Source of the DNA: Betaproteobacteria bacterium
GTDB taxonomy: Bacteria; Pseudomonadota; Gammaproteobacteria; Burkholderiales; Ga0077523
Reading direction: 5' to 3'
Length of the DNA stretch: 59,244 nt
NCBI GenBank assembly: GCA_025350245.1
Contig: JANXYG010000013.1
Location: 1 to 59,244 of the forward strand
A model generated the notes under the pieces. It did no database searches, was not told the origin of the DNA, and saw nothing but the letters and a program-made list of their open reading frames with translations. Positions 1-59,244 of the stretch are shown piece after piece (within the stretch, counting starts at the first letter, position 1; each line of letters opens with the position of its first letter). The translations under genes were made by a program, and so were the position numbers.

Positions 1-1320
1 CGGTCGCAGAACGGCGCCGACACCTTCGGGCCGCACTACAGCGAGTTCGAGGTCGAGGTCGGCGCGATCGACGGCAGGCAGCAGACCCGGGTCCTGCGCG
101 AGATCCGCGAACTGCTCGACGGCACCCGCGGCGAATATCCGGGCGTGAGTTTCTCGGTCAACACCTTCCTCACCGAACGCATCGAGGAAACCATCGCGGG
201 TTTTCCGGCGGCGCTGGTGGTGAGCGTGTTCGGGCCCGATCTCGATCTGCTCGACCAGGATGCCCGGCAGGTCGCCGCGGCGATCGCGTCGGTGCCGGGC
301 GCCCGCGACATCCAGGTGCAGGCCCCGGCCGGCACGCCGCAATTGTCGATCCGGCTGCGGCAGGAGCGCCTCGCGGCACTGGGCTTCGCGCCGCGCGATG
401 TGCTCGACGCGATCCAGACCGCCTACGAAGGCACCCGCGTCGGCCAGATCCAGCGCGGCAGCCAGAGCATCGACGTGGTGGCGGTGCTGATGCCGTCGGC
501 GCGGCGGGCGCCGGCTCAGCTCGAGGCATTGCCGCTGCGCTCCGCGACCGGAGTGCAGGCAACGCTCGGCGACGTGGCCGACGTCGCCATGACCGCCGGC
601 CGCTACAAGGTGCTGCACGAAGGCGGCAAGCGCATCCAGACGGTGACCGCCAACGTCGAAGACCGCGATCTCGGCGGCTTCGACGCCGATGTGCGCAAGG
701 CGATCGCCGACAACGTCCGGCTCGCGGCGGGCGATTTCCTGGTGGTGGGCGGCGAGGCCAAGGCGGCGGTCGAGGCGCGCGAGCGGCTGGTGTTCCAGTC
801 ACTGCTCGCCGGCTTCGGCGTGTTCGTGCTGCTCTACCTCGCGTTCAACAACCTGCGCAACCTGGGCCTGACCTTTATCAACCTGCCGTTCGCGCTGGTC
901 GGTGGCGTGGCGGCGGTCCTGTTCACCGGCGGCTGGATGACGCTCGGGTCGCTGGTCGGCTTCGTCACCCTGTTCGGCATCACGCTGCGCAATTCGATCA
1001 TGCTGGTATCACACTACCAGTATCTGGTTCAGGTCGAGGGCGCCGCTTGGAATGTCGACACGATGCTGCGCGGCGCCGCCGAACGATTGCCGTCGATCCT
1101 GATGACCGCACTGGTGACCGCGCTCGGCCTGATGCCGCTGGCGCTGGGCAGCGGTCAACCAGGCCGAGAGATCGAGGGCCCGATGGCCATCATCATCGTC
1201 GGCGGCCTCGCCACCTCGACGGTGCTGAATCTGCTGATCCTGCCGACGGTGCTGCTGCACTTCGGCCGGTTCGTGCCGCTCACCTCCGCGGTCAGCCGGC
1301 CGGGCCTCCCGCCGGCGTGA
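1..1320 (+). CDS. Heavy-metal-type RND efflux pump (CusA/CzcA-like), C-terminal part
   Basis: The reading frame is open from base 1, so the start lies outside the window; about 439 residues remain. The product is the C-terminal half of an inner-membrane RND pump that exports substrate using the proton gradient. The segment has a periplasmic porter region (the stretch beginning NTFLTERIEETIAG is typical of the HME, or CusA/CzcA, branch) followed by the last transmembrane bundle, with clear helices such as FGVFVLLYLAFNN, GSLVGFVTLFGI and AIIIVGGLATSTVLNLLILP. The conserved LFGITLRNSIMLV segment matches the HME family. Its last 29 bases overlap the convergent histidine-kinase gene. The metal or other substrate cannot be read from this fragment. 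Confidence 0.9.
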   Translation, partial: RSQNGADTFGPHYSEFEVEVGAIDGRQQTRVLREIRELLDGTRGEYPGVSFSVNTFLTERIEETIAGFPAALVVSVFGPDLDLLDQDARQVAAAIASVPGARDIQVQAPAGTPQLSIRLRQERLAALGFAPRDVLDAIQTAYEGTRVGQIQRGSQSIDVVAVLMPSARRAPAQLEALPLRSATGVQATLGDVADVAMTAGRYKVLHEGGKRIQTVTANVEDRDLGGFDADVRKAIADNVRLAAGDFLVVGGEAKAAVEARERLVFQSLLAGFGVFVLLYLAFNNLRNLGLTFINLPFALVGGVAAVLFTGGWMTLGSLVGFVTLFGITLRNSIMLVSHYQYLVQVEGAAWNVDTMLRGAAERLPSILMTALVTALGLMPLALGSGQPGREIEGPMAIIIVGGLATSTVLNLLILPTVLLHFGRFVPLTSAVSRPGLPPA

Positions 1321-2686
1321 TCGGCAGCGAGACGATGAAGCGTGTGTCGCCGGGCTTCGACTCGACGCGGATGCCGCCGCCATGGCGATTGACGACGATG
1401 CGCCAGGTGATGTCGAGACCGAGCCCGGTGCCCTTGCCCGGCGGCTTGGTGGTGAAGAACGTCTCGAACAGTCGGGCCTGGACCTCCGGGGTGATTCCCG
1501 GGCCGTCGTCGCCGATCTCGACCACCACATAGCCGCCGTCGCGGCGGGTGGTCACCGTCAGCGTGCCCGCGCCATTCATGGCGTCGGCCGCGTTGTCGAT
1601 GAGGTTGGTCCACACCTGGTTGAGCTCGGAACCGAACACCGGGATGCGCGGCAGCGAAGTGTCGTAACGCCTGACCACCGCGATGCCGTGCTTGAGCTTG
1701 TGCCGCATGATCGTGAGCGTGTCCTCGATGCCGGCATGCACGTCCACCTGCTGGCGCAGCGCCTGATCCATGTACGAATACGACTTCATCGCCGCCACCA
1801 GATCGGATACCCGGGCGGCGCCGCGACCGGCTTCATCGACCAGGGCGGCCAGCTCGACTGTGTTGCACAGCCAGCGCATGCCGGGCACCAGACCCGCACC
1901 CAGCGTGGCCGCGACGGGCTCGAGGTCGGATACATCGATTGCCGATGTCGCCAGCGCGGAAGCCAGGCGCCACGGGTCTGGCACGCGATGCTGTTCGAGC
2001 CAGTCGCCGAAGGTTTCCTCGCGGTCGCTTTCCTGCATCGGTGTGCGGACCGGCGCCGCTGCCGCGGCGGCGTTGCGCAGCGACAGCAATGCGTCCATGG
2101 CGGGTTCGGGTACACCGGCGCCATGCAGCGCGCAGGTCACGGCATCGAGTTCGCCGAGCAGCGAGTGCATGCGGTCCGTCGCACGAGCGACGGCGGCGGC
2201 GGGATTGTTGAGTTTGTGCGCGAGCCCCGCGGCGAGCGTGCCGAGCGAGGCCATCTTCTCGCGCTGGCGCACGAACGATTCGAGGCCGGCCACGCGTCGG
2301 TACAGCGTCTGGAAAATGGTGTGGCCGAAGGTCGTGTCGGTGGCGATCAGTTCGCGAAAGGCGTCGTCGGCCATCCGCAGCAGCAGGCAGCCGTCGGCGG
2401 TCTGCAGGGTCACGGCCGTGGGCGTGCCCGACAGCAGCGGCAGCTCGCCCAGGAAGCCGGGGGCCTCGCTTCGGCCCGCCGGCACCGGCACGCCGTTGGT
2501 GAGCTTGGTGATCTGGAGCGAGCCTTCGATCAGGATGCAGAAGCCGCGGCCGGGATCGCCTTCCCGCACCAGCACCTCGCCCGGGGCCAGGCGCTGTTCG
2601 GTGAGTTGCGAACACAGCCGATCGAGCCGTTCGGGCGCGAGGTCGGCGAACAGTGGCATGGCGGCGAGCTGTTGGCGATGGATCAC
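1292..2686 (-). CDS. Sensor histidine kinase with N-terminal cyclic-nucleotide-binding-like domain
   Basis: 464 aa, GTG start, with no transmembrane segment or signal peptide, so probably cytosolic. Residues about 10-130 form a CRP-type cNMP-binding fold (GEVLVREGDPGRGFCILIEG is the classic beta-roll pattern). A dimerisation/phosphoacceptor region follows with [16 protein letters not shown], where H157 is the likely phosphorylated histidine. The C-terminus is a HATPase domain: N box NLIDNAADAMNGAG, G1 box EIGDDGPGITPEV, and the F/G2 boxes FFTTKPPGKGTGLGLD. The gene lies 18 bp downstream of the response-regulator/thioredoxin-reductase-like gene on the same strand, so the two are probably co-transcribed and act as a pair. 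The ligand of the cNMP-like domain is unknown. Confidence 0.9.
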   Translation of the reverse strand: MIHRQQLAAMPLFADLAPERLDRLCSQLTEQRLAPGEVLVREGDPGRGFCILIEGSLQITKLTNGVPVPAGRSEAPGFLGELPLLSGTPTAVTLQTADGCLLLRMADDAFRELIATDTTFGHTIFQTLYRRVAGLESFVRQREKMASLGTLAAGLAHKLNNPAAAVARATDRMHSLLGELDAVTCALHGAGVPEPAMDALLSLRNAAAAAAPVRTPMQESDREETFGDWLEQHRVPDPWRLASALATSAIDVSDLEPVAATLGAGLVPGMRWLCNTVELAALVDEAGRGAARVSDLVAAMKSYSYMDQALRQQVDVHAGIEDTLTIMRHKLKHGIAVVRRYDTSLPRIPVFGSELNQVWTNLIDNAADAMNGAGTLTVTTRRDGGYVVVEIGDDGPGITPEVQARLFETFFTTKPPGKGTGLGLDITWRIVVNRHGGGIRVESKPGDTRFIVSLPITPAGGPAG

Positions 2687-2704
2687 GGGGGCGCTACACG
2701 TCCA

Positions 2705-4395
2705 CTACAGGTCCGCAAGGTACTGATGCACGAAGCTCACCGCCATCGACCCCTCACCGACGGCCGCAGCCACCCGCTTCATGGAACCGTGGCGCACGTC
2801 GTCGGCGGCGAACACGCCGGGCACACCGGTCTCGAGCAGCAGGGGATCGCGTTCGAGCGGCCACGATGCCGGTGCCCGGCCATCGGACAGCAGATCGCGC
2901 CCGGTGAGTACGAAGCCGTGGTGATCGCGCGCGATGTCGTCGCCGAGCCATTCTGTGCGCGGCTCGGCGCCGATGAAGATGAACACTGCCGCGACCTCGC
3001 GCACGTCGGATTCACCGGTTTTCACGTTGCGCAGCGTGACCGTCTCCAGATGATCGGAGCCGGTGGCCGACTCGACCTGATGGAACGGCAGGACATTGAT
3101 GTTGGCCATGGCCTCGATGCGGTCGATCAGGTATCGCGACATGGTGGCCGCGAGGCCCTCGCCGCGCACCATCACCGTCACGCTGCGCGCATAGCCCGCC
3201 AGGAACACGGCACCCTGTCCGGCGGAATTGCCGCCACCGATCACGATTACGTCGCGGTCCTTGCAGACGCCGGCTTCGGTGGTGGCCGCGCCATAGAACA
3301 CCCCCACGCCGGTGAAGGCGTCGAGGCCGGGGCATCCAGCCTGCGATACTGGACACCGCTCGCGACCACCAGCGCCCGGCAGCCGACTTCGGTGCCATCC
3401 GACAACGTGACGAACTTGTACGGGAGCTGCACCCGCAGGCCGGTCACCTTCTGCGTCAGGATCAGGTCGGCGCCGAAACGCCGCGCCTGTGCCACCGCGC
3501 GGCGCGACAAGTCCGCACCCGACAGTCCCACCGGAAAGCCCAGATAATTCTCGATGCGCGAACTGGTGCCGGCCTGGCCGCCGGGCGCTTCCATTTCGAC
3601 GATGGCGGACTTCAGCCCTTCGGAGGCGCCGTAGACCGCTGCCGCCAGCCCGGCCGGACCACCGCCGACGATCACCAGGTCGTACACGGGCACGCCGCCA
3701 TGCGTGGCGAGGCCGAGGCGGGTGGCGAGCGCGGTGGTGTCGGGGCGGGCCAGGCGCGAGCCGTCGGCCAGGATCACCAGCGGCAGCACGGTCTGGCGCG
3801 GCACATAGCAGGCGGCGCGTTCGGCTTCCGGCAGCAACGCCAGCAACTGCGCGGCCTCGGTGTCGGTCTCGATGTCGAGCCAGCGGTACGGCACATGATT
3901 GCGGGTGAGGAACTCGCGCAACTCGTGGCCGAGCGGCGACCAGCGGTGATCGATGACCTGGACGCCGCGAAACACCGGCTTGTTGCCGGCCGACCAGTCG
4001 TCGAGCAGGTCGTCGAGCACCGGATACAGGTTGGCCTGCGGCGGATGCCACGGCTTCATCAGGTAATAGTCGAGGCGCACGCGGTTGATGGCGCGGATCG
4101 CGGCGTCGGTGTCGGCGTAGGCGGTGAGCAGGACGCGCTTGGCGAGCGGAAACAGCTTCGAGGCCTGCTCGAGGAACTCGACCCCGGTCATCTCCGGCAT
4201 GCGCTGGTCCGCGAGCAGGAGCGCCACCGTGTCGTTGCGGAAGCGCAGGTCGGTGAGCGTTTCCATGGCGGCCAGCGGCGACTCGGCGCGCACCACGCGA
4301 TAGCGCTCGCCGTAGGCTTCGCGCAGATCGCGCGCGATGGCGCGGGAGACTTCCGGTTCGTCGTCGACGGCGAGGATGATGGGTTTTTCGTTCAT
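2705..4395 (-). pseudogene. Response regulator fused to thioredoxin-reductase-like FAD protein, one-base frameshift
   Basis: The start ATG at 4395 begins MNEKPIILAVDDEPEVSRA, a receiver domain (acidic DDE, and LLADQRMPEM with the phosphoacceptor Asp). A linker follows, then a thioredoxin-reductase-like fold with an FAD motif (LVIVGGGPAGLAAAVYGASE) and an NAD(P) motif (DVIVIGGGNSAGQGAVFLA). The frame breaks near 3325-3332: ASGVQYRRLDAP continues correctly only in another frame as GLDAFTGVGVFYGA, and one extra G in the GGCCGGGG run would restore a protein of about 563 aa ending at 2705. The classic CxxC of thioredoxin reductase is absent; a single Cys sits before KDRD. Such receiver/TrxR-like fusions next to a cNMP-domain kinase are a known pairing. 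The break may be real or a sequencing error. Confidence 0.85.
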
Positions 4396-4439
4396 ACGGC
4401 GGGGCGACGTGGCGCGTGCGGGTCGCCCCGCGCACCGCC

Positions 4440-4913
4440 TTATCCCAAGTAGGACCGCAGCATCCACGCCATTTTTTCGTGGGCTTCGAGCACGCCGGTG
4501 AGAAAGTCGTTGGTGCCGACATCGCCGTGCTTGTCGCCCACCACCGGGATTTCCTTGCGCAGGCGCACGATGATGGTCTCGTGGCTCTTGAGCAGGTCGG
4601 AGATCATGTTCTTTTCGCCGCTGGTCTTGCCGTTGTCTTCCTTGAGCGCGGTGAGTTTGAGGTATTCGCCCAGCGAGCCGGCGGCGCGACCGCCGATGGC
4701 GCGCGCGCGCTCGGCGACGTCATCCATGATCTCGTCGAGCTGCTCGTATTGCGCCTCGAAGAACTTGTGAGTTTCGCTGAAATCCGGGCCTTCGACGTTC
4801 CAGTGGTAGTTGCGGGTCTTCACGTACAGCACCACCTCGTCGGCGAGCAGATGGTTGAGGATCTCGATCACGCCTTTGCGTTGACCGTCGCCGAGGCCGA
4901 TGTTGGGTTTCAT
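4440..4913 (-). CDS. dps: Dps-family DNA-binding ferritin-like protein
   Basis: 157 aa, normal length for Dps. The family stores iron and uses H2O2 to oxidise Fe(II), and it coats DNA in stationary phase or under oxidative stress. The di-iron/ferroxidase signature is visible: NHLLADEVVLYVKTRNYHWN, then the helix FFEAQYEQLDEIMDDVAERARAIGG, and a C-terminal helix with LEAHEKMAWMLRSYL. The gene ends about 45 bp upstream of the response-regulator fusion on the same strand and diverges from the thioredoxin gene, which groups it with the redox-stress block. An AGAACAAC stretch precedes the start; no strong ribosome-binding site is obvious. Confidence 0.95.
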   Translation of the reverse strand: MKPNIGLGDGQRKGVIEILNHLLADEVVLYVKTRNYHWNVEGPDFSETHKFFEAQYEQLDEIMDDVAERARAIGGRAAGSLGEYLKLTALKEDNGKTSGEKNMISDLLKSHETIIVRLRKEIPVVGDKHGDVGTNDFLTGVLEAHEKMAWMLRSYLG

Positions 4914-5104
4914 GTTGTTCTCCGGTTGCGGTTTGAGGGCCGATGCAGTGGCAGCACCGACGGCTTCGAGTATAGAAGTCCAAGCTGGGGCACGGCATGA
5001 ATAGTTTCAATGGGACCCATAGCCGCAGGCTGTTGCATTCGTTCCGGCGCGCCCCTATCTTTGCCGTTCGCGGGCACGGGCCCGCGCCCTCGGAGCGGCA
5101 CGGC

Positions 5105-5491
5105 ATGGCAACCATCGAACTCACCAACGAGAATTTCCAGTCGGTCGTCACCGGCAACGATATCGTGATCGTCGATTTCTGGGCGCCCTGGTGCGGCCCG
5201 TGCCGCGGCTTCGCGCCGGTGTTCGAGGCGGCGTCGGCCAAGCATCCCGATGTGGTCTTCGCCAAGCTCGACACCGAAGACGTCCCCGAAGTGGCGCAGG
5301 AGTTCGCCATCCGCGCCATACCCACGCTCATGGTGTTCCGCGAGAACGTGATCCTGTTCTCCCAGCCCGGCGCCATGCAGGGCGCCCAGCTCGAGCAACT
5401 GGTCAACGAGGTGCGCAACCTCGACATGAAGCAGGTGCACAGCGACATCGCGGCGCAGGAAGCCGAAGCGGCGGCCCCCGCCGAAGGCTGA
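5105..5491 (+). CDS. Thioredoxin
   Basis: 128 aa from the ATG at 5105, which has GGAG 10 bp upstream; a longer upstream reading (4997) would add a non-homologous leader and is not favoured. The redox centre is WAPWCGPCRG, the canonical thioredoxin CGPC motif. The cis-Pro loop is AIRAIPTLMVFRE. A C-terminal extension after the fold (LDMKQVHSDIAAQEAEAAAPAEG) is Ala/Glu-rich. It is probably a cytosolic dithiol reductase. The gene is followed after 12 bp by a degenerate thioredoxin-like paralogue and is divergent from dps. Confidence 0.93.
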   Translation: MATIELTNENFQSVVTGNDIVIVDFWAPWCGPCRGFAPVFEAASAKHPDVVFAKLDTEDVPEVAQEFAIRAIPTLMVFRENVILFSQPGAMQGAQLEQLVNEVRNLDMKQVHSDIAAQEAEAAAPAEG

Positions 5492-5503
5492 GGAGGGGAA
5501 GCG

Positions 5504-5926
5504 ATGGCAAACCGCATCGAAAGCCTGCCGCAACTGGACGCGCTGATCGCCGCGAGCGCGGTCCTCGCGGTCGATGTCACCAGTGCCGAGCCCTCCCAGT
5601 CGATTTCCGTTCAGGCCGAAGCTCTGGCGGCAAAGCTGCCAGCGGTCACCTGGGCGCGGAGCGATCTCGCCGGGCTGCCCGAGCTAGGGTCGATCTTCGG
5701 CATCGAAGCGGCGCCCGCGCTGTTGCTGTTTCGCGAGCGCATCGGTCTCTATGCTGGCCCGGCCACGTTTTCACCGGCGCAGCTCGAAGCGCTCCTGCGG
5801 CGCGCCCTGGCGCTCGACATGGATGAGGTGCGCCGCGAATTGCAGGCCGAGCGCCTCGCCGAAACCGGTCTGGCTACCCATCTGGTGTGCCCCACTGCCC
5901 GACGTGGGGGCATGCGGCCGTCCTGA
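5504..5926 (+). CDS. Thioredoxin-like paralogue lacking the CxxC active site
   Basis: 140 aa, start supported by GAGGGGAAG just upstream. The C-terminal half tracks the preceding thioredoxin closely: FGIEAAPALLLFRERIGLYA corresponds to FAIRAIPTLMVFRENVILFS, and LEALLRRALALDMDEVRREL to LEQLVNEVRNLDMKQVHSDI. The position of the CGPC centre is occupied by non-cysteine residues, and the only Cys is near the C-terminus. It therefore cannot act as a normal thioredoxin and may be a scaffold or modulator of its neighbour. The last 10-15 residues (CPTARRGGMRPS) may come from a deletion junction, because a truncated DUF433 gene abuts from the other strand. Confidence 0.7.
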   Translation: MANRIESLPQLDALIAASAVLAVDVTSAEPSQSISVQAEALAAKLPAVTWARSDLAGLPELGSIFGIEAAPALLLFRERIGLYAGPATFSPAQLEALLRRALALDMDEVRRELQAERLAETGLATHLVCPTARRGGMRPS

Positions 5927-5952
5927 TGCTGCGCTATGGCGATGGCTGACCG

Positions 5953-6087
5953 CTGGTCGAGGAAAACCTCGAGCGGGTCGCCGGCTTCGAGGTGATCAAA
6001 CAACGTCTTGACAGGCACCCGCGTACCCCTGAGAACAGGCGTTCCGCCGTGAATCTCAGGGTCGATGGTAATCAACTCGGATTTCAT
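5953..6087 (-). pseudogene. Truncated DUF433-family antitoxin-like gene
   Basis: From the ATG at 6087 the translation begins MKSELITIDPEIHGGTPVLR and goes on through GTRVPVKTLFDHLEAGDPLE to VFLDQ. This is the standard N-terminal two thirds of DUF433 proteins, which usually pair with a PIN-like toxin. After FLDQ the family pattern stops and the frame runs into sequence antisense to the thioredoxin-like gene. About 30 C-terminal residues and any toxin partner are missing. I read this as a deletion remnant. Confidence 0.7.
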
Positions 6088-6222
6088 GTGCGTGCCTCCG
6101 GCTCGTGCCATCGCATCCGTTGCGCCCGCTTGCCGGCAATGACCGGACTCATTACAGTCGTGACGTTTCCGACCCCGCATCTCCCGTGCGGCATGTGAGT
6201 TCGGATCCCATTGGAGCATGGC

Positions 6223-7551
6223 ATGACCAGGATGATGCGTTGGATCGGAATCGGCGTCGTGGCGCTGATGTGCGTGCCTGTCCTGAGCGGCTGCCAGATT
6301 GCCCAGGTAGCGGCCCAGAACGCGAAGCCGGCCAGCCCTCCGCAGCTCTACGACAACCCACCCTCCAGTGCGTGGTGGCCGGACGAGCAGAAGTACTACG
6401 TGGGCAGCCCGTCATTCGCCATGCGCATCCAGTACAGCCTGTTCAATCGCATCGGGGTCACGCTTGGCGGCGTCGCCGCCGAGGAACTTCCCCGTGGCAC
6501 CGCTGGCGGGAGAGGCCCCGATCGTCGTGCGCTGGCACCCGGAAAGGTCTACTACCAGCTCGCCAGCATCAGCTCGGATGCCAATGCCCAGATCGCCGTC
6601 GACTGGCTGTTCGTGGTCGATCTGGCGAACGTGCTTCCGGACCCGGGAAGCGTTTCCGGTGCCCTCACACCGCAGAACGCCACCGAGGTGCCCCTGGTGG
6701 TGACGGAAACCAGCATCAATCCGCAGTACCAGGGAACAACCGACGAGAAGAAGGCCACCACCACGACCGTGGTCTACGGCCGCGACCTCGTGGGGCCCAT
6801 CGGCGCGTATGCGCCGCAGTGCGACTTCGCCATCGGCGGGCTGCCCGATCCCAACGCCATTTTCGGCGGAGCGTTGCGGGTGGGCGACAGCTTGAATTTC
6901 TACGAGGCCTTCCCAAGCGGCAATTGCAAGCAGGTGACCTCCTTCGTCAAGGACCAGATCGACTTCCCCAGGTACCGTCAGATCGCCCGCAAGACGATGG
7001 CCAATCCTGCCGCGACCCCAGGCCGGATTGCCGGCGCCTCGATAGTGATCCCGCAGGAGGACAACTCCTCGTGGGTCACGGTCCGCGTCGAGGGGCTCGA
7101 CTGGCTCAAGCGGCCCACGCTCCGGGAAGATCGGGTGTTCGTCGAGTTCAGCCGGCAACGTCCGGCGAACCCGTGCGCCGCAGGCAACGGTACCAATGGC
7201 CAGAAGCAGAACTTCGGCTACTGCGGTCGATGCGAGGACGCGCCCGCCGCGTCGCACTTCGCGGCCTATTGCACCCGGGACGAAGGCGGGCAGGTCTTCG
7301 AGGACTATCTCGCCAGCGTGGGCGGACGCTCCTGCAATGTCACCGACGGTCTGTGCCCTGCCTGCCCTGCCGACAACGGCTTCGGTGGCAGCGCCTTCAA
7401 CTTCGATTACTGCGTCACCTGCAACGCCCAAAGGACCAGCTTCACTCTCCAGGGCATCTGCGACAAGGACAAGGGCCAGGAATACCTTGAAACCACGCAG
7501 CGCCAGAACAACGGCGCGGCGTGCACGGTGACACAGGGAAGCTGTCCCTGA
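6223..7551 (+). CDS. Predicted lipoprotein with cysteine-rich C-terminus, function unknown
   Basis: 442 aa from ATG 6223, with GGAG six bases upstream; a TTG at 6211 is the other option. The N-terminus is a lipoprotein signal (MTRMMRWIGIGVVALMCVPV followed by the lipobox LSGC). The mature part holds an N-terminal region of unknown fold (SAWWPDEQKYYVGSPSFAMR). The C-terminal ~130 residues carry repeated Cys clusters (NPCAAGNG, YCGRCEDAP, YCTRDEGG, LCPACPADNG, YCVTCNAQ, ICDKDKG). Three of these clusters share an F-x-Y/F-x-Y-C-x-x-C pattern (FGYCGRC, FNFDYCVTC). They may form disulfides or bind metal. No family is recognised. Confidence 0.7.
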   Translation: MTRMMRWIGIGVVALMCVPVLSGCQIAQVAAQNAKPASPPQLYDNPPSSAWWPDEQKYYVGSPSFAMRIQYSLFNRIGVTLGGVAAEELPRGTAGGRGPDRRALAPGKVYYQLASISSDANAQIAVDWLFVVDLANVLPDPGSVSGALTPQNATEVPLVVTETSINPQYQGTTDEKKATTTTVVYGRDLVGPIGAYAPQCDFAIGGLPDPNAIFGGALRVGDSLNFYEAFPSGNCKQVTSFVKDQIDFPRYRQIARKTMANPAATPGRIAGASIVIPQEDNSSWVTVRVEGLDWLKRPTLREDRVFVEFSRQRPANPCAAGNGTNGQKQNFGYCGRCEDAPAASHFAAYCTRDEGGQVFEDYLASVGGRSCNVTDGLCPACPADNGFGGSAFNFDYCVTCNAQRTSFTLQGICDKDKGQEYLETTQRQNNGAACTVTQGSCP

Positions 7552-7828
7552 GCGCACGACGCGCGATCCCGAGAGAGGTTGCGGTGTCTTGGGGGGGCAG
7601 ACTCCGTTCGCGAACAGCGATCGGGAACCGCGACCATTCGGCGGTGAAAGTCGTACGCACGCTCGGCGTCGAGTTCACCGCGCAGGCTGCATGGACAGCA
7701 GGTGAGGCCCAACCGGCGCTCGTCCGGATCGTCTGCCTTCAGCGTCCGGCAGTATCTGGTCGGCCATGTCTGTAGCGTCGACACTCGGCGCTCATATGGC
7801 CATTTCGCTTGCGTCGCGCTTCAGGGTT

Positions 7829-8131
7829 TCAAAGATTCCCCTCGAGGTCCATGCGCCCATACAGGATGCGAGAGATCTCGATTCGAGTCGGAGTGACCCG
7901 GTAGACGACGAGATGCTTGCCGGTCGGGAAGAACCGGTGCTTTTCTGATACGGCGGATCGGGCGAAGCCGATCGTCGGATTGTCGAGGATCATCTGCAAT
8001 CCATCTTCCAGGACCTTGCCGTAGGTCAGCAACTGGCTCTCACCCCAGGTCTCCAAGGTGTACTGGAGAATGCCGGCGAGATCGTCCTCGGCCTGTGGCG
8101 AAAGAACGAGCTGCCTGTCAGGGTACGACAT
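7829..8131 (-). CDS. parE: ParE-type toxin of a ParDE module
   Basis: 100 aa. The sequence follows the ParE/RelE fold: LSPQAEDDLAGILQYTLETWG at the N-terminus, a central helix GKVLEDGLQMILDNPTIG, and C-terminal strands HLVVYRVTPTRIEISRILYGR. ParE toxins poison DNA gyrase in characterised cases. It lies downstream of and overlaps its antitoxin gene by 14 bp on the minus strand, the usual co-translated arrangement. Length and motifs look intact. Confidence 0.93.
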   Translation of the reverse strand: MSYPDRQLVLSPQAEDDLAGILQYTLETWGESQLLTYGKVLEDGLQMILDNPTIGFARSAVSEKHRFFPTGKHLVVYRVTPTRIEISRILYGRMDLEGNL

Positions 8132-8399
8132 CCGGATTGACCTTCCTGCCGGCCCGCGCGTTGTCTCTGGCCTTCGCAGTGACGCGGTTCAACAGGTCCG
8201 ACGTGTAGGGAACCCCCTCCCCTCGGTCGAGTTGATCGTCACCGACCTTCAACGCCCGCTGCAACGCGGCGACTTTCTCGTCTTCGTCGTGCATACGGCG
8301 TATCGCATCACGCACGACTTCCGATGCGTTGCTGTAGAAGCCCGTCTCCACTTTGCTCTGGACGAACTTTTCCATTTCTGGGGAAAGATTGATGTGCAC
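8118..8399 (-). CDS. parD: ParD-type antitoxin
   Basis: 93 aa. The N-terminal ribbon-helix-helix has the ParD pattern (MHINLSPEMEKFVQSKVETG, then FYSNASEVVRDAIRRMHDED). The C-terminal tail RGEGVPYTSDLLNRVTAKAR is the flexible toxin-binding part. It is expected to neutralise ParE and to repress its own promoter; a perfect inverted repeat just upstream of the start (8424-8447) is a good candidate operator. Confidence 0.93.
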   Translation of the reverse strand: MHINLSPEMEKFVQSKVETGFYSNASEVVRDAIRRMHDEDEKVAALQRALKVGDDQLDRGEGVPYTSDLLNRVTAKARDNARAGRKVNPDVVP

Positions 8400-8423
8400 G
8401 GCAGCGCTCCGAGATTCTGGATG

Positions 8424-8447
8424 TACATGATGCTAACACGTCATGTA
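8424..8447. promoter_or_regulatory. Inverted repeat, candidate ParD operator
   Basis: TACATGA (8424-8430) and TCATGTA (8441-8447) are perfect 7-bp inverted arms separated by 10 bases, centred about 35 bp upstream of the parD start. Arms of this kind in this place suit binding by a ribbon-helix-helix autorepressor. A further half-site-like TTACATGG lies at 8456-8463. Confidence 0.6.
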
Positions 8448-8497
8448 TGCAAGGCTTACATGGTCCTCCTGGGCGTCCAATCGGCTGCACCAGCGGT

Positions 8498-8520
8498 GAT
8501 CGGGGCGTCCGGTCCCGATC
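8498..8520. other. Hairpin between the parDE promoter and the next module
   Basis: GATCGGG and CCCGATC (7 bp) flank a nine-base loop. There is no T-run, so a terminator role is doubtful. It lies between the divergent parDE and TIGR02574-type modules. Confidence 0.3.
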
Positions 8521-8583
8521 GAGACCGCGGTCCAGGGAGCGGATCGTTAGCGCGTCGATGGAGATGGTGGTAGCGTGATTCTC

Positions 8584-8802
8584 ATGAGTCATGCTGACGT
8601 CGCCGAGATCCTGAAACTCTCCGTCGAGGAGCGGATGCGCCTCGTGGAGCTGATCTGGGAAAGCCTCGCTGCAAACCCCTCTGCTCGGCCGTTGAGCGAT
8701 GCTCAACGGGCGGTGCTCGACGAGCGGGTTGCGGAGCACGATCGCGACCCTGACGATGTCGTTACCCGAGAAGCGGTCCTTGCCGAAGCGCGCCGAGGCT
8801 GA
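8584..8802 (+). CDS. Addiction-module antitoxin, TIGR02574-like
   Basis: 72 aa from ATG 8584; a GTG at 8575 would add three residues. The sequence ILKLSVEERMRLVELIWESL, then LSDAQRAVLDERVAEHDRDP, matches the small 'addiction module component' family that pairs with a RelE/ParE-like toxin. Its stop overlaps the ATG of the toxin reading frame (TGATG), as in intact modules. The toxin behind it is broken, so this antitoxin is probably an orphan. Confidence 0.8.
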   Translation: MSHADVAEILKLSVEERMRLVELIWESLAANPSARPLSDAQRAVLDERVAEHDRDPDDVVTREAVLAEARRG

Positions 8803-8920
8803 TGGCGCTGCCAGTTGTCTATCGTCGGAAGGTCGGACGTCTATCGTCGGAAGGTCGGACGGGATCTGGCTGGCGCATACGGGTGGTACGAAGACCGGCG
8901 CGCTAGCGACGCAATCGACA
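8802..8920 (+). pseudogene. RelE/ParE-like toxin broken by a 22-bp tandem duplication
   Basis: From ATG 8802 the frame reads MALPVVYRRKVGR and then shifts. A perfect 22-bp direct duplication (8817-8838 and 8839-8860) adds one base relative to frame. Removing one copy gives VYRRKVGRDLAGAYGWYEDR, the standard start of RelE/ParE toxins. After about 8910 the toxin pattern is lost in any frame, so the gene is also truncated at the 3' side. Confidence 0.75.
8817..8860 (+). repeat. 22-bp perfect tandem duplication
   Basis: Two adjacent identical copies begin GTCTATCGTC and end AGGTCGGAC. They lie inside the toxin gene and shift its frame, because 22 is not a multiple of three. Confidence 0.95.
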
Positions 8921-9089
8921 GGAGCGCTGAACCGCGTTGTTGTTCAATGCCCTCGTCGCTACGCTCTTCGACGATCCGTAGCGCCAAAATACTGACAATC
9001 GACAATGTTTTACTACCAAGACGGTAGATTTTGGTATTGTTCGGCCTATCAGGCTGCTGATTCCCGGTGGCCACGGAAAGGGCCCAATC

Positions 9090-9755
9090 ATGAGCACCAC
9101 TACTATCCGCCTCCTTGCCGCGCTCGCCACTTCGTTGGCTCTGCCGGCCGGCGCCGCCGTCACCTTCTTCGACAATCAGGCTGCATTCGACACGGCAAGC
9201 ACCACCACGCTGCGGGCCACGTTCGAGGGCTTCAGCCACATCGTCGATACGCCGGGCATTGCCAACCCCTACGCCGAGGGCGGCGTGACATTCTTCAATC
9301 CGTCCAATCTCTACGTCGCCGCGCCCACCGGCGCCGCTGTTGCCGTGACGGACATCGAGTTCCCGATCAGCTCCAATGTGCTTACGGTCAGCGGCAACGA
9401 AGACATCACGATGACCTTTGCCGGGCCGGCGCCGACCGCGGTGGGCTTTTCGAGTTTCACCAATCGCTTCGACGCCCCGGTGTTGTCGGTGTTCGACACG
9501 TCGGCTGTTCTGATCGGCAGCTATGTCCTCACCCAGTCGCCGAACTCGGCCGGGTTCGTCGGCATCACGTCGACCGTCGGCATCGGTTCGGTGCGCTGGC
9601 TGGCTGATCGCGGCGGCATCAAGGACACCGCGATCGACAACATCTACGTCGGCCAGGTGCCCGAACCTTCGACCTGGCTATCGATGCTGGCCGGGGCTGC
9701 GTTGCTCGGGTGCGCGGTACGTCGCCAGCGCATGATCGCCTTGCGGGCAGTTTGA
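9090..9755 (+). CDS. PEP-CTERM sorted exported protein
   Basis: 221 aa. It has an N-terminal signal peptide (RLLAALATSLALPAGAAV), a beta-rich secreted domain of about 175 residues, and a C-terminal sorting signal VPEPSTWLSMLAGAALLGC followed by the basic tail AVRRQR. PEP-CTERM signals are cut by an exosortase and are tied to export and surface or exopolysaccharide-associated localisation. The exosortase is not in this window. The middle (AAFDTASTTTLRATFEGF, then TPGIANPYAEGGVTFFNP) resembles many uncharacterised PEP-CTERM proteins. It sits between toxin-antitoxin modules with its own upstream region. Confidence 0.9.
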   Translation: MSTTTIRLLAALATSLALPAGAAVTFFDNQAAFDTASTTTLRATFEGFSHIVDTPGIANPYAEGGVTFFNPSNLYVAAPTGAAVAVTDIEFPISSNVLTVSGNEDITMTFAGPAPTAVGFSSFTNRFDAPVLSVFDTSAVLIGSYVLTQSPNSAGFVGITSTVGIGSVRWLADRGGIKDTAIDNIYVGQVPEPSTWLSMLAGAALLGCAVRRQRMIALRAV

Positions 9756-9880
9756 TCGCCGGGTTGGTCGAGGCGTCGAGCGGCAACTCCATTCGTAGTA
9801 CCTTCAAGGTCGCGAGCGAAATTGACCGCCGAGCCGATCGGTATTACTTTCCGACTACGGCTACTTTTCGTGAAACCGCC

Positions 9881-10150
9881 ATGGTCGCGGCCAGTCTCGA
9901 GTTGCCGGACGAACTCGAGCGACGCATCGCCGAATTGGTGGCAGGTACCGGGCAGACAGCGCACGCGTTCGTGCTCGAGGCAATCGAGCAGGCGATCGAA
10001 CGAGCGGTATTGAGAGCGCGTTTCGCCAGCGAGGCGCTCGAAGCCGAGACGCAGCGCACGGGCAAGGCCTATGACGCGAGCGAGGCGTTCGATTATCTGG
10101 CAGCCAAAGCCCGCGGCGAGAAAGTGAACAGGCCCCGCGCCAGGGCGTAG
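9881..10150 (+). CDS. Ribbon-helix-helix (CopG-type) antitoxin
   Basis: 89 aa from ATG 9881; the frame is open further upstream but that part is not homologous. MVAASLELPDELERRIAELV is a typical RHH start, followed by the helix TAHAFVLEAIEQAIERAVLR. The C-terminal part (ASEAFDYLAAKARGEKVNRP) matches antitoxins paired with ParE. The ParE-like gene follows directly on the same strand. Confidence 0.82.
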   Translation: MVAASLELPDELERRIAELVAGTGQTAHAFVLEAIEQAIERAVLRARFASEALEAETQRTGKAYDASEAFDYLAAKARGEKVNRPRARA

Positions 10151-10188
10151 CGGCCGTAAGGCTTGCAGCGCAGGCGCTCGCGGATGTC

Positions 10189-10443
10189 GTGCGGATCTTC
10201 GAGTTCATCGCGGTCAGGAATCCCGCGCGTATGCTTGCGGTCGTCGAATCCTTGCGAGACGGGATCGATGTTCTCGCAAGACATCCGCTGGTCGGTCGCC
10301 GCGTGGAAGATGGCCTGCGTGAAATCGTGGTCGGCCGTGGAACGGCAACCTACTTCGCGAAGTATCGGTGGTATCCCGAATCGGGGCAGGCACCCGTGTT
10401 GGCCATCCGCCACGCTCGCGAGGCAGGCTATCTCGATGGGTAG
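10189..10443 (+). CDS. ParE/RelE-like toxin, start uncertain
   Basis: The first start codon in frame is a GTG at 10189, giving 84 aa (RIFEFIAVRNPARMLAVVES, then HPLVGRRVEDGLREIVVGRG and APVLAIRHAREAGY, a classic ParE C-terminus). Homology appears to begin further upstream in the same frame: bases from about 10153 translate to AAVRLAAQALADVV, the normal first strand and helix of ParE. No start codon exists there. Either the native start was lost, or translation begins at a non-standard codon coupled to the antitoxin stop at 10150. Activity is uncertain. Confidence 0.75.
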   Translation: MRIFEFIAVRNPARMLAVVESLRDGIDVLARHPLVGRRVEDGLREIVVGRGTATYFAKYRWYPESGQAPVLAIRHAREAGYLDG

Positions 10444-10655
10444 CCGATGCGGCTGAGGAAGAGCCGCCGCACACCAGAGACAAGAGTGCCGTCGTACTTG
10501 GCCCCGATACCAGGTTGCTCCGCCAACAGCGCGACCGATTCGCCAAAGTCGGCGGCGATAGCGCCGGGCGGTGCCGGGCGCTCGATGCGCCACCACTCCG
10601 CAGCCTTGCGAACCTCGTTTGCTGCGCGAGCAGAAATCTTGACCCGCAATGCCAT
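10428..10655 (-). pseudogene. RelE/ParE-like toxin, C-terminally truncated
   Basis: 75 aa: VKISARAANEVRKAAEWWRI, then ADFGESVALLAEQPGIGAKY and VRRLFLSRIGY, which matches the first three quarters of the family. It then ends after three junk residues. The usual final strands (YYRV and ALWH type) are missing. The stop is formed inside the 3' end of the convergent toxin gene (ends at 10443), so a deletion probably joined the two toxin tails. It lies 2 bp downstream of its antitoxin. Confidence 0.75.
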
Positions 10656-10657
10656 GC

Positions 10658-10879
10658 TCAGCCGTGCTTGGGCAGCGAAGCGAGCACTTCTTCCAAGGTG
10701 ACGAAGTCCCCTCGTTCGATCTCGGCGATAGATCTGAGCAAGGCGCTCTCCTGGGCTTCGCTCAGGGCGAAGCTCTCATCGGCACCGCGCGTGACGACCG
10801 TTACGCGAGCACCCTCAGCGAGTGGCACGCCTTCAAGCACGATCTTGCCGTCGACGACAGTTCCGGTAGCTACTTGCAT
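10658..10879 (-). CDS. Probable antitoxin of the truncated RelE/ParE-like toxin
   Basis: 73 aa from ATG 10879. The N-terminus GTVVDGKIVLEGVPLAEGAR is a short beta-rich segment seen in small antitoxins. The C-terminus EAQESALLRSIAEIERGDFV, then TLEEVLASLPKHG, has the amphipathic helix expected to wrap a RelE/ParE toxin. Identity is inferred from its 2-bp spacing to the toxin fragment and from overall pattern. Confidence 0.7.
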   Translation of the reverse strand: MQVATGTVVDGKIVLEGVPLAEGARVTVVTRGADESFALSEAQESALLRSIAEIERGDFVTLEEVLASLPKHG

Positions 10880-11035
10880 GGGTAGGGATGGTACTCCGCC
10901 GCCGTTCCTGCCGCGTGACGAGGTTGTCGAATCAACGAAGATGGCAGGATGGCAAGCCCTGGCCTGGGGATTGACCTCGCCATCGTGCCCTGAAGACATG
11001 GCCTTGGCGCCTTTGATTTATGTGGACTTTGGTCG

Positions 11036-11374
11036 TCAAGCATCGGCGGTCACAGCTCGCTCGACGAGTTCGGCTACCCACTGATTGAGGCTCTTGCCCG
11101 ATGCCTGGGCGACAACCATGGCGCGACCGTGGACCTCGGGCGTAACCCTCAGCAGTAGCTTGCCCGAGGCCGGCTTCTCCGGGGAGACATCCTTCTCCGT
11201 GCACTCGGCAAGGTAGTCGTCGATGGCGTGCTCGAACTGCTTTCGAAGTTCTTTCACGGTTTGTCCGTGGAAACCGATGATCGCCCGGATGCCGAGGATC
11301 CGACCCACAAAGATGTTGTCTCGCTCGTCGTACTCGATCCGGGCGGTGTAGCCTCGGTGATTCATGCTGTTCAT
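11036..11374 (-). CDS. hicB: HicB-family antitoxin
   Basis: 112 aa. The N-terminal part (YTARIEYDERDNIFVGRILG, then IIGFHGQTVKELRKQFEHAI) is the HicB partial RNase-H-like fold. The C-terminus has the RHH-type DNA-binding segment LLLRVTPEVHGRAMVVAQAS followed by GKSLNQWVAELVERAV. It overlaps the upstream hicA by 4 bp on the minus strand. Confidence 0.92.
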   Translation of the reverse strand: MNSMNHRGYTARIEYDERDNIFVGRILGIRAIIGFHGQTVKELRKQFEHAIDDYLAECTEKDVSPEKPASGKLLLRVTPEVHGRAMVVAQASGKSLNQWVAELVERAVTADA

Positions 11375-11625
11375 GGACGAACTCCTGCACGATCGAATAG
11401 ATCGCGCGCCTGTTCAACTTGATAGCGCTTGGCTTCCTTGCCTGGATGTGGTCGATGGCAGCGCCACTCTTCACCCATAAGCTGGATGCTCACACGTGAC
11501 CCTTCTCGCTCCAGCACTGTCCCACCCAGAGCCCTTATCAAGGCCTCGATGTCTGCGAAGACGATCGACGCCAGGGTCGGCTTGAAGAAGATCGACTCGA
11601 GCACCTTGCGCTGCTTCGTGTTCAC
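11371..11625 (-). CDS. hicA: HicA-like mRNA interferase toxin
   Basis: 84 aa, beginning MNTKQRKVLESIFFKP and containing IVFADIEALIRALGGTVLER and EGSRVSIQLMGEEWRCHRPH, the dsRBD-like HicA fold with a catalytic-type His in the CHRPHPGK segment. The order hicA then hicB is normal for this family. Two direct CGATATCAA repeats lie just upstream. Confidence 0.88.
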   Translation of the reverse strand: MNTKQRKVLESIFFKPTLASIVFADIEALIRALGGTVLEREGSRVSIQLMGEEWRCHRPHPGKEAKRYQVEQARDLFDRAGVRP

Positions 11626-11632
11626 GGTTTGA

Positions 11633-11654
11633 CGATATCAAATACCGATATCAA
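11633..11654. promoter_or_regulatory. Candidate HicB operator: repeated CGATATCAA
   Basis: CGATATCAA occurs at 11633-11641 and 11646-11654, 13 bp apart. Each contains the palindrome GATATC. The pair is 8-30 bp upstream of the hicA start, in the right place for autorepression by the RHH domain of HicB. Confidence 0.6.
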
Positions 11655-11923
11655 TAACAAGCGGTGCAGGAGGCGGGTGCGGTTCCGATGCCAGGAGCAA
11701 AGGGAGCAAAGGTCCCATGGACCCGTCGGAACAGAAAGGGAGAGGTTCGAATTTGCCGTGTCTGAAGGTCGAGAACAGTAGGCTCGACGCGTCGGCGTTG
11801 CCGACGTGCCCAAACAACGTGACCCCGGTTCCTTTGAGTCGGAGTTCAGTGTCCGAAAGCTGAGCCGCGCACTCGTCTCGAAACGCACCTCATTGGCACA
11901 AAAGCGCCGATCTCGCTGGCTCA

Positions 11924-12160
11924 TCACGGCACTGCGGAATCGGCCGCGGTCTTGTGATCGAAAGCCTCGAGCTCACCAAGGAATGCTTGAACACCGTCGT
12001 TGCGCCTGGAGAAGCACTTCGCCAGCGGCATGACGGAGCCCACTTTCGCGATGCGCCTCCTCATTTTCTCTACACGTTCGGCCCAGGCCCCATCTAGGAG
12101 GACGTAGTCGCAGCAGTTGATTGGCATGGCTGCGTGAAGCATATCGACTACATCGTTATC
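11924..12160 (-). pseudogene. C-terminal fragment of an unknown gene, cut by the ISL3 element
   Basis: A coherent 78-residue C-terminus (DNDVVDMLHAAMPINCCDYV, then LLDGAWAERVEKMRRRIAKV and AFLGELEAFDH) runs up to base 12160. The ISL3-type terminal sequence starts at 12162. The DMLHAA and CDYVLLDG pattern suggests a PIN-like or related nuclease domain, but I cannot assign it. No start codon or N-terminus is present on the other side of the mobile elements in this window. Confidence 0.55.
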
Positions 12161-12161
12161 A

Positions 12162-12860
12162 GGGTTCTTCGGACTTTTCAGTGGGTAGTTGTTAGGCTGG
12201 GTGGGGTATTTCTTACGGAGATCCGGCGATGGACAGCATCGATCTTTACCGGCAACTGTTGGGCTTGACCACACCGTGGACGGTGCAGCGCGTGGAGATG
12301 GACATTCCGAAACTGCATGTGGATGTTCACTTGGAGCACGCCCCCGGGGCACGGTTTGCGTGTCCGGAATGCGGGGGCGAGTTCGGCGTCTACGATCATG
12401 CTGCCGAACGCCGTTGGCGGCATCTGGACAGCTGCCACTTCCAGACCGTGTTGCATGCGCGCGCGCCGCGGGTGCGCTGTCCCGAGCACGGCGGTCGGCA
12501 GGCCAAGGTGCCGTGGGCCGAGCCCAGCGGGCGGTTCACCCACATGTTCGAGGCACTGGCCATCGACGTACTGCTGGCCACCGATGTGTCGAAGGCGGCG
12601 ATCTTGCTGGGCATCACCTGGGACGAGGCGTGGCACATCATGGAGCGCGCGGTGATTCGCGGCCGCAGCAGCAAGCCCCAAACACTGCCCGAACACATCG
12701 GCATCGACGAGAAGGCGATCTCCAAGGGACATCGCTACATGACCTTGGTGTACGACCTGGAAGAAGCCACGGTCCAGTACATCGGCCAGGATCGCAAGCA
12801 GACCAGCCTGGAGCCGTACTTCGAGGCCTTCCCGCCCGAAGCCCTGCAAGGCGTGCAGGC
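12162..12860 (+). mobile_element. ISL3-family insertion sequence, left portion
   Basis: The element begins with GGGTTCTTCGGACTTTT (from 12162), which fits ISL3 terminal inverted repeats, followed about 50 bp later by the transposase start. It is cut at 12860/12861 by the four-gene transposon. The right end is not found in the window. Confidence 0.75.
12229..12860 (+). pseudogene. ISL3-family transposase, N-terminal fragment
   Basis: About 210 residues remain of roughly 400. The N-terminal zinc-binding pattern is present (CPECGGEFGVYDH, then RVRCPEHGGRQAKVPW). Next come the helix-turn-helix region (VSKAAILLGITWDEAWHIME) and the first catalytic Asp segment (HIGIDEKAISKGHRYM). Homology stops at GVQA, exactly where the inverted repeat of the next element begins; the remaining DDE residues are gone. 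Confidence 0.9.
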
Positions 12861-13060
12861 TGAGTGTGATCACCGAAATCGATGGACCGATGATCGACTT
12901 GGGTGATGGACTGTGGCGCCATCGCAGAGCGTGAACATCGGCGGGGTCTGGGCAAACGGCGACATCGCGATCCAGACCGGCGAGGCCTGTCGAGAACACG
13001 AACCAAAGCGCCGGCAGTGTTGAAGCTGCCGGCGTTGTGCATGGAACGGTGGGGAGGGGT

Positions 13061-13276
13061 TCAGAACGGCGGATCGTCGATGCACGACGGCGGCGTGCGG
13101 CTGACCACGTTGTGTTCTGACCGGTGCTCGTAGTAGCGATGGATCTGATCGCCGTAGCGGGCCTGGAACAAGTCCAGGAAGTGCGCGATGAAGTCGTGGA
13201 TCTGGACCACGGCGTGGTCGCTGAGCGCAGGCATCGGGATGTCGGTGCTGGCGTTATCGTGTGGGTCTGTGGACAT
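13061..13276 (-). CDS. Small accessory protein of the four-gene transposon
   Basis: 71 aa from ATG 13276. The core (LSDHAVVQIHDFIAHFLDLF, then QARYGDQIHRYYEHR) is an amphipathic helical pair. I recall similar small ORFs next to ExeA-type ATPases in elements of this kind. It starts 11 bp after the ATPase stop. Function unknown. Confidence 0.65.
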   Translation of the reverse strand: MSTDPHDNASTDIPMPALSDHAVVQIHDFIAHFLDLFQARYGDQIHRYYEHRSEHNVVSRTPPSCIDDPPF

Positions 13277-13287
13277 GGCGATACCGT

Positions 13288-14133
13288 TCAGCGGCGCGCG
13301 GCTGTTCGACGTGGTGTCGGCGCCTCGGGCTGGGCGAAGACCTCGAGGTAGAGCTTCTCGTCGAGTTGGGGCAGTTCGCGCTGGGTCGCCGCGGCCAGCA
13401 GTTCGGCGGCCATGGTGGTGAGGATGCGGTAGTTGCCGGCGGCGTGATCGCACAGCGTGTGACGCAGCGCTGTGGTCATCAGGGCGGCATTGCCGGCGCC
13501 GACCAACAGGTGGTTCAGCCCCGCGAGCAGTTCCTCGCGGCTGGCGTGCTCGGTGGCCAAGCGGGTACGGATGCGGCTGCCCAGCGGGATCAGATCCTCG
13601 CGGCGCAGCTTCTCGATCAACCGGGCGTCCCCGGCGAGCACCACGCACAGCAGCGGCTGCGAGTCGAAGCGCGCGCTGGCCATCAGGCGCAGCTCGCACA
13701 GTGCGGCCGGGCTCATCTCCTGTGCCTCGTCGATGAGCAGCAGCGCGCGCCCGCGCGTGGTCTCCAGGTGCGCGAGCCAACGTTCGCGCAAAGCCTTGAA
13801 GCCGCCCCAGCGGTTGTGCGGGCGCAGCGGCACGGCGAACACCTCGCCCAGTTCGCGGTACAGATCGGCCAGGTTGCTCTGCGGGTGGTTGATCACGCCC
13901 ACGGTCACGTCGGCAAGCCGTGCGAGGCGATCGGCGAGCAGGCGCAGGGCCACACTCTTGCCCGTGCCCGGGTCGCCGTGGATCATCGCGAAGCCGCCCT
14001 CGCGGATCTGCGCGTGCTCGATGCGCCAGCAGAAGTTCTCCAGCTTCGGGGGCACATAGATCGCCTCGGTGGGCAACTCCGGAGAGAAGGGGTTCCACTT
14101 CAGCCCGTACAGGGCCAGCAGTTTCTGGTTCAT
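13288..14133 (-). CDS. ExeA/TniB-like AAA ATPase of the transposon
   Basis: 281 aa from ATG 14133, which overlaps the transposase stop by 4 bp (ATGA). The start MNQKLLALYGLKWNPFSPEL is typical of ExeA-like proteins. Walker A is MIHGDPGTGKSVALRLLADR, Walker B is RALLLIDEAQEM, and sensor-like CVVLAGDARL and arginine-finger-like PLGSRIRTRL follow. In Mu (MuB), Tn7 (TnsC) and Tn5053 (TniB) such ATPases choose the target and activate the transposase; the same role is inferred here. The C-terminus (FAQPEAPTPRRTAARR) is basic. Confidence 0.88.
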   Translation of the reverse strand: MNQKLLALYGLKWNPFSPELPTEAIYVPPKLENFCWRIEHAQIREGGFAMIHGDPGTGKSVALRLLADRLARLADVTVGVINHPQSNLADLYRELGEVFAVPLRPHNRWGGFKALRERWLAHLETTRGRALLLIDEAQEMSPAALCELRLMASARFDSQPLLCVVLAGDARLIEKLRREDLIPLGSRIRTRLATEHASREELLAGLNHLLVGAGNAALMTTALRHTLCDHAAGNYRILTTMAAELLAAATQRELPQLDEKLYLEVFAQPEAPTPRRTAARR

Positions 14134-15633
14134 GGAGGGTCTTGATCGGTTGGGGTGGGTGGTGCGGCAGCGGCGGTGGGCTGGGCCAACGCCAGGTACG
14201 CCGGGGGCATGCCGGTGGCAGCGTACTGGGCGAGCAACTCGCGCAGCAGCGGCGCGATGCCCGTGGGCGTCAGTGGCGACAGGTCCTTGCCCGTGGGGTC
14301 CAGGCGTGGGCGCCGACCATCGGCATTGGCGGCCTTGTCCAGCGGCTTGATCGGGCACAGCACGGCACCGGTGCGTGCATCGACCAGATCGACGCGGCTG
14401 AAGTCCCAGCGGGCGTAGCGCACGTGCAGCACGCTCGCGTGGCGCAGCCGCGCGGGGATCTCGAAGCGATTGCCCCCCCAGACTCAACGTACTGTCGGAG
14501 CGGCGCGCGCGGCGCCGCACCTCGATGCGGAAGGCGTCTGTGAGCACGCCTGAGTCGGGGCACGGGCGCGCCACCGACGGCCCGGCCAGGTAGCGCTCCA
14601 GTGGCGTGGTCTTAAGTTCGCTGTGCACCGTGCGGTGGTATTCCTGCTCCGCCCAGGCCTGGGTCGCCTCGTTGAGCAGTTCCAGGGTCAAGGCCTGCTC
14701 GCCCTCGAGCATGGCCATGAGTCGGCCCTCCACGCGACCCCAGAAGGATTCCTGTTTGGCGTTCTGGTACGGGCTGTAGGGCAGCGTTGTCTGGTGCACC
14801 ACACCGAGCGTGGCCAGACCGGTGGTGAACTCCTCGCTGAGCATGGCCGCGCCGTTGTCGGTCATGAGTGCGCGCGGCAGGCCGCGCTTCATGAACGCCT
14901 GGCTCAGCCCATGCACCAGGCTGCGCGCGGTCTCGTCCAGATACCACTGCAGGTGACACACCAGACGCGAGCGGTCGTCGATGACGCCGAGCAACAGCGG
15001 CGAGACCCAGGCGCCGGCGCGGGTGAGCACGCGGCGCGAGGCGTGGTGGAAGTCCAGATGCCACAGGGCGCCGACATGCTCGACTTCGAAGCTGCGCACC
15101 TCCCGTTGCTCCAGACGATCACGGGCCGCAATGCCACCGGCGGTGGCTCGTCTGGGACTGGCTTGGCGATGCATCCCCTGCGCCAGCAGGTAGCGGCGCA
15201 CCGTGGCATATGAGGCCAGCGGCGAGTCGCCAGCCCCGCACGCCACGCGCAGGTTGTCCAGGTGCAACTGCGCGGTCCAGCCCGGATGCTCGCGGTATTG
15301 ACGCGTGAGCGCGACGATGGCCACCGCGCTTAAGCTGTGGAAGCAACCTTGGTCGCCACGTGGACGGTCCTTGAGCGCGGCCACCGGGTCCGCCGCGCGC
15401 CGGGCCGCGTAGTACCAGCGCTCCAGGGTGGAGACGCCGAAGCGTACGTCCAGGCCCGACACCGGGTGGCGCCAGGTCTTGGCCGCCAAGGCGAGCAACT
15501 CCGCCCCCAACTGCCGCGGCGCCGGTGGCGCCGCCAGCAGCGGGCCGATGATCGAGAAGCGCAAGCGCGCCCATCGATCGCGTTCAGGGGGATCGGCGAT
15601 CGTCTTCAATGCACGGCTCCAGGCGCAGGCCAC
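14130..15633 (-). pseudogene. rve-family (DDE) transposase of the four-gene element, frameshifted at a C7 tract
   Basis: GTG start at 15633. Residues about 60-110 look like a helix-turn-helix (FGVSTLERWYYAARR). The integrase core follows, with catalytic candidates in WHLDFHHASR (Asp), ALMTDNGAAMLSEEF (Asp) and YSPYQNAKQESFWGRVE (Glu). At the seven-C run (about 14473-14479) the frame runs on out of register. Losing one base there restores GGNRFEIPARLRHASVLHVR, then YARWDFSRVDLVDARTG, and the stop at 14130 that overlaps the ATPase start. Without the correction the frame reads through into the ATPase gene as a 781-residue fusion. It may be a mutation, a sequencing error or slippage. Confidence 0.85.
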
Positions 15634-15719
15634 ACCGGCGGTGCGGCAGCTCGAGTCGAAGGCTATGCAGCCCGCTCTTGCCCGGCTACGGGCATCCTCT
15701 GCGGGTGCTCACGCAGCCC

Positions 15720-16292
15720 TCACCGAAGTCGCTCGGATCGGTCAATGCGCCTGCCCACCGTCACCGGACACAGCCACACCAGCAGCCGCGTCAACGCCTC
15801 GTGCCTGGGACCGGTGAAGCGCTGGATCAATTCCCCGGGCAACTGTTGCTCGGGCACCGGCGGCATGAACCGCGCGCACGTTGCCCGCCACAAAGCGGTC
15901 TGCGGGAATTGCTCGCGCCACCACTGCCGCCAGCGCGTGAGCGTGCGCCGCGCCACGCCCAGCGCGAGGCCCAACCGCGCGCCGACTGCCGTCGCCTCGG
16001 CGGGCTTGGCCGACACCAGCACCACCGCGAGCCCGAGATAAACACGACGCCCCAGGAAACGCACCGACATCGGGGTCGAACGCTCACGACACACCGAACA
16101 GCAAAAGCTCAGGCGCGACGAATGCTCAGGCCGAATCCGGGCCGGACACCCCCGCGGCTTGCGCGGGTAGTCCGCGCGGTGCAGCGTGCCCCCGCACCGA
16201 CAGCCCTCGGCGCGCTTCTGCGCCGCCAGCTCATGATCGATGCGCAGCAACAGCGCCAGGAAATTCCGGTCGTCCAGCAGGGCATGGCACAC
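15720..16292 (-). CDS. Zinc-ribbon protein of the four-gene transposon
   Basis: 190 aa, GTG start. It begins CHALLDDRNFLALLLRIDHE and has paired cysteines (GCRCGGTLHRADYPRKPRGC, and FCCSVCRERSTP) typical of a zinc ribbon. The rest is a basic, tryptophan-rich helical region (RRTLTRWRQWWREQFPQ). I recall homologues as the first gene of ExeA-type transposons, upstream of the rve gene. It probably binds DNA ends or resembles a transposase zinc domain; its exact role is unknown. Confidence 0.75.
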   Translation of the reverse strand: MCHALLDDRNFLALLLRIDHELAAQKRAEGCRCGGTLHRADYPRKPRGCPARIRPEHSSRLSFCCSVCRERSTPMSVRFLGRRVYLGLAVVLVSAKPAEATAVGARLGLALGVARRTLTRWRQWWREQFPQTALWRATCARFMPPVPEQQLPGELIQRFTGPRHEALTRLLVWLCPVTVGRRIDRSERLR

Positions 16293-16435
16293 TGTGATGG
16301 TCTCTGATCTTGGTCGAAAAGAGACTCTCCCACAGTGGCCGTTTGTTCAAGGTCGCTGAGGGAGATCAGCTACCGTCCATCGCCGATCTCGATCAATTCG
16401 CCGGCCAACACCATCAAGATCGGTGATCGTGCTCA

Positions 16436-16575
16436 GGCGGCAAGGCCAGCGTCAAGCTGCCCAAGTTCAATGCCGTGAACACCGTCCTGGGCAATCTGAA
16501 GACCGCCTTGTCGGGCACCTACCATTCGTTCCGCTTCGAGAAGTACGCCCATCGCTACCTCGCCGAGGTCCAGTA
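16436..16575 (+). pseudogene. IS1595-family transposase, C-terminal piece 1
   Basis: From the right end of the four-gene transposon the frame reads GGKASVKLPKFNAVNTVLGN, then LKTALSGTYHSFRFEKYAHR and YLAEVQY. This is the C-terminal part of an IS1595-type transposase. The frame is interrupted at 16576 by an inserted element with an 8-bp target duplication and resumes at 18046. The N-terminal part is absent. Confidence 0.85.
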
Positions 16576-16685
16576 CCAATACTGTTGCGTTAGGAACTTT
16601 TCAGACCTAACACGGATTCTTGTGCGTCGTTATCTGGCAGGGGATCCACCGAGGGCACCTGCACGAATGTCACGACTTTGGTACC

Positions 16686-18023
16686 TTAACAGGCCGTTGA
16701 AATACCCCCCCCAAGCCCCTCGATCTGAGAGAGCATTGAGGCGGGACACCAATACGGAATCGACGACGATGCGCGGCGCCGACAGCTACAGCGAGAACCT
16801 GTTTTCCACCGTTCGGCTGGAGGAGTTCGTGCCGGCCGATCACCCGCTGCGCAAGATCCGTCTGTGGGTCAATGAAGCGCTGTCGAGAATGGATTCGCGT
16901 TTCTCGGCGATGTACGAAGCCGACATCAAGGGCGGGCGCCCGAGCATCGCCCCCGAGAAGCTCATGCGCGCGATGCTGCTGCAGGTGCTGTACAGCGTGC
17001 GCAGCGAGCGGCAACTGGTGGAGCAGATCAACTACAACCTGCTGTTCCGCTGGTTCGTGGGCCTGTCCATCGACGATACGGTGTGGAACCACTCGGTGTT
17101 CAGCAAGAACCGCGACCGGCTCATCGAGCATGATGCGATCACGCAGCTGTTCAATGCGACCGTCGAGATGGCGCAAGCGCGGGGACTTCTGTCCGGCGAG
17201 CACTTCAGCGTCGACGGCACCCTGATCCAGGCCTGGGCGAGCCACAAGAGCGTGCGGCGCAAGGACGGTTCCGACGATGATCGGCCGCCGGATAACTGGC
17301 ACGGTGAGCCGCGCAGCAACGACACCCACGAATCGACCACCGATCCGGACGCCAGGCTGTACCGCAAGAGCAACGCGGCGCCGGCACTGCTGAGCTTCCT
17401 GGGCCATGCGCTCACCGACAACCGCCATGGCCTGGTGGTCAACGCCTGCGCCACGGAAGCCAACGGCACGGCCGAGCGCGATGCCGCGGCAGCCATGCTC
17501 GGCGATGTTCGCAAGCCGGGCCAGCGCATCACCGTCGGAGGCGACAAGAACTACGACACCAAGGGCTTCGTGAAGACCTGTCGAGACATCGACGTCACCC
17601 CGCATGTTGCCCAGAACATCAACCGCAGCGGCGGCAGCGCCATCGATGCCCGTACCACCCGTCACGCCGGCTACGGCATCAGCCAGATCAAGCGCAAGTG
17701 CATCGAGCAGTGCTTCGGCTGGGGCAAGACCGTGGGGGCGATCAGGCAAGTCATGTATCGCGGACTGGATCGGGTCGATGCGGTATTCACCTTGACCATG
17801 GCTGCCTACAACCTCACGCGAATGCGAAGCCTGTCCGAGGTATGTCCATGAAGCCGACGGCGACGGCGAAACAGGTCGAAACGGGCGAGTCGCAGCGTCG
17901 TACAGCGCACGCGGGCCCCGAATTCGTCGCCGTCGTGTCGACTTCTCTCCCCCGGTGAATCGCATGGCGATCGTCAGATGGTGGCTTCGTCGAATGTCGG
18001 GGCGTTTTTCAACAGCCTGTTAA
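16686..18023 (+). mobile_element. IS1182/IS5-type insertion sequence inside the small element
   Basis: Imperfect terminal repeats are TTAACAGGCCGTTGAAA at 16686 and, inverted, TTAACAGGCTGTTGAAA ending at 18023. The 1.34-kb element holds one transposase gene and about 170 bp of non-coding right end. The outer TTAA overlaps the inverted repeat of the host element. Confidence 0.8.
16769..17851 (+). CDS. DDE transposase (DUF772, IS1182/IS5-like)
   Basis: 360 aa from ATG 16769; the open frame extends upstream but only as IS1595 and MITE sequence. The DUF772 N-terminal domain is clear (IAPEKLMRAMLLQVLYSVRS, then INYNLLFRWFVGLSIDD). The catalytic DDE residues lie in EHFSVDGTLIQAWASH (D), RITVGGDKNYDTKGFV (D) and KRKCIEQCFGWGKTVG (E). 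It appears intact, so it may be the only complete transposase of this region. Confidence 0.93.
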   Translation: MRGADSYSENLFSTVRLEEFVPADHPLRKIRLWVNEALSRMDSRFSAMYEADIKGGRPSIAPEKLMRAMLLQVLYSVRSERQLVEQINYNLLFRWFVGLSIDDTVWNHSVFSKNRDRLIEHDAITQLFNATVEMAQARGLLSGEHFSVDGTLIQAWASHKSVRRKDGSDDDRPPDNWHGEPRSNDTHESTTDPDARLYRKSNAAPALLSFLGHALTDNRHGLVVNACATEANGTAERDAAAAMLGDVRKPGQRITVGGDKNYDTKGFVKTCRDIDVTPHVAQNINRSGGSAIDARTTRHAGYGISQIKRKCIEQCFGWGKTVGAIRQVMYRGLDRVDAVFTLTMAAYNLTRMRSLSEVCP

Positions 18024-18037
18024 CGCAACAGTATTGG

Positions 18038-18166
18038 GTCCAGTACCGCTTCAACCGTCGCTTCGATCTCGCCGTCATCCTGCCGCGGTTGTTGCGGGCC
18101 GCCGCCGTCACGAAGCCGCTGCCCGCCCAGCTGCTATGGACGGCTCAGGTGTGTCTCCAATCAGGA
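18038..18166 (+). pseudogene. IS1595-family transposase, C-terminal piece 2
   Basis: After the second GTCCAGTA the frame reads VQYRFNRRFDLAVILPRLLR, then AAAVTKPLPAQLLWTAQVCL and QSG, the normal end of IS1595 transposases. It continues openly to a stop at 18274 inside the leader of the next gene, so the native stop and the right end of the insertion sequence seem lost. Confidence 0.82.
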
Positions 18167-18213
18167 ATGCTCTCAGAATCGTCCCATCGACCAACAGATG
18201 GGGAGGCGGCCAA

Positions 18214-19428
18214 GTGGGTACATCGATTTGGCTCAGGGCAGTTCTTGCAACCGCAGTGGCAGTGCTGGCTGTAGGCACGTCATCCGCCGCGGAACGTTTT
18301 ACCGGTCCAGGCGTGACGGCCGACGAGATCCTGATCGGTCAGACCATGCCGTACAGCGGCCCCTTGTCAGCTTACGGTGCCGTAGGGCACGCGCAGGCGG
18401 CATACTTCAAGATGGTCAACGAGAAGGGCGGAATTAACGGAAGGAAGGTCCGCCTCCTTTCGATAGACGATGGCTACAACCCGGCTAAGGCCGTTGAATA
18501 CACCCGCCGGATGATCGAACAGGACAACGTCCTGCTTCTGTTCAGCTCCGTTGGCACGGCCACCAACATCGCGGTGCGCAAGTACACGAACGGCAAAAAG
18601 GTACCGCAGCTCTTCGTCGCGGGTGGAGACTCGGCGTGGTCTGAACCTCGGGCATACCCGTGGACAATGGGCTGGATGCCAACATTTCGCGCCGAGGCCC
18701 GCCTGTACGCGAAGCACATACTGAAGAACCGGCCAGACGCCAGGATCGCGGTGTTGTATGCAAACGACGACTACGGGAAGGACTATCTTCGGGGGTTTCG
18801 TGAAGGCTTGGGCAACAAGGCCGACACCATGATCGTCGGGGCCGAATCGTTCGACTGGTCGGACCCCACGGTCGACTCCCAGGTGATCTCCCTCAAGGCG
18901 TCCGGTGCCGATACGCTCTTCACAGCCACCGGAGGTCGACAGGCCACTCAGACGATCAAGAAGGTCTGGGAGCTCGGCTGGCGGCCCTTGCACTACACCG
19001 CTCTTCCGTCGGCGTCGGTCCGCGGCATCCTCGCGCCGGCCGGTGTGGAGAAGGCGAATGGGATGATCTCTGCTTACTACGCGAAGGACCCAACGTTTCC
19101 CAGCTTTCGAAATGATTCCGCGGTCAAGGAGTACTTCGCTTGGGCGAGCAAGTACTACTCGGGCGACGCTGAAGACGGCATTGCCACCTACGGATATCAG
19201 GTCGCTCAAGTGCTGGAACACGTGCTGCGGCGCTGTGGCGACAACCTGAGTCGCGAAAATGTCATGAAGGTCGCCACCTCGATGAAGGATGTCGAGTTCC
19301 CGTTGCTGTATCCCGGCGTGAAGGCGAACACGTCGCCGACCGATTACAACCCGATCAACCAGTTCGTGATGATGAGGTTCGACGGCCGGGACTGGCAGCC
19401 CTTCGGGAGTGTCTTGACGGAGGACTGA
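18214..19428 (+). CDS. Branched-chain-amino-acid-type ABC solute-binding protein (orphan)
   Basis: 404 aa from GTG 18214, with GGGAGG 7 bp upstream; the frame is open further back only because it enters IS1595 sequence. There is a signal peptide (LRAVLATAVAVLAVGTSSAA), then a type-I periplasmic-binding fold of the Peripla_BP_6/LivK class: DEILIGQTMPYSGPLSAYGA, NEKGGINGRKVRLLSIDDGY, AVLYANDDYGKDYLRGFREG and GADTLFTATGGRQATQTIKK. No permease or ATPase gene is nearby. Its promoter region was probably replaced by the insertion sequences. The ligand is unknown. Confidence 0.9.
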   Translation: MGTSIWLRAVLATAVAVLAVGTSSAAERFTGPGVTADEILIGQTMPYSGPLSAYGAVGHAQAAYFKMVNEKGGINGRKVRLLSIDDGYNPAKAVEYTRRMIEQDNVLLLFSSVGTATNIAVRKYTNGKKVPQLFVAGGDSAWSEPRAYPWTMGWMPTFRAEARLYAKHILKNRPDARIAVLYANDDYGKDYLRGFREGLGNKADTMIVGAESFDWSDPTVDSQVISLKASGADTLFTATGGRQATQTIKKVWELGWRPLHYTALPSASVRGILAPAGVEKANGMISAYYAKDPTFPSFRNDSAVKEYFAWASKYYSGDAEDGIATYGYQVAQVLEHVLRRCGDNLSRENVMKVATSMKDVEFPLLYPGVKANTSPTDYNPINQFVMMRFDGRDWQPFGSVLTED

Positions 19429-19443
19429 GTCCATCCGCGCCAT

Positions 19444-19462
19444 CGATCACTTGAGGTGATCG
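19444..19462. terminator. Hairpin at convergent gene ends
   Basis: CGATCAC and GTGATCG form a 7-bp stem with a 5-base loop, between the ABC binding-protein stop (19428) and the tail of the convergent hydrolase. There is no T-run, so it is a weak candidate for a bidirectional terminator. Confidence 0.35.
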
Positions 19463-20412
19463 CCGATGAACGCGATCGCGGCCGTGTTGAATGCGTCCAT
19501 CGCCAGGAATGGCGGCACGTGAGATACATCCGGAAAGACGACGCGCTTTGCGTTTGGCAATAGTCGTGCAAGTGCCTCCATGATCAGCCGATAGATGGCT
19601 GGGCTTGCGCCACCCTCCGCGAGCATCACCGGTGCGCGGATCAGCGCCACGTCCCGCGCCGTAAACGACGAGAAGAAACCCGGGTTGGAGAACTCAAGGT
19701 GCATCTCCGGCGCGTTCTGCATCACCAGCGGGCGGATATCGGCAGTGAAGCTCGCGAAAGCGCCATCGCCGAAGATGGCATCGCACAGGAGTTCGACGCC
19801 TCGCTCGGTACGACCCTCGGCGAAGGCCAGGGCGGCGGGTAGCCAATACTGGGACTCATAGGCAGCCCAGGCGGCCGCGCCATCGCCCATCAGGTCGAGC
19901 AGATCGGGGACGAAGGGCTCGCTCAGGACCAAGCTGTGTACGAGTTCTGGATAGAGCGCCGCGACGTGCATGGCCACGAGCCCGCCACTCGATTGGCCCA
20001 CCAGCGTCGCGGGTGCCACATGCAGACGACGGATCAGGGACGCGAGGTCATCGGCATGCAGTCGTATGCAACTGAGATGACCATCCGTATTCCAGCGGTT
20101 CGGATAGTGGTGACGCCGGCTGTACGTCAGTGCCTTGAACCGTTCACCGAACGGTCCGAGCTGCCCGAACCAAGCGCGGTAGTCGGCAAACGACCCGTGG
20201 ACGAAGATGACGGGATGGCCATCGCCGAACGAGAAATAGTGGAGCTCTGGTCCAGTCTCTAGAGCGAGGCTCCGCGTAGGCAACTCGTGGGGCGTGGCCG
20301 GCTCGATGGCATCGCCCCCCACGGCTACCGACTCGGTGAATCCGCCAGTGATCAGGCTGGCGATCTGAATGGTGAGTTGGCGGCGCTCGGCCGAATCCGG
20401 GTGGTGTCTCAT
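19447..20412 (-). CDS. Alpha/beta hydrolase
   Basis: 321 aa from ATG 20412; GGAGG precedes it by about 10 bp. No signal peptide. The oxyanion region is PVIFVHGSFADYRAW, the nucleophile elbow is ATLVGQSSGGLVAMHVA (Ser), and the catalytic His is likely in VVFPDVSHVPPFLAMD. The lid region has WLPAALAFAEGRTERGVELL. The substrate is unknown. It is 32 bp downstream of another alpha/beta hydrolase on the same strand, so the two are likely one operon. Confidence 0.87.
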   Translation of the reverse strand: MRHHPDSAERRQLTIQIASLITGGFTESVAVGGDAIEPATPHELPTRSLALETGPELHYFSFGDGHPVIFVHGSFADYRAWFGQLGPFGERFKALTYSRRHHYPNRWNTDGHLSCIRLHADDLASLIRRLHVAPATLVGQSSGGLVAMHVAALYPELVHSLVLSEPFVPDLLDLMGDGAAAWAAYESQYWLPAALAFAEGRTERGVELLCDAIFGDGAFASFTADIRPLVMQNAPEMHLEFSNPGFFSSFTARDVALIRAPVMLAEGGASPAIYRLIMEALARLLPNAKRVVFPDVSHVPPFLAMDAFNTAAIAFIGDHLK

Positions 20413-20444
20413 CAGCAAAGTACCTCCAACGCACCCTCCCGGCC

Positions 20445-21629
20445 TCACTCGTCGAGGAAAGCTCGGATGGTATCGGCCAATCGCACGATTCCGTAGCGTC
20501 CTTCGAGATGGCCCATCGCCCCTTCGAGCACCACGTAGCGGGCACGGACGCCACGCCGCTGCAGCACGTCGACATCGCGCTTGAGGGCGCTTTCTGCCAC
20601 CAGCAAATCGGTGGGAACGCCGATCACGAGAGTCGGTGCGCGCACCTTGGCCAGTCCCGCTTCTAGAGTTTCCGCGCCGCCGACCGTGAAATTCTGGATC
20701 GCGCGTATCGCCAGCACATAGCTGTTGGCATCCACGATCCCGGCGAAGTATTTGCCGATCGCCGCCTGCTGAGTTTCCCACAAGTACCGTGAAGCAGGGT
20801 CGATGCGCGGATCCTTCGCCGCGTCGGCCCACCGACGACCGAATGCGGCATCGATCCAGGTGTGGTGAGCGACCGCCATGAGCTGGCCTTGAATCGCGGC
20901 ACTCAGGCCGGCCTCGGGCTCATATCCAGGTTCGTACTCGCCTCCCTTCCACTTCGGATCGAGCGTCAGCGCCTGCGCCCACGCATTCGTCCACCCGATG
21001 GTGGCTCCGGTCGACTGCGCAGCCCCGCCGACCGCGATGATTCGCGCCACCGCGTCGGGATAGGACGCTGCCCACTCGTACGCCTGCAGCGCGCCCATGG
21101 ACCAGCCTGCCACGGCGTGCAGCGTTCGCACGCCTAGACTGTCGAGTAGTGCCTTGTGCGCCCGCACGCTGTCCCGCAGCGCCAGCAATGGGAATGCCGG
21201 GCCGTAGGCTTTGCCGGTCGCGGGATTCAGGCTGAGTGGACCAGTGGTGACGACGTTGGGGTCGCGTGCATTCGTATTGGCGATCGTGTCGGCACTCACC
21301 ACGAAGTACCGGTTGGTGTCGATCGCCTTGCCGGGCCCGATGATGCCGTCCCAGTAGCCCGGTTCGGCGTCCTCGGCGCGGTACTTCCCGGCTGCGTGAG
21401 ACGACCCGAGGAACATGTGGGGAATGAAGACCACGTTGTCTTTCGCGGCGTTGAGCGTGCCGTAGGTCTCGTACCCGATCCGTACGTCGCGGAGTGTCCT
21501 GCCACCCTCCGTGGTGAAGCGGGACAGGACATGCGTCTTCTTCTCGACAATGAGATCCGCCGCGCCTGAATTGGCGAACCAAAGGGCGAACAGAAGGGGT
21601 ACGACGTATCGCCAGAGTCCGTGCAGCAT
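20445..21629 (-). CDS. Exported alpha/beta hydrolase of the homoserine O-acetyltransferase-like (MetX-like) type
   Basis: 394 aa from ATG 21629, with a strong AAGGAGG six bases upstream. It has an N-terminal signal peptide (WRYVVPLLFALWFANSGAAD). The fold follows MetX: VRIGYETYGTLNAAKDNVVF, AIDTNRYFVVSADTIANTNA, the nucleophile GWSMGALQAYEWA, Asp in IGVPTDLLVAESALKRD, and His in GAMGHLEGRYGI. True MetX acts in the cytosol, so an exported copy more likely hydrolyses or transfers acyl groups on another substrate. It lies 87 bp downstream of the large MalT-like regulator. Confidence 0.86.
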   Translation of the reverse strand: MLHGLWRYVVPLLFALWFANSGAADLIVEKKTHVLSRFTTEGGRTLRDVRIGYETYGTLNAAKDNVVFIPHMFLGSSHAAGKYRAEDAEPGYWDGIIGPGKAIDTNRYFVVSADTIANTNARDPNVVTTGPLSLNPATGKAYGPAFPLLALRDSVRAHKALLDSLGVRTLHAVAGWSMGALQAYEWAASYPDAVARIIAVGGAAQSTGATIGWTNAWAQALTLDPKWKGGEYEPGYEPEAGLSAAIQGQLMAVAHHTWIDAAFGRRWADAAKDPRIDPASRYLWETQQAAIGKYFAGIVDANSYVLAIRAIQNFTVGGAETLEAGLAKVRAPTLVIGVPTDLLVAESALKRDVDVLQRRGVRARYVVLEGAMGHLEGRYGIVRLADTIRAFLDE

Positions 21630-21716
21630 GATAAGCCTCCTTAGGTATATGGTCCTTGGCCCTCGCTGGGGCTGGGGCAAACTTTGGAGGGGATCGACCC
21701 ACGAATGGGTAACGGA

Positions 21717-24700
21717 TCAGCGTGTCGGCAATCGCTGCAACATTTCCGAGGTTTCGAGAGACGGCGTCACGTTGAAGGCAGCGGCCAGCATATCGGCGCA
21801 TCGGGCATAGACGCGTGCAGCTTCCGCACGCTGCCCCAGATTCAGCAGGCAACGGATCTGCCCCTGGTAGAGGGCCTCGCACAAGGGGTCGATGGACTGC
21901 CCGCGGCCGTAGATTCGCGCGGCTGATTCATGCCGCCCTGCGGCAGCCTCGGTGCCGGCGACGCGTTCGATGGCCTGCAACATCTGCGTGCGATGGCGGT
22001 CCCGCGTGGCCAGCGACCACGCCTGGGGGGCATCGCTCTCGAGGAAGTGTCCGCGATACAGGTCGAGGGCCGCGTCGAGCGACGGAATGTCGTGGGCGGC
22101 ATCCGCGCATTCATCGAAGGCCCAGGCATCCACCCAGCAGAGCGCCGGGTTCAACGACAGCCGGCCGTCCTGCAGAAGAATCGCTGCATCGGACCCCAGG
22201 ATCTTGCGCATGCGATGCAGCGCCATGGTGAAGGCATCCGCTGCGGCATCACCTTCGAGATCGGGCCAGAGCGCATCCCAAAGCGCCTGGGCGCCGACTT
22301 GTCGGCCACCACGTGAGAGAAGACCTGCAAGGAGGGCAAGGGGGCGCTTCGGGGCCTTGCCAGGAAAAGCGAGGGGAATGCCGTCGAGGAATATCTCGAG
22401 TGGGCCCAGGCAATAGATGCGCACGGGCCATGGCCATGCCGCGGGCCGGTTACCAGGCGGCTGCAACTGGCGCGCTCTCACGAGGCGGCATGCGTACTCC
22501 GTCTCGATGCCAAGGACGAGGGCATGCACCACCAGTTCAGATGCCATCCACGGCAACCAGAGGAAGGCGTTCACGTACCCGTATCGCCTCCCGAGCGCGA
22601 ATGCGCGCTCGAGGCACGTCTCCGCTTCCGCGCATTCACCGCATCGAAGGGCTCGAAAGGCCGAAACCAGGAGGGCGCCGTAGCGCACCTTCTCGGCACC
22701 CACGGCTGGTAGCAGCGCATCGAGTCGGTCCACGTGTTCCCGTGCTACCGCGAATTCACCCAGCCCCGTATGCGCAACAACGGCGGCAAGATGGAGTTGG
22801 ATCTCATGGCCCTCGCAACCAAGCGAGGTGGTGAGGTCGACTGCGGTCGCAAGCACGTCGGCCGCGGCCCGGAAGTCGCGCTTCAGCAAGAGCCACTCGG
22901 CCTGCAGGCTCAGCAGGAGCGTCTGTTCCTGGGCGCGCAGGGACGCATATCCAGCGGTCGCCAGCAGCTTCGACATCAGCGCGTCGACGCTCGCGAGGTC
23001 GCCGCTTCCGGAGGCACCCCAGAGTTCCACCATCAGGACGGCTACCGCCGGTGCGCGCAGCCCGGCGGCAGTAAGGCTCCTGCGCCATGCATCGAGCGCC
23101 TGCGTGGCGGCCACAGAGTCCCCGGACTGACGAAAGTGATGGAACTCGGTGAGCTGCCACCACACACGGTGAAAGTCCGCGAGGTTCCGATCGGCCAGGG
23201 CCGGTCGCAGGAGGCCCACCAGCCCCGAGGCCTTCTCCGTTTGGAACCAATCGAAGCAGGTAAGCAGGAGCGCCGCCGCACGGACCCGCTGATTGATGTC
23301 CAGCGGGCGGGACAGGAGCTCCAATACGTGCTCCGCGCACCTCGAGAGGAACGGGTGCGCCGGGTGCCGAAACGTGATTGCCGTCTGCAGCATCGACCAG
23401 GCACGCAGCTCCGCCTCTCCGGAAGGGAAGGCCACACCGTGAACCAGCAAGGCTTGGAGCGACGCAATCCATGGATCCAGAGGGCGGTAGTCACCTTGCT
23501 CGAAGTAGAACGTCTCGATGATGCCGGCGGCCGCCTGGGCTTGACCCGCCACGTTCCCTTCGATCCCGAAGCGTGCAAATGCGCGCTCGAGAGCCACGCG
23601 TGCCACGCAGGGATTCGACGCAATCCGTGCCGTGCCGAGGCAGTAGAGCAGCGCACCGGATCGCTCGACGAGGAACCCCGGCAGGTCGCGGACCCATCGG
23701 TGGAGCGTCGGCAGGCGCCCCTGGGCGATCAGTCTGGGAGCCCCGGCCAAGATGACCCGCGCAGCGGCTGCCCACTCGCCGGCTTCGAGGTAAAGGACCA
23801 CCGCTGCCTCAATATCATCGTGCGCCTCGAGAATCGCGGCGGCCCGCGTCTGCAAGTCCTGCATCCGGACATCACCCCACTCGCGCAGGGCGATGTCCCG
23901 GAGACAAGCCCGGAAGAGGTCGTGGTATCGATATGTCACTGCAGGATCGCCGCGACGCTCGGTGAAGGTGTTCGTGCGGTGTAATCCCTCAAGGATGGCC
24001 CCGGCTCGTGAGTTCTGGGACAGTGCGGCGGCGAGCGATGGGGTCAGGTTCGTCACGACCGAGGTCTGCAACAGGAAATCCCTCGCGTGGGCGGGCTGTC
24101 GCGCGAGCACCTCCTCCGCAAAGTAGTCGGCGACATGCTCCAGATCGACCGCTGTTGCCGATGCGCGCGCGCCGGCAGCGAGCAGCAGACGCAGGCCGGC
24201 TGGCCATCCGCCGCATGCGTCTTGAAGCCGGCTCGCCTCTGCGGGACCAATGCCGACAATGCAAGCAGTTTCGTCCAACGACAATCTCAACTCCTGCCCG
24301 TCGATTAAAGCGAGCCGCCCGGCAGCGCGGAGGGCCGCCATCGCCGGTGGCGGCGCAGTGCGGCTCAGAACCACGATGGTGGTGCCCGGCGGCGCTTGCT
24401 CCACCGCAATCCGGATCACCGCATTGGTCGGAGAGACAGCGGGAAGCTCATGGAAACCATCGAACACCAGCGTAAGGCCGGCCGGAGACCGTGCGTACAG
24501 ACTGCGGAAGAAGCGCATCGAGAATCCGGTGAGATCGGTCGACTGGTCGTGCGGCACCAAGGACTGGGATCTCTTTCGCCCCGGCACGGCGAGTCCCAGG
24601 TGATGAAAGACATTGGACGGATCGTGATCGCCGGCATCGATCTGGTACCAGATATGCGGCACCATCCTCGTCTCGATGTAGGTGGAAGCAAGTGTGGTCT

Positions 24701-24839
24701 TGCCGCCGCCGGGTGGCCCGCTGATCCATAGGAGCGGGCCCGTCCGCGCGGCGTCTATGCGCACGAACAATCGTTCCCGAGCAATGACTCCCGTCGATGT
24801 CGGGCGGCTGAGCTTGGCGAGTACCACTTTCGATCGCAT
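21717..24839 (-). CDS. Large MalT/SARP-type transcriptional regulator
   Basis: 1040 aa. The N-terminus has a STAND-type NTPase: LLWISGPPGGGKTTLASTYI (Walker A), LTLVFDGFHELP (Walker B-like), then a winged-helix and a long helical TPR-like region (about residues 330-780). The C-terminus (from about residue 785) is an OmpR-like DNA-binding domain plus bacterial transcriptional activation domain (BTAD), as in SARP regulators: IYCLGPLEIFLDGIPLAF, KAPKRPLALLAGLLSRGGRQ, then AAADAFTMALHRMRKILGSD. It probably senses a ligand through the NTPase/TPR part and activates the two hydrolase genes just downstream on the same strand. The ligand is unknown. Confidence 0.88.
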   Translation of the reverse strand: MRSKVVLAKLSRPTSTGVIARERLFVRIDAARTGPLLWISGPPGGGKTTLASTYIETRMVPHIWYQIDAGDHDPSNVFHHLGLAVPGRKRSQSLVPHDQSTDLTGFSMRFFRSLYARSPAGLTLVFDGFHELPAVSPTNAVIRIAVEQAPPGTTIVVLSRTAPPPAMAALRAAGRLALIDGQELRLSLDETACIVGIGPAEASRLQDACGGWPAGLRLLLAAGARASATAVDLEHVADYFAEEVLARQPAHARDFLLQTSVVTNLTPSLAAALSQNSRAGAILEGLHRTNTFTERRGDPAVTYRYHDLFRACLRDIALREWGDVRMQDLQTRAAAILEAHDDIEAAVVLYLEAGEWAAAARVILAGAPRLIAQGRLPTLHRWVRDLPGFLVERSGALLYCLGTARIASNPCVARVALERAFARFGIEGNVAGQAQAAAGIIETFYFEQGDYRPLDPWIASLQALLVHGVAFPSGEAELRAWSMLQTAITFRHPAHPFLSRCAEHVLELLSRPLDINQRVRAAALLLTCFDWFQTEKASGLVGLLRPALADRNLADFHRVWWQLTEFHHFRQSGDSVAATQALDAWRRSLTAAGLRAPAVAVLMVELWGASGSGDLASVDALMSKLLATAGYASLRAQEQTLLLSLQAEWLLLKRDFRAAADVLATAVDLTTSLGCEGHEIQLHLAAVVAHTGLGEFAVAREHVDRLDALLPAVGAEKVRYGALLVSAFRALRCGECAEAETCLERAFALGRRYGYVNAFLWLPWMASELVVHALVLGIETEYACRLVRARQLQPPGNRPAAWPWPVRIYCLGPLEIFLDGIPLAFPGKAPKRPLALLAGLLSRGGRQVGAQALWDALWPDLEGDAAADAFTMALHRMRKILGSDAAILLQDGRLSLNPALCWVDAWAFDECADAAHDIPSLDAALDLYRGHFLESDAPQAWSLATRDRHRTQMLQAIERVAGTEAAAGRHESAARIYGRGQSIDPLCEALYQGQIRCLLNLGQRAEAARVYARCADMLAAAFNVTPSLETSEMLQRLPTR

Positions 24840-24971
24840 GTCCGCCTGATATCCGAAGGGCCAGCTTCACAAAGCATATCGGATCGGTGGCCTCCGGGCT
24901 TGTCAATTGCTCCTGCACTGACTGCTGGCGACCGAGGGGCGCCCGCGTGAGGATCGAGCCAGCTACCCCCC

Positions 24972-25877
24972 TCACCCCAGCAACCCCGCCCGCACCGCCG
25001 CATCCCCCAACTGCCCGATGAACCACTCCAGCGCCTTGCCCATCTGCCGGCCATGCCAAGCCGCAAACAGTTCGGCGGAAGGTTTCGGTTCAGCAACTGC
25101 ACGCGCCACCAATCTTCCCGCGGCGATCTCCGGATCGGCGATGTGCGTCGGCAGATAGCCGACGCCCAGGCCGGCGATCTGCGCGGCCAGCTTGGCCTTC
25201 ACGCTCGGCACGGTGAGGCGATCCTGGCCTGCAAGGATGCCTGTGGTGCGCGGGGGCAGATGGCGAGCGCTGTCGGCGGCAAGCACGGCGCGATGCGCAA
25301 GGATGTCATTGGGGGCGAGCGGTTCGGGGAGGCTTGCCAGCGGATGTGAGGGCGCGACGGCGAACACGAATTGCACGCTGCCCAGCGACAGCATGCTGCA
25401 GCCGCCTTCGGCCGGGGCGTCGCCCGACACGCCGATCACCAACTCTGCGCGCCCGGCGTGCAGGGCTTCCCAGGTGCCGGCCAGCACTTCCTCGGAAAAT
25501 CGCAGGCGGGTGCCCGGATTGAGCCGATAGAACGCCTCGGCCAGGGGAAGCATCCGCTCGATCGGGATGATCTCGTCGACCGTGATCGCTAGCTCGCTTT
25601 CCCAGCCGCGCGCCAGCCGCTGCCTGCGCTCCTCGATTTCGCCCGCTGCCCGCAGCAGGTGACGGCCTTCCCGCAATAGTTCGGTGCCCTCGGGGGTCAG
25701 CTTGGCGCGGTGCCCGCTGCGATCGAAGATGAGCAGCCCGAGGTCCTGTTCGCGCTTCTGCACCACATAGCTGACGGCGGACGGCGCCCGGTGCAGCTCT
25801 TCCGCGGCGGCGGCGGCGAAGCTGCCCCTACGGGCAATGGCGTCGAGGGCGGCGAGAGCGTCGAGCGAGAGTCGCAT
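24972..25877 (-). CDS. LysR-family transcriptional regulator
   Basis: 301 aa. The N-terminal winged helix-turn-helix is LDALAALDAIARRGSFAAAA, then APSAVSYVVQKREQDLGLLI. The effector domain has the usual two-lobed pattern (AELVIGVSGDAP, LAAQIAGLGVGYLPTHIA). It is divergent from the RND adaptor gene with about 140 bp between starts, the classic arrangement of LysR regulators with their targets. The inducer is unknown. Confidence 0.92.
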   Translation of the reverse strand: MRLSLDALAALDAIARRGSFAAAAAEELHRAPSAVSYVVQKREQDLGLLIFDRSGHRAKLTPEGTELLREGRHLLRAAGEIEERRQRLARGWESELAITVDEIIPIERMLPLAEAFYRLNPGTRLRFSEEVLAGTWEALHAGRAELVIGVSGDAPAEGGCSMLSLGSVQFVFAVAPSHPLASLPEPLAPNDILAHRAVLAADSARHLPPRTTGILAGQDRLTVPSVKAKLAAQIAGLGVGYLPTHIADPEIAAGRLVARAVAEPKPSAELFAAWHGRQMGKALEWFIGQLGDAAVRAGLLG

Positions 25878-25919
25878 GGCGATGGCGTGGGATTGTTGGC
25901 TATCATGGGCGGTACTTGT

Positions 25920-25933
25920 TGACTCGTTGGTCA
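25920..25933. promoter_or_regulatory. Short inverted repeat in the lysR/efflux divergent region
   Basis: TGAC-N6-GTCA at 25920-25933 lies 43 bp upstream of the LysR start and 87 bp upstream of the adaptor start. It could be part of a LysR site, but four-base arms occur often by chance. Confidence 0.25.
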
Positions 25934-26019
25934 GCTATTCGGCCTCCGGGTCGACGTGAACTCCTGTCATCGCCGCACCTGTTGCCGCGCCGCTTCGATC
26001 CGCATCCACGGGGCCTGTC

Positions 26020-27285
26020 TTGAATCCTTCGTCCTTTCCGCGCCGTCTCTGCGCCGAGATCGCCATGGTCGCGCTGGTCGCCACGCTGGCTGCCTGCGGG
26101 TCGAAAGCCGATACGCCGCCCGCTGCCACTGCCGCCGCCAAGCCGGGCGACCCGAAACCGCAAGATGCCAAGCCCGGTGCCGCGGGGCCGGCCGCCGCCG
26201 CCAAGGCGCCCATGGCGTTGCCGGTCAGGGCCGCCCAGGTCAAGGTTGGCCAGTTCACCTCCGACGTTACCGCCGTGGGCTCGTTGCTCGCCGACGAGTC
26301 GGTGCTGATCCGCTCCGAGATCGACGGCCGGGTCACCGGCATCCATTTCGAGGAAGGCCGTGCGGTTGCCAAGGGCGCGAAGCTGATCTCGTTCGATGGT
26401 TCCGAGGCTGAAGCCGCGCTGGCGGCCAACGTGGCCGAGTTGCGCACCAAGACGTCCGAGCACGAGCGCGCCAAGGAACTGTTCGGCAAGGGGTTCATCA
26501 GTGCCGAGGCGGTCGATCGCACCCGGGGCGCGATGGATGTGGCCCAGGCCCATGTGCAGCAGGAGCGCGCGCGGGTCGCCAAGACCTCGATCGTGGCGCC
26601 ATTCAGCGGCACGATGGGGCTGCGCCAGATCAGCCCCGGCGCCTACGTCAAGACCGGCGACAGCATCGTGCGCATCGAGAAGATCTCGGCCATCAAGCTC
26701 GACTTCCGCGTGCCTGAACTCTATGCAGGCCGGCTCGCCCGCGACCAGCAGGTGGCGATATCGCTCGATGCCTTTCCCGGCGAGAAGTTCGTCGGCCGCA
26801 TCTATGCCATCGAGCCCACGGTCGACGAGAAGTCGCGCACGGTGCTGGCTCGCGCCCAGGTGCCCAACGTCGACGGCAAGCTCAAGCCCGGCCTGTTCGC
26901 GCGCGTGTCGGTGCAGCTGGAGAATCGCGACAACGCCATCGTGCTGCCGGAGCAGTCGCTGGTGCCGCAGGGCAAGGACATGTTCGTGTACAAGATCATC
27001 GACGGCGGCAAGACGCAGATCACCAAGGTGCAGGTCGGCGGTCGCCGCCCTGGCGAAGTCGAGATCGTGTCCGGTCTGGTCGCGGGCGACATGGTCGTCA
27101 CCGAAGGCGCAATGAAGCTTGGCATGATGCCGCCGGGAGCGCCGGTGATGGTGTTGCCGCCGCCGGGAGACGCGCCGCCGGGAGCGCCCGCGACGGCCGT
27201 CACCGTTCCTGCCGCGCCACCGCCAGCGGGCGCCAGTCCAGCGCCGAAACCGGCACAGCCAGCCGGCCAACGCAAGGGCGGCTGA
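26020..27285 (+). CDS. RND efflux periplasmic adaptor lipoprotein (membrane fusion protein)
   Basis: 421 aa from TTG 26020, chosen because it gives a full lipoprotein signal (RRLCAEIAMVALVATLAAC, lipobox LAAC); the later ATG at 26065 would lose the basic N-region. The adaptor pattern is clear: a barrel-sandwich hybrid (DGRVTGIHFEEGRAVAKGAK), a coiled hairpin, the second lipoyl half (KTSIVAPFSGTMGLRQISPG) and beta-barrel domain (LDFRVPELYAGRLARDQQVA). The C-terminus is a long Pro/Ala-rich tail of about 60 residues. It pairs with the pump gene 36 bp downstream. Confidence 0.92.
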   Translation: MNPSSFPRRLCAEIAMVALVATLAACGSKADTPPAATAAAKPGDPKPQDAKPGAAGPAAAAKAPMALPVRAAQVKVGQFTSDVTAVGSLLADESVLIRSEIDGRVTGIHFEEGRAVAKGAKLISFDGSEAEAALAANVAELRTKTSEHERAKELFGKGFISAEAVDRTRGAMDVAQAHVQQERARVAKTSIVAPFSGTMGLRQISPGAYVKTGDSIVRIEKISAIKLDFRVPELYAGRLARDQQVAISLDAFPGEKFVGRIYAIEPTVDEKSRTVLARAQVPNVDGKLKPGLFARVSVQLENRDNAIVLPEQSLVPQGKDMFVYKIIDGGKTQITKVQVGGRRPGEVEIVSGLVAGDMVVTEGAMKLGMMPPGAPVMVLPPPGDAPPGAPATAVTVPAAPPPAGASPAPKPAQPAGQRKGG

Positions 27286-27321
27286 GCCTCCCCTCACTGC
27301 ACACCAGCCGGCGCCACCGCC

Positions 27322-30300
27322 ATGATTCTCTCGAACATCTCCGTCAAGCGCCCGGTCTTCGCCACCGTGATGAGCCTGGCGATCCTGCTGATCGGGTTCA
27401 TGTCGTACCAGCGCCTCACCGTGCGCGAGTACCCCAACATCGACGCCCCGGTGGTGTCGGTGCGCACCATCTACAAGGGCGCGAGCGCCCAGGTGATCGA
27501 GTCGGCGATCACCCAGCCGCTGGAAGACTCGCTGTCCGGCATCGAAGGCATCAAGACCATCAAGTCGGTGTCGCGCGAGGAGGTGTCCACCATCACCGTC
27601 GCGTTCGTCAACAGCCGCAAGGCCGACGACGCGGCCAACGACGTACGCGATCGCGTGGCGCGGGTCCGCAACCTGATGCCGGCGGCGGCCAACGAATCGA
27701 TCGTGGCCAAGATCGAGGCCGACGCCCAGGCCATCATCTGGCTCGCCATGGCGAGCGATCGCCACAACCAGCTCGAACTATCGGACTTCGCCGACCGATA
27801 TATTGCCGATCAGCTCAAGTCGGTGGCGGGGGTGGCCAGCGTCATCATCGGCGGTGAGCGCAAGGTGGCGATGCGCATCTGGCTCGATCGCGAACGGCTG
27901 GCGGCGATGGGCCTCACCTCGGAGGACGTCGAGAACGCGCTCAAGCGCCAGAACGTCGAGATGCCCGGCGGCCGCATCGAAAGCACCATGCGCGAGTTCA
28001 CGGTGCTGGCCGAGACCGACCTGCAGAAGCCCGAGCAGTTCAACAACATGATCGTCACCGAGGTCAACGGCTACCCGGTGCGCCTGCGCGACATCGGCCG
28101 CGCCGAGATCGGCGCGTTCGACGAGCGCAACATCATCCGCGTCAACGGCAACGACGCCATCGCTCTGGGCATCGTCAAGCAATCCACCGCCAACACGCTG
28201 TCGGTGGCGCGCGCGATCAAGGCGAAGCTGCCACGTCTCGAATCCACCCTGCAACCGGGTATGAAGATCTGGGCTGCCTTCGACACCTCGATCTTCATCG
28301 AGGAGTCGATCAGTTCGGTCTACGAGACCATGGTCGAGGCGCTGATCCTGGTGGTGCTGGTCATCTTCCTGTTCCTGCGATCGCCGCGCGCGACCCTGAT
28401 CCCGGTGGTGACCATCCCGGTGTCGCTGGTGGGCTCGCTGTTCTTCCTCTATGCGCTCGGGTTCTCGATCAACGTGCTGACCCTGCTCGGTCTGGTGCTG
28501 GCGATCGGCCTGGTGGTCGACGACGCCATCGTCGTCCTGGAAAACATCTACCGGCACGTCGAGGATGGCATGACGCCGTTCAAGGCGGCATTGCAAGGCT
28601 CGAAGGAGATCGGGTTCGCGGTGGTCGCGATGACGGTCACGCTCGCCGCCGTATTCGCGCCGCTCGCGTTCATGCAGGGCACCACCGGCAAGCTGTTCAC
28701 CGAGTTCGCGCTCACGGTGGCGGCGGCGGTGATCGTGTCGGGTTTCGTCGCGCTCACGCTCACGCCGATGATGTGCTCGACGCTGCTCAAGACGCAGCAC
28801 AACCACGGTCGCATCTATCTCTTCACCGAGCGCTTCTTCGAGGGCATGAATCGCGGCTATGCGGCGGCGCTGCGTGGCACGCTCAGGGCGCGCTGGCTGG
28901 TCGTGATCGTGTTCTTCGCGGTGGCGGGCGCAATGGTCTACCTGTTCCTCCAGCTCAAGCAGGAGCTCGCGCCGCTCGAAGACCGCGGCTGGTTCATGAG
29001 TTTCGTGGTGGCACCCGAGGGTTCCACGCTGAAATACACCGACGGCTACATGCTCGGGGTGCAGAAGATCCTGCAGGGGGTGCCGGAGATCAACACCTTG
29101 TTCGCGGTCACCGCGCCGGGTCTGGAACGACCCAACCCGGTCAACATCGGCATCGGTTTCGCGGTTCTGAGACCCTGGAGCCAGCGCGAGCGCAGCCAAT
29201 TCAAGATCACCGAGGAGATCAAGGGCAAGCTGTTCGGTGGGCTGCCCGGGGTGCTGTCGTTCGCGGTCAACCCGCCGTCGCTCGGCCAGAACTTTCGCCA
29301 GAAGGCGCTGCAGTACATCATCTATGGCAGCTCTTACGAGCAGCTCCAGGGCATGGTCACCAAGGTGATGATGAAAGCCCGCACTTATCCAGGACTATCG
29401 GCGGTCGACACCGACCTGAAGCTCAACAAGCCGCAGCTCGCCGTCGACGTCGACCGTGAGAAAGCCTCCACGGTCGGGGCCGAGATCGACACCATCGGCC
29501 GCACCATGGAAACGCTGCTCGGCGGTCGCCAGGTCACGCGCTTCAAGCGCGAAGGCAAGCAATACGACGTGGTGGTTCAGCTCGAACCCAAGGACCGCGA
29601 CCGGCCGACCGATCTCACCTCCATCTACGTGCGCGGCACCGATGGCAAGCTGAATCAGCTTGCCAACCTGGTGAGTGTGCGTGAGACGGTGGCGCCGAAG
29701 GAGCTGAACCACTTCAACCGGCTGCGGGCGGCGGTGATCGACGGCAACATCAACCCTGGCTACACCATGGGTCAGGTGCTCGGCTTCATGGACCGCACGG
29801 TCAAGGAAGAGCTGCCCGGCGGGGTCGCCACCGATCTCGACACCCAGGCGCGAGAGTTCCGCGAATCAGGGGCCGACATCACGCTCACGTTCATCCTGGC
29901 GCTGTGTTTCATCTATCTGGTTCTCGCTGCGCAGTTCGAGAGTTTCGTCGGCCCGTTCGTGATCATGCTCACGGTGCCCCTGGCTATGACCGGTGCACTG
30001 CTCGCGCTCTTCATCGACGCCAAACTCGGGCGCGGCGGCACGCTCAACGTCTACAGCCAGATCGGCCTCGTCATGCTGGTGGGCCTCATCACCAAGCACG
30101 GCATCCTGATCGTGGAGTTCTCCAACCAGTTGCGGCGCAAGGGCTTCGATCGGTTCGAGTCGGTGGTACAGGCTGCGACCCTGCGCTTGCGCCCGATCCT
30201 GATGACCACCGGCGCCATGGTGCTCGGCGCCGTGCCGCTGATGCTGGCCAAAGGCGCGGGTGCCGAGACGCGGCATCCGATCGGGTCGGTGATCGTCGGT

Positions 30301-30453
30301 GGGCTACTGCTAGGCACGCTGCTCACGCTGTTCGTGGTGCCCACCTTCTACACGCTGCTGGTGCGCCGGGTGAGGAGTGCCGAGGAAGCCGAGGCCGATC
30401 GCAACCTGAAGGCGCACCCGGTGGTGCTCGACCCGGTGCATACGCCGCTGTGA
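27322..30453 (+). CDS. RND efflux pump, HAE-1 type (AcrB/MdtC-like)
   Basis: 1043 aa, full length. Starts MILSNISVKRPVFATVMSLA as in AcrB/MdtB proteins. Contains the TM4 proton-relay motif GLVVDDAIVVLENIYRHVED, the repeat in the second half (GLVMLVGLITKHGILIVEFS) and the porter loops. It should form a trimeric proton-driven drug or solute exporter in the inner membrane. No outer-membrane channel gene is next to it, so it must borrow a TolC-like protein. The LysR gene upstream is the probable regulator. Confidence 0.95.
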   Translation: MILSNISVKRPVFATVMSLAILLIGFMSYQRLTVREYPNIDAPVVSVRTIYKGASAQVIESAITQPLEDSLSGIEGIKTIKSVSREEVSTITVAFVNSRKADDAANDVRDRVARVRNLMPAAANESIVAKIEADAQAIIWLAMASDRHNQLELSDFADRYIADQLKSVAGVASVIIGGERKVAMRIWLDRERLAAMGLTSEDVENALKRQNVEMPGGRIESTMREFTVLAETDLQKPEQFNNMIVTEVNGYPVRLRDIGRAEIGAFDERNIIRVNGNDAIALGIVKQSTANTLSVARAIKAKLPRLESTLQPGMKIWAAFDTSIFIEESISSVYETMVEALILVVLVIFLFLRSPRATLIPVVTIPVSLVGSLFFLYALGFSINVLTLLGLVLAIGLVVDDAIVVLENIYRHVEDGMTPFKAALQGSKEIGFAVVAMTVTLAAVFAPLAFMQGTTGKLFTEFALTVAAAVIVSGFVALTLTPMMCSTLLKTQHNHGRIYLFTERFFEGMNRGYAAALRGTLRARWLVVIVFFAVAGAMVYLFLQLKQELAPLEDRGWFMSFVVAPEGSTLKYTDGYMLGVQKILQGVPEINTLFAVTAPGLERPNPVNIGIGFAVLRPWSQRERSQFKITEEIKGKLFGGLPGVLSFAVNPPSLGQNFRQKALQYIIYGSSYEQLQGMVTKVMMKARTYPGLSAVDTDLKLNKPQLAVDVDREKASTVGAEIDTIGRTMETLLGGRQVTRFKREGKQYDVVVQLEPKDRDRPTDLTSIYVRGTDGKLNQLANLVSVRETVAPKELNHFNRLRAAVIDGNINPGYTMGQVLGFMDRTVKEELPGGVATDLDTQAREFRESGADITLTFILALCFIYLVLAAQFESFVGPFVIMLTVPLAMTGALLALFIDAKLGRGGTLNVYSQIGLVMLVGLITKHGILIVEFSNQLRRKGFDRFESVVQAATLRLRPILMTTGAMVLGAVPLMLAKGAGAETRHPIGSVIVGGLLLGTLLTLFVVPTFYTLLVRRVRSAEEAEADRNLKAHPVVLDPVHTPL

Positions 30454-30508
30454 GCCGGGCTGACGCGTTGACCGGTATCGCCGCTGCCACTCCCCGCAGG
30501 AACGCGCG

Positions 30509-30619
30509 TTGACCTCAAGCAGTGGCGAACGCAACACCGGGGTGGTGCCTGCGGCGCAGGCGCCGTCGATGACCGGCCTCGACTTCCTGCGCGCGTGGGA
30601 GCGGCCCGGCGCGCGCTGA
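30509..30619 (+). pseudogene. N-terminal remnant of a PaaI-type thioesterase
   Basis: A TTG-initiated 36-codon frame reads TGVVPAAQAPSMTGLDFLRA and then ends after WERPGAR. The GVVP...MTGLDFLRA pattern is the usual N-terminus of hotdog-fold PaaI-like thioesterases, which run to about 150 aa. The rest is missing and the GNAT gene begins two bases later. Assignment rests on a short motif. Confidence 0.45.
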
Positions 30620-30620
30620 G

Positions 30621-31121
30621 ATGACGATGGTATTCGCATGGCGATTCGCGACCCGCGGCGATCTGCCGCGTATCGTCGAGATCTACAATGGCACCATTGC
30701 ATCGCGCGACGTGACTGCCGATCTCGATCCGGTCACTGTGGACAGCCGCGTTGCCTGGTTCGAGGCCCATTCGCCGGCGCACAGGCCACTGTGGGTGGCG
30801 GAGGCCGACGGCGGGATCGCCGGCTGGTTGAGCTTCTCGTCCTTTTACGGTCGCCCGGCGTACGAGCACACGGCCGAGATCAGCCTCTATCTCGATGCCG
30901 CTCACCGGCGGCGCGGCCTCGGCGGCTTCCTGCTCGACCAGGCCATCGTGCACGCCCCCTCGCTCAGCCTGAAGGTGTTGCTTGCTTTCGTGTTCGCTCA
31001 CAACCGCGCCAGCGTGGCGCTGTTCCAGGGCCGCGCGTTCGAAACGTGGGGGCTGTTGCCCGGTGTGGCACTGCTCGATGGGGGGGCGCGAGATCTGGCG
31101 ATCCTGGGTCGGCGGGTATGA
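30621..31121 (+). CDS. GNAT N-acetyltransferase (phosphinothricin-acetyltransferase-like)
   Basis: 166 aa. The start FAWRFATRGDLPRIVEIYNG, the segment PLWVAEADGGIAGWLSFSSF and the acetyl-CoA-binding loop DAAHRRRGLGGFLLDQA (R-x-x-G-x-G/A type) are typical of the Bar/Pat/YncA branch. It would acetylate an amine using acetyl-CoA; the substrate is unknown. No strong ribosome-binding site is seen, in line with a gene whose upstream DNA has been altered by deletion. Confidence 0.87.
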   Translation: MTMVFAWRFATRGDLPRIVEIYNGTIASRDVTADLDPVTVDSRVAWFEAHSPAHRPLWVAEADGGIAGWLSFSSFYGRPAYEHTAEISLYLDAAHRRRGLGGFLLDQAIVHAPSLSLKVLLAFVFAHNRASVALFQGRAFETWGLLPGVALLDGGARDLAILGRRV

Positions 31122-31204
31122 CGTGCCGGTGCCGACTCGGCGATTCGGCTTGACGCTTCCCGCCCCGGTGGCTTAACTTCGGGTTGTCGCAGGTGCCCGT
31201 GGCA

Positions 31205-31400
31205 TTGCTTTAGCCACGGGATAATCGGGAAGTCGGTGCGCAGCACTCAACGTTGTCTGCCAACGTTGTCTGCCACTCCGACACTGCCCCCGCAACGGTA
31301 AGCGAGTAGAAGCGGTTCATCGTGCCACTGTGCCTCGTGCATGGGAAAGCCAACCGCCGGGAAAACCCACTTGCGAGTCCGGAGACCGGCCTGGGACCAG
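31205..31400 (+). ncRNA. Cobalamin (B12) riboswitch
   Basis: The conserved core is present in order: GGGAAGTCGGTG (31227-31238), CACTGCCCCCGCAACGGTAA (the B12 box, 31282-31301), GCCACTGTGCC (31324-31334), ATGGGAAAGCC (31341-31351), and the 3' segment GCGAGTCCGGAGACCGGCCT (31373-31392). It ends about 170 bp upstream of the PEP-CTERM fusion gene and is in the same orientation, so it should repress that gene and the BtuB-like gene behind it when B12 is plentiful. The region between GTCGGTG and CTCCGAC is enlarged by a 13-bp tandem duplication. The exact 5' boundary is an estimate. Confidence 0.92.
31248..31273 (+). repeat. 13-bp tandem duplication inside the B12 riboswitch
   Basis: CAACGTTGTCTGC occurs twice in a row, 31248-31260 and 31261-31273. 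It falls in the loop region between the paired GTCGG and CCGAC, which is short in typical members. Confidence 0.93.
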
Positions 31401-31506
31401 AGTGCCGGCTATCGCGGAGGGCGACGAGGCGGTGGATCCCAGGGTCCCGCTTCCGTCCCGGATGCGGCTCCCGCGCCACTTCCTCATTCCCTTCCTTCTG
31501 CGCGAT

Positions 31507-31536
31507 CGTCGGCTTGTCATCAAACTTGAGCCGACG
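31507..31536 (+). promoter_or_regulatory. Hairpin downstream of the riboswitch, possible expression platform
   Basis: CGTCGGCT (31507-31514) pairs with AGCCGACG (31529-31536), and the palindrome GGACGCGTCC follows at about 31539-31548. The GGGAG ribosome-binding site of the next gene lies directly after. There is no T-run, which favours control of translation over termination. Confidence 0.4.
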
Positions 31537-31568
31537 CGGGGACGCGTCCGGCTCTTTCGGGAGTTGTC

Positions 31569-33218
31569 ATGCGTGCCATATTCGCAATGTCGTTGTTCGC
31601 AGCCACCCTCGCGGTTTCGGGTGCAGCTCAGGCCGGGCCATTCGCCCCCGCCGCCGGCAAGCCCGGGTCCACAGCTATCTCCATGAACAGCGCCGCCTTC
31701 GCCGGCTGGGCCACCGGCTATCTCGACTACCTGCCCGGCAGCAATGTCGATGCTGTCTTCAAGACGCCCAACCTCGCGCTCGGACGCGCCACCGGCGTCT
31801 CGACCGATGTTGTCTCGCTCGGCGACCAGGGCAGAATCACGCTCACCTTCGACCGCCCGATCAGAAACGGCGCAGGTGCCGATTTCGCCGTGTTCGAGAA
31901 CAGCTTCAACGACAGTTTTCTCGAACTCGCGTGGGTCGAGGTGTCGTCCGACGGCAAGAGCTTCTTCCGCTTCCCCGGGTTTTCGTACACGGCGAATCCG
32001 GTCAATTCCTTCGGCACGATGGACCCCACCAACATCGATGGTCTGGCCGGCAAGTATCGCGGCGGCTACGGCACGCCGTTCGATTTGAATCTGCTGAGCA
32101 CGGTGTCCGGGCTCGACGTGAACCACGTGCGCTACGTCCGGATCGTCGACATCGTCGGTGACGGCAAGACCTTCGACAGCTTTCCCGCGGTGTTGGGCGG
32201 GCCGCACCCGATCTACGATCCGTTTCCCACGCGGATCAGCGGCGGCTTCGATCTCGACGCCGTCGGTGTGATCCACTTCGCGGCCGCCACGGCCGCCGCG
32301 GTGGCCGCGGTGCCCGAGCCGTCGACGTGGGCGTTGCTGCTTGCAGGCATCGCGGCGTTGTTGCCGGCCGCGCGCCGCCGTCGGCGTGTCGTCGCTACGC
32401 CACGTTCGCGGACCGCGCTGCAACGTCGCTTGTGCGCGCTGATCGCCGGCCTCGCCGTGCCGGGACTGCTGGTATCCGCGTCTGCCGGTGCTGCCGTGAG
32501 CACGTTCGACGATCTCACGCTGGCGCCCGAGAGCTACTTCTTTCCGGAGACCACATCGACCTTCACCAGTGGCGGGGCCGGTTTCAACCATCATTTCGAC
32601 GACTTCGGCTTCGGTTGCTGCTGGTCGGGATGGACCTACTCGAACCAGACCGACAACACGACCGCCGGCTTCTCCAACCAGTATGCGGCCGTGACGGGCG
32701 GTGGGGTCGATGGTTCGGCCAACTACGGCCTCGCCTTTCTCGGCGTGCCCACGGTGACCTTCGCGGCGCCGAGCGTCGTGTCGGGTGCCTGGTTCACCAA
32801 TACCACCTACGCCGCGTTGTCGATGCGCGACGGCGATTCGTTCGCCAAGAAATTCGGCGGTGCCACCGGTGACGATCCGGACTACCTGCGGCTCACCATC
32901 ATCGGCAAGGACGCGGGCGGCGTCACGACCGGCAGCGTGGACTTCTATCTGGCCGATTTCCGCTTCGCCGACAACAGCCGCGACTACATCGTGCGCGACT
33001 GGCGGTTCGTCGATCTGTCCAGCCTCGGCGTCGTCTCGACGCTGGCGTTCGGCCTGGCCTCGTCGGACAGCGGCGCCTTCGGCATCAACACGCCGGGCTA
33101 CTTCGCGATGGACAGTCTGGCGGCGAACGCGGTGCCCGAACCGGCGACGCCGTTGCTGCTGCTGGCGGGCCTCACGACAGCATTGCTGGCGCGGCGGCGT
33201 GGCCGGATGAAGGGCTAA
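31569..33218 (+). CDS. Tandem fusion of two PEP-CTERM surface proteins; second half DUF4465 (BtuH)-like
   Basis: 549 aa with two full modules. Module 1: signal peptide (about 1-22), a secreted domain (23-240) with ADFAVFENSFNDSFLELAWV and GGFDLDAVGVIHFA, then a PEP-CTERM signal VPEPSTWALLLAGIAALLP (248-266) and basic tail. Module 2: a second signal-peptide-like stretch (about 281-309, LCALIAGLAVPGLLVSASAG), a domain resembling DUF4465 (310-520; TFDDLTLAPESYFFPETTST, GWTYSNQTDNTTAGFSNQYA, VDFYLADFRFADNSRDYIVR) and a final VPEPATPLLLLAGLTTALL plus RRRGR. From memory, DUF4465 includes the Bacteroides B12-binding lipoproteins BtuH. The B12 riboswitch upstream and the TonB receptor 34 bp downstream support a role in B12 capture. 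Whether the fusion is native or a lost stop is open. Confidence 0.85.
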   Translation: MRAIFAMSLFAATLAVSGAAQAGPFAPAAGKPGSTAISMNSAAFAGWATGYLDYLPGSNVDAVFKTPNLALGRATGVSTDVVSLGDQGRITLTFDRPIRNGAGADFAVFENSFNDSFLELAWVEVSSDGKSFFRFPGFSYTANPVNSFGTMDPTNIDGLAGKYRGGYGTPFDLNLLSTVSGLDVNHVRYVRIVDIVGDGKTFDSFPAVLGGPHPIYDPFPTRISGGFDLDAVGVIHFAAATAAAVAAVPEPSTWALLLAGIAALLPAARRRRRVVATPRSRTALQRRLCALIAGLAVPGLLVSASAGAAVSTFDDLTLAPESYFFPETTSTFTSGGAGFNHHFDDFGFGCCWSGWTYSNQTDNTTAGFSNQYAAVTGGGVDGSANYGLAFLGVPTVTFAAPSVVSGAWFTNTTYAALSMRDGDSFAKKFGGATGDDPDYLRLTIIGKDAGGVTTGSVDFYLADFRFADNSRDYIVRDWRFVDLSSLGVVSTLAFGLASSDSGAFGINTPGYFAMDSLAANAVPEPATPLLLLAGLTTALLARRRGRMKG

Positions 33219-33252
33219 GTCGAAGCAAGGGTTCCGGATCGGCACCAGAGCC

Positions 33253-35364
33253 GTGCCGAGCGGTTGCCCGCGTCTGCGGGCGCTCTGCTGCGGGTTGTTC
33301 GCCGCACTTCCCGGCGCGGGATGGGCGGGTGACACCGTGATCGAGGCCGACGAAGTGCTGGTCACGGCGCCGAGCGCTTCCGGCACGCTGCGCGCTGCGC
33401 CGCATGGCGTGACCATCATCACGCCGGCAGATATCGAACGCGCCGGCGCGACCACCGTCGGTGCCCTGTTGGGCCAGGAGGCCAACCTCAACCTCCAGAG
33501 TTTCGGCGGCGACCGGAACGCGGCCATCGACATCCGCGGCATGGGCGCAACCGCGGCCAGCAACGTGCTGGTGCTGGTCGATGGCGTACGGCTGAACGAG
33601 AACGATCTGTCCGGTGCCGATCTGTCTTCGGTGCCGTTGGCCCAGATCGAACGCATCGAAATCCTGCGCGGCGGCGGCGCCGTGCGTTACGGCAACGGCG
33701 CGGTGGGCGGCGTGATCAACATCATCACCCGGCGTCCGACGCCCGGCCCGCCCACGCTCGGTGTGCTGGCGCGCCGCGAGTCGTACGACACCAGCGAGCT
33801 GCGGGCCAATGTCGGCGGTACGGTCGGGCCGTTCGCGGGGGCGGTCAATGTCAGCCGGTTCGACACCGACGGCTACCGGCGCAATGGTGACGTCGCCGCC
33901 CGTGACGCTGCCGCCGAGATTCGTTTCCTGCCGACCGGCAGGCTGGACTTTCTCGATCTCTACGCACGGGCCGTGCTGCATCACGACGTGTCGGGGTTGC
34001 CGGGGCCGGTGAGTCGCCAGGCATTCCTGGCAGGTTCCGACCAGCGTCGAGCCAGCAACTTCCCAAATGACGAGAGCACCACCGACGATCGGCGCTACAC
34101 GCTCGGCGCCAATGCCGATCTCGGTGCCGGCGGACGGCTGCAGATGCAGGCGGGATATCGCGATCGCCAGAATCCTTTCGTCATCGGTTTCGATCCGGCG
34201 CGGCCGCGCGCGAGCCAGCAGTCGCTGATCGAGTCGACCCGGCGCGATCTCACCGCGCACTACGATCAGGACGTGACGGCATTCGGTTTCTCCCACCGCC
34301 TGAGCTTCGGTGCGGACTGGCAATCGGCCGATTACGCCCGATCCGAAAACGGCCAGTTCCTGCTCGACAGTTCCACCCGCCGCCTCGGCACTGTCGCGTC
34401 GAGCGGCATCTTCGGCAATGTCATCGCCCGCGGACCCTTCGGCCTGTCGCTCAACGCGGGCCTGCGTCTCGATCGCTTCGAGACCGGCGAGCGCGACGAG
34501 CGCTTCAGCCGCGGCGGCTGCACGACCGTGTCGCAAACCGTGCTCATCGATGTCGATCCCGGCCCCGGCGTCTCGCTGGTGCCGGTCGTGGTGCAGTCGC
34601 AGGTAGGCTGCACCAATGCCTACCGGGTGCAGGCACAGCAAGGCGGTGTCTGGCGCAACCACGGCGCGGAACTCGGCGTGACGTGGCAGCCGTCGGCGGC
34701 GTTCACCGCGTTCACCTCGGTGACGCAGCACTTCCGCAATCCGAACGTGGACGAATTGCTGCTGGCGGCCACGCACCTCGGACCGCAGACCGGCCGCACG
34801 CTGGAAGCGGGAATACGTTCGATCCCGAACGAGCATGTCGAACTGGGTGTGACCGCATTCCGGATGGATGTGGATGACGAGATCTATTTCGGTCGCGATC
34901 CGGTCACGGGCATCGGTCTGAATCGGAACTACGAGCGACCGACCCATCGCACCGGTGCCGAGGCCGAGCTGCGCTGGCGCATTTCCGGCGCCACCTCGCT
35001 GCGCGCGAACGCGGCCTACGTGCTGCCACGTTTCGGTGGGGTCGACGCCGACATCCCGCTGGTGCCGCGCTTCACGGCCAGCGCCAGCGTCGAGCATGCA
35101 TGGCGCGAGTGGGTGCGCGGATCGGTCTCGGTGCGTCATGTCGGTCGCCGCTTCGACGGCAACGATTTCATCAACGACCGGTTTCCGGCGTTGGAGTCGT
35201 ACACGGTGTGCGATGCCGTCGTGCGTTTCGAACGCGATGGTGCTCAGGTGTCGTTCGGCGTCAACAACCTGTTCAACGAGGTCTATTCGACCGTCGCCTT
35301 CAGCGGCACGTACTACCCGATGCCAGCGCGGACGTTCTACGTGGCGCTGCGCTGGCGCCTGTGA
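33253..35364 (+). CDS. btuB: BtuB-like TonB-dependent cobalamin receptor
   Basis: 703 aa from GTG 33253. Signal peptide (LRALCCGLFAALPGAGWAGD), then a TonB box ADEVLVTAPS very like that of BtuB. The plug domain has GVTIITPADIERAGATTVGA, IDIRGMGATAASNVLVLVDG and YGNGAVGGVINIITRR. The 22-strand barrel ends in YYPMPARTFYVALRWRL. It would carry B12 or another corrinoid across the outer membrane using TonB energy. It follows the PEP-CTERM fusion by 34 bp under the same riboswitch, which makes the B12 assignment stronger than the sequence alone. The inner-membrane partners BtuCDF are not in this window. Confidence 0.88.
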   Translation: MPSGCPRLRALCCGLFAALPGAGWAGDTVIEADEVLVTAPSASGTLRAAPHGVTIITPADIERAGATTVGALLGQEANLNLQSFGGDRNAAIDIRGMGATAASNVLVLVDGVRLNENDLSGADLSSVPLAQIERIEILRGGGAVRYGNGAVGGVINIITRRPTPGPPTLGVLARRESYDTSELRANVGGTVGPFAGAVNVSRFDTDGYRRNGDVAARDAAAEIRFLPTGRLDFLDLYARAVLHHDVSGLPGPVSRQAFLAGSDQRRASNFPNDESTTDDRRYTLGANADLGAGGRLQMQAGYRDRQNPFVIGFDPARPRASQQSLIESTRRDLTAHYDQDVTAFGFSHRLSFGADWQSADYARSENGQFLLDSSTRRLGTVASSGIFGNVIARGPFGLSLNAGLRLDRFETGERDERFSRGGCTTVSQTVLIDVDPGPGVSLVPVVVQSQVGCTNAYRVQAQQGGVWRNHGAELGVTWQPSAAFTAFTSVTQHFRNPNVDELLLAATHLGPQTGRTLEAGIRSIPNEHVELGVTAFRMDVDDEIYFGRDPVTGIGLNRNYERPTHRTGAEAELRWRISGATSLRANAAYVLPRFGGVDADIPLVPRFTASASVEHAWREWVRGSVSVRHVGRRFDGNDFINDRFPALESYTVCDAVVRFERDGAQVSFGVNNLFNEVYSTVAFSGTYYPMPARTFYVALRWRL

Positions 35365-35467
35365 GCGTGGGGCGGTCGCCGGCACGGCGCCCAAGCCTGT
35401 TGGGTTAGCATCCCATCGGCCTCGTAGCCCGCCGCGACGTGGCGCTATCCGTCATCAGGAGAACAAC

Positions 35468-35869
35468 ATGGCAGAGATTCGCATCTTCAACCCGCCCACC
35501 CTCGGCACCCCGCTCGGTCCGTATTCACAGATCACGCGGGTCAAGGCGTCGGAATACCTCTTCATCGCCGGCCAGGTCGGTGCCCGCGCCGATGGCGTCA
35601 TTGCCGATGGCTTCGAGGCGCAGGTCGGGCAGGCGTTCGCCAACACCCTGGCGGCGCTCGAAGCCTGTGGTGCCGGCTGGGGCAACGTGGTGCAGTTCAC
35701 CAGCTATCTCGTGCATTCGCAGGACATCCCGCTGTTCATGGACTATCGGTTGCGCGAGTTCCCGAAGATGTTCGCCAATGGCGCCTATCCGCCCAACACG
35801 CTGCTGATGGTCGATCGGCTGGTCAAGGAATCGCTGCTGTTCGAAGTGCAGACCGTTGCCGCGATCTGA
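35468..35869 (+). CDS. ridA: RidA/YjgF-family protein
   Basis: 133 aa from ATG 35468 with AGGAG five bases upstream. Matches the RidA fold (LGPYSQITRVKASEYLFIAG, then VVQFTSYLVHSQDIPLFMDY and PPNTLLMVDRLVKESLLFEV). The family hydrolyses reactive enamine/imine intermediates; the conserved Arg of true RidA is not at its usual place in the last segment (VDRLV), so the function may differ. It is about 100 bp behind the TonB receptor and probably separately expressed. Confidence 0.88.
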   Translation: MAEIRIFNPPTLGTPLGPYSQITRVKASEYLFIAGQVGARADGVIADGFEAQVGQAFANTLAALEACGAGWGNVVQFTSYLVHSQDIPLFMDYRLREFPKMFANGAYPPNTLLMVDRLVKESLLFEVQTVAAI

Positions 35870-35898
35870 GCGGCATCGTGCGCGCCGCTCGATCACGG

Positions 35899-36156
35899 AC
35901 CTGATTGGCGACATCGCTCGGCGTCCCTCACCCTCGGTCCCTCTCCCGAAGGGAGAGGGATGTCTCCAGCTCCCGAGGGAAGGGACGTCTCCAGCTCCCG
36001 AGGGAAGGGACGTCTCCAGCTCCCGAGGGAAGGGACGTCTCCAGCTCCCGAGGGGGATGTCTCTTGCTCCCTTCTCCCTCCGGGAGAAGGGTCGGGGATG
36101 AGGGAGACCTGAGCGTTGATTGCGGGGTTGCGTTGTTGTGGGCCAGTCTTGTGGTT
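35899..36156 (+). repeat. Dispersed repeat, copy 1 (expanded)
   Basis: The unit starts ACCTGATTGGCGACAT, has the hairpin CCCTCTCCCGAAGGGAGAGGG and a second hairpin CTTCTCCCTCCGGGAGAAGG, and ends GGCCAGTCTTGTGGTT. The reverse complement of the same sequence occurs at 47178-47337. Between the two hairpins copy 1 carries a four-fold 25-bp amplification that copy 2 lacks. It fills the region behind ridA. Confidence 0.9.
35958..36057 (+). repeat. 25-bp tandem repeat, four copies
   Basis: Units start at 35958, 35983, 36008 and 36033. Each begins GGACGTCTCCAGCTCCC (GGATGT in the first) and ends GAGGGAAG; the last is slightly degenerate at its end. Confidence 0.93.
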
Positions 36157-36163
36157 ATTGCCG

Positions 36164-36289
36164 TCATCTGGCGGCGTAGTGGCACGAGCACGCGTACGAG
36201 TTCGCGCAGTCCGGCTTCGATTCGAGTGCCGCGTCCGACGCGGTGTCGGCGGCGCCGATCATCTTCTCCAAGGTGCCGGCGTGTGTCAT
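36164..36289 (-). CDS. Small cysteine-containing ORF, tentative
   Basis: 41 codons from ATG 36289, ending at 36164, 26 bp after the stop of the upstream periplasmic-protein gene on the same strand. The C-terminus has three cysteines (KPDCANSYACSCHYAAR). There is no good ribosome-binding site. It could be a real small product of the same operon or a chance frame; no family is recognised. Confidence 0.3.
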   Translation of the reverse strand: MTHAGTLEKMIGAADTASDAALESKPDCANSYACSCHYAAR

Positions 36290-36315
36290 CGGACCCGGCA
36301 CCCTGGGGGGACGTC

Positions 36316-36888
36316 CTACCGCAGGCCGCCCCGTTCGATGAACGCCGACATCGGCTTCTCGGTGCCGAAACGCCGGTAGGCCGGCGACCGCCGGATCGCT
36401 TCCACGAAGGCCGCCACCGTGGGCCAGTCGGCGGTTGTAGTGCTGAATGGCGCCAGATCGCCGCCGCTGCTCGGCTCGAACATCAGCGTGATGCCGGCCA
36501 GTTGCGCCGGCCCATCGCCGGTGCCGGTTCGGCGCAGCAGACCCAGCCTGAAGCCGGTGGCGCAGCCTTCCGACCAGCCGCCGTAGCGAAACACGAGGGC
36601 ATCCGGCGTCGGCTCGCCACCCGCGCCGCCGGGCGGCGCCACTCGAACCCAGTCCAGCATCAGGTCGACCATCTGCTCGGCGGTCAGGGTGTCGAGATCG
36701 ATGTGGCGCTGCCGGAGATGGCCTTCGAGCGCCGTGAGCAGGCTCCGGGAACCGAAACCGCCCGCATCGGCCGCCGCCACGGAAAGCGGCACCGGCCGGC
36801 CGGCTTCCGAGACAGCGCCCGCGGACTCGTCCGCCATGGCGGCGGGCGAGACGATCAGCAGCGCGGCAAGCGTGGTTGACTTCAACAC
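36316..36888 (-). CDS. Exported protein of unknown function
   Basis: 190 aa with a signal peptide (LKSTTLAALLIVSPAAMAD), so probably periplasmic. Visible blocks are EGHLRQRHIDLDTLTAEQMV, WVRVAPPGGAGGEPTPDALV, RYGGWSEGCATGFRLGLLRR and SPAYRRFGTEKPMSAFIERG. I do not recognise the family. It has one Cys in the mature part. The gene diverges from the pirin gene, with 232 bp of intergenic DNA between the starts. Confidence 0.7.
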   Translation of the reverse strand: MLKSTTLAALLIVSPAAMADESAGAVSEAGRPVPLSVAAADAGGFGSRSLLTALEGHLRQRHIDLDTLTAEQMVDLMLDWVRVAPPGGAGGEPTPDALVFRYGGWSEGCATGFRLGLLRRTGTGDGPAQLAGITLMFEPSSGGDLAPFSTTTADWPTVAAFVEAIRRSPAYRRFGTEKPMSAFIERGGLR

Positions 36889-37120
36889 GTTGTAGGGGGC
36901 GCAAGCGGTGGTTGAAGCGCGTAGGGTACGGCACTTTTCCGCCGCCGACCTTGATCGGCCGGGCGTGCCGGCCCGGAATTCCTGGGTGGCGATCGATCTT
37001 CATCAGACAGTTTGATGCTGCCGGTCAAATTTATCCGTTTGAAGGTCGGAGTGACCACCCCTATATTCACTTTTGAAGAGCCACTTGTGCTCAGGATCAC
37101 ATCTTCAGGAGGAATGAACG

Positions 37121-37822
37121 ATGATCGCCATCCGCAAGGCTTCCGACCGCGGCCACGCCAATCACGGCTGGCTCGATAGTCACCACACGTTTTCGTTTGC
37201 CGGCTACCACGACCCGGCCGAGATGGGCTTCGGCAGCCTGCGCGTCATCAACGAAGATCGCGTGGCCCCGGGCATGGGGTTCGGCACTCACCCGCACCGT
37301 GACATGGAGATCGTGAGCTACGTGCTCGACGGCGCCCTGGAGCACCGTGACAGCATGGGCACGGGCTCGGTGATTCGCCCGGGCGACGTGCAGCGCCTGA
37401 GCGCGGGCACCGGTGTCACCCACAGCGAGTTCAACGGATCGAAGTCCGACCAGGTGCATTTCCTTCAGATCTGGATCCAGCCGAAGAGCAACGGCATCGC
37501 GCCCAGTTATGAGCAAAAGAATTTCAGCGCCGCCGACAAGAAGGGTCGTCTGCGCCTGGTGGCTTCACCCGATGGCGCCGAGGGGTCGGTGACGATCCAC
37601 CAGGACGCCTGGGTCTACGCCACCGTGCTCGATGGCGCCGACGCCGTGACCCAGATGGTCGATGCTGCGCATCGGGTCTATGTGCATGTGGCGCGCGGCG
37701 AAGTCGAGGTCAATGGCAAGCACCTGGTCGCGGGAGATGGTCTCAAGATTGTGGCCGAATCCGAGATCGCGATGAGCCGCGGGGTCGACGCCGAAGTGCT
37801 CCTGTTCGACATGGCGGCATGA
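37121..37822 (+). CDS. Pirin-family (YhaK-like) cupin protein
   Basis: 233 aa, with AGGAGGA upstream of ATG 37121. The bicupin pattern is intact: NHGWLDSHHTFSFAGYHDPA, the metal-binding GTHPHRDMEIVSYVLDGALE and GTGVTHSEFNGSKSDQVHFL, then IHQDAWVYATVLDGADAV. Pirins of this kind are redox sensors or quercetin-dioxygenase-like enzymes. It is followed by a remnant and the Old Yellow Enzyme gene, a common electrophile-stress pairing. Confidence 0.93.
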   Translation: MIAIRKASDRGHANHGWLDSHHTFSFAGYHDPAEMGFGSLRVINEDRVAPGMGFGTHPHRDMEIVSYVLDGALEHRDSMGTGSVIRPGDVQRLSAGTGVTHSEFNGSKSDQVHFLQIWIQPKSNGIAPSYEQKNFSAADKKGRLRLVASPDGAEGSVTIHQDAWVYATVLDGADAVTQMVDAAHRVYVHVARGEVEVNGKHLVAGDGLKIVAESEIAMSRGVDAEVLLFDMAA

Positions 37823-37885
37823 TCATGATCGGCCTGACCCCGGTCGCGCCCGGCGACTTCGGTGGTCTCGTGGGGGCCGTTCGTC

Positions 37886-37981
37886 ATGAACACCCGCGAA
37901 CAAATCGTACCAGCCCGCAAGGACTACGCGGCGGGCCGCATGGGCCCTCTTTCCGATTCACCAGCAAAGGAAACCGCATGA
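37886..37981 (+). pseudogene. Short remnant, possibly of a second pirin-like gene
   Basis: A 31-codon frame from ATG 37886 reads NTREQIVPARKDYAAGRMG and then diverges. The pattern looks like the first 20 residues of small cupin/pirin-C proteins often found next to Old Yellow Enzyme genes. Its stop overlaps the next ATG (ATGA). Low certainty. Confidence 0.35.
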
Positions 37982-39020
37982 GCAACAATCTGTTCTCCCC
38001 TCTCCAGGCTGGCAGCATCGCGCTGCCCAATCGCATCGTGATGGCGCCGATGACGCGCTCGCGCGCCGACATCGCGGGCGGGCCCGGTCCGCTGGTGCCC
38101 ACCTACTACGCGCAGCGGTCGGGCGCTGGCCTCATCATCAGCGAGGGCAGCTATCCATCGGCCATGGGCAAGGGCTACCTCGGTACGCCGGGGCTGCATT
38201 CCGACTCGTGGGCTGGAAAACCGTGACCGATGCCGTGCATGCCGGGGGCGGGCAGATCATGCACGCGGGCCGGATCTCCGATCCCTCGATGCTGCCCGGC
38301 GGTGCGACCCCGGTGGCGCCGTCCGCCGTCAGACCCAAGGGCCAGTCGTATACGCTGGCCGGCATGAAGGACCACGTGACGCCGCGCGCGCTGGAGATCG
38401 GCGAGATCCCCGGCGTGATTGCCGAGTACCAGGCGGCAACCCGGCGTGCGCTCGACGCGGGCTTCGACGGTGTCGAGCTGCATGCGGCATCGGGCTACCT
38501 GCCGATGCAGTTCCTGTCGTCGGGCAGCAATACCCGCACTGATGGCTATGGCGGCAGTGCGACCAATCGCGCGCGCTTCATCGTCGAAGCGCTCGACGCG
38601 ATGATCGCGGTGGCGGGCGCGGGCCGGGTCGGCATCAAGCTGTCGCCGGACATGGCCTTCAACGACATCGCCGACGCGAATCCCCAGGACACCTACCGCA
38701 CGCTGGTCTCGCTCATCGGCCCCAAGGGTCTGGCCTATGTCCATGTGGCCTTGTTCGGCGGTCCGTTCGATTACCACTCGTTGCTGCGGCCGTTGGTCAA
38801 AGGCGCCTACTTCGCGGGTGGCGGACTCACGCAGCAGGCGGCCGCGGCCCTGGTGGTGTCCGGCCAAGCCGATGCCGCGGTGTTCGGTGCGGCGTTCATC
38901 GCCAATCCGGATCTGCCCGCGCGCTTCCGTACCGGTGCCGCGCTGGCCAAGCCAGACCAGGCCACGTACTACGCGGGCGGCGACAAGGGGTACACCGACT
39001 ATCCGGCGCTCGCCGCATAA
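37978..39020 (+). pseudogene. Old Yellow Enzyme-family alkene reductase, frameshifted
   Basis: ATG 37978 starts MSNNLFSPLQAGSIALPNRI, then VMAPMTRSRAD, a correct OYE N-terminus (FMN-binding barrel start). After GTPGLHSDSW the frame fails and stops at 38226. The rest continues in another frame from about 38208 (GWKTVTDAVHAGGGQIMHAG, FDGVELHAASGYLPMQFLSS, TDGYGGSATNRARFIVEALD, QADAAVFGAAFIANPDL). By comparison with the usual spacing, about seven bases are missing near 38205-38212. The catalytic/FMN motifs of the second part are present. The break may be real or an assembly error. Confidence 0.85.
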
Positions 39021-39026
39021 CTCGCG

Positions 39027-39740
39027 GTGATCCCGGCGCGACCGGTGCCCGCTGCTGCTGATGAAGCCGCATTCGCGCTGCGGGTGTGCGAGCTGTCGAA
39101 GTCGTTCGGCGGCCCGCGACCGCGGCGCGTGCTCGACCATGTGTCGCTCGACCTGGCGCAGGGCGAATACGTCGCCATCATGGGCGAATCGGGCAGGGGC
39201 AAATCGACCCTGCTCAACCTCGTCGCGGGGCTGGACGCTGCCGACGCCGGCAGCGTCACCCTCGATGGCGTTGCGCTCGCCGGGCTCGACGACGATGCGC
39301 TCACCCGGTTGCGCCGCGAGAAGCTCGGTTTCGTGTTCCAGGCGTTCCATGTGCTGCCCTATCTGAGCGTCGCCGAGAATGTCGCTCTGCCCCTGCATCT
39401 GTTGCGGGTCGCGTCGGCGTTGGCGGAAGCGCGGGTGGCCGCCATGCTCGAAGCGGTGGGTCTGGGCGATCGCGGCACCAGCCTGCCGCGTGAACTGTCT
39501 GGCGGCGAGTTGCAACGGGTCGCGATCGCCCGCGCGCTGGTGCACCGGCCGCGGCTCTTGCTCGCCGACGAGCCCACCGGCAATCTCGATGCCGAGAGCG
39601 CCGCCTCGGTGCTCGCGTTGTTGCGCTCATCGCTCGACGCGAGCGGCGCCGCCGGCATCCTCGTCACCCATTCGCGTGCGGCGGCCGATACCGCCGATCG
39701 CGTGCTGATTCTCGGGCCGTCCGGCCTGCGCCCGGCGTAA
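39027..39740 (+). CDS. ABC transporter ATP-binding protein (LolD/MacB/AttE-like)
   Basis: 237 aa, GTG start. Walker A is IMGESGRGKSTLLNLVAG, the Q-loop is FVFQAFHVLPYL, the signature is LPRELSGGELQRVAIARAL, and Walker B is RLLLADEPTGNLDAES. This subgroup pairs with FtsX-like permeases and handles lipoproteins or peptides. The matching permease lies 2.7 kb downstream at 42404, with three unrelated genes and a small repeat element in between. Confidence 0.92.
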   Translation: MIPARPVPAAADEAAFALRVCELSKSFGGPRPRRVLDHVSLDLAQGEYVAIMGESGRGKSTLLNLVAGLDAADAGSVTLDGVALAGLDDDALTRLRREKLGFVFQAFHVLPYLSVAENVALPLHLLRVASALAEARVAAMLEAVGLGDRGTSLPRELSGGELQRVAIARALVHRPRLLLADEPTGNLDAESAASVLALLRSSLDASGAAGILVTHSRAAADTADRVLILGPSGLRPA

Positions 39741-39866
39741 GGGTTGCATGCCGGGCGCAAGCGCAATAGATTGCGCAGGTCGTCGTCCAATCCGGAGTCC
39801 GCCTTGAACCTTGTTCGATCGTCCGTAAAGCGCCAACGGGTCCGCCTGATCCGTTCTGTCGGGCCT

Positions 39867-40265
39867 ATGACCTCCGCGAGGCTGATCGTCGGGCTCGCCC
39901 TGGCGCTTCAGGTAACGCACGCGCTTGCCGCGACCCCATTCGAGGAGCGCGTGAAGCGCGCACGTACGGCCGAAGAATCGCCCGCGCTCAAGCCTTATTT
40001 TTCGGCCATGGGCAAGGCCATCGAACCCAACCTGCGCAGCGGTGTGGCAACCTGTCTCGCGAAGTTCAAGGATCCCGACATGAATGGTTTCATCCTCGTG
40101 GCGGACGTAAACAAGAATGGCGAGCCCACCAACGTCGACTCGCAGCCGCATAGCAATGTATCCGACTGCTTTGCGCGGTCATTCGAGTTTGCGCGGCTGC
40201 CGAAGCTGGCGCCTTACACCAAGGATCCCTTGCTGCCGATCTTCTTCCAGATCAACGTGAAGTAA
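39867..40265 (+). CDS. Small exported protein of unknown function
   Basis: 132 aa from ATG 39867 with a signal peptide (ARLIVGLALALQVTHALAA). The mature part has two cysteines (GVATCLAKFKDPDMNGFILV and NVSDCFARSFEFARLPKL), perhaps a disulfide. The strand DMNGFILVADVNKNGEPT has a faint TonB-C-like look, but I cannot assign it. It lies between the ABC ATPase and the M48/AIM24 gene pair, in a block that seems to have been inserted. Confidence 0.65.
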   Translation: MTSARLIVGLALALQVTHALAATPFEERVKRARTAEESPALKPYFSAMGKAIEPNLRSGVATCLAKFKDPDMNGFILVADVNKNGEPTNVDSQPHSNVSDCFARSFEFARLPKLAPYTKDPLLPIFFQINVK

Positions 40266-40313
40266 CGCCCGGACCTGGTTTCGGTCGCGATCCTGACGCA
40301 GGGGTCGGGATAG

Positions 40314-41387
40314 TCAATGGCTGCCGCGCAAGTTCGGCCAGTCGTAGTTCAGCGGTTCGAATTTGCGATCTTTCGGCATCAGCGTATCCACCGTCGCGAA
40401 GCGCTCCTCGCTCGCCGGGTGTGACGACAGCAGGGCGGGCACGGCGCTTCCCTCCCGCGCCAGCTTGCGGAAAAACCGCCCCATTCCGCGGGGATCGATA
40501 TCGGCCCTGATCAACGCTGCGACACCGGTGCGATCGGCGTCCGACTCCTGCGAGCGCGAGAACCGCAGCCCTTCGAGATTCTCGGCCCACGAAGCGGCGA
40601 ACGACCCGCCCACCTCGCCCAGCACCAGTCGCAAGCCCACTCCCAGACCGGCGGCGTGCACCAGACCGCGAAGTCCATGCCGTCGCTCGACGTGCTGCAC
40701 TTCATGCGCGAGCACGCCGGCGACTTCCTCCGCACTGTCGGCGCGTTCGATCAGGCCGCTGTTCACCACCACGAAACCACCCGGCATGGCGAACGCATTC
40801 ACCGACGGATCGCGCACCACATGGAACTCGAACGGATACCTCGAGCCGTGCGTCAGACGCTTGCCCAGCTCGCGCACCGCGGCGGCGGCGGGATGGTCGT
40901 CCCACAGGGCGAGCCGCGAGCGCTGTTCGGCCGCAGCTTCATGCCCAAGACGAATCTCGGTGTCGATCGGGATGCGATCGACGGCCCAGTCGATGATCCG
41001 GTTCGCCTGACTGAGTAGCAGCACCAGCAGCAACACCGGCAGGCCGATGGTCAGCCCGAGCACCAGCGACGACACGCGTTTCGTGCGCGGCGTTGCCGAG
41101 GCGGCCGATGCGAGGCCCCGGAGCCACGGCTCGACGGTGGCGCGCGCGGCGGCGTCCGCGATCACCAGCGCGCAGTCGCCTGTCGTGCCGGTCCATTCGA
41201 GGGTCAGGGTGCTGCGGTCGAATCCGCCACGGCGCGCCCGAACGATGGCCCACGTCACGGGTGCGAGGCTCGCCTCGGGTCCGAAGGAGAGTCCGTCGGC
41301 GCCGGCCGAGAAGGATGTCGGCAAGCCGGTCGGCGGCAAGCCCGGCGCGTAGAGCAGGGCCCGCGCGCCCGCCTCGTCGCCGGCCAT
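40314..41387 (-). CDS. M48-family membrane metallopeptidase
   Basis: 357 aa from ATG 41387; the open frame extends upstream but only antisense to or within the AIM24 gene. One transmembrane helix (SSLVLGLTIGLPVLLLVLLL) separates an N-terminal domain from the peptidase. The zinc motif is VLAHEVQHVERRHG (HExxH), and the third ligand is likely the Glu of SRSQESDADRTGVA. FVVVNSGLIERADSAEEV is typical of M48. It is probably a protease for misfolded or membrane proteins. It starts four bases after the AIM24 stop, so the two are co-transcribed. Confidence 0.9.
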   Translation of the reverse strand: MAGDEAGARALLYAPGLPPTGLPTSFSAGADGLSFGPEASLAPVTWAIVRARRGGFDRSTLTLEWTGTTGDCALVIADAAARATVEPWLRGLASAASATPRTKRVSSLVLGLTIGLPVLLLVLLLSQANRIIDWAVDRIPIDTEIRLGHEAAAEQRSRLALWDDHPAAAAVRELGKRLTHGSRYPFEFHVVRDPSVNAFAMPGGFVVVNSGLIERADSAEEVAGVLAHEVQHVERRHGLRGLVHAAGLGVGLRLVLGEVGGSFAASWAENLEGLRFSRSQESDADRTGVAALIRADIDPRGMGRFFRKLAREGSAVPALLSSHPASEERFATVDTLMPKDRKFEPLNYDWPNLRGSH

Positions 41388-41391
41388 GACG

Positions 41392-42201
41392 CTATTCGTC
41401 GTCGCCGCCCAGCAGGCCGCCGAGCAGACCCCCGGCAGCGAAGCCACCGAGCATCGACCCTTCCTCGCGTGAGCCGCCGCGTTGCGGTGCGGCGGCGAAC
41501 ACCCGGCTTGCGAGGCGCGAGAACGGCAGCGACTGCAAGTAGATCGTGCCGGGGCCGCGCAGCGTCGCGAAGAACAGGCCTTCGCCGCCGAACATCGCGG
41601 TCTTGATCTTGCCCACGTACTCGATGTCGTAATCGACCGACGGTTGCAGGCCGACGAGGCAGCCGGTGTCGACCCGCAGCAGTTCGCCGGGAGCGAGATC
41701 GCGCTTGAGCAGCGTGCCGCCGGCGTGCATGAAGGCGAGGCCATCGCCGTCGAGTTTCTGCATGATGAAGCCTTCGCCGCCGAAAAAGCCGGCGCCCAGC
41801 TTGCGCTGGAAGGCGATGCCGAGCGCGACCCCGCGTGCGGCGCACAGGAACGCATCCTTCTGGCACAGGAAAGTCCCGCCCAGCGCCGCCAGGTCGAGCG
41901 GCACGATCTTGCCCGGATACGGTGCGGCAAAGGCAACCCGCCGCTTGCCGCTGGACTGGTTGGTGTAGATGGTGGTGAACAGCGATTCGCCGGTGAGCAG
42001 GCGCTTGCCCGCACCGAGCAGCTTCGACATCAGCCCGCCCTGCTGCGCGCTGCCATCACCGAAGACCGTATCGAGCGTCAGGCCATCCTGCATGTACATC
42101 ATGCTGCCGGCTTCGCCGATCGCCGCTTCGCCGGGGTCGAGTTCGATTTCCACGTACTGCATTTCGTTGCCGAAGATTTCGTAGTCGATGACGTCAGCCA
42201 T
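41392..42201 (-). CDS. AIM24/TIGR00266-family protein
   Basis: 269 aa from ATG 42201. The repeated beta-strand pattern is typical: [80 protein letters not shown] and [20 protein letters not shown]. The C-terminus is glycine-rich ([18 protein letters not shown]). The molecular function of this family is unknown. It is the first gene of a pair with the M48 peptidase, an association I recall from other proteobacteria. Confidence 0.9.
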
Positions 42202-42263
42202 GATCCGGTGCTCCGTTTCTGCGCGGCAAGAGGAGCGGAAGTCTAGCCGATCCACTTTCCATT

Positions 42264-42427
42264 GGGGTCATGCCTGCATACATGCATAATTGACTGTTGC
42301 TGTTTCGTTGTGGTTCGCAGTGCCCACCAGTATCGTGTGAGAGCGCCAACCGCACCTTCGCGGCGGGAATCGGCGACCAAAGCTCGGCCGGAGATACTTC
42401 ATAATGCAATTATGCAGGCCTGACCCC
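42264..42427. mobile_element. MITE-like element with inverted ends
   Basis: The right end (42407-42427) contains CAATTATGCAGGCCTGACCC. Its inverse appears at the left end (42264-42292) as GGGGTCATGCCTGCAT...AATTG, with one mismatch and an 8-base insertion. The 164-bp interval has no gene. No clear target duplication. It sits directly at the 5' end of the ABC permease gene and provides its ATG. Confidence 0.65.
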
Positions 42428-44887
42428 CTGGGGGCTAGGCAGTTTCCCGGGCGGGTGGCCATCTCGGTGCTGGCGATCGCGCTCGGCGTGGCGCTCGGCT
42501 TCGCGGTGCAGATCATCAATGCGTCGGCGGTCGGCGAGATGGCGCAGGCGGCGCGGGTGCTGTCCGGGGATGCCGATCTGACGCTGCGGGGTGCGCGCGA
42601 AGGTTTCGACGAGTCGCTGTATCCGCTGGTCGCGCGATGGCCCGCTGTCGCGGCGATCAGTCCGGCGCTCGAGGTCGAGGCGCGGGTCGCGGGGCGCGAC
42701 GAGGCGCTGACGATCGTCGGGGTCGATCTGTTCCGGGCGGGTCAACTGCAACCCGGCTTGCTCGCCGAAGGCGTCGATGCCTTCGACCTGCTGCGGGAAG
42801 ACACCGTGTTGCTGTCGCCGGCCGCCATGGCATGGCTCGGGATCGGCCGCGGCGACCTGCTCCGGGTGCAGGTCGGGTTGGCGTTGCGCTCGCTCAGGGT
42901 CGCGGGCGCGCTCGCTGGCGAGGCCGCCCGTGGCCGCCGGGGCCTGATGGACATCGGCGCTGCCCAGTGGGTGTTCGATCGTCCGGGCCGCATCACACGC
43001 CTCGACCTGCGTCTGGTGCCCGGAACCGATGTCGATGCATTCGCCGCGGCGCTGCGATTGCCGCCGGGCATCGCCACCGAGCGTCCGCAGGCGGCGGGTG
43101 CGGCCAGTGCGCGCATGACCCGCGCCTATCGCGTCAATCTCGACGTGCTGGCGCTGGTGGCGCTCTTCACCGGCGGCCTGCTGGTGTTCTCGACGCAGGC
43201 GCTCTCGGTGGCTCGGCGGCGCGCGCAGATCGCACTGCTGCGGGTCACCGGCTTCACCCGGCGACAAATCCTGCTGCTGATGCTGTGGGAGGGACTGGTT
43301 CTCGGTATCGCCGGCGCGATTCTCGGGTTGCTCGGCGGCGCCGGGATCGCAGCCATCGGTCTGCGCGTGTTCGGTGGCGATCTCGGTGCGGGCTTCTTTC
43401 GCGGCACGATCCCGGCGTTGCAGGTGAGCGCCACCACCGCGCTGACGTTCGGGGGGCTCGGCGTTGTGGCTGCGTTACTGGGCAGTCTCGGGCCCGCGCT
43501 CGAAGCGGCGCGAGCCGCACCGGCACTGGCGTTGAAGAGCGGTGACGATGCCCGCGCGTTCGGGGCTCTGGGCGCTGCCTGGCCCGGCGCCAGCCTGCTT
43601 GCGGTGGGGGCGGTGCTGACGCAGCTGCCGCCACTGGGCGGCCTGCCGATCGCCGGCTACTTCGCCATTGCCGCGATGCTTCTCGGCACCATCCTGTTGC
43701 TGCCGCGATTCACGGCTATCCTGCTTGCGATCCTGCCGTCACCGCCCGGTTCGCTCACCACGCTGGTGCTGACGCGCTTGCGGGCCTATCCGGCGCAGGC
43801 GGCGGTGAGCCTCGCGGCAATCGTCGCCGCGGTGAGCCTGATGGTATCGATGGCAATCATGGTGGCGTCGTTCCGCGACTCGCTTGCCACCTGGCTCGAG
43901 GCGATTCTTCCCGCCGATCTCTATCTGCGTTCGGCGGTGGCCGGCGACAGCGGCTTCATCGGCCCCGACGACCAGGCCCGGATCCACGCGGGCAAGGGCA
44001 TTGCGCGGGTCGAATTCCTGCGCTGGCAGCAACTCCTGATCGATCCGGCCCAGCCGCGCGTCACGCTGCTGGCACGCGATGGCGTTGCGATCGACCCGGA
44101 GCGGCGGCTGATGCTGATCGGCGATGTGGTTCGCAGTCGCGATGCGACGCCCGAAGTCTGGATCAGCGAGCCGGCGGCCGCCATTCTTCATCTCACGCCG
44201 GGCGCAACGCTCGACCTGCCGCTCGGCGGTACGGCGAAGCGTTTCCATGTCGCCGGTGTCTGGCGCGACTACGCCCGCCAGAACGGCGCCGTGCTGATCG
44301 ACCGGTCGGTCTACGCGGCGGCGACCGGAGACAGGCGTGCCAACGACGCCGGGTTGTGGCTAGCTCCCGACGCCGACCGCGCGGCGGTGAAAGCCGCGTT
44401 GCGGGCCATCGCGGGCGAGGGTATCGAGCTGGCCGAGCCGGGCGACATCCGGGCGCTGTCGCTGCGCATCTTCGACCGCACCTTCGCCGTCACCTACGCG
44501 CTCGAAGTTGCCGCGGTGCTCATCGGGTTGGTCGGTTTGTCGAGCGCGATCGGCGGCCAGGTGCTGGCGCGGCGGCGCGAGTTCGGCGTGTTGCGGCATC
44601 TGGGCATCACGCGCCGGCAGATCGGCGCGATGCTTGCGCTGGAAGGCCTGGCCGTCAGCGCCGTCGGCCTCACGGTCGGCAGCGCGCTCGGGCTGGTCAT
44701 GAGTCTGGTGCTGATCCACGTCGTGAACCGGCAATCGTTCCATCTGGGCATGGAGCTGCACATCCCGGTGTTGCCGCTGGCGAGCTTCGCGCTGGCGATG
44801 CTGGCGCTGGGCACGCTCACCGCGGCGATCGGCGGGCGGCGCGCGATGACCGGCGACGTCGTGCGCGCGGTCCGGGAGGATTGGTGA
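42404..44887 (+). CDS. FtsX-like ABC permease (AttF/G or MacB type), 5' end replaced by a MITE
   Basis: 827 aa as it stands. The first eight codons (ATG 42404 to about 42427) lie in the MITE inverted repeat; the homologous sequence begins at RQFPGRVAISVLAIALGVAL, the first transmembrane helix, so the native start is gone. Two FtsX modules are seen: ALVALFTGGLLVFSTQALSV with QIALLRVTGFTRRQILLLML, and the C-terminal LEVAAVLIGLVGLSSAIGGQ with REFGVLRHLGITRRQIGAML. Large periplasmic loops lie between. It partners with the ATPase at 39027 and the lipocalin-like gene directly behind (GTGA overlap). There is no obvious ribosome-binding site before the new ATG. Confidence 0.85.
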   Translation: MQLCRPDPLGARQFPGRVAISVLAIALGVALGFAVQIINASAVGEMAQAARVLSGDADLTLRGAREGFDESLYPLVARWPAVAAISPALEVEARVAGRDEALTIVGVDLFRAGQLQPGLLAEGVDAFDLLREDTVLLSPAAMAWLGIGRGDLLRVQVGLALRSLRVAGALAGEAARGRRGLMDIGAAQWVFDRPGRITRLDLRLVPGTDVDAFAAALRLPPGIATERPQAAGAASARMTRAYRVNLDVLALVALFTGGLLVFSTQALSVARRRAQIALLRVTGFTRRQILLLMLWEGLVLGIAGAILGLLGGAGIAAIGLRVFGGDLGAGFFRGTIPALQVSATTALTFGGLGVVAALLGSLGPALEAARAAPALALKSGDDARAFGALGAAWPGASLLAVGAVLTQLPPLGGLPIAGYFAIAAMLLGTILLLPRFTAILLAILPSPPGSLTTLVLTRLRAYPAQAAVSLAAIVAAVSLMVSMAIMVASFRDSLATWLEAILPADLYLRSAVAGDSGFIGPDDQARIHAGKGIARVEFLRWQQLLIDPAQPRVTLLARDGVAIDPERRLMLIGDVVRSRDATPEVWISEPAAAILHLTPGATLDLPLGGTAKRFHVAGVWRDYARQNGAVLIDRSVYAAATGDRRANDAGLWLAPDADRAAVKAALRAIAGEGIELAEPGDIRALSLRIFDRTFAVTYALEVAAVLIGLVGLSSAIGGQVLARRREFGVLRHLGITRRQIGAMLALEGLAVSAVGLTVGSALGLVMSLVLIHVVNRQSFHLGMELHIPVLPLASFALAMLALGTLTAAIGGRRAMTGDVVRAVREDW

Positions 44888-45981
44888 GCGTGATCAGGCC
44901 AGACCTCTTGCCGTTCAGCATTTCGCGCCGGACCCTGCTGTTCGCCCCGCTGGCGCTACCGCTGGTCGCGTTCGCAGCGGACTACCCGACCGTGCGAGCC
45001 GGCGTGCCGTTGCGGTTTCCGCGCGATCACGGCGCACACCCGGCATTTCGCACCGAGTGGTGGTATCTCACCGGCTGGCTGCGCGACGACGCCGGCCATG
45101 AATCGGGCGTGCAGATCACATTCTTCCGCCACCGACCCGGACTGCAGGAAGCGAATCCGAGCCGTTTCGCGCCGACGCAATTGCTGTTCGCGCACGTTGC
45201 GCTTGCCGACGCCGTTCGCGGCCGCCTGCTGCACGATCAACGTGCCGCGCGTGCGGGCTTCGATCTGGCGCGCGCCGGCGAGGCAACCACCGACGTTCAC
45301 ATCGGCGACTGGTCGCTCGTGTTGGCGGGCACCCGCTACCGGGCCCGCATCGACGCCCGGGAGTTTCAGCTTGACCTGGTATTCGACGGCGTCGAGCCGC
45401 CGCTGTTGCAGGGCGATCGTGGCTACAGCCGCAAAGGCCCGAATCCGGAACAGGCGAGCTACTACTACAGCCGCCCGCAATTGCGCGTCACCGGCTCGGT
45501 GACCTCGAACGGGGCGGCGGTTCCGGTGCAGGGGCGCGCCTGGCTCGACCACGAATGGTCGAGCGAGTATCTCGCGTCAAATGCCGCCGGCTGGGACTGG
45601 GTCGGCCTCAACTTCGACGACGGCGGCGCGCTGATGGCGTTCCGGATGCGTGACCAGGCAGGGGGGCTGGTATGGGCCGGCGGCACCCGGCGTGACGCCG
45701 CCGGGAACATCACGACGTTGGCTGCCACCGACGTCCGGTTCGAGCCATTGCGCTGGTGGCGCAGCCCCCGCAGTGGCGCGACGTGGCCGGTGGCGATGCG
45801 AATTCGGGCCGGCGGCCTCGACCTCGAGGTCCAACCCCTGATGAACGACCAGGAGCTCGATTCCCGGGCCAGCGTGGGCACGATCTATTGGGAGGGAGCG
45901 GTCCGCATCCTGGTGGCGGGGGGTGATGCGGGGCGAGGCTACCTCGAACTCACGGGCTACTTGCGCCCGATGAAGCTCTAG
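44884..45981 (+). CDS. AttH/CrtC-like lipocalin-type exported protein
   Basis: 365 aa from GTG 44884, overlapping the permease stop by 4 bp. The N-terminus FSISRRTLLFAPLALPLVAF has a twin-Arg-like signal. Conserved blocks are FPRDHGAHPAFRTEWWYLTG, GVQITFFRHRPG, QASYYYSRPQLRVTGSV, GRAWLDHEWSSEYL and WDWVGLNFDDGGALMAFRMR, which mark the AttH/carotenoid-hydratase-like superfamily. In att-type operons it is the periplasmic partner of the ABC ATPase and permease. Its substrate, probably a hydrophobic molecule, is not known. Confidence 0.9.
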   Translation: MSVIRPDLLPFSISRRTLLFAPLALPLVAFAADYPTVRAGVPLRFPRDHGAHPAFRTEWWYLTGWLRDDAGHESGVQITFFRHRPGLQEANPSRFAPTQLLFAHVALADAVRGRLLHDQRAARAGFDLARAGEATTDVHIGDWSLVLAGTRYRARIDAREFQLDLVFDGVEPPLLQGDRGYSRKGPNPEQASYYYSRPQLRVTGSVTSNGAAVPVQGRAWLDHEWSSEYLASNAAGWDWVGLNFDDGGALMAFRMRDQAGGLVWAGGTRRDAAGNITTLAATDVRFEPLRWWRSPRSGATWPVAMRIRAGGLDLEVQPLMNDQELDSRASVGTIYWEGAVRILVAGGDAGRGYLELTGYLRPMKL

Positions 45982-46057
45982 CAGGTGACACCCACCCCCA
46001 GGCTGCGCTGCGCCTTCCCCGCCGGCTTACCTGGCATACCTCTCGCTCAGGGCTATC

Positions 46058-46092
46058 ACGTCAAATCTATACATTTGAATAGATTTAGACGT
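46058..46092. promoter_or_regulatory. Long palindrome upstream of the fibro-slime gene
   Basis: AAATCTAT (46063-46070) and ATAGATTT (46079-46086) are perfect arms. Flanking ACGTC and GACGT extend the symmetry to 35 bp with one unpaired base. It is an AT-rich island in GC-rich DNA, 125 bp before the start codon, and fits a binding site for a dimeric regulator. Confidence 0.6.
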
Positions 46093-46216
46093 GCTCTGCT
46101 ATCGAATGACTGACCGATTCAGTTCGCACCGACCCTGCCGCATGGCTCTGGTCTCCCGAGGTTGCGATCCGTCATACCCGTCAGTGAACGCCAACTTGCT
46201 TACCTCTGGAGACAAC

Positions 46217-46987
46217 ATGAACCGTCAAACCCGCATCCTTGCGTCGAGCGCCATTGCGCTGGCCCTGTCCGCCGCCGCGGCGCAAGCCGCAACCATCAGC
46301 CTCACCGGTACCATTCGCGATTTCACGCCGTCGACAAGCCCCGACTTTGAGAGTTTTTGCTGCAGCGAGCAAAACGGCATGGTCGAGACCAACCTGGGCG
46401 CCGACGGCAAGCCCGTCCTGGTTCCCGGCGCGCCCTACGCGACCAGCGCCACCACGTTCAACCAGTGGTACAACGACGTGCCCGGCGTGAACCAGAGTAC
46501 GACGCACACCATCGTTCTCGACAACGGTCTTGGTGCAAGCACTGGCGGCGTGTACAGCTACAGCAACTCGTCGTTCTTCCCGATCGACGGTCAACTGTTC
46601 GGCAATTACGGCGACTCTGGCCACAACTTCCACTTCACCTACGAACTCGCCACCACCTTCACCTACGAGGGTGGAGAGAACTTCACCTTTACCGGTGACG
46701 ACGATGTCTGGGTGTTCATCGACGGCAATCTCGCGGTCGATATCGGCGGCGTGCATGGCGCCATTTCCAAGAGCGTTGAGCTCGACTCGCTCGGCCTGAC
46801 CGCCGGCGACGACTACGACTTCAAGCTGTTCTTCGCCGAGCGCCACACCACGGAATCGAACTTCCGCATCGATACCTCGATCCAGTTGCAGCCGGTGCCA
46901 GAACCGTCCACCTACGCGCTGATGGCTGCCGGCCTCATGGGTGTTGGTGTCCTGGCCGGCCGTCGTCGCAAACAGCAGGCGGTCTGA
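46217..46987 (+). CDS. PEP-CTERM protein with fibro-slime (PA14-like) domain
   Basis: 256 aa from ATG 46217 (GGAG at -9). Signal peptide (RILASSAIALALSAAAAQA). The domain follows the fibro-slime pattern: SLTGTIRDFTPSTSPDFESF, QWYNDVPGVNQSTTHTIVLD, FTFTGDDDVWVFIDGNLAVD, GGVHGAISKSVELDSLGLTA and YDFKLFFAERHTTESNFRID. The sorting signal is VPEPSTYALMAAGLMGVGVL with the tail RRRKQQ. It is probably a surface or matrix adhesin-like protein processed by exosortase. Confidence 0.93.
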   Translation: MNRQTRILASSAIALALSAAAAQAATISLTGTIRDFTPSTSPDFESFCCSEQNGMVETNLGADGKPVLVPGAPYATSATTFNQWYNDVPGVNQSTTHTIVLDNGLGASTGGVYSYSNSSFFPIDGQLFGNYGDSGHNFHFTYELATTFTYEGGENFTFTGDDDVWVFIDGNLAVDIGGVHGAISKSVELDSLGLTAGDDYDFKLFFAERHTTESNFRIDTSIQLQPVPEPSTYALMAAGLMGVGVLAGRRRKQQAV

Positions 46988-47044
46988 TGCAAAAGGCGGT
47001 CTGAAGCACGAAGTCCCACTGGCACAGCAGTCGCGGTAACCGCA

Positions 47045-47073
47045 GGCCCGGAGCGATCCGGGCCGGTCTTTTT
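47045..47073 (+). terminator. Rho-independent terminator
   Basis: GGCCCGG (47045-47051) and CCGGGCC (47058-47064) form a 7-bp GC stem with a six-base loop, followed by GGTCTTTTT. It lies 57 bp after the fibro-slime stop. Confidence 0.85.
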
Positions 47074-47177
47074 GTGCGCCCGCCGGGCCGCTCCCAAGGA
47101 CGCCGGCCCTCTGGGGGGGGGCGAAGCGATCTGTTTCGGCGTCAGCCGGGCGAAGCCCGACATTTACCTTTCTCATC

Positions 47178-47337
47178 AACCACAAGACTGGCCAACGACA
47201 ACGCAACCCGGCAATCAACGCTCGGGTTTCCCTCATCCCCAGCCCTTGCCCGGCGGGAGAAGGGAGCAGGAGACCTCCCTCTCCCTTCGGGAGAGGGACC
47301 GAGGGTGAGGGGCGCTGAGCAATGTCGCCAATCAGGT
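47178..47337 (-). repeat. Dispersed repeat, copy 2 (inverted)
   Basis: The reverse complement of this interval matches the 35899-36156 repeat at both ends (ACCTGATTGGCGACAT...GGCCAGTCTTGTGGTT) and in both hairpins, with a few mismatches and without the 25-bp amplification. Between 47338 and 47625 I see no recognisable gene. Confidence 0.9.
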
Positions 47338-47625
47338 TTACCTTTCTTTACCTTCCCGACATGCTGGGGCAAGGCCCCGCCGCAACACTGGCGTCGTGCG
47401 TTGCGGTCCCGCGACGCCATCATTGCCAGGAGCAACAGATGAACCGCAAGCAATCCGAATCTTGTTGCCGGATCGCGACGGCTTCGATGGGTGTCCCGAA
47501 GTGCGCGCCACGTCGTCGATCCCGGTATTGATGCTGTTTGGCGCGCTCATGGCCGCGGTGTGGTGGCTGATGCCGGACGGGTCGCGGGAGCCGCGCGTGC
47601 TCGACGGGACGGGCTGGTGGCCGCA

Positions 47626-47790
47626 TCTTCGAACCCTTTTTATCGGTTGCCGGGCACGCGCGAAAACGGCGATGGCGTGGGCCTGGGTCTGGCGCTGGTG
47701 CGACAGACCGCGCGGCGCCATGCGGGCGACGTCAACTGCAACCCGCGTGCCGGCGGCGGCGGCGAGTTCGGGGTGGTGCCTGCCGAACGA
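47626..47790 (+). pseudogene. Histidine-kinase C-terminal remnant
   Basis: The frame reads SSNPFYRLPGTRENGDGVGL, then GLALVRQTARRHAGDVNCNP and RAGGGGEFGVV, the F, G2 and final strands of a HATPase domain. No upstream DHp or sensor region is found in the same frame. A hydrophobic stretch in another frame (about 47522-47575, IPVLMLFGALMAAVWWL) may be another piece of the same or a different lost membrane protein. Confidence 0.6.
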
Positions 47791-47825
47791 CAGTGGCCTC
47801 CGACCGCTGGCACCCTGTGGTGCTG

Positions 47826-48434
47826 CTACTTGGCCGGCCGCGTTGCCACGACCCAGGCGTCGATATCGCGCAGCGCCGACGCGGTCGCCGAGCGCAGGCC
47901 CGCCACCGCACCGGCCGCATCGAACGTCGGCGCCGGCGCTTCGGCCACGAAGGTCTTGCGCGCGATCAGCGCGTGACTGCGCAGATCGATCAGCTCCGCC
48001 GCAAGCGCCACGCGAACCTTGCCCGGTGCCTTGACCGCCTCGTGGTGCAGATCGACCAGCACGGTGGTGAGCAGCAGATCGGCGCGCACGCCGCTGGTGG
48101 CGGCCGTGACCGACTCGAAGGCGCCATCGGCCGCGAGACTCGCCAGCAGGAGCCGGCCAAGCGTGTCGGCCGGCGCTTCGGTCCAGCTCGCCGCGCGATA
48201 GTAGGCGCGGGTTCCGGGCGCGGCACTGTAGGCGATGTCGGTCGTGTCGTAGAAGGTGGCGGCGGTGGTGGACGCGACAGCGATCGAACCCCGCGCGCCG
48301 ACCGTTGCCGCCGGGACCGGACTGGTTTCCTCGGCGAGCACGAAGAAGCGGCGCGGTTCGCCACCCGAGCCGACGCATGCCGCCAGCAGCAGCGAGGCGA
48401 TGACCGGGAACAACGATAGCGGTAGCCGCATCAT
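47826..48434 (-). CDS. PqiC/YmbA-like auxiliary lipoprotein of the Mla/Mce transporter
   Basis: 202 aa with a lipoprotein signal (LSLFPVIASLLLAAC). The fold pattern of ABC-type transport auxiliary proteins is seen: FFVLAEETSP, FYDTTDIAYSAAPGTRAYYR, ASWTEAPADTLGRLLLASLA and LLTTVLVDLHHEAVKAPGKV. It should sit at the outer membrane and take part in lipid movement between membranes. Its start overlaps the MlaD-like stop by 4 bp. Confidence 0.87.
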   Translation of the reverse strand: MMRLPLSLFPVIASLLLAACVGSGGEPRRFFVLAEETSPVPAATVGARGSIAVASTTAATFYDTTDIAYSAAPGTRAYYRAASWTEAPADTLGRLLLASLAADGAFESVTAATSGVRADLLLTTVLVDLHHEAVKAPGKVRVALAAELIDLRSHALIARKTFVAEAPAPTFDAAGAVAGLRSATASALRDIDAWVVATRPAK

Positions 48435-49375
48435 CGCTTTTCGCCCGGTCCCGGCGGCATCTCCGGGCCGAACAACACCTCGCGCGGTTGCTGCAGCCGG
48501 CGGGCCGCCGTGCCGACCGCGTCGACCGTCGACCGCAGGCGCTGCGTGGTCTGCGCCAGCTCGGCGCGGCTTACCTCGGCAAGGGTCTCGATCCGGTCGG
48601 CCACGCGCGACAGATCGCCGCCGGCGGTACGGATCGACACCGACGCGCCGTCCAGGGCTGCGGTTGCGCTGCGGCCGACGCTGTGAACGTCGGTCTGTAT
48701 GGTCGTTGCCGACGCCGCGATCTGCACGCCGGCGCGCCGCAGGTCACGCGCGAGTGCATCGAGCGACTGCACGGTGGTGTCGAGATGGCGGGTGCCCCGG
48801 GCCACGTTACCGCTGATGTCGCGCAGGTTGACCAGCATTTCGTTGAAGACGCGCCGGTTCTCCGCTGAGGCGAACTCACCGAGGTTGCCGAGGGTGTCTT
48901 CCGCCTTGCCGATCACCCGGGACGCCGTGTCCTGCAGCTTGAGCAGATTGGATTCGCCCTCGGCGATGAGCGGATACTGGTCCCCGCCGACCACCTCCAT
49001 GTCGGGGCTGCTACTGTCGCCCGCGGGATTCTCCAGCACCACATTGGCCTGGCCGGTGATCAACTGCCGGGAGACGGCGGCGCGGGTGGATTTTCGCACC
49101 GGGGTGCCGTCGTCCACCTGGATGTCGACGCTGACGGCGCGTCCATCGGCGCTGTCGATGCGGTAGCCGATCACGCTGCCGACGCGGATGCCCTTCATCA
49201 GCACCGAGCTGCCGCGTTGCATGCCTTCCAGGGAGTTCTTGGAAAAAACGATGTGATAGCGGTCGTGCTTGCCGCGGGCGTCCTTGCCACCCAGCCACAG
49301 CAGCCCGCCAACCAGCAGTGCCATTCCCAGCAGCACCGCCGCGCCGATGAATCCATACCGGGTTTCGAGTTCCAT
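48431..49375 (-). CDS. MlaD-like MCE-domain protein
   Basis: 314 aa from ATG 49375. A single N-terminal membrane anchor (GAAVLLGMALLVGGLLWLG), then the MCE domain (YHIVFSKNSLEGMQRGSSVL, IRVGSVIGYRI, LITGQANVVLENP) and a long helical tail (about residues 130-300) that could form a tube, as in larger MCE proteins. It probably binds phospholipid in the periplasm and works with the permease and ATPase encoded upstream. Confidence 0.92.
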   Translation of the reverse strand: MELETRYGFIGAAVLLGMALLVGGLLWLGGKDARGKHDRYHIVFSKNSLEGMQRGSSVLMKGIRVGSVIGYRIDSADGRAVSVDIQVDDGTPVRKSTRAAVSRQLITGQANVVLENPAGDSSSPDMEVVGGDQYPLIAEGESNLLKLQDTASRVIGKAEDTLGNLGEFASAENRRVFNEMLVNLRDISGNVARGTRHLDTTVQSLDALARDLRRAGVQIAASATTIQTDVHSVGRSATAALDGASVSIRTAGGDLSRVADRIETLAEVSRAELAQTTQRLRSTVDAVGTAARRLQQPREVLFGPEMPPGPGEKR

Positions 49376-49431
49376 CCTGCAATCTCCCAAGGACGCGGGC
49401 CGGCGGAGCGCGGCCTGGAGGTGGGCGTTTC

Positions 49432-50187
49432 TCAGGCGCGCTCGGCCGCCGTCGCGCTGAAGTAGCTCCGGATCCAGTCGTTGTCGACCCGTCGCACCTC
49501 GGCGACCGGGCCGTCGGCGATCACCCGTCCCTCCGCCAGCACGATCACGCGATCGACGATGGAGAATAACGTGTCGAGATCGTGGGTGACCAGAACGATG
49601 GTGAGTCCGAGATCATCGGCGAGGCTGCGCACCAGGCGGTCGAAGGCGCGCGCGGCGATCGGGTCGAGGCCGGAGGTCGGTTCATCGAGAAACAGCAGTT
49701 CCGGCTCGAGCGCCAGTGCGCGTGCCAGGGCTGCCCGCTTGCGCATGCCGCCGGACAGTTGGCTCGGCATCTTGTTGGCGGCATCCGGCGGCAGATTGGC
49801 CATGGCCAGCCGCAGCCGCGCCAGGGCATCGATCCGCGCTGGCGCGAGGCGGGTGTGTTCCACCAGCGGCGCCGCCACGTTCTGCGCCACGGTCAGCGAG
49901 GAAAACAGTGCGCCATCCTGGAACAGCATGCCGAACCGGGTGCGCAACTGCGCCAGGACAACATCGCCGGCGCGCCACACATCCTCGCCGAACAGCCGCA
50001 CGCGGCCCCCGGTCGGACGCAGCAGGCCCACGATCTCGCGCAGCAACACCGATTTGCCGGTGCCGCTGCCGCCCACGATCGCCACCAGCTCGCCACGCTT
50101 CACCTGGAAGCCGACGCCGTCGTGGATCACTTTTGCGCCGAAGCGCGTGACGATCGCATCCACCTCGATGAGGGCGGGTTCGTTCAC
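49432..50187 (-). CDS. MlaF-like ABC ATPase
   Basis: 251 aa from GTG 50187, overlapping the permease stop (GTGA). Walker A is VAIVGGSGTGKSVLLREIVG, the signature is SQLSGGMRKRAALARALALE, and Walker B is LLFLDEPTSGLDPIAAR. The LSGGMRKR form is characteristic of the Mla/Mkl group. It powers lipid transport through the adjacent permease. Confidence 0.93.
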   Translation of the reverse strand: MNEPALIEVDAIVTRFGAKVIHDGVGFQVKRGELVAIVGGSGTGKSVLLREIVGLLRPTGGRVRLFGEDVWRAGDVVLAQLRTRFGMLFQDGALFSSLTVAQNVAAPLVEHTRLAPARIDALARLRLAMANLPPDAANKMPSQLSGGMRKRAALARALALEPELLFLDEPTSGLDPIAARAFDRLVRSLADDLGLTIVLVTHDLDTLFSIVDRVIVLAEGRVIADGPVAEVRRVDNDWIRSYFSATAAERA

Positions 50188-51338
50188 CAGCCGAGTTTCG
50201 CGAACAGGATGGCCAACGCGGCGTCGATCAGAATCACGGCGACGATGCTCTGCACCACCGTCGACGTGGTGCTGATGCCGACCGCCCGCGCTTCGCGTGG
50301 CGCGGCGAGGCCCATGTGGCAGGCGATCACCGCAATCGCCGCCGCGAACAGTGGGGCTTTCGCCAACCCGATGATCACCTGTCGCGGCGTCAGCGCCGCC
50401 GCGGTGCGTTCGATGTAGGTGGCGTACGACAGATCGAGCTGGGGCCGGGCCAGCACCATCGAGCCGAAGATGCCGGCCACGTCGCCCACAAAGATGAGCA
50501 GCGGCAGCGCGACCGTCAGCGCCAGCAGGCGCGGCAGCACCAGCACCTGGAACGGCGACAGGCCGAGCACGGCGATGGCATCGACTTCCTCGCGCAGATT
50601 CATCGAGGCGAGCTCGGCGGTGAACGCCGCGCCCGAGCGGCCGGCCACCAGGATCGCCACCAGGATCGGGGCGATCTCGCGGCATACGCCCACCGTCACG
50701 CCATCCACCACGAACAGACCCGCGCCATAGGGCTCCGTCACGAGCGCGAGCAGATAGGTGAGCACCATGCCGATCAGGAACATGAGCAGCACGACGATCG
50801 GAATGGCGTTCACGAAACACTGCCCGATCTGCTGCGCCAGTTCGCGCGTACGCAAACGGGTGGGGCGTGCCACGACCTTCACCAGTTCCATCAGGGTCAG
50901 GCCGAGGAAGCGGACGTGATCGCGCACCATGACGAAGACGTGCCCGGCGGACCGGCCGACATGACCCAGTGTTCCCTGTTGCGAGCGGGCCGGCGCCAGC
51001 CGCACGGCGTCCAAGTGTGGTCGAACCAGATTGATGATGTCGCGGCGTGTTTCGTTGAAGTTGAGCAGGCCCGCCGCGCCGTCGCCAGCGGTGTCGCGGC
51101 CCAGCAACAGCAACAGCGCGAGCGCACCGGCCGAGTCGAGGCCGGTCAGGGCGCTGCCGTCGATCTCGGACACCAGCGCCTTGGCGACGCCGGCACCCGC
51201 CAGCGCCGCATCGATGGCGGGCAGCGAGGCCAGTCGCCAGTCGCCCATCGCGTACAGCACGTTGCCGGCGCTGACCTGCTCGAGGCGAAACCAGCGGGAT
51301 GCGGCGTCGGGAGTCATGCGCTTGCCGGGAAAGGCCAA
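50184..51338 (-). CDS. MlaE-like permease with N-terminal STAS domain
   Basis: 384 aa. Residues about 10-120 look like a STAS domain (LPAIDAALAGAGVAKALVSE, IDGSALTGLDSAGALALLLL), as in other 'lipid asymmetry' permeases. The MlaE core follows: QIGQCFVNAIPIVVLLMFLI, VCREIAPILVAILVAGRSGA, AELASMNLREEVDAIAVLGL and ARAVGISTTSTVVQSIVAVI. A later ATG (51317) is also possible. It is the first gene of a four-gene lipid-transport operon. Confidence 0.92.
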   Translation of the reverse strand: MAFPGKRMTPDAASRWFRLEQVSAGNVLYAMGDWRLASLPAIDAALAGAGVAKALVSEIDGSALTGLDSAGALALLLLLGRDTAGDGAAGLLNFNETRRDIINLVRPHLDAVRLAPARSQQGTLGHVGRSAGHVFVMVRDHVRFLGLTLMELVKVVARPTRLRTRELAQQIGQCFVNAIPIVVLLMFLIGMVLTYLLALVTEPYGAGLFVVDGVTVGVCREIAPILVAILVAGRSGAAFTAELASMNLREEVDAIAVLGLSPFQVLVLPRLLALTVALPLLIFVGDVAGIFGSMVLARPQLDLSYATYIERTAAALTPRQVIIGLAKAPLFAAAIAVIACHMGLAAPREARAVGISTTSTVVQSIVAVILIDAALAILFAKLGW

Positions 51339-51365
51339 CAGCCAGAACCGACAAGGTAGCGAATT

Positions 51366-51389
51366 GCCGTCACTTGTTCCAGTGACGGC
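51366..51389 (-). terminator. Hairpin between uvrA and the Mla-type operon
   Basis: GCCGTCAC and GTGACGGC form a perfect 8-bp stem with an 8-base loop, six bases after the uvrA stop. Only AATTC follows on the minus strand, so it is a weak intrinsic terminator at best. Confidence 0.5.
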
Positions 51390-51394
51390 GTCGT

Positions 51395-54300
51395 TCAGGC
51401 CGGTTGGGGGGTGCCGCGCTCGCGCAGGAAATCACCGAGCACCACGCCGGTGTGCGAGTCGGGATGCGAACGCACGACCGCCTCGGGCGAGCCCTGCGCC
51501 ACGATCTCGCCGCCACGCTCGCCGCCCTCGGGACCGAGGTCGATGATCCAGTCGGCTTCGGCCCACACGTCGAGGTTGTGCTCGATCACCACCACGGTGT
51601 TGCCGGCGTCGACCAGCCGGTGCAGGACGCGGATGAGTTTCTCGACGTCGGCCATGTGCAGCCCAACGGTCGGTTCGTCGAGCACATACAGCGTGTGCTG
51701 CCTTGCGCCCGCGCGGCCCGGACGCGCACCCGCGTCGCTGCCGTCGGCACGCACCTTCGACAATTCGGTGACAAGCTTGATGCGCTGCGCCTCGCCGCCC
51801 GACAGGGTCGGGCTTTGCTGGCCGAGCGTGAGATAGCCCAGGCCGACCTCCTGCAGCAATCGCAGCGCATGGTGGATCGCCACGTGCGCCGAGAAATACC
51901 CGACCGCGTCGTCGACGCTCATCATCAGCACATCGCCGATGGATTTTCCCTTGAACGGCACCGACAGGGTTTCGGCATTGAAGCGCTGGCCACGGCACAC
52001 GTCGCAGGTGATCTTCACGTCGGGCAGGAAGCTCATCTCGATGCGCTTCATGCCCTGGCCTTCGCAGGCCTCGCAGCGCCCGCCGGCGGTGTTGAAGGAG
52101 AATCGCCCGGGCTGGTAGCCGCGCATGCGCGCCTCACTGGTGTCGGCGAACAGGCGGCGAATCGCGTCCCAGAAGCCGACGTAGGTGGCAGGACAGGACC
52201 GCGGCGTCTTGCCGATCGGGGTCTGGTCGACCTCGAGGATTCGCCCGAGCGGCTCGGTGCCGCGAATGTCATCGCAGCCCAGGAATACGGTGCCAGGACC
52301 GCGCCGCTGGCGGCTTTCGGCCACGATATGGGCCAGGTTGGCGTGCAGCACGTCGCGTGCAAGGGTCGATTTGCCCGACCCTGAAACACCGGTGACCACC
52401 ACCAGGCGGCCGAGCGGAATCCTGGCGTCGATGCGCTTCAGGTTGTGCAGGTGGGCGCCGATCACCTCGACGCTGGGGGTGCCGGCATCGACCGGCCGCC
52501 GCGGCGACACCGGGTGGTGCAGCGGATGGGCGAGGAATCGGCCGGTGACCGAGCCGGGTGTCGCCATCAGTTCGGCGGCGGTGCCCGATGCCACGATCTC
52601 GCCGCCGCGGGTGCCGGCACCGGGGCCGAGATCGACCACGTGATCGGCACGGCGGATCGTGTCTTCGTCGTGCTCGACCACCACCAGGGTGTTGCCCTTG
52701 GCCTCGAGCTTGGCGAGCGTGTCGAGCAGCACGCGGTTGTCGCGCGGATGCAGGCCGATGGTCGGTTCGTCCAGCACGTAGCAGACCCCGCGCAGGTTCG
52801 ACCCGAGTTGCGAGGCGAGGCGGATGCGCTGCGCCTCGCCACCCGACAGCGTCGGGGCCGAACGGTCCAAGGCGAGATAGCCCAGGCCCACGTCGCGCAG
52901 GAAGGCGAGGCGCGACCCGAGTTCGCTCACGATGTCGCGCGCGATCTCGAGTTCGCGGCCGGCCAGCACGAGATTGCCGACGGTGTGTTCGATGTCTGCG
53001 ACCGACAACGCCGTGTAGTGGGCGATCGACTGGTCACGAAACCGCACGTTGCGCGAGATCGCATTCAGCCGCTGGCCATTGCAGGCGGGGCAGGGCTTGG
53101 TCTCGGCGTCGAACCACTCGTTCCACCAGACTTCCTCGCCGGTCTGTTCCTGGTCGAAGCCGGCGATCTCGAGCCCGGTGCCGAAACAGCTCTCGCACCA
53201 GCCGTGCTTCGAGTTGAACGAGAACATGCGCGGATCGAGTTCCGGATAACTGGTGCCGCAGGTGGGGCACGCGCGCTTGGTCGAGAACACATGCAGTGCG
53301 GGCCGGGCGCTACCCGCCATCAGGCCATCGAGCGGCGAGAGCAGGTGCATCACGCCCTTGCCGAACTCCAGTGCGGTGTCGAGCGCCGCGCGCAGCGCGG
53401 CTTCGGTCTCGGGCGTGACCACCAGGTCGGCCACCGGTAACTCGACGGTGTGCTCCTTGAAGCGATCCAGCCGTGGCCACTTCGCGGTGGGGATGAACTC
53501 GCCATCCACCCGCAGATGCGTGTAGCCCTTGTTCGACGCCCATTTCGCGAGGTCGGTGTAGAAACCCTTGCGCGCGATCACCAGCGGCGCGAGCACGCCC
53601 ACATGGCTGCCGCGGAAGTCGCGCAGCAGCCTGGCAACGATGCTGTCGGGGCTCTGCGGCTGGATCGGCGTGCCGTCGTGCGGGCAGTGCTGGGTGCCGA
53701 GCTTCATGAACAGCAATCGCAGGAAGTGATAGACCTCGGTGAGCGTTGCCACCGTGCTCTTGCGACCGCCGCGGCTGGTGCGCTGTTCGATCGCGACCGT
53801 GGGTGGAATGCCGAAGATGGCATCGACATCGGGCCGCGATGCCGGCTGCACGAACTGGCGCGCGTACGCGTTCAACGACTCCAGATAGCGGCGCTGACCT
53901 TCGTTGAACAGGATGTCGAAGGCGAGCGTGGACTTGCCCGAACCCGACACCCCGGTGATGACGGTGAAGCCCTTGCGCGGAATGTCGAGCGACACGCCCT
54001 TGAGGTTGTGTTCGCGGGCGTTGCGGATGCCGATGACCTTCGGCGCCGCTGCCCGTGCGCGATAGGCCACCGCCGCGACTTCCGCCGCTTCGAGGCTGGC
54101 GGCAACCGCCGCCCGCCGCGCCCCACTGGCGCTGGTGGTCTGCGCGAGCGACGCTTCGTAATCGCGCAGGGCCTTGCCGGTGTGCGACGTCGGGTGTGCG
54201 CACAGGTCGGCCACGGTGCCGACGCAGACGATCTCGCCGCCCGCGTCGCCGCCTTCCGGACCGAGATCGATGATCCAGTCGCTGGCCGCGATGACGTCGA

Positions 54301-57085
54301 GATTGTGCTCGATGACGATGAGCGAGTGACCGGCGAGCAGCAGGCGGCGCAGCGAGCGCAGCAGCTTGGCGATGTCCTCGAAGTGCAGCCCGGTGGTGGG
54401 TTCGTCGAACAAAAACAGCGTGCGCCGTGCGACGCCGAGATTGGCCTGCGCCAGGTGGCCGGCGAGCTTGAGTCGCTGCGCCTCGCCACCGGACAGCGTA
54501 GGCACCGGCTGCCCGAGGCGCAGGTACTCGAGGCCCACGTCGGCCAGTGGTTGCAGCCGGGCAAGCACCTCGCGCTCGGCGGCGAAGAACGTGAGCGCCT
54601 CGGACACCGTCAGCTCCAAGGTCGCGGCGATGCCGAGCCCCTGGAACAGGACCTCGAGCACTTCCGGCCGGTAGCGCTTGCCGTCGCAGTCGGGGCAGCG
54701 CAGATAGACGTCGGACAGGAACTGCATCTCGACATGCTCGAAGCCGTTGCCGCCGCAGGTGGGGCAGCGCCCGTCGCCCGAATTGAAGCTGAACGTGCCC
54801 GGTGTGTAGGCGCGCTGCTTCGACATCGGCGCCGCGGCGTACAACTTGCGGATCGCATCGAAGGCGCCGACGTAGCTTGCCGGGTTCGAGCGCGTGGTCT
54901 TGCCGATCGGGGTCTGGTCGACGAACACGACCTCGGCCACGTTCTGGTGTCCACTCAGGGTGCGGAACGCGCCCGGAACCTCGGTGGGCAGCCCCTTGGC
55001 CTTGCGCAGCGCCGGATACAGCACATCCTGGATCAGCGTTGACTTGCCCGATCCGGATACGCCGGTGATGCAGACCAGCCGCTCCAGCGGCAAGCGGACG
55101 TAGATGCCCTTGAGATTGTGCTCGGTTACGTCGAGCAACTCGATCGCGGGGTCGCCTTTGGCCGGCGCGGTGGTGCGCAAGCCGGCATGGGCGCGCCGCC
55201 GGCCCGAGAGGTAGGAAGCGGTGAGCGACTCGGCGCGTTGCATCAGCGCGGCCGGCGGGCCGAAGAACACGACTTCGCCACCGCGCTCGCCCGGACCCGG
55301 ACCCATGTCGAGCAGGCGATCGGCCGCGAGCATGACCTGCGGATCGTGTTCGACCACCACCAGCGAATTGCCGGCGTCGCGCAGCTTCTCCATCACCGCG
55401 ATCACCCGCCCCATGTCGCGCGGATGCAGGCCGATCGACGGCTCGTCGAGCACGAACAGCGTGTTGACGAGTGACGTGCCGAGCGCGGTGGTCAGGTTGA
55501 TGCGCTGGACTTCGCCGCCCGACAGCGTGCGCGATTGCCGGTCGAGGGTGAGATAGCCCAGGCCGACCCGATCCAGGTAGTCCAGGCGCGCCCGGATCTC
55601 GGTGAGCAACAGGTCGGAGGCCTGGTCGCCGAGCACCGGCAATTCGAGCGCGGCGAAGAGCTCGCGGCAGCGGTCCAGCGGTAGCAGCATCAGGTCGTGG
55701 ATCGAGAGCCCGGGTAGTGCCGCGAGCGTTGCCTCGGACCACTTCACGCCAACGGGCCGGAAGCGGCGGCCGCCGGGCAGCAGCTTGTCGGCGTTGGCCC
55801 GGGTGCCAACGCGCCACAGCAGCGAGTCGGGGCGCAACCGCGCGCCGCCGCAGGCGTGGCACGGCGTGTAGGCGCGATACTTGGAGAGCAGCACGCGGAT
55901 GTGCATCTTGTAGCTCTTGGTTTCGAGCCACGCGAAGAAGCGGCGCACGCCGTACCACGTGCCCGGCCACGACTTGCTCCAGCTCTTCCAGCCGGACTCG
56001 CCTTCGAGCACCCACTCGCGTTGTTCCGCCGTCAGCTCGCGCCACGGGATGTCGAGCGGGATGCCGCGCTGGTGCGCGTAGGTCACGAGGTCGTCCTGCG
56101 ATTCGCGGAAGCTCGGGGTCTGCCAGGGCTTGACGGCGCCATCGCCGAGCGAGCGCGACTCGTCCGGCACGATCAGGCCGAAGTCGATGCCGATCACGCG
56201 GCCGAAGCCGCGGCAGGTCTCGCAGGCCCCGATCGGCGAGTTGAACGAAAACTGGCTCGGGACCGGGTCGGCATACTGGATGTCGCAGTCGGGGCAGTGC
56301 AGGCTGGTGGAGAAACGCCAGGGCTCGACGGCAGCGTGCACGGCTGCGGCGTCACGCCCGCTCGCGTCGCTGCCCGTGGCGGCAACATCGTCGGCGAGCG
56401 GATACACGTTGACGCGACCATTGCCGACGCGCAGCGCCGCTTCGATCGCATCGACCACGCGCACGCGCTCGGCATTACCGGCGCGGAACCGGTCCTGGAT
56501 CATCTCAAGACCCTTGGCCGAGTGGGCATGCACGCGCGAATAGCCCTGGGCTTCCAGCAGCTTCAGCACCTCGTCTTCCTTGAAGTTGTCCGGCACCGGC
56601 ACCGGGAAGGTGACCACCAGGCGCGGGTCGCCCGCGGCCTGGCTGCGCGCGACGATCTCGTCGAAGACGGTCTGCGGCGAATCGCGGCGTACCTCCTGTC
56701 CGCAGTGGCGGCAATGCAGGTGCCCGGCGCGGGCGAACAGCAGTTTGAGGTGGTCGTTCAACTCGGTCATGGTGCCGACCGTCGAGCGTGAGGTGCGCAC
56801 CGGATTGGTCTGGTCGATGGCGATCGCGGGCGGAATGCCGTCGATGCGATCGACCTGGGGCTTGTCCATGCGGTCGAGGAACTGGCGCGCGTACGGCGAG
56901 AACGTCTCGACGTAGCGGCGCTGCCCCTCGGCATAGAGGGTGTCGAACACGAGCGACGACTTGCCCGAGCCCGAGACGCCGGTGACCACGACCAGCTGGT
57001 TGGTCGGGATGGTGACGGTCAGGTTCTTGAGGTTGTTCTGACGCGCACCGTGGATGACGATGGCGTCCGGATCGGGGGTGTTCAT
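51395..57085 (-). CDS. uvrA: Double-length UvrA (two UvrA units fused)
   Basis: 1896 aa from ATG 57085, about twice the usual ~950. It has four Walker A motifs ([80 protein letters not shown]) and several [16 protein letters not shown] signatures. Zinc Cys pairs are present in both halves ([52 protein letters not shown]). The halves meet at about residue 1000. UvrA recognises damaged DNA as a dimer in nucleotide excision repair, so this would be a covalent dimer. I recall such long forms in some betaproteobacteria, often beside a normal uvrA; whether a second uvrA exists cannot be seen here. Confidence 0.94.
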
Positions 57086-57275
57086 GGCGGGCGGAGGCTG
57101 GAAATGCAGCGCGGCGCCGGGGTGGCGCCGCGCTCTCGATATCAGGCTCGATTCTACGTCTGCGGGCCGCCTCCGCACCATCGTGGCGACGCCACCGCTG
57201 GCGTTGTCGCGGCAACCGACTATCCACTATTCTTTCGTCTCCGGCGCTTCACGGCGCTTCCTGGAGGACAACCGG

Positions 57276-57764
57276 ATGTCGGCGCCCATCTACTTGTTCG
57301 AGACGCGCGCCCTGGACGGGCGGCTGCTGCGGCTGGCCGACTACGCCGGCAAGGTGATGCTGTTGGTCAATGTCGCGAGCAAGTGCGGCTACACGCCGCA
57401 ATACGATGGCCTCGAATCGCTGTGGAACGACTGCGGCGAGCAGGGGCTGGTGGTGATCGGTTTCCCGTGCAACCAGTTCGGCCGCCAGGAGCCCGGCACC
57501 AGCGAGGAGATCGCCGAGTTCTGCCAGACGAAGTACGGCGTGACGTTTCCCTTGTCAGAACGGATCGACGTCAACGGCAAGGACGCCCATCCCTTGTATC
57601 GCTATCTCACGTCAGCCATCGCGGGGGCCAAGGGCGATCCCGAGATCCCGTGGAACTTCTCCAAGTTCCTGGTCGATCGCGAGGGCAAGGTGGTCGGGCG
57701 TTTCGTACCCGGCGACCCGCCCGCGATGCTGCGGCCCCGGATCGAGGAACTGCTGGCGCGTTGA
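57276..57764 (+). CDS. Glutathione peroxidase-family protein
   Basis: 162 aa from ATG 57276 with GGAGG 9 bp upstream. Signatures are LLVNVASKCGYTPQYDGLES (the redox Cys, here Cys not selenocysteine), VVIGFPCNQFGRQEPGTSEE and IPWNFSKFLVDREGKVVGRF. It reduces peroxides using thioredoxin or glutathione. It diverges from uvrA; the 190 bp between the starts holds both promoters. The following decarboxylase gene starts 45 bp downstream. Confidence 0.95.
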   Translation: MSAPIYLFETRALDGRLLRLADYAGKVMLLVNVASKCGYTPQYDGLESLWNDCGEQGLVVIGFPCNQFGRQEPGTSEEIAEFCQTKYGVTFPLSERIDVNGKDAHPLYRYLTSAIAGAKGDPEIPWNFSKFLVDREGKVVGRFVPGDPPAMLRPRIEELLAR

Positions 57765-57809
57765 TGTTTCCCGCCGACCAGCTGGCTGGCGGTATCTGAG
57801 GAGCCCAGG

Positions 57810-59244
57810 ATGACCACGGTCCGCGCGGCAACCCACGAGTTCATGCGCCGCTGCGGGATGACCACCGTGTTCGGCAATCCCGGTTCGACCGAACTCAAGT
57901 TCTTCCGCGACTGGCCCGCCGATTTCCGCTATGTGCTGGGCCTGCAGGAATCGTGCTGCGTCGCCATGGCCGACGGCTACGCGCAAGCGACCCGGCGTCC
58001 TGCGTTCGTCAATCTGCATTCCGCCGCCGGCGTGGGCCATGCGCTCGGCAGCATCTTCACCGCGTGGCGCAACCAGACGCCGCTCGTGATCACCGCCGGC
58101 CAGCAGACGCGGGCGATGTTCCCGACCGAGCCCTACCTCTACGCGTCGCAGGCGGCAGAGTTCCCGAAGCCTTACGTGAAGTCGAGCGTCGAACCGGCGC
58201 GCGCCGCGGATGTGCCGCTCGCCATCGCGCACGCCTGGTACACCGCCATCCAAAAGCCGTGCGGGCCGGTGTTCGTGTCGATTCCCGAAGACGACTGGGA
58301 TGCGTCCTGCCAACCGGTGCCCGAGCGCCAGGTGAGCGCCGGGATCGCGCCCGATCCCCAGGCTTTGCGGGTGCTGGCCGAAGCGTTGTCGGCGGCGCGG
58401 TCACCAGTGCTCGTGATGGGCGCTGCCGTCGACCAGGACGACGCTTGGGATGCGGCCATCGCCCTTGCCGAGCGCCTCGAAGCGCCGGTGTGGTCGAGTC
58501 CGATGTCCGCGCGGGCAAGTTTCCCCGAGACGCACCGGCTGTTTGCCGGGTTCCTGCCGCCGGTGCGTGCGCAGGTCGTGCAGAAACTGGCGGATCACGA
58601 TGTGATCCTCGTGCTCGGCGCGCCGGTGTTCACCTATCACATCCACGCGCCCGGCGACTTCCTGCCGTCGTCGGCCTCGCTATGGTTGCTGACCGATGAC
58701 CCCGATGCCGCGGCGCGAGCGGAGTCGGGGGCGTCGATCCGATGTTCGCTGCGGTTGGGCATCGAACAGTTGACCGCATTGCTGCCGCCACCGACCCGCG
58801 TCGCAGGGCGGGGACGTACTCGGCTGCCGGCGCCCGCCGTCGGCGATCTGCCGACCGGCGCATCGCTGATGGCGTCCATCCACCGGCTGATGCCGCCCGG
58901 CGCGATCGTCGTCGAGGAGGCGCCGACTCATCGCAATGCCCTGCGCGACTTCCTCCCGATCAGCATCAGCGGCGGCTTCTACTGCGGCGCGAGCGGTGGT
59001 CTCGGCTGGGCGGCCGCCGCAGCCGTCGGCGTCGCATTGGCAAGACCCACGCAAAGGATCGTGTGCATCGTCGGCGACGGCTCCGTGCTCTACGCGATCC
59101 AGTCGATCTGGACCGCCGTGCAGCACGCGTTGCCGATCACCTTCGTGATCTTCGACAACGGCGGCTACGGCGCGCTGAAATCCTTTGGCGGCATGCTCGG
59201 CGTGGTCGGTGCGCCGGGGCAGGATCTGCCCGGGCTCGACTTCG
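57810..59244 (+). CDS. mdlC: Benzoylformate decarboxylase-like ThDP enzyme, 3' end outside the window
   Basis: The ATG at 57810 has GAGGAGCCC upstream; 478 residues are visible of about 530. The N-terminal PYR domain has VFGNPGSTELKF, VLGLQESCCVAMADGYAQAT (cofactor Glu) and FVNLHSAAGVGHALGS (active-site His). The middle domain includes VLGAPVFTYHIHAPG, whose His matches the second active-site His of benzoylformate decarboxylase. The PP domain starts with GGLGWAAAAAVGVALA and has the ThDP motif VGDGSVLYAIQSIWTAVQHA...FDNGGYGAL. It should convert benzoylformate or a related 2-oxo acid to the aldehyde and CO2. No other mandelate-pathway genes are visible. Confidence 0.88.
   Translation, partial: MTTVRAATHEFMRRCGMTTVFGNPGSTELKFFRDWPADFRYVLGLQESCCVAMADGYAQATRRPAFVNLHSAAGVGHALGSIFTAWRNQTPLVITAGQQTRAMFPTEPYLYASQAAEFPKPYVKSSVEPARAADVPLAIAHAWYTAIQKPCGPVFVSIPEDDWDASCQPVPERQVSAGIAPDPQALRVLAEALSAARSPVLVMGAAVDQDDAWDAAIALAERLEAPVWSSPMSARASFPETHRLFAGFLPPVRAQVVQKLADHDVILVLGAPVFTYHIHAPGDFLPSSASLWLLTDDPDAAARAESGASIRCSLRLGIEQLTALLPPPTRVAGRGRTRLPAPAVGDLPTGASLMASIHRLMPPGAIVVEEAPTHRNALRDFLPISISGGFYCGASGGLGWAAAAAVGVALARPTQRIVCIVGDGSVLYAIQSIWTAVQHALPITFVIFDNGGYGALKSFGGMLGVVGAPGQDLPGLDF

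Follow-up and report, generated by a model that had tools for sequence, protein, structure and literature searches.

The stretch of DNA analysed here (the window; 59,244 nucleotides from a Betaproteobacteria bacterium) contains a compact transposon at 12861–16435, and raises the question of what kind of element this is and what its two accessory genes might contribute beside a transposase and an ATPase. To our knowledge, how gapped or forked products are handed over to the host, and how replication is sensed, are open questions for most AAA+-dependent transposons. The tail of the smallest protein of this element suggests a testable route by which Tn6049-like elements may hook onto the host machinery that copies DNA, and in so tiny a protein, with two recognisable host-hub peptides in its family, such a role would be amenable to point mutation.

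Gene content and family membership

Four genes, all on the minus strand, encode in order a zinc-ribbon protein (15720–16292), a MuA-like DDE transposase (14130–15633), a MuB-like AAA_22 ATPase of 281 aa (13288–14133; GspA of Tn6049) and a helical protein of 71 aa (13061–13276), an arrangement claimed in the preliminary description and borne out by open reading frames and family matches. The Mu/Tn7-like logic proposed there also held: the transposase best matched phrog_310 (2.4e-36) and, among solved structures, retroviral integrases (1.3e-5) and TnsB (3.5e-5), with DDE residues invariant among relatives, and the ATPase, assigned from family and structure-profile matches, had MuB as its sole solved relative at E ≤ 0.001 (7.7e-6). 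By homology, the core is of Mu type, with a MuA-like transposase and a MuB-like ATPase; phrog_310 and phrog_296 (ATPase) are the best phage families, as for bacteriophage Mu, but the window element differs in standing alone, at 3.6 kb, with two extra genes. No TniQ-type protein, the selector of Tn7 and Tn5053, was detected among the element's window proteins with Pfam or NCBIfam at E ≤ 0.1.

That the element is of an undescribed kind was not supported by comparison with Tn6049 of Cupriavidus metallidurans CH34. The two share the gene order (zinc-ribbon 'transposase', IS481-annotated transposase, AAA ATPase/gspA, small ORF), a size of about 3.5 kb and alignable end blocks, with 65% identity between the transposases and 72% between the ATPases. 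They differ in that the ends of Tn6049 start with TGTG rather than TGAG and its small protein ends in LADNDF rather than DDPPF. Judged by its genes and its homologous ends, each with an inner block, the window element is a copy of a Tn6049-family transposon, a kind already known and of unclassified type. The Tn6049 transposition module is described as one that 'could not be categorized' in the cited part of PMC6210171. The window transposase (P0004) scored 120 bits against the curated IS481 cut-off of 224 (NCBIfam NF033577), as did two intact relatives at 100 and 129 bits, and 41 bits against the IS21 transposase cut-off of 160, and PF01695 (IstB) was absent among the 16 Pfam matches listed for the AAA_22 ATPase.

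Unlike Tn6049 of CH34, the window copy is frame-shifted and has no target duplication of 4–8 bp, and it looks damaged. The transposase is split into an N part (14473–15633) and a C part (14130–14472) at a run of seven C on the plus strand (14473–14479), a break that may be either a real mutation or an assembly error. A programmed frameshift was rejected because relatives have a single open frame, the parts sharing one frame in all 79 relatives with adjacent matched parts.

Of 125 relatives, a scan of genome contigs retained 80. Both accessory genes travel with the element, as had been proposed; whether they are always present received a divided answer, with the zinc-ribbon gene in 72/72 relatives having enough upstream sequence, but the small gene in 57 of the 65 whose right end was located. 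It was not detected in the other eight, one of which (L041) yet has a 6-bp target duplication.

Ends, inner blocks and target duplications

Comparison of the termini at 12861–12875 (TGAGTGTGATCACCG) and 16421–16435 (reverse complement TGAGCACGATCACCG) gave 12 identities in 15 positions, and the alignment of ends among relatives called for in the preliminary description confirmed both these ends and a second block inside each at unequal spacing. The right end, downstream of the genes, comprises an outer block at 12861–12885 (TGAGTGTGATCACCGAAATCGATGG) and an inner block at 12892–12909, whereas the left end, upstream of the genes, has its outer block at 16411–16435 (reverse complement TGAGCACGATCACCGATCTTGATGG) and its inner block at 16377–16394; outer and inner blocks were recovered in the inverted-repeat listing (I4, I6). 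A matrix built from 60 left ends, including that of the window and no right ends, located the right end precisely at the predicted site (score 27.5, against –2.3 for the runner-up). The inner blocks are conserved across relatives, with passing matches in 49/53 tested left ends, 45 of these at an offset of 41 bp, and in 49/66 tested right ends, 48 of these at 31 bp.

Exact flanking repeats of 4–7 bp were present in 14/40 loci with both ends and flanks (chance mean 0.6, maximum 5), and Tn6049 itself has direct repeats of 4 bp in pHS87a (published, and seen in the sequence examined here) and of 6 bp in its pMOL30 copy. The flanks of the window copy have just 3 bp in common and derive from different elements, with a fragment of ISL3 to the left and one of IS1595 to the right; such a lost duplication is compatible with membership of the Tn6049 family.

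A small protein with an SSB-tip-like tail

The 71-aa protein matches no Pfam family and was modelled as one helix (residues 20–57) followed by a low-confidence tail ending in IDDPPF. An acidic stretch closed by PF at the extreme C-terminus of a loose tail is also the arrangement of the single-stranded DNA-binding protein SSB, whose C-terminus in the same genome reads LEDDIPF. The two differ in that the small protein has a helix where SSB has its DNA-binding domain, and in that the SSB tip is DDDIPF, whereas the small proteins usually end in DDPPF or DEPF. According to the cited sections of PMC5872125, DDDIPF of SSB binds DnaG, chi, PriA and ExoI, and the carboxylate of the terminal Phe is believed to be gripped by an Arg of DnaG.

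This tail is conserved. Among 64 distinct small proteins of the family, a sample that counts near-identical proteins separately and omits 16 of 81 ATPase-bearing relatives without a detected small protein (some cut by contig ends), the last residue is F in 58 and the last two are PF in 52, compared with one F and no PF when the products of the other three genes are scored likewise (225 distinct C-termini). A terminal F with an acid at –5 to –2 was found in 56/64, as against 17/1803 background ORFs and a mean of 2.0 (maximum 9) in shuffled tails. The alignment has seven nearly invariant columns, P and F among them, and the proline and aspartate codons of the tail vary synonymously. The tip is absent from 8/64 (L040, L053, L061, L089, L094, L096, L097 and L104), from 10 of the 11 copies examined in genome G305 and from a further element of the window's own genome (C114). 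Given this conservation and the helix-and-tail model, an earlier suggestion that the 71-aa protein binds the ends looks less likely than a host-docking tail.

Clamp-like motifs and homologues in other transposons

Motifs resembling those that bind the sliding clamp (QLDLF, QLELF or QMELF) are present, often together with the tip, in homologues of the small protein from other elements, of which some are IS21. The window protein itself has no QLxLF or near variant, a motif found in its relatives. In the first sample a clamp-like motif occurred in only 8/64 proteins and the strict form Q[LM]xLF in none; in later samples the former occurred in 20 of 39, a set in which two entries (L122:746 and L220:762) are probably spurious antisense ORFs and one (L123:1490) is a degenerate fragment from the window's own genome, and the latter in 8/39, against 2/1803 background ORFs. 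Tip and clamp-like motif were found together in 13/39 versus 1/1803, a comparison in which tips are favoured because the later-sample profile spans the tail columns. Among 74 distinct linkers, 14 have a clamp-like motif (shuffles: mean 0.66, maximum 5); the regular expressions for the clamp motifs were composed with some examples already at hand. When both samples were clustered at 60% identity, the tip was present in 35 of 53 clusters, a clamp-like motif in 18 and either in 41; at 45% identity the corresponding counts were 12, 4 and 12 of 16.

The IS21 elements (istA/istB) likewise combine a DDE transposase with an AAA+ ATPase, and in one sub-group istB is followed by a homologue of the small gene (five loci checked). 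They differ in that the ATPase is IstB (PF01695) rather than AAA_22, and in the short IS21-type loci searched nothing homologous to the zinc-ribbon protein scored better than E 0.01. Of the istB loci, the 30 with the best scores (from 150 genomes, 49 matched) yielded no convincing small gene and one weak tail-less match, and the small gene is therefore not general in IS21, for which the cited passages of PMC10293859 report no target selector.

A proposed adaptor role and its alternatives

We lean, with slightly better than even confidence, towards a Tn6049-family element whose small protein adapts transposition to host replication or repair proteins, binding that we infer from sequence. The transposase would bind the end blocks and perform strand transfer, the MuB-like ATPase would mark target DNA and activate the transposase, and the zinc-ribbon/HTH protein might act as a DNA-binding accessory. 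The 71-aa protein would be a docking adaptor, its helix probably packing with the ATPase/transposase assembly and its acidic PF tip occupying the SSB-tip pocket of PriA, Pol III chi, DnaG, RecO or ExoI. The corresponding tail of sister and IS21 elements has a sliding-clamp motif in addition to this tip or in place of it. Beta-binding is reported for Tn7 and for transposases of nine IS families in the cited part of PMC4549789. Through such docking, restart or gap-repair enzymes could reach the transposition product, or the machine could reach replicating DNA. The wider proposal, that adaptors of roughly 70 aa in Tn6049-type and some IS21-type transposons couple AAA+/DDE transposition to the replisome or to repair and restart enzymes by SSB-tip mimicry and/or a clamp motif, we regard as evenly balanced, and the open-access literature searched contained no prior account of such a family. 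If true, a nameless ORF of Tn6049 would gain a function, some IS21 elements would have a third gene, and such transposons would share a general third subunit that escaped notice through being so small.

The C-terminal hooks of TnsB bind TnsC, and the acidic PF tail could similarly hook the element's own ATPase or transposase rather than a host protein. The small gene does lie right behind the ATPase gene, both in the window (11 bp apart) and in relatives, and accompanies it in two transposon families; however, the same tip occurs beside both AAA_22/MuB-like and IstB ATPases and fits the consensus of a host hub, with sister proteins having that of a second, and we consider such an internal hook unlikely. 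A further reading, an ordinary Tn6049-like transposon in which the tail of the small protein serves some unrelated purpose or none, is clearly improbable: the family is known, the small gene is missing from some relatives (8/65) and some members have no tip, but the tail far exceeds shuffled tails and background ORFs, and its P and F belong to the nearly invariant columns.

Another alternative is a TnsE-like target selector: the small protein would steer insertion to replication forks in one orientation, as the clamp-like motifs and SSB tip might suggest. TnsE is presented as a fork-type selector in the cited part of PMC10293859, and genomic islands are often associated with Tn6049 according to that of PMC2864759. 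TnsE and the beta-clamp-binding transposases share with the present family short host-replisome motifs within transposon proteins, but here these lie in a separate helical protein, modelled as one helix and outside any Pfam family, and an orientation bias was not found. Across two genomes (directions assigned by hand from GC skew and dnaA position), 11 insertions ran with the fork and nine against, and replisome-directed targeting with a strand bias was rejected, making a TnsE-like selector very improbable. The counts were 3 versus 3 in G1015 and 8 versus 6 in G305, where the origin comes from skew alone and the count takes in partial copies but leaves aside contigs C4 and C6 with their three copies; four of these 14 copies (3.41–3.53 Mb) sit at the skew turn, and reassigning the last two to the other side gives 6 to 8 with the fork.

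The zinc-ribbon protein and its leader

Sequence and model analyses of the zinc-ribbon protein, read from a GTG start, indicate a CxC...CxxC zinc ribbon with an HTH-like helical part. It fell below every family cut-off in Pfam and NCBIfam, with no TniQ match; profile searches found no PDB relative (one antibody chain at E 1.8), and for its model Foldseek returned nothing at E ≤ 0.001 and VIA-align only short matches, mostly to zinc ribbons, with Z no higher than 3.4. As to its function, we would guess at a part in binding the ends or choosing the target. Folding and alignment of its leader on the minus strand drew two hairpins, A (16326–16365) and B (16300–16325; GTCTC...GAGAC), the 3' arm of the latter immediately ahead of the GTG start. 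RNAalifold recovered just three pairs from a 64-row alignment in which divergent rows are visibly misaligned, and the single Rfam match lay under its gathering score. Across the 11 named outer pairs, 91.9% of cells were paired and covariation scored 0.123, versus 0.068 when shuffled and at most 0.085 when slid, controls that favour the drawn structure because it was derived from the same sequences. Six of the pairs showed two-sided change, but one slid version (+3) matched that number, and the count of pair types was as high or higher in several of the slid controls.

Structure, family and state of the element

The preliminary description of a four-gene element was confirmed as an observation. 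The element spans 3,575 bp (window 12861–16435) and carries every gene on the minus strand: a zinc-ribbon protein (15720–16292), an rve transposase split by a frameshift (14130–15633), an AAA_22 ATPase (13288–14133) and a 71-aa small protein (13061–13276). Plasmids of Cupriavidus metallidurans hold the transposase at 65% identity (tblastn), and the four-gene order of the pMOL30 copy is that of the window element, which by sequence belongs to the Tn6049 family. Tn6049 is 3.5 kb long, with 12 copies in C. metallidurans CH34, each with the ATPase gene gspA (PMC2864759); a Tn6049-type copy in pHS87a has imperfect 12-bp ends and 4-bp repeats (PMC4739549), and the transposition module of Tn6049 ‘could not be categorized’ (PMC6210171). 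The window element adds a member to a described but unclassified family; the novelty lies in how its small protein is interpreted.

Profile searches liken the transposase and ATPase to the MuA/MuB pair of phage Mu. The transposase resembles phrog_310 (MuA-like; 2.4e-36, residues 56–432 of an intact relative), and MuB (‘ATP-dependent target DNA activator B’) is the sole solved relative of the ATPase at E ≤ 0.001. The solved structures closest to the transposase are retroviral integrases (1.3e-5), then TnsB, and its scores fall under the curated cut-offs for both IS481 and IS21. Residues D186, D251 and E287 are invariant in the transposase alignment and, in our reading, fit a DD(35)E triad.

A homopolymer frameshift at 14473–14479 splits the window transposase, the parts of which lie in a single frame in 79/79 relatives with adjacent parts; as a result, the N part of the transposase shares a single open frame of 781 codons with the ATPase (13288–15633). 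The flanks are transposase fragments of ISL3 and IS1595 that share only 3 bp, with no 4–8 bp direct repeat. Given the frameshift and these flanks, the window copy is probably not intact and its insertion site not clean. Insertion-sequence remains form a nest around it, comprising an ISL3 transposase cut off at the element end (12229–12863), the IS1595 fragment (16436–16579) and a DUF772/DDE_Tnp_1 transposase (16769–17848). A DNA search of the 156 contigs of the source genome found no second full copy and three partial matches 80–83% identical to the window element (C74:28188–28752, C115:1–76 and C27:2243–2291); the C74 piece retains the C-termini of the ATPase and small protein in broken frames.

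Two relatives in different hosts (L104:1827–5521 and L105:6888–10584) carry inserts of ~3.7 kb at an identical transposase codon, after ...LPYSPYQ, with tandem ORFs that, judged by eye, resemble three tyrosine recombinases. In Accumulibacter (G427:C8:13781–21363), a transposase copy is split ~6 kb apart close to the same residue. These inserts agree with the RIT elements noted in 2012 inside the transposase gene of Tn6049-related transposons and published for Tn6049-like transposase genes of Acidithiobacillus (PMC3414803).

Element ends and target duplications

Scanning genome contigs yielded 125 relatives, and 80 of these were retained. A scoring matrix built from 60 left ends located one or both ends in many relatives, with 53 left ends (upstream of the genes) and 66 right ends passing the score thresholds. 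The left outer-block consensus is TGAG(C/T)A(C/T)GGTCAC..ATC.TGATGG, and the inner block, which likewise terminates in TGATGG, starts 41 bp inside the left end (45 of 49 passing matches) and 31 bp inside the right one (48/49), offsets that differ by ~1 helical turn. Target duplications were recovered for part of the family: of 40 loci with both ends placed and flanks of 8 bp or more, 14 had exact direct repeats (five of 4 bp, one of 5, seven of 6 and one of 7), versus a mean of 0.6 and a maximum of 5 for shuffled flanks, and 26, including the window, had none. Duplication-free copies could reflect replicative, adjacent rearrangements or misassembled MAG contigs.

A conserved C-terminal tip on the small protein

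The expectation that both accessory genes are always present held for the zinc-ribbon gene, found in 72/72 relatives in which the match to the transposase begins no earlier than position 760, but not for the small gene, found in 57 of the 65 relatives with a located right end (missing from L041, L052, L060, L065, L073, L095, L100 and L101). Similar 88-aa ORFs replace it in Accumulibacter loci L041 (3841–4107; no Pfam match) and L058 (8455–8721), and a Cupriavidus gilardii relative has two consecutive small ORFs (L096:8197–8493 and 8533–8709), the second alone ending ADEPF.

The window small protein matched nothing in Pfam, PHROGs or NCBIfam at E ≤ 0.1; two of seven relatives scanned had weak Pfam matches under cut-offs, a PHROGs scan of relatives gave none, and the search for a solved relative found none (best E 0.54). 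The AlphaFold2 model (55 rows) has one confident helix (20–57) and two low-confidence ends. The extreme C-terminus is conserved behind a variable linker, with P70 and F71 among seven columns conserved at ≥90%. A C-terminal F ends 58/64 distinct small proteins (PF in 52/64), versus 1/76 zinc-ribbon, 0/77 transposase and 0/72 ATPase ORFs. Since the tail codons vary synonymously, using all four Pro codons and both Asp codons, the pattern points to selection on the protein tail rather than on a DNA site. The acidic PF end resembles the tip of single-stranded DNA-binding protein (SSB), which is KFDDLEDDIPF in the source genome; the SSB tip DDDIPF binds DnaG, chi, PriA and ExoI, and an Arg of DnaG apparently holds its terminal carboxylate (PMC5872125).

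Small-protein homologues in other elements

Profile searches of 369 genomes of the class (11 matching) and 299 of the order of Paraburkholderia xenovorans LB400 (13 matching) turned up small-protein homologues in other kinds of element. Certain sister elements carry the transposase, ATPase and small gene with no zinc-ribbon homologue detected, as in Accumulibacter (L160, L162 and L164 of G427) and on contig C114 of the source genome. The latter (132–2458; L018, L126 and L206) is a divergent second element type, cut by the contig end, with a transposase ~32% identical and an ATPase plus a small-protein homologue ending QPWLFPPATHD.

In addition, the small gene lies directly behind istB in five IS21 elements (L240, L244, L246, L247 and L249). 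Because no convincing small gene was seen among the 30 best-scoring istB loci, its presence sets apart a sub-group of IS21. Genome G1015 holds six copies of such an element, with tail ...QLDLFPADLLEPF and 5-bp duplications in 5/6 (read by eye); a second small-protein homologue (RQMNLFPGYLLDPF; L234:11–313) adjoins one copy. Further homologues in G305 (L151:991–1338 and L165:596–862), with ends VDDDDLIF and VDDDDLTF, lie directly upstream of another element's transposase, placing two different small genes close together.

The consensus for binding the sliding clamp (beta) is QLxLF (PMC4549789). Clamp-like motifs occurred in 8/64 small proteins of the first sample (strict Q[LM]xLF in 0/64) and 20/39 of the later samples (strict in 8/39), in which motif and tip coincided in 13/39, tips being favoured there because the search profile includes tail columns. 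In 1803 background ORFs no shorter than 200 aa, the counts were 18 (motif), 2 (strict) and 1 (motif plus tip). Clamp motifs also have variants with P, such as QLSLPL of Hda.

We read the small protein as an SSB-tip/clamp-type adaptor that the element shares with part of IS21, a new reading; searches of an open-access literature library found no description of such an adaptor. Strand-specific fork targeting by the tail, of the Tn7/TnsE kind, would be expected to leave insertions in a common orientation to the fork. On the main contig of G305, 8 insertions run with the fork and 6 against (n = 14; origin taken from skew, with four copies where the skew turns), and in G1015 the split is 3 to 3 (dnaA at 2.98 Mb plus skew). 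In these two genomes insertions share no orientation to the fork, unlike the oriented targeting of Tn7/TnsE, and this candidate was rejected. Given that result, and because several small proteins lack the tip, recruitment of host repair/restart enzymes, or simple tethering, is favoured over oriented target choice.

Zinc-ribbon gene and its leader

The zinc-ribbon cysteines (C31xC33...C65xxC68) are invariant across 69 rows, and the protein is modelled as a ribbon plus helices; Pfam and NCBIfam gave no match at E ≤ 0.1 save a weak HTH_23 under cut-off. The stretch from the left end to the GTG start codon of this first gene contains two adjoining hairpins; the second has its 3' arm (GAGAC; AGGAGG in L102) at the position expected for a ribosome site. 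Folding z averages −2.3 over 71 leaders. RNAalifold alone gave just 3 pairs from the alignment; for the 11 outer pairs, 91.9% of cells are paired and 24 are double-changed (4.7 when shuffled), and the covariation score is 0.123 versus 0.068 shuffled. The hairpins likely hold down translation of the transposition genes.
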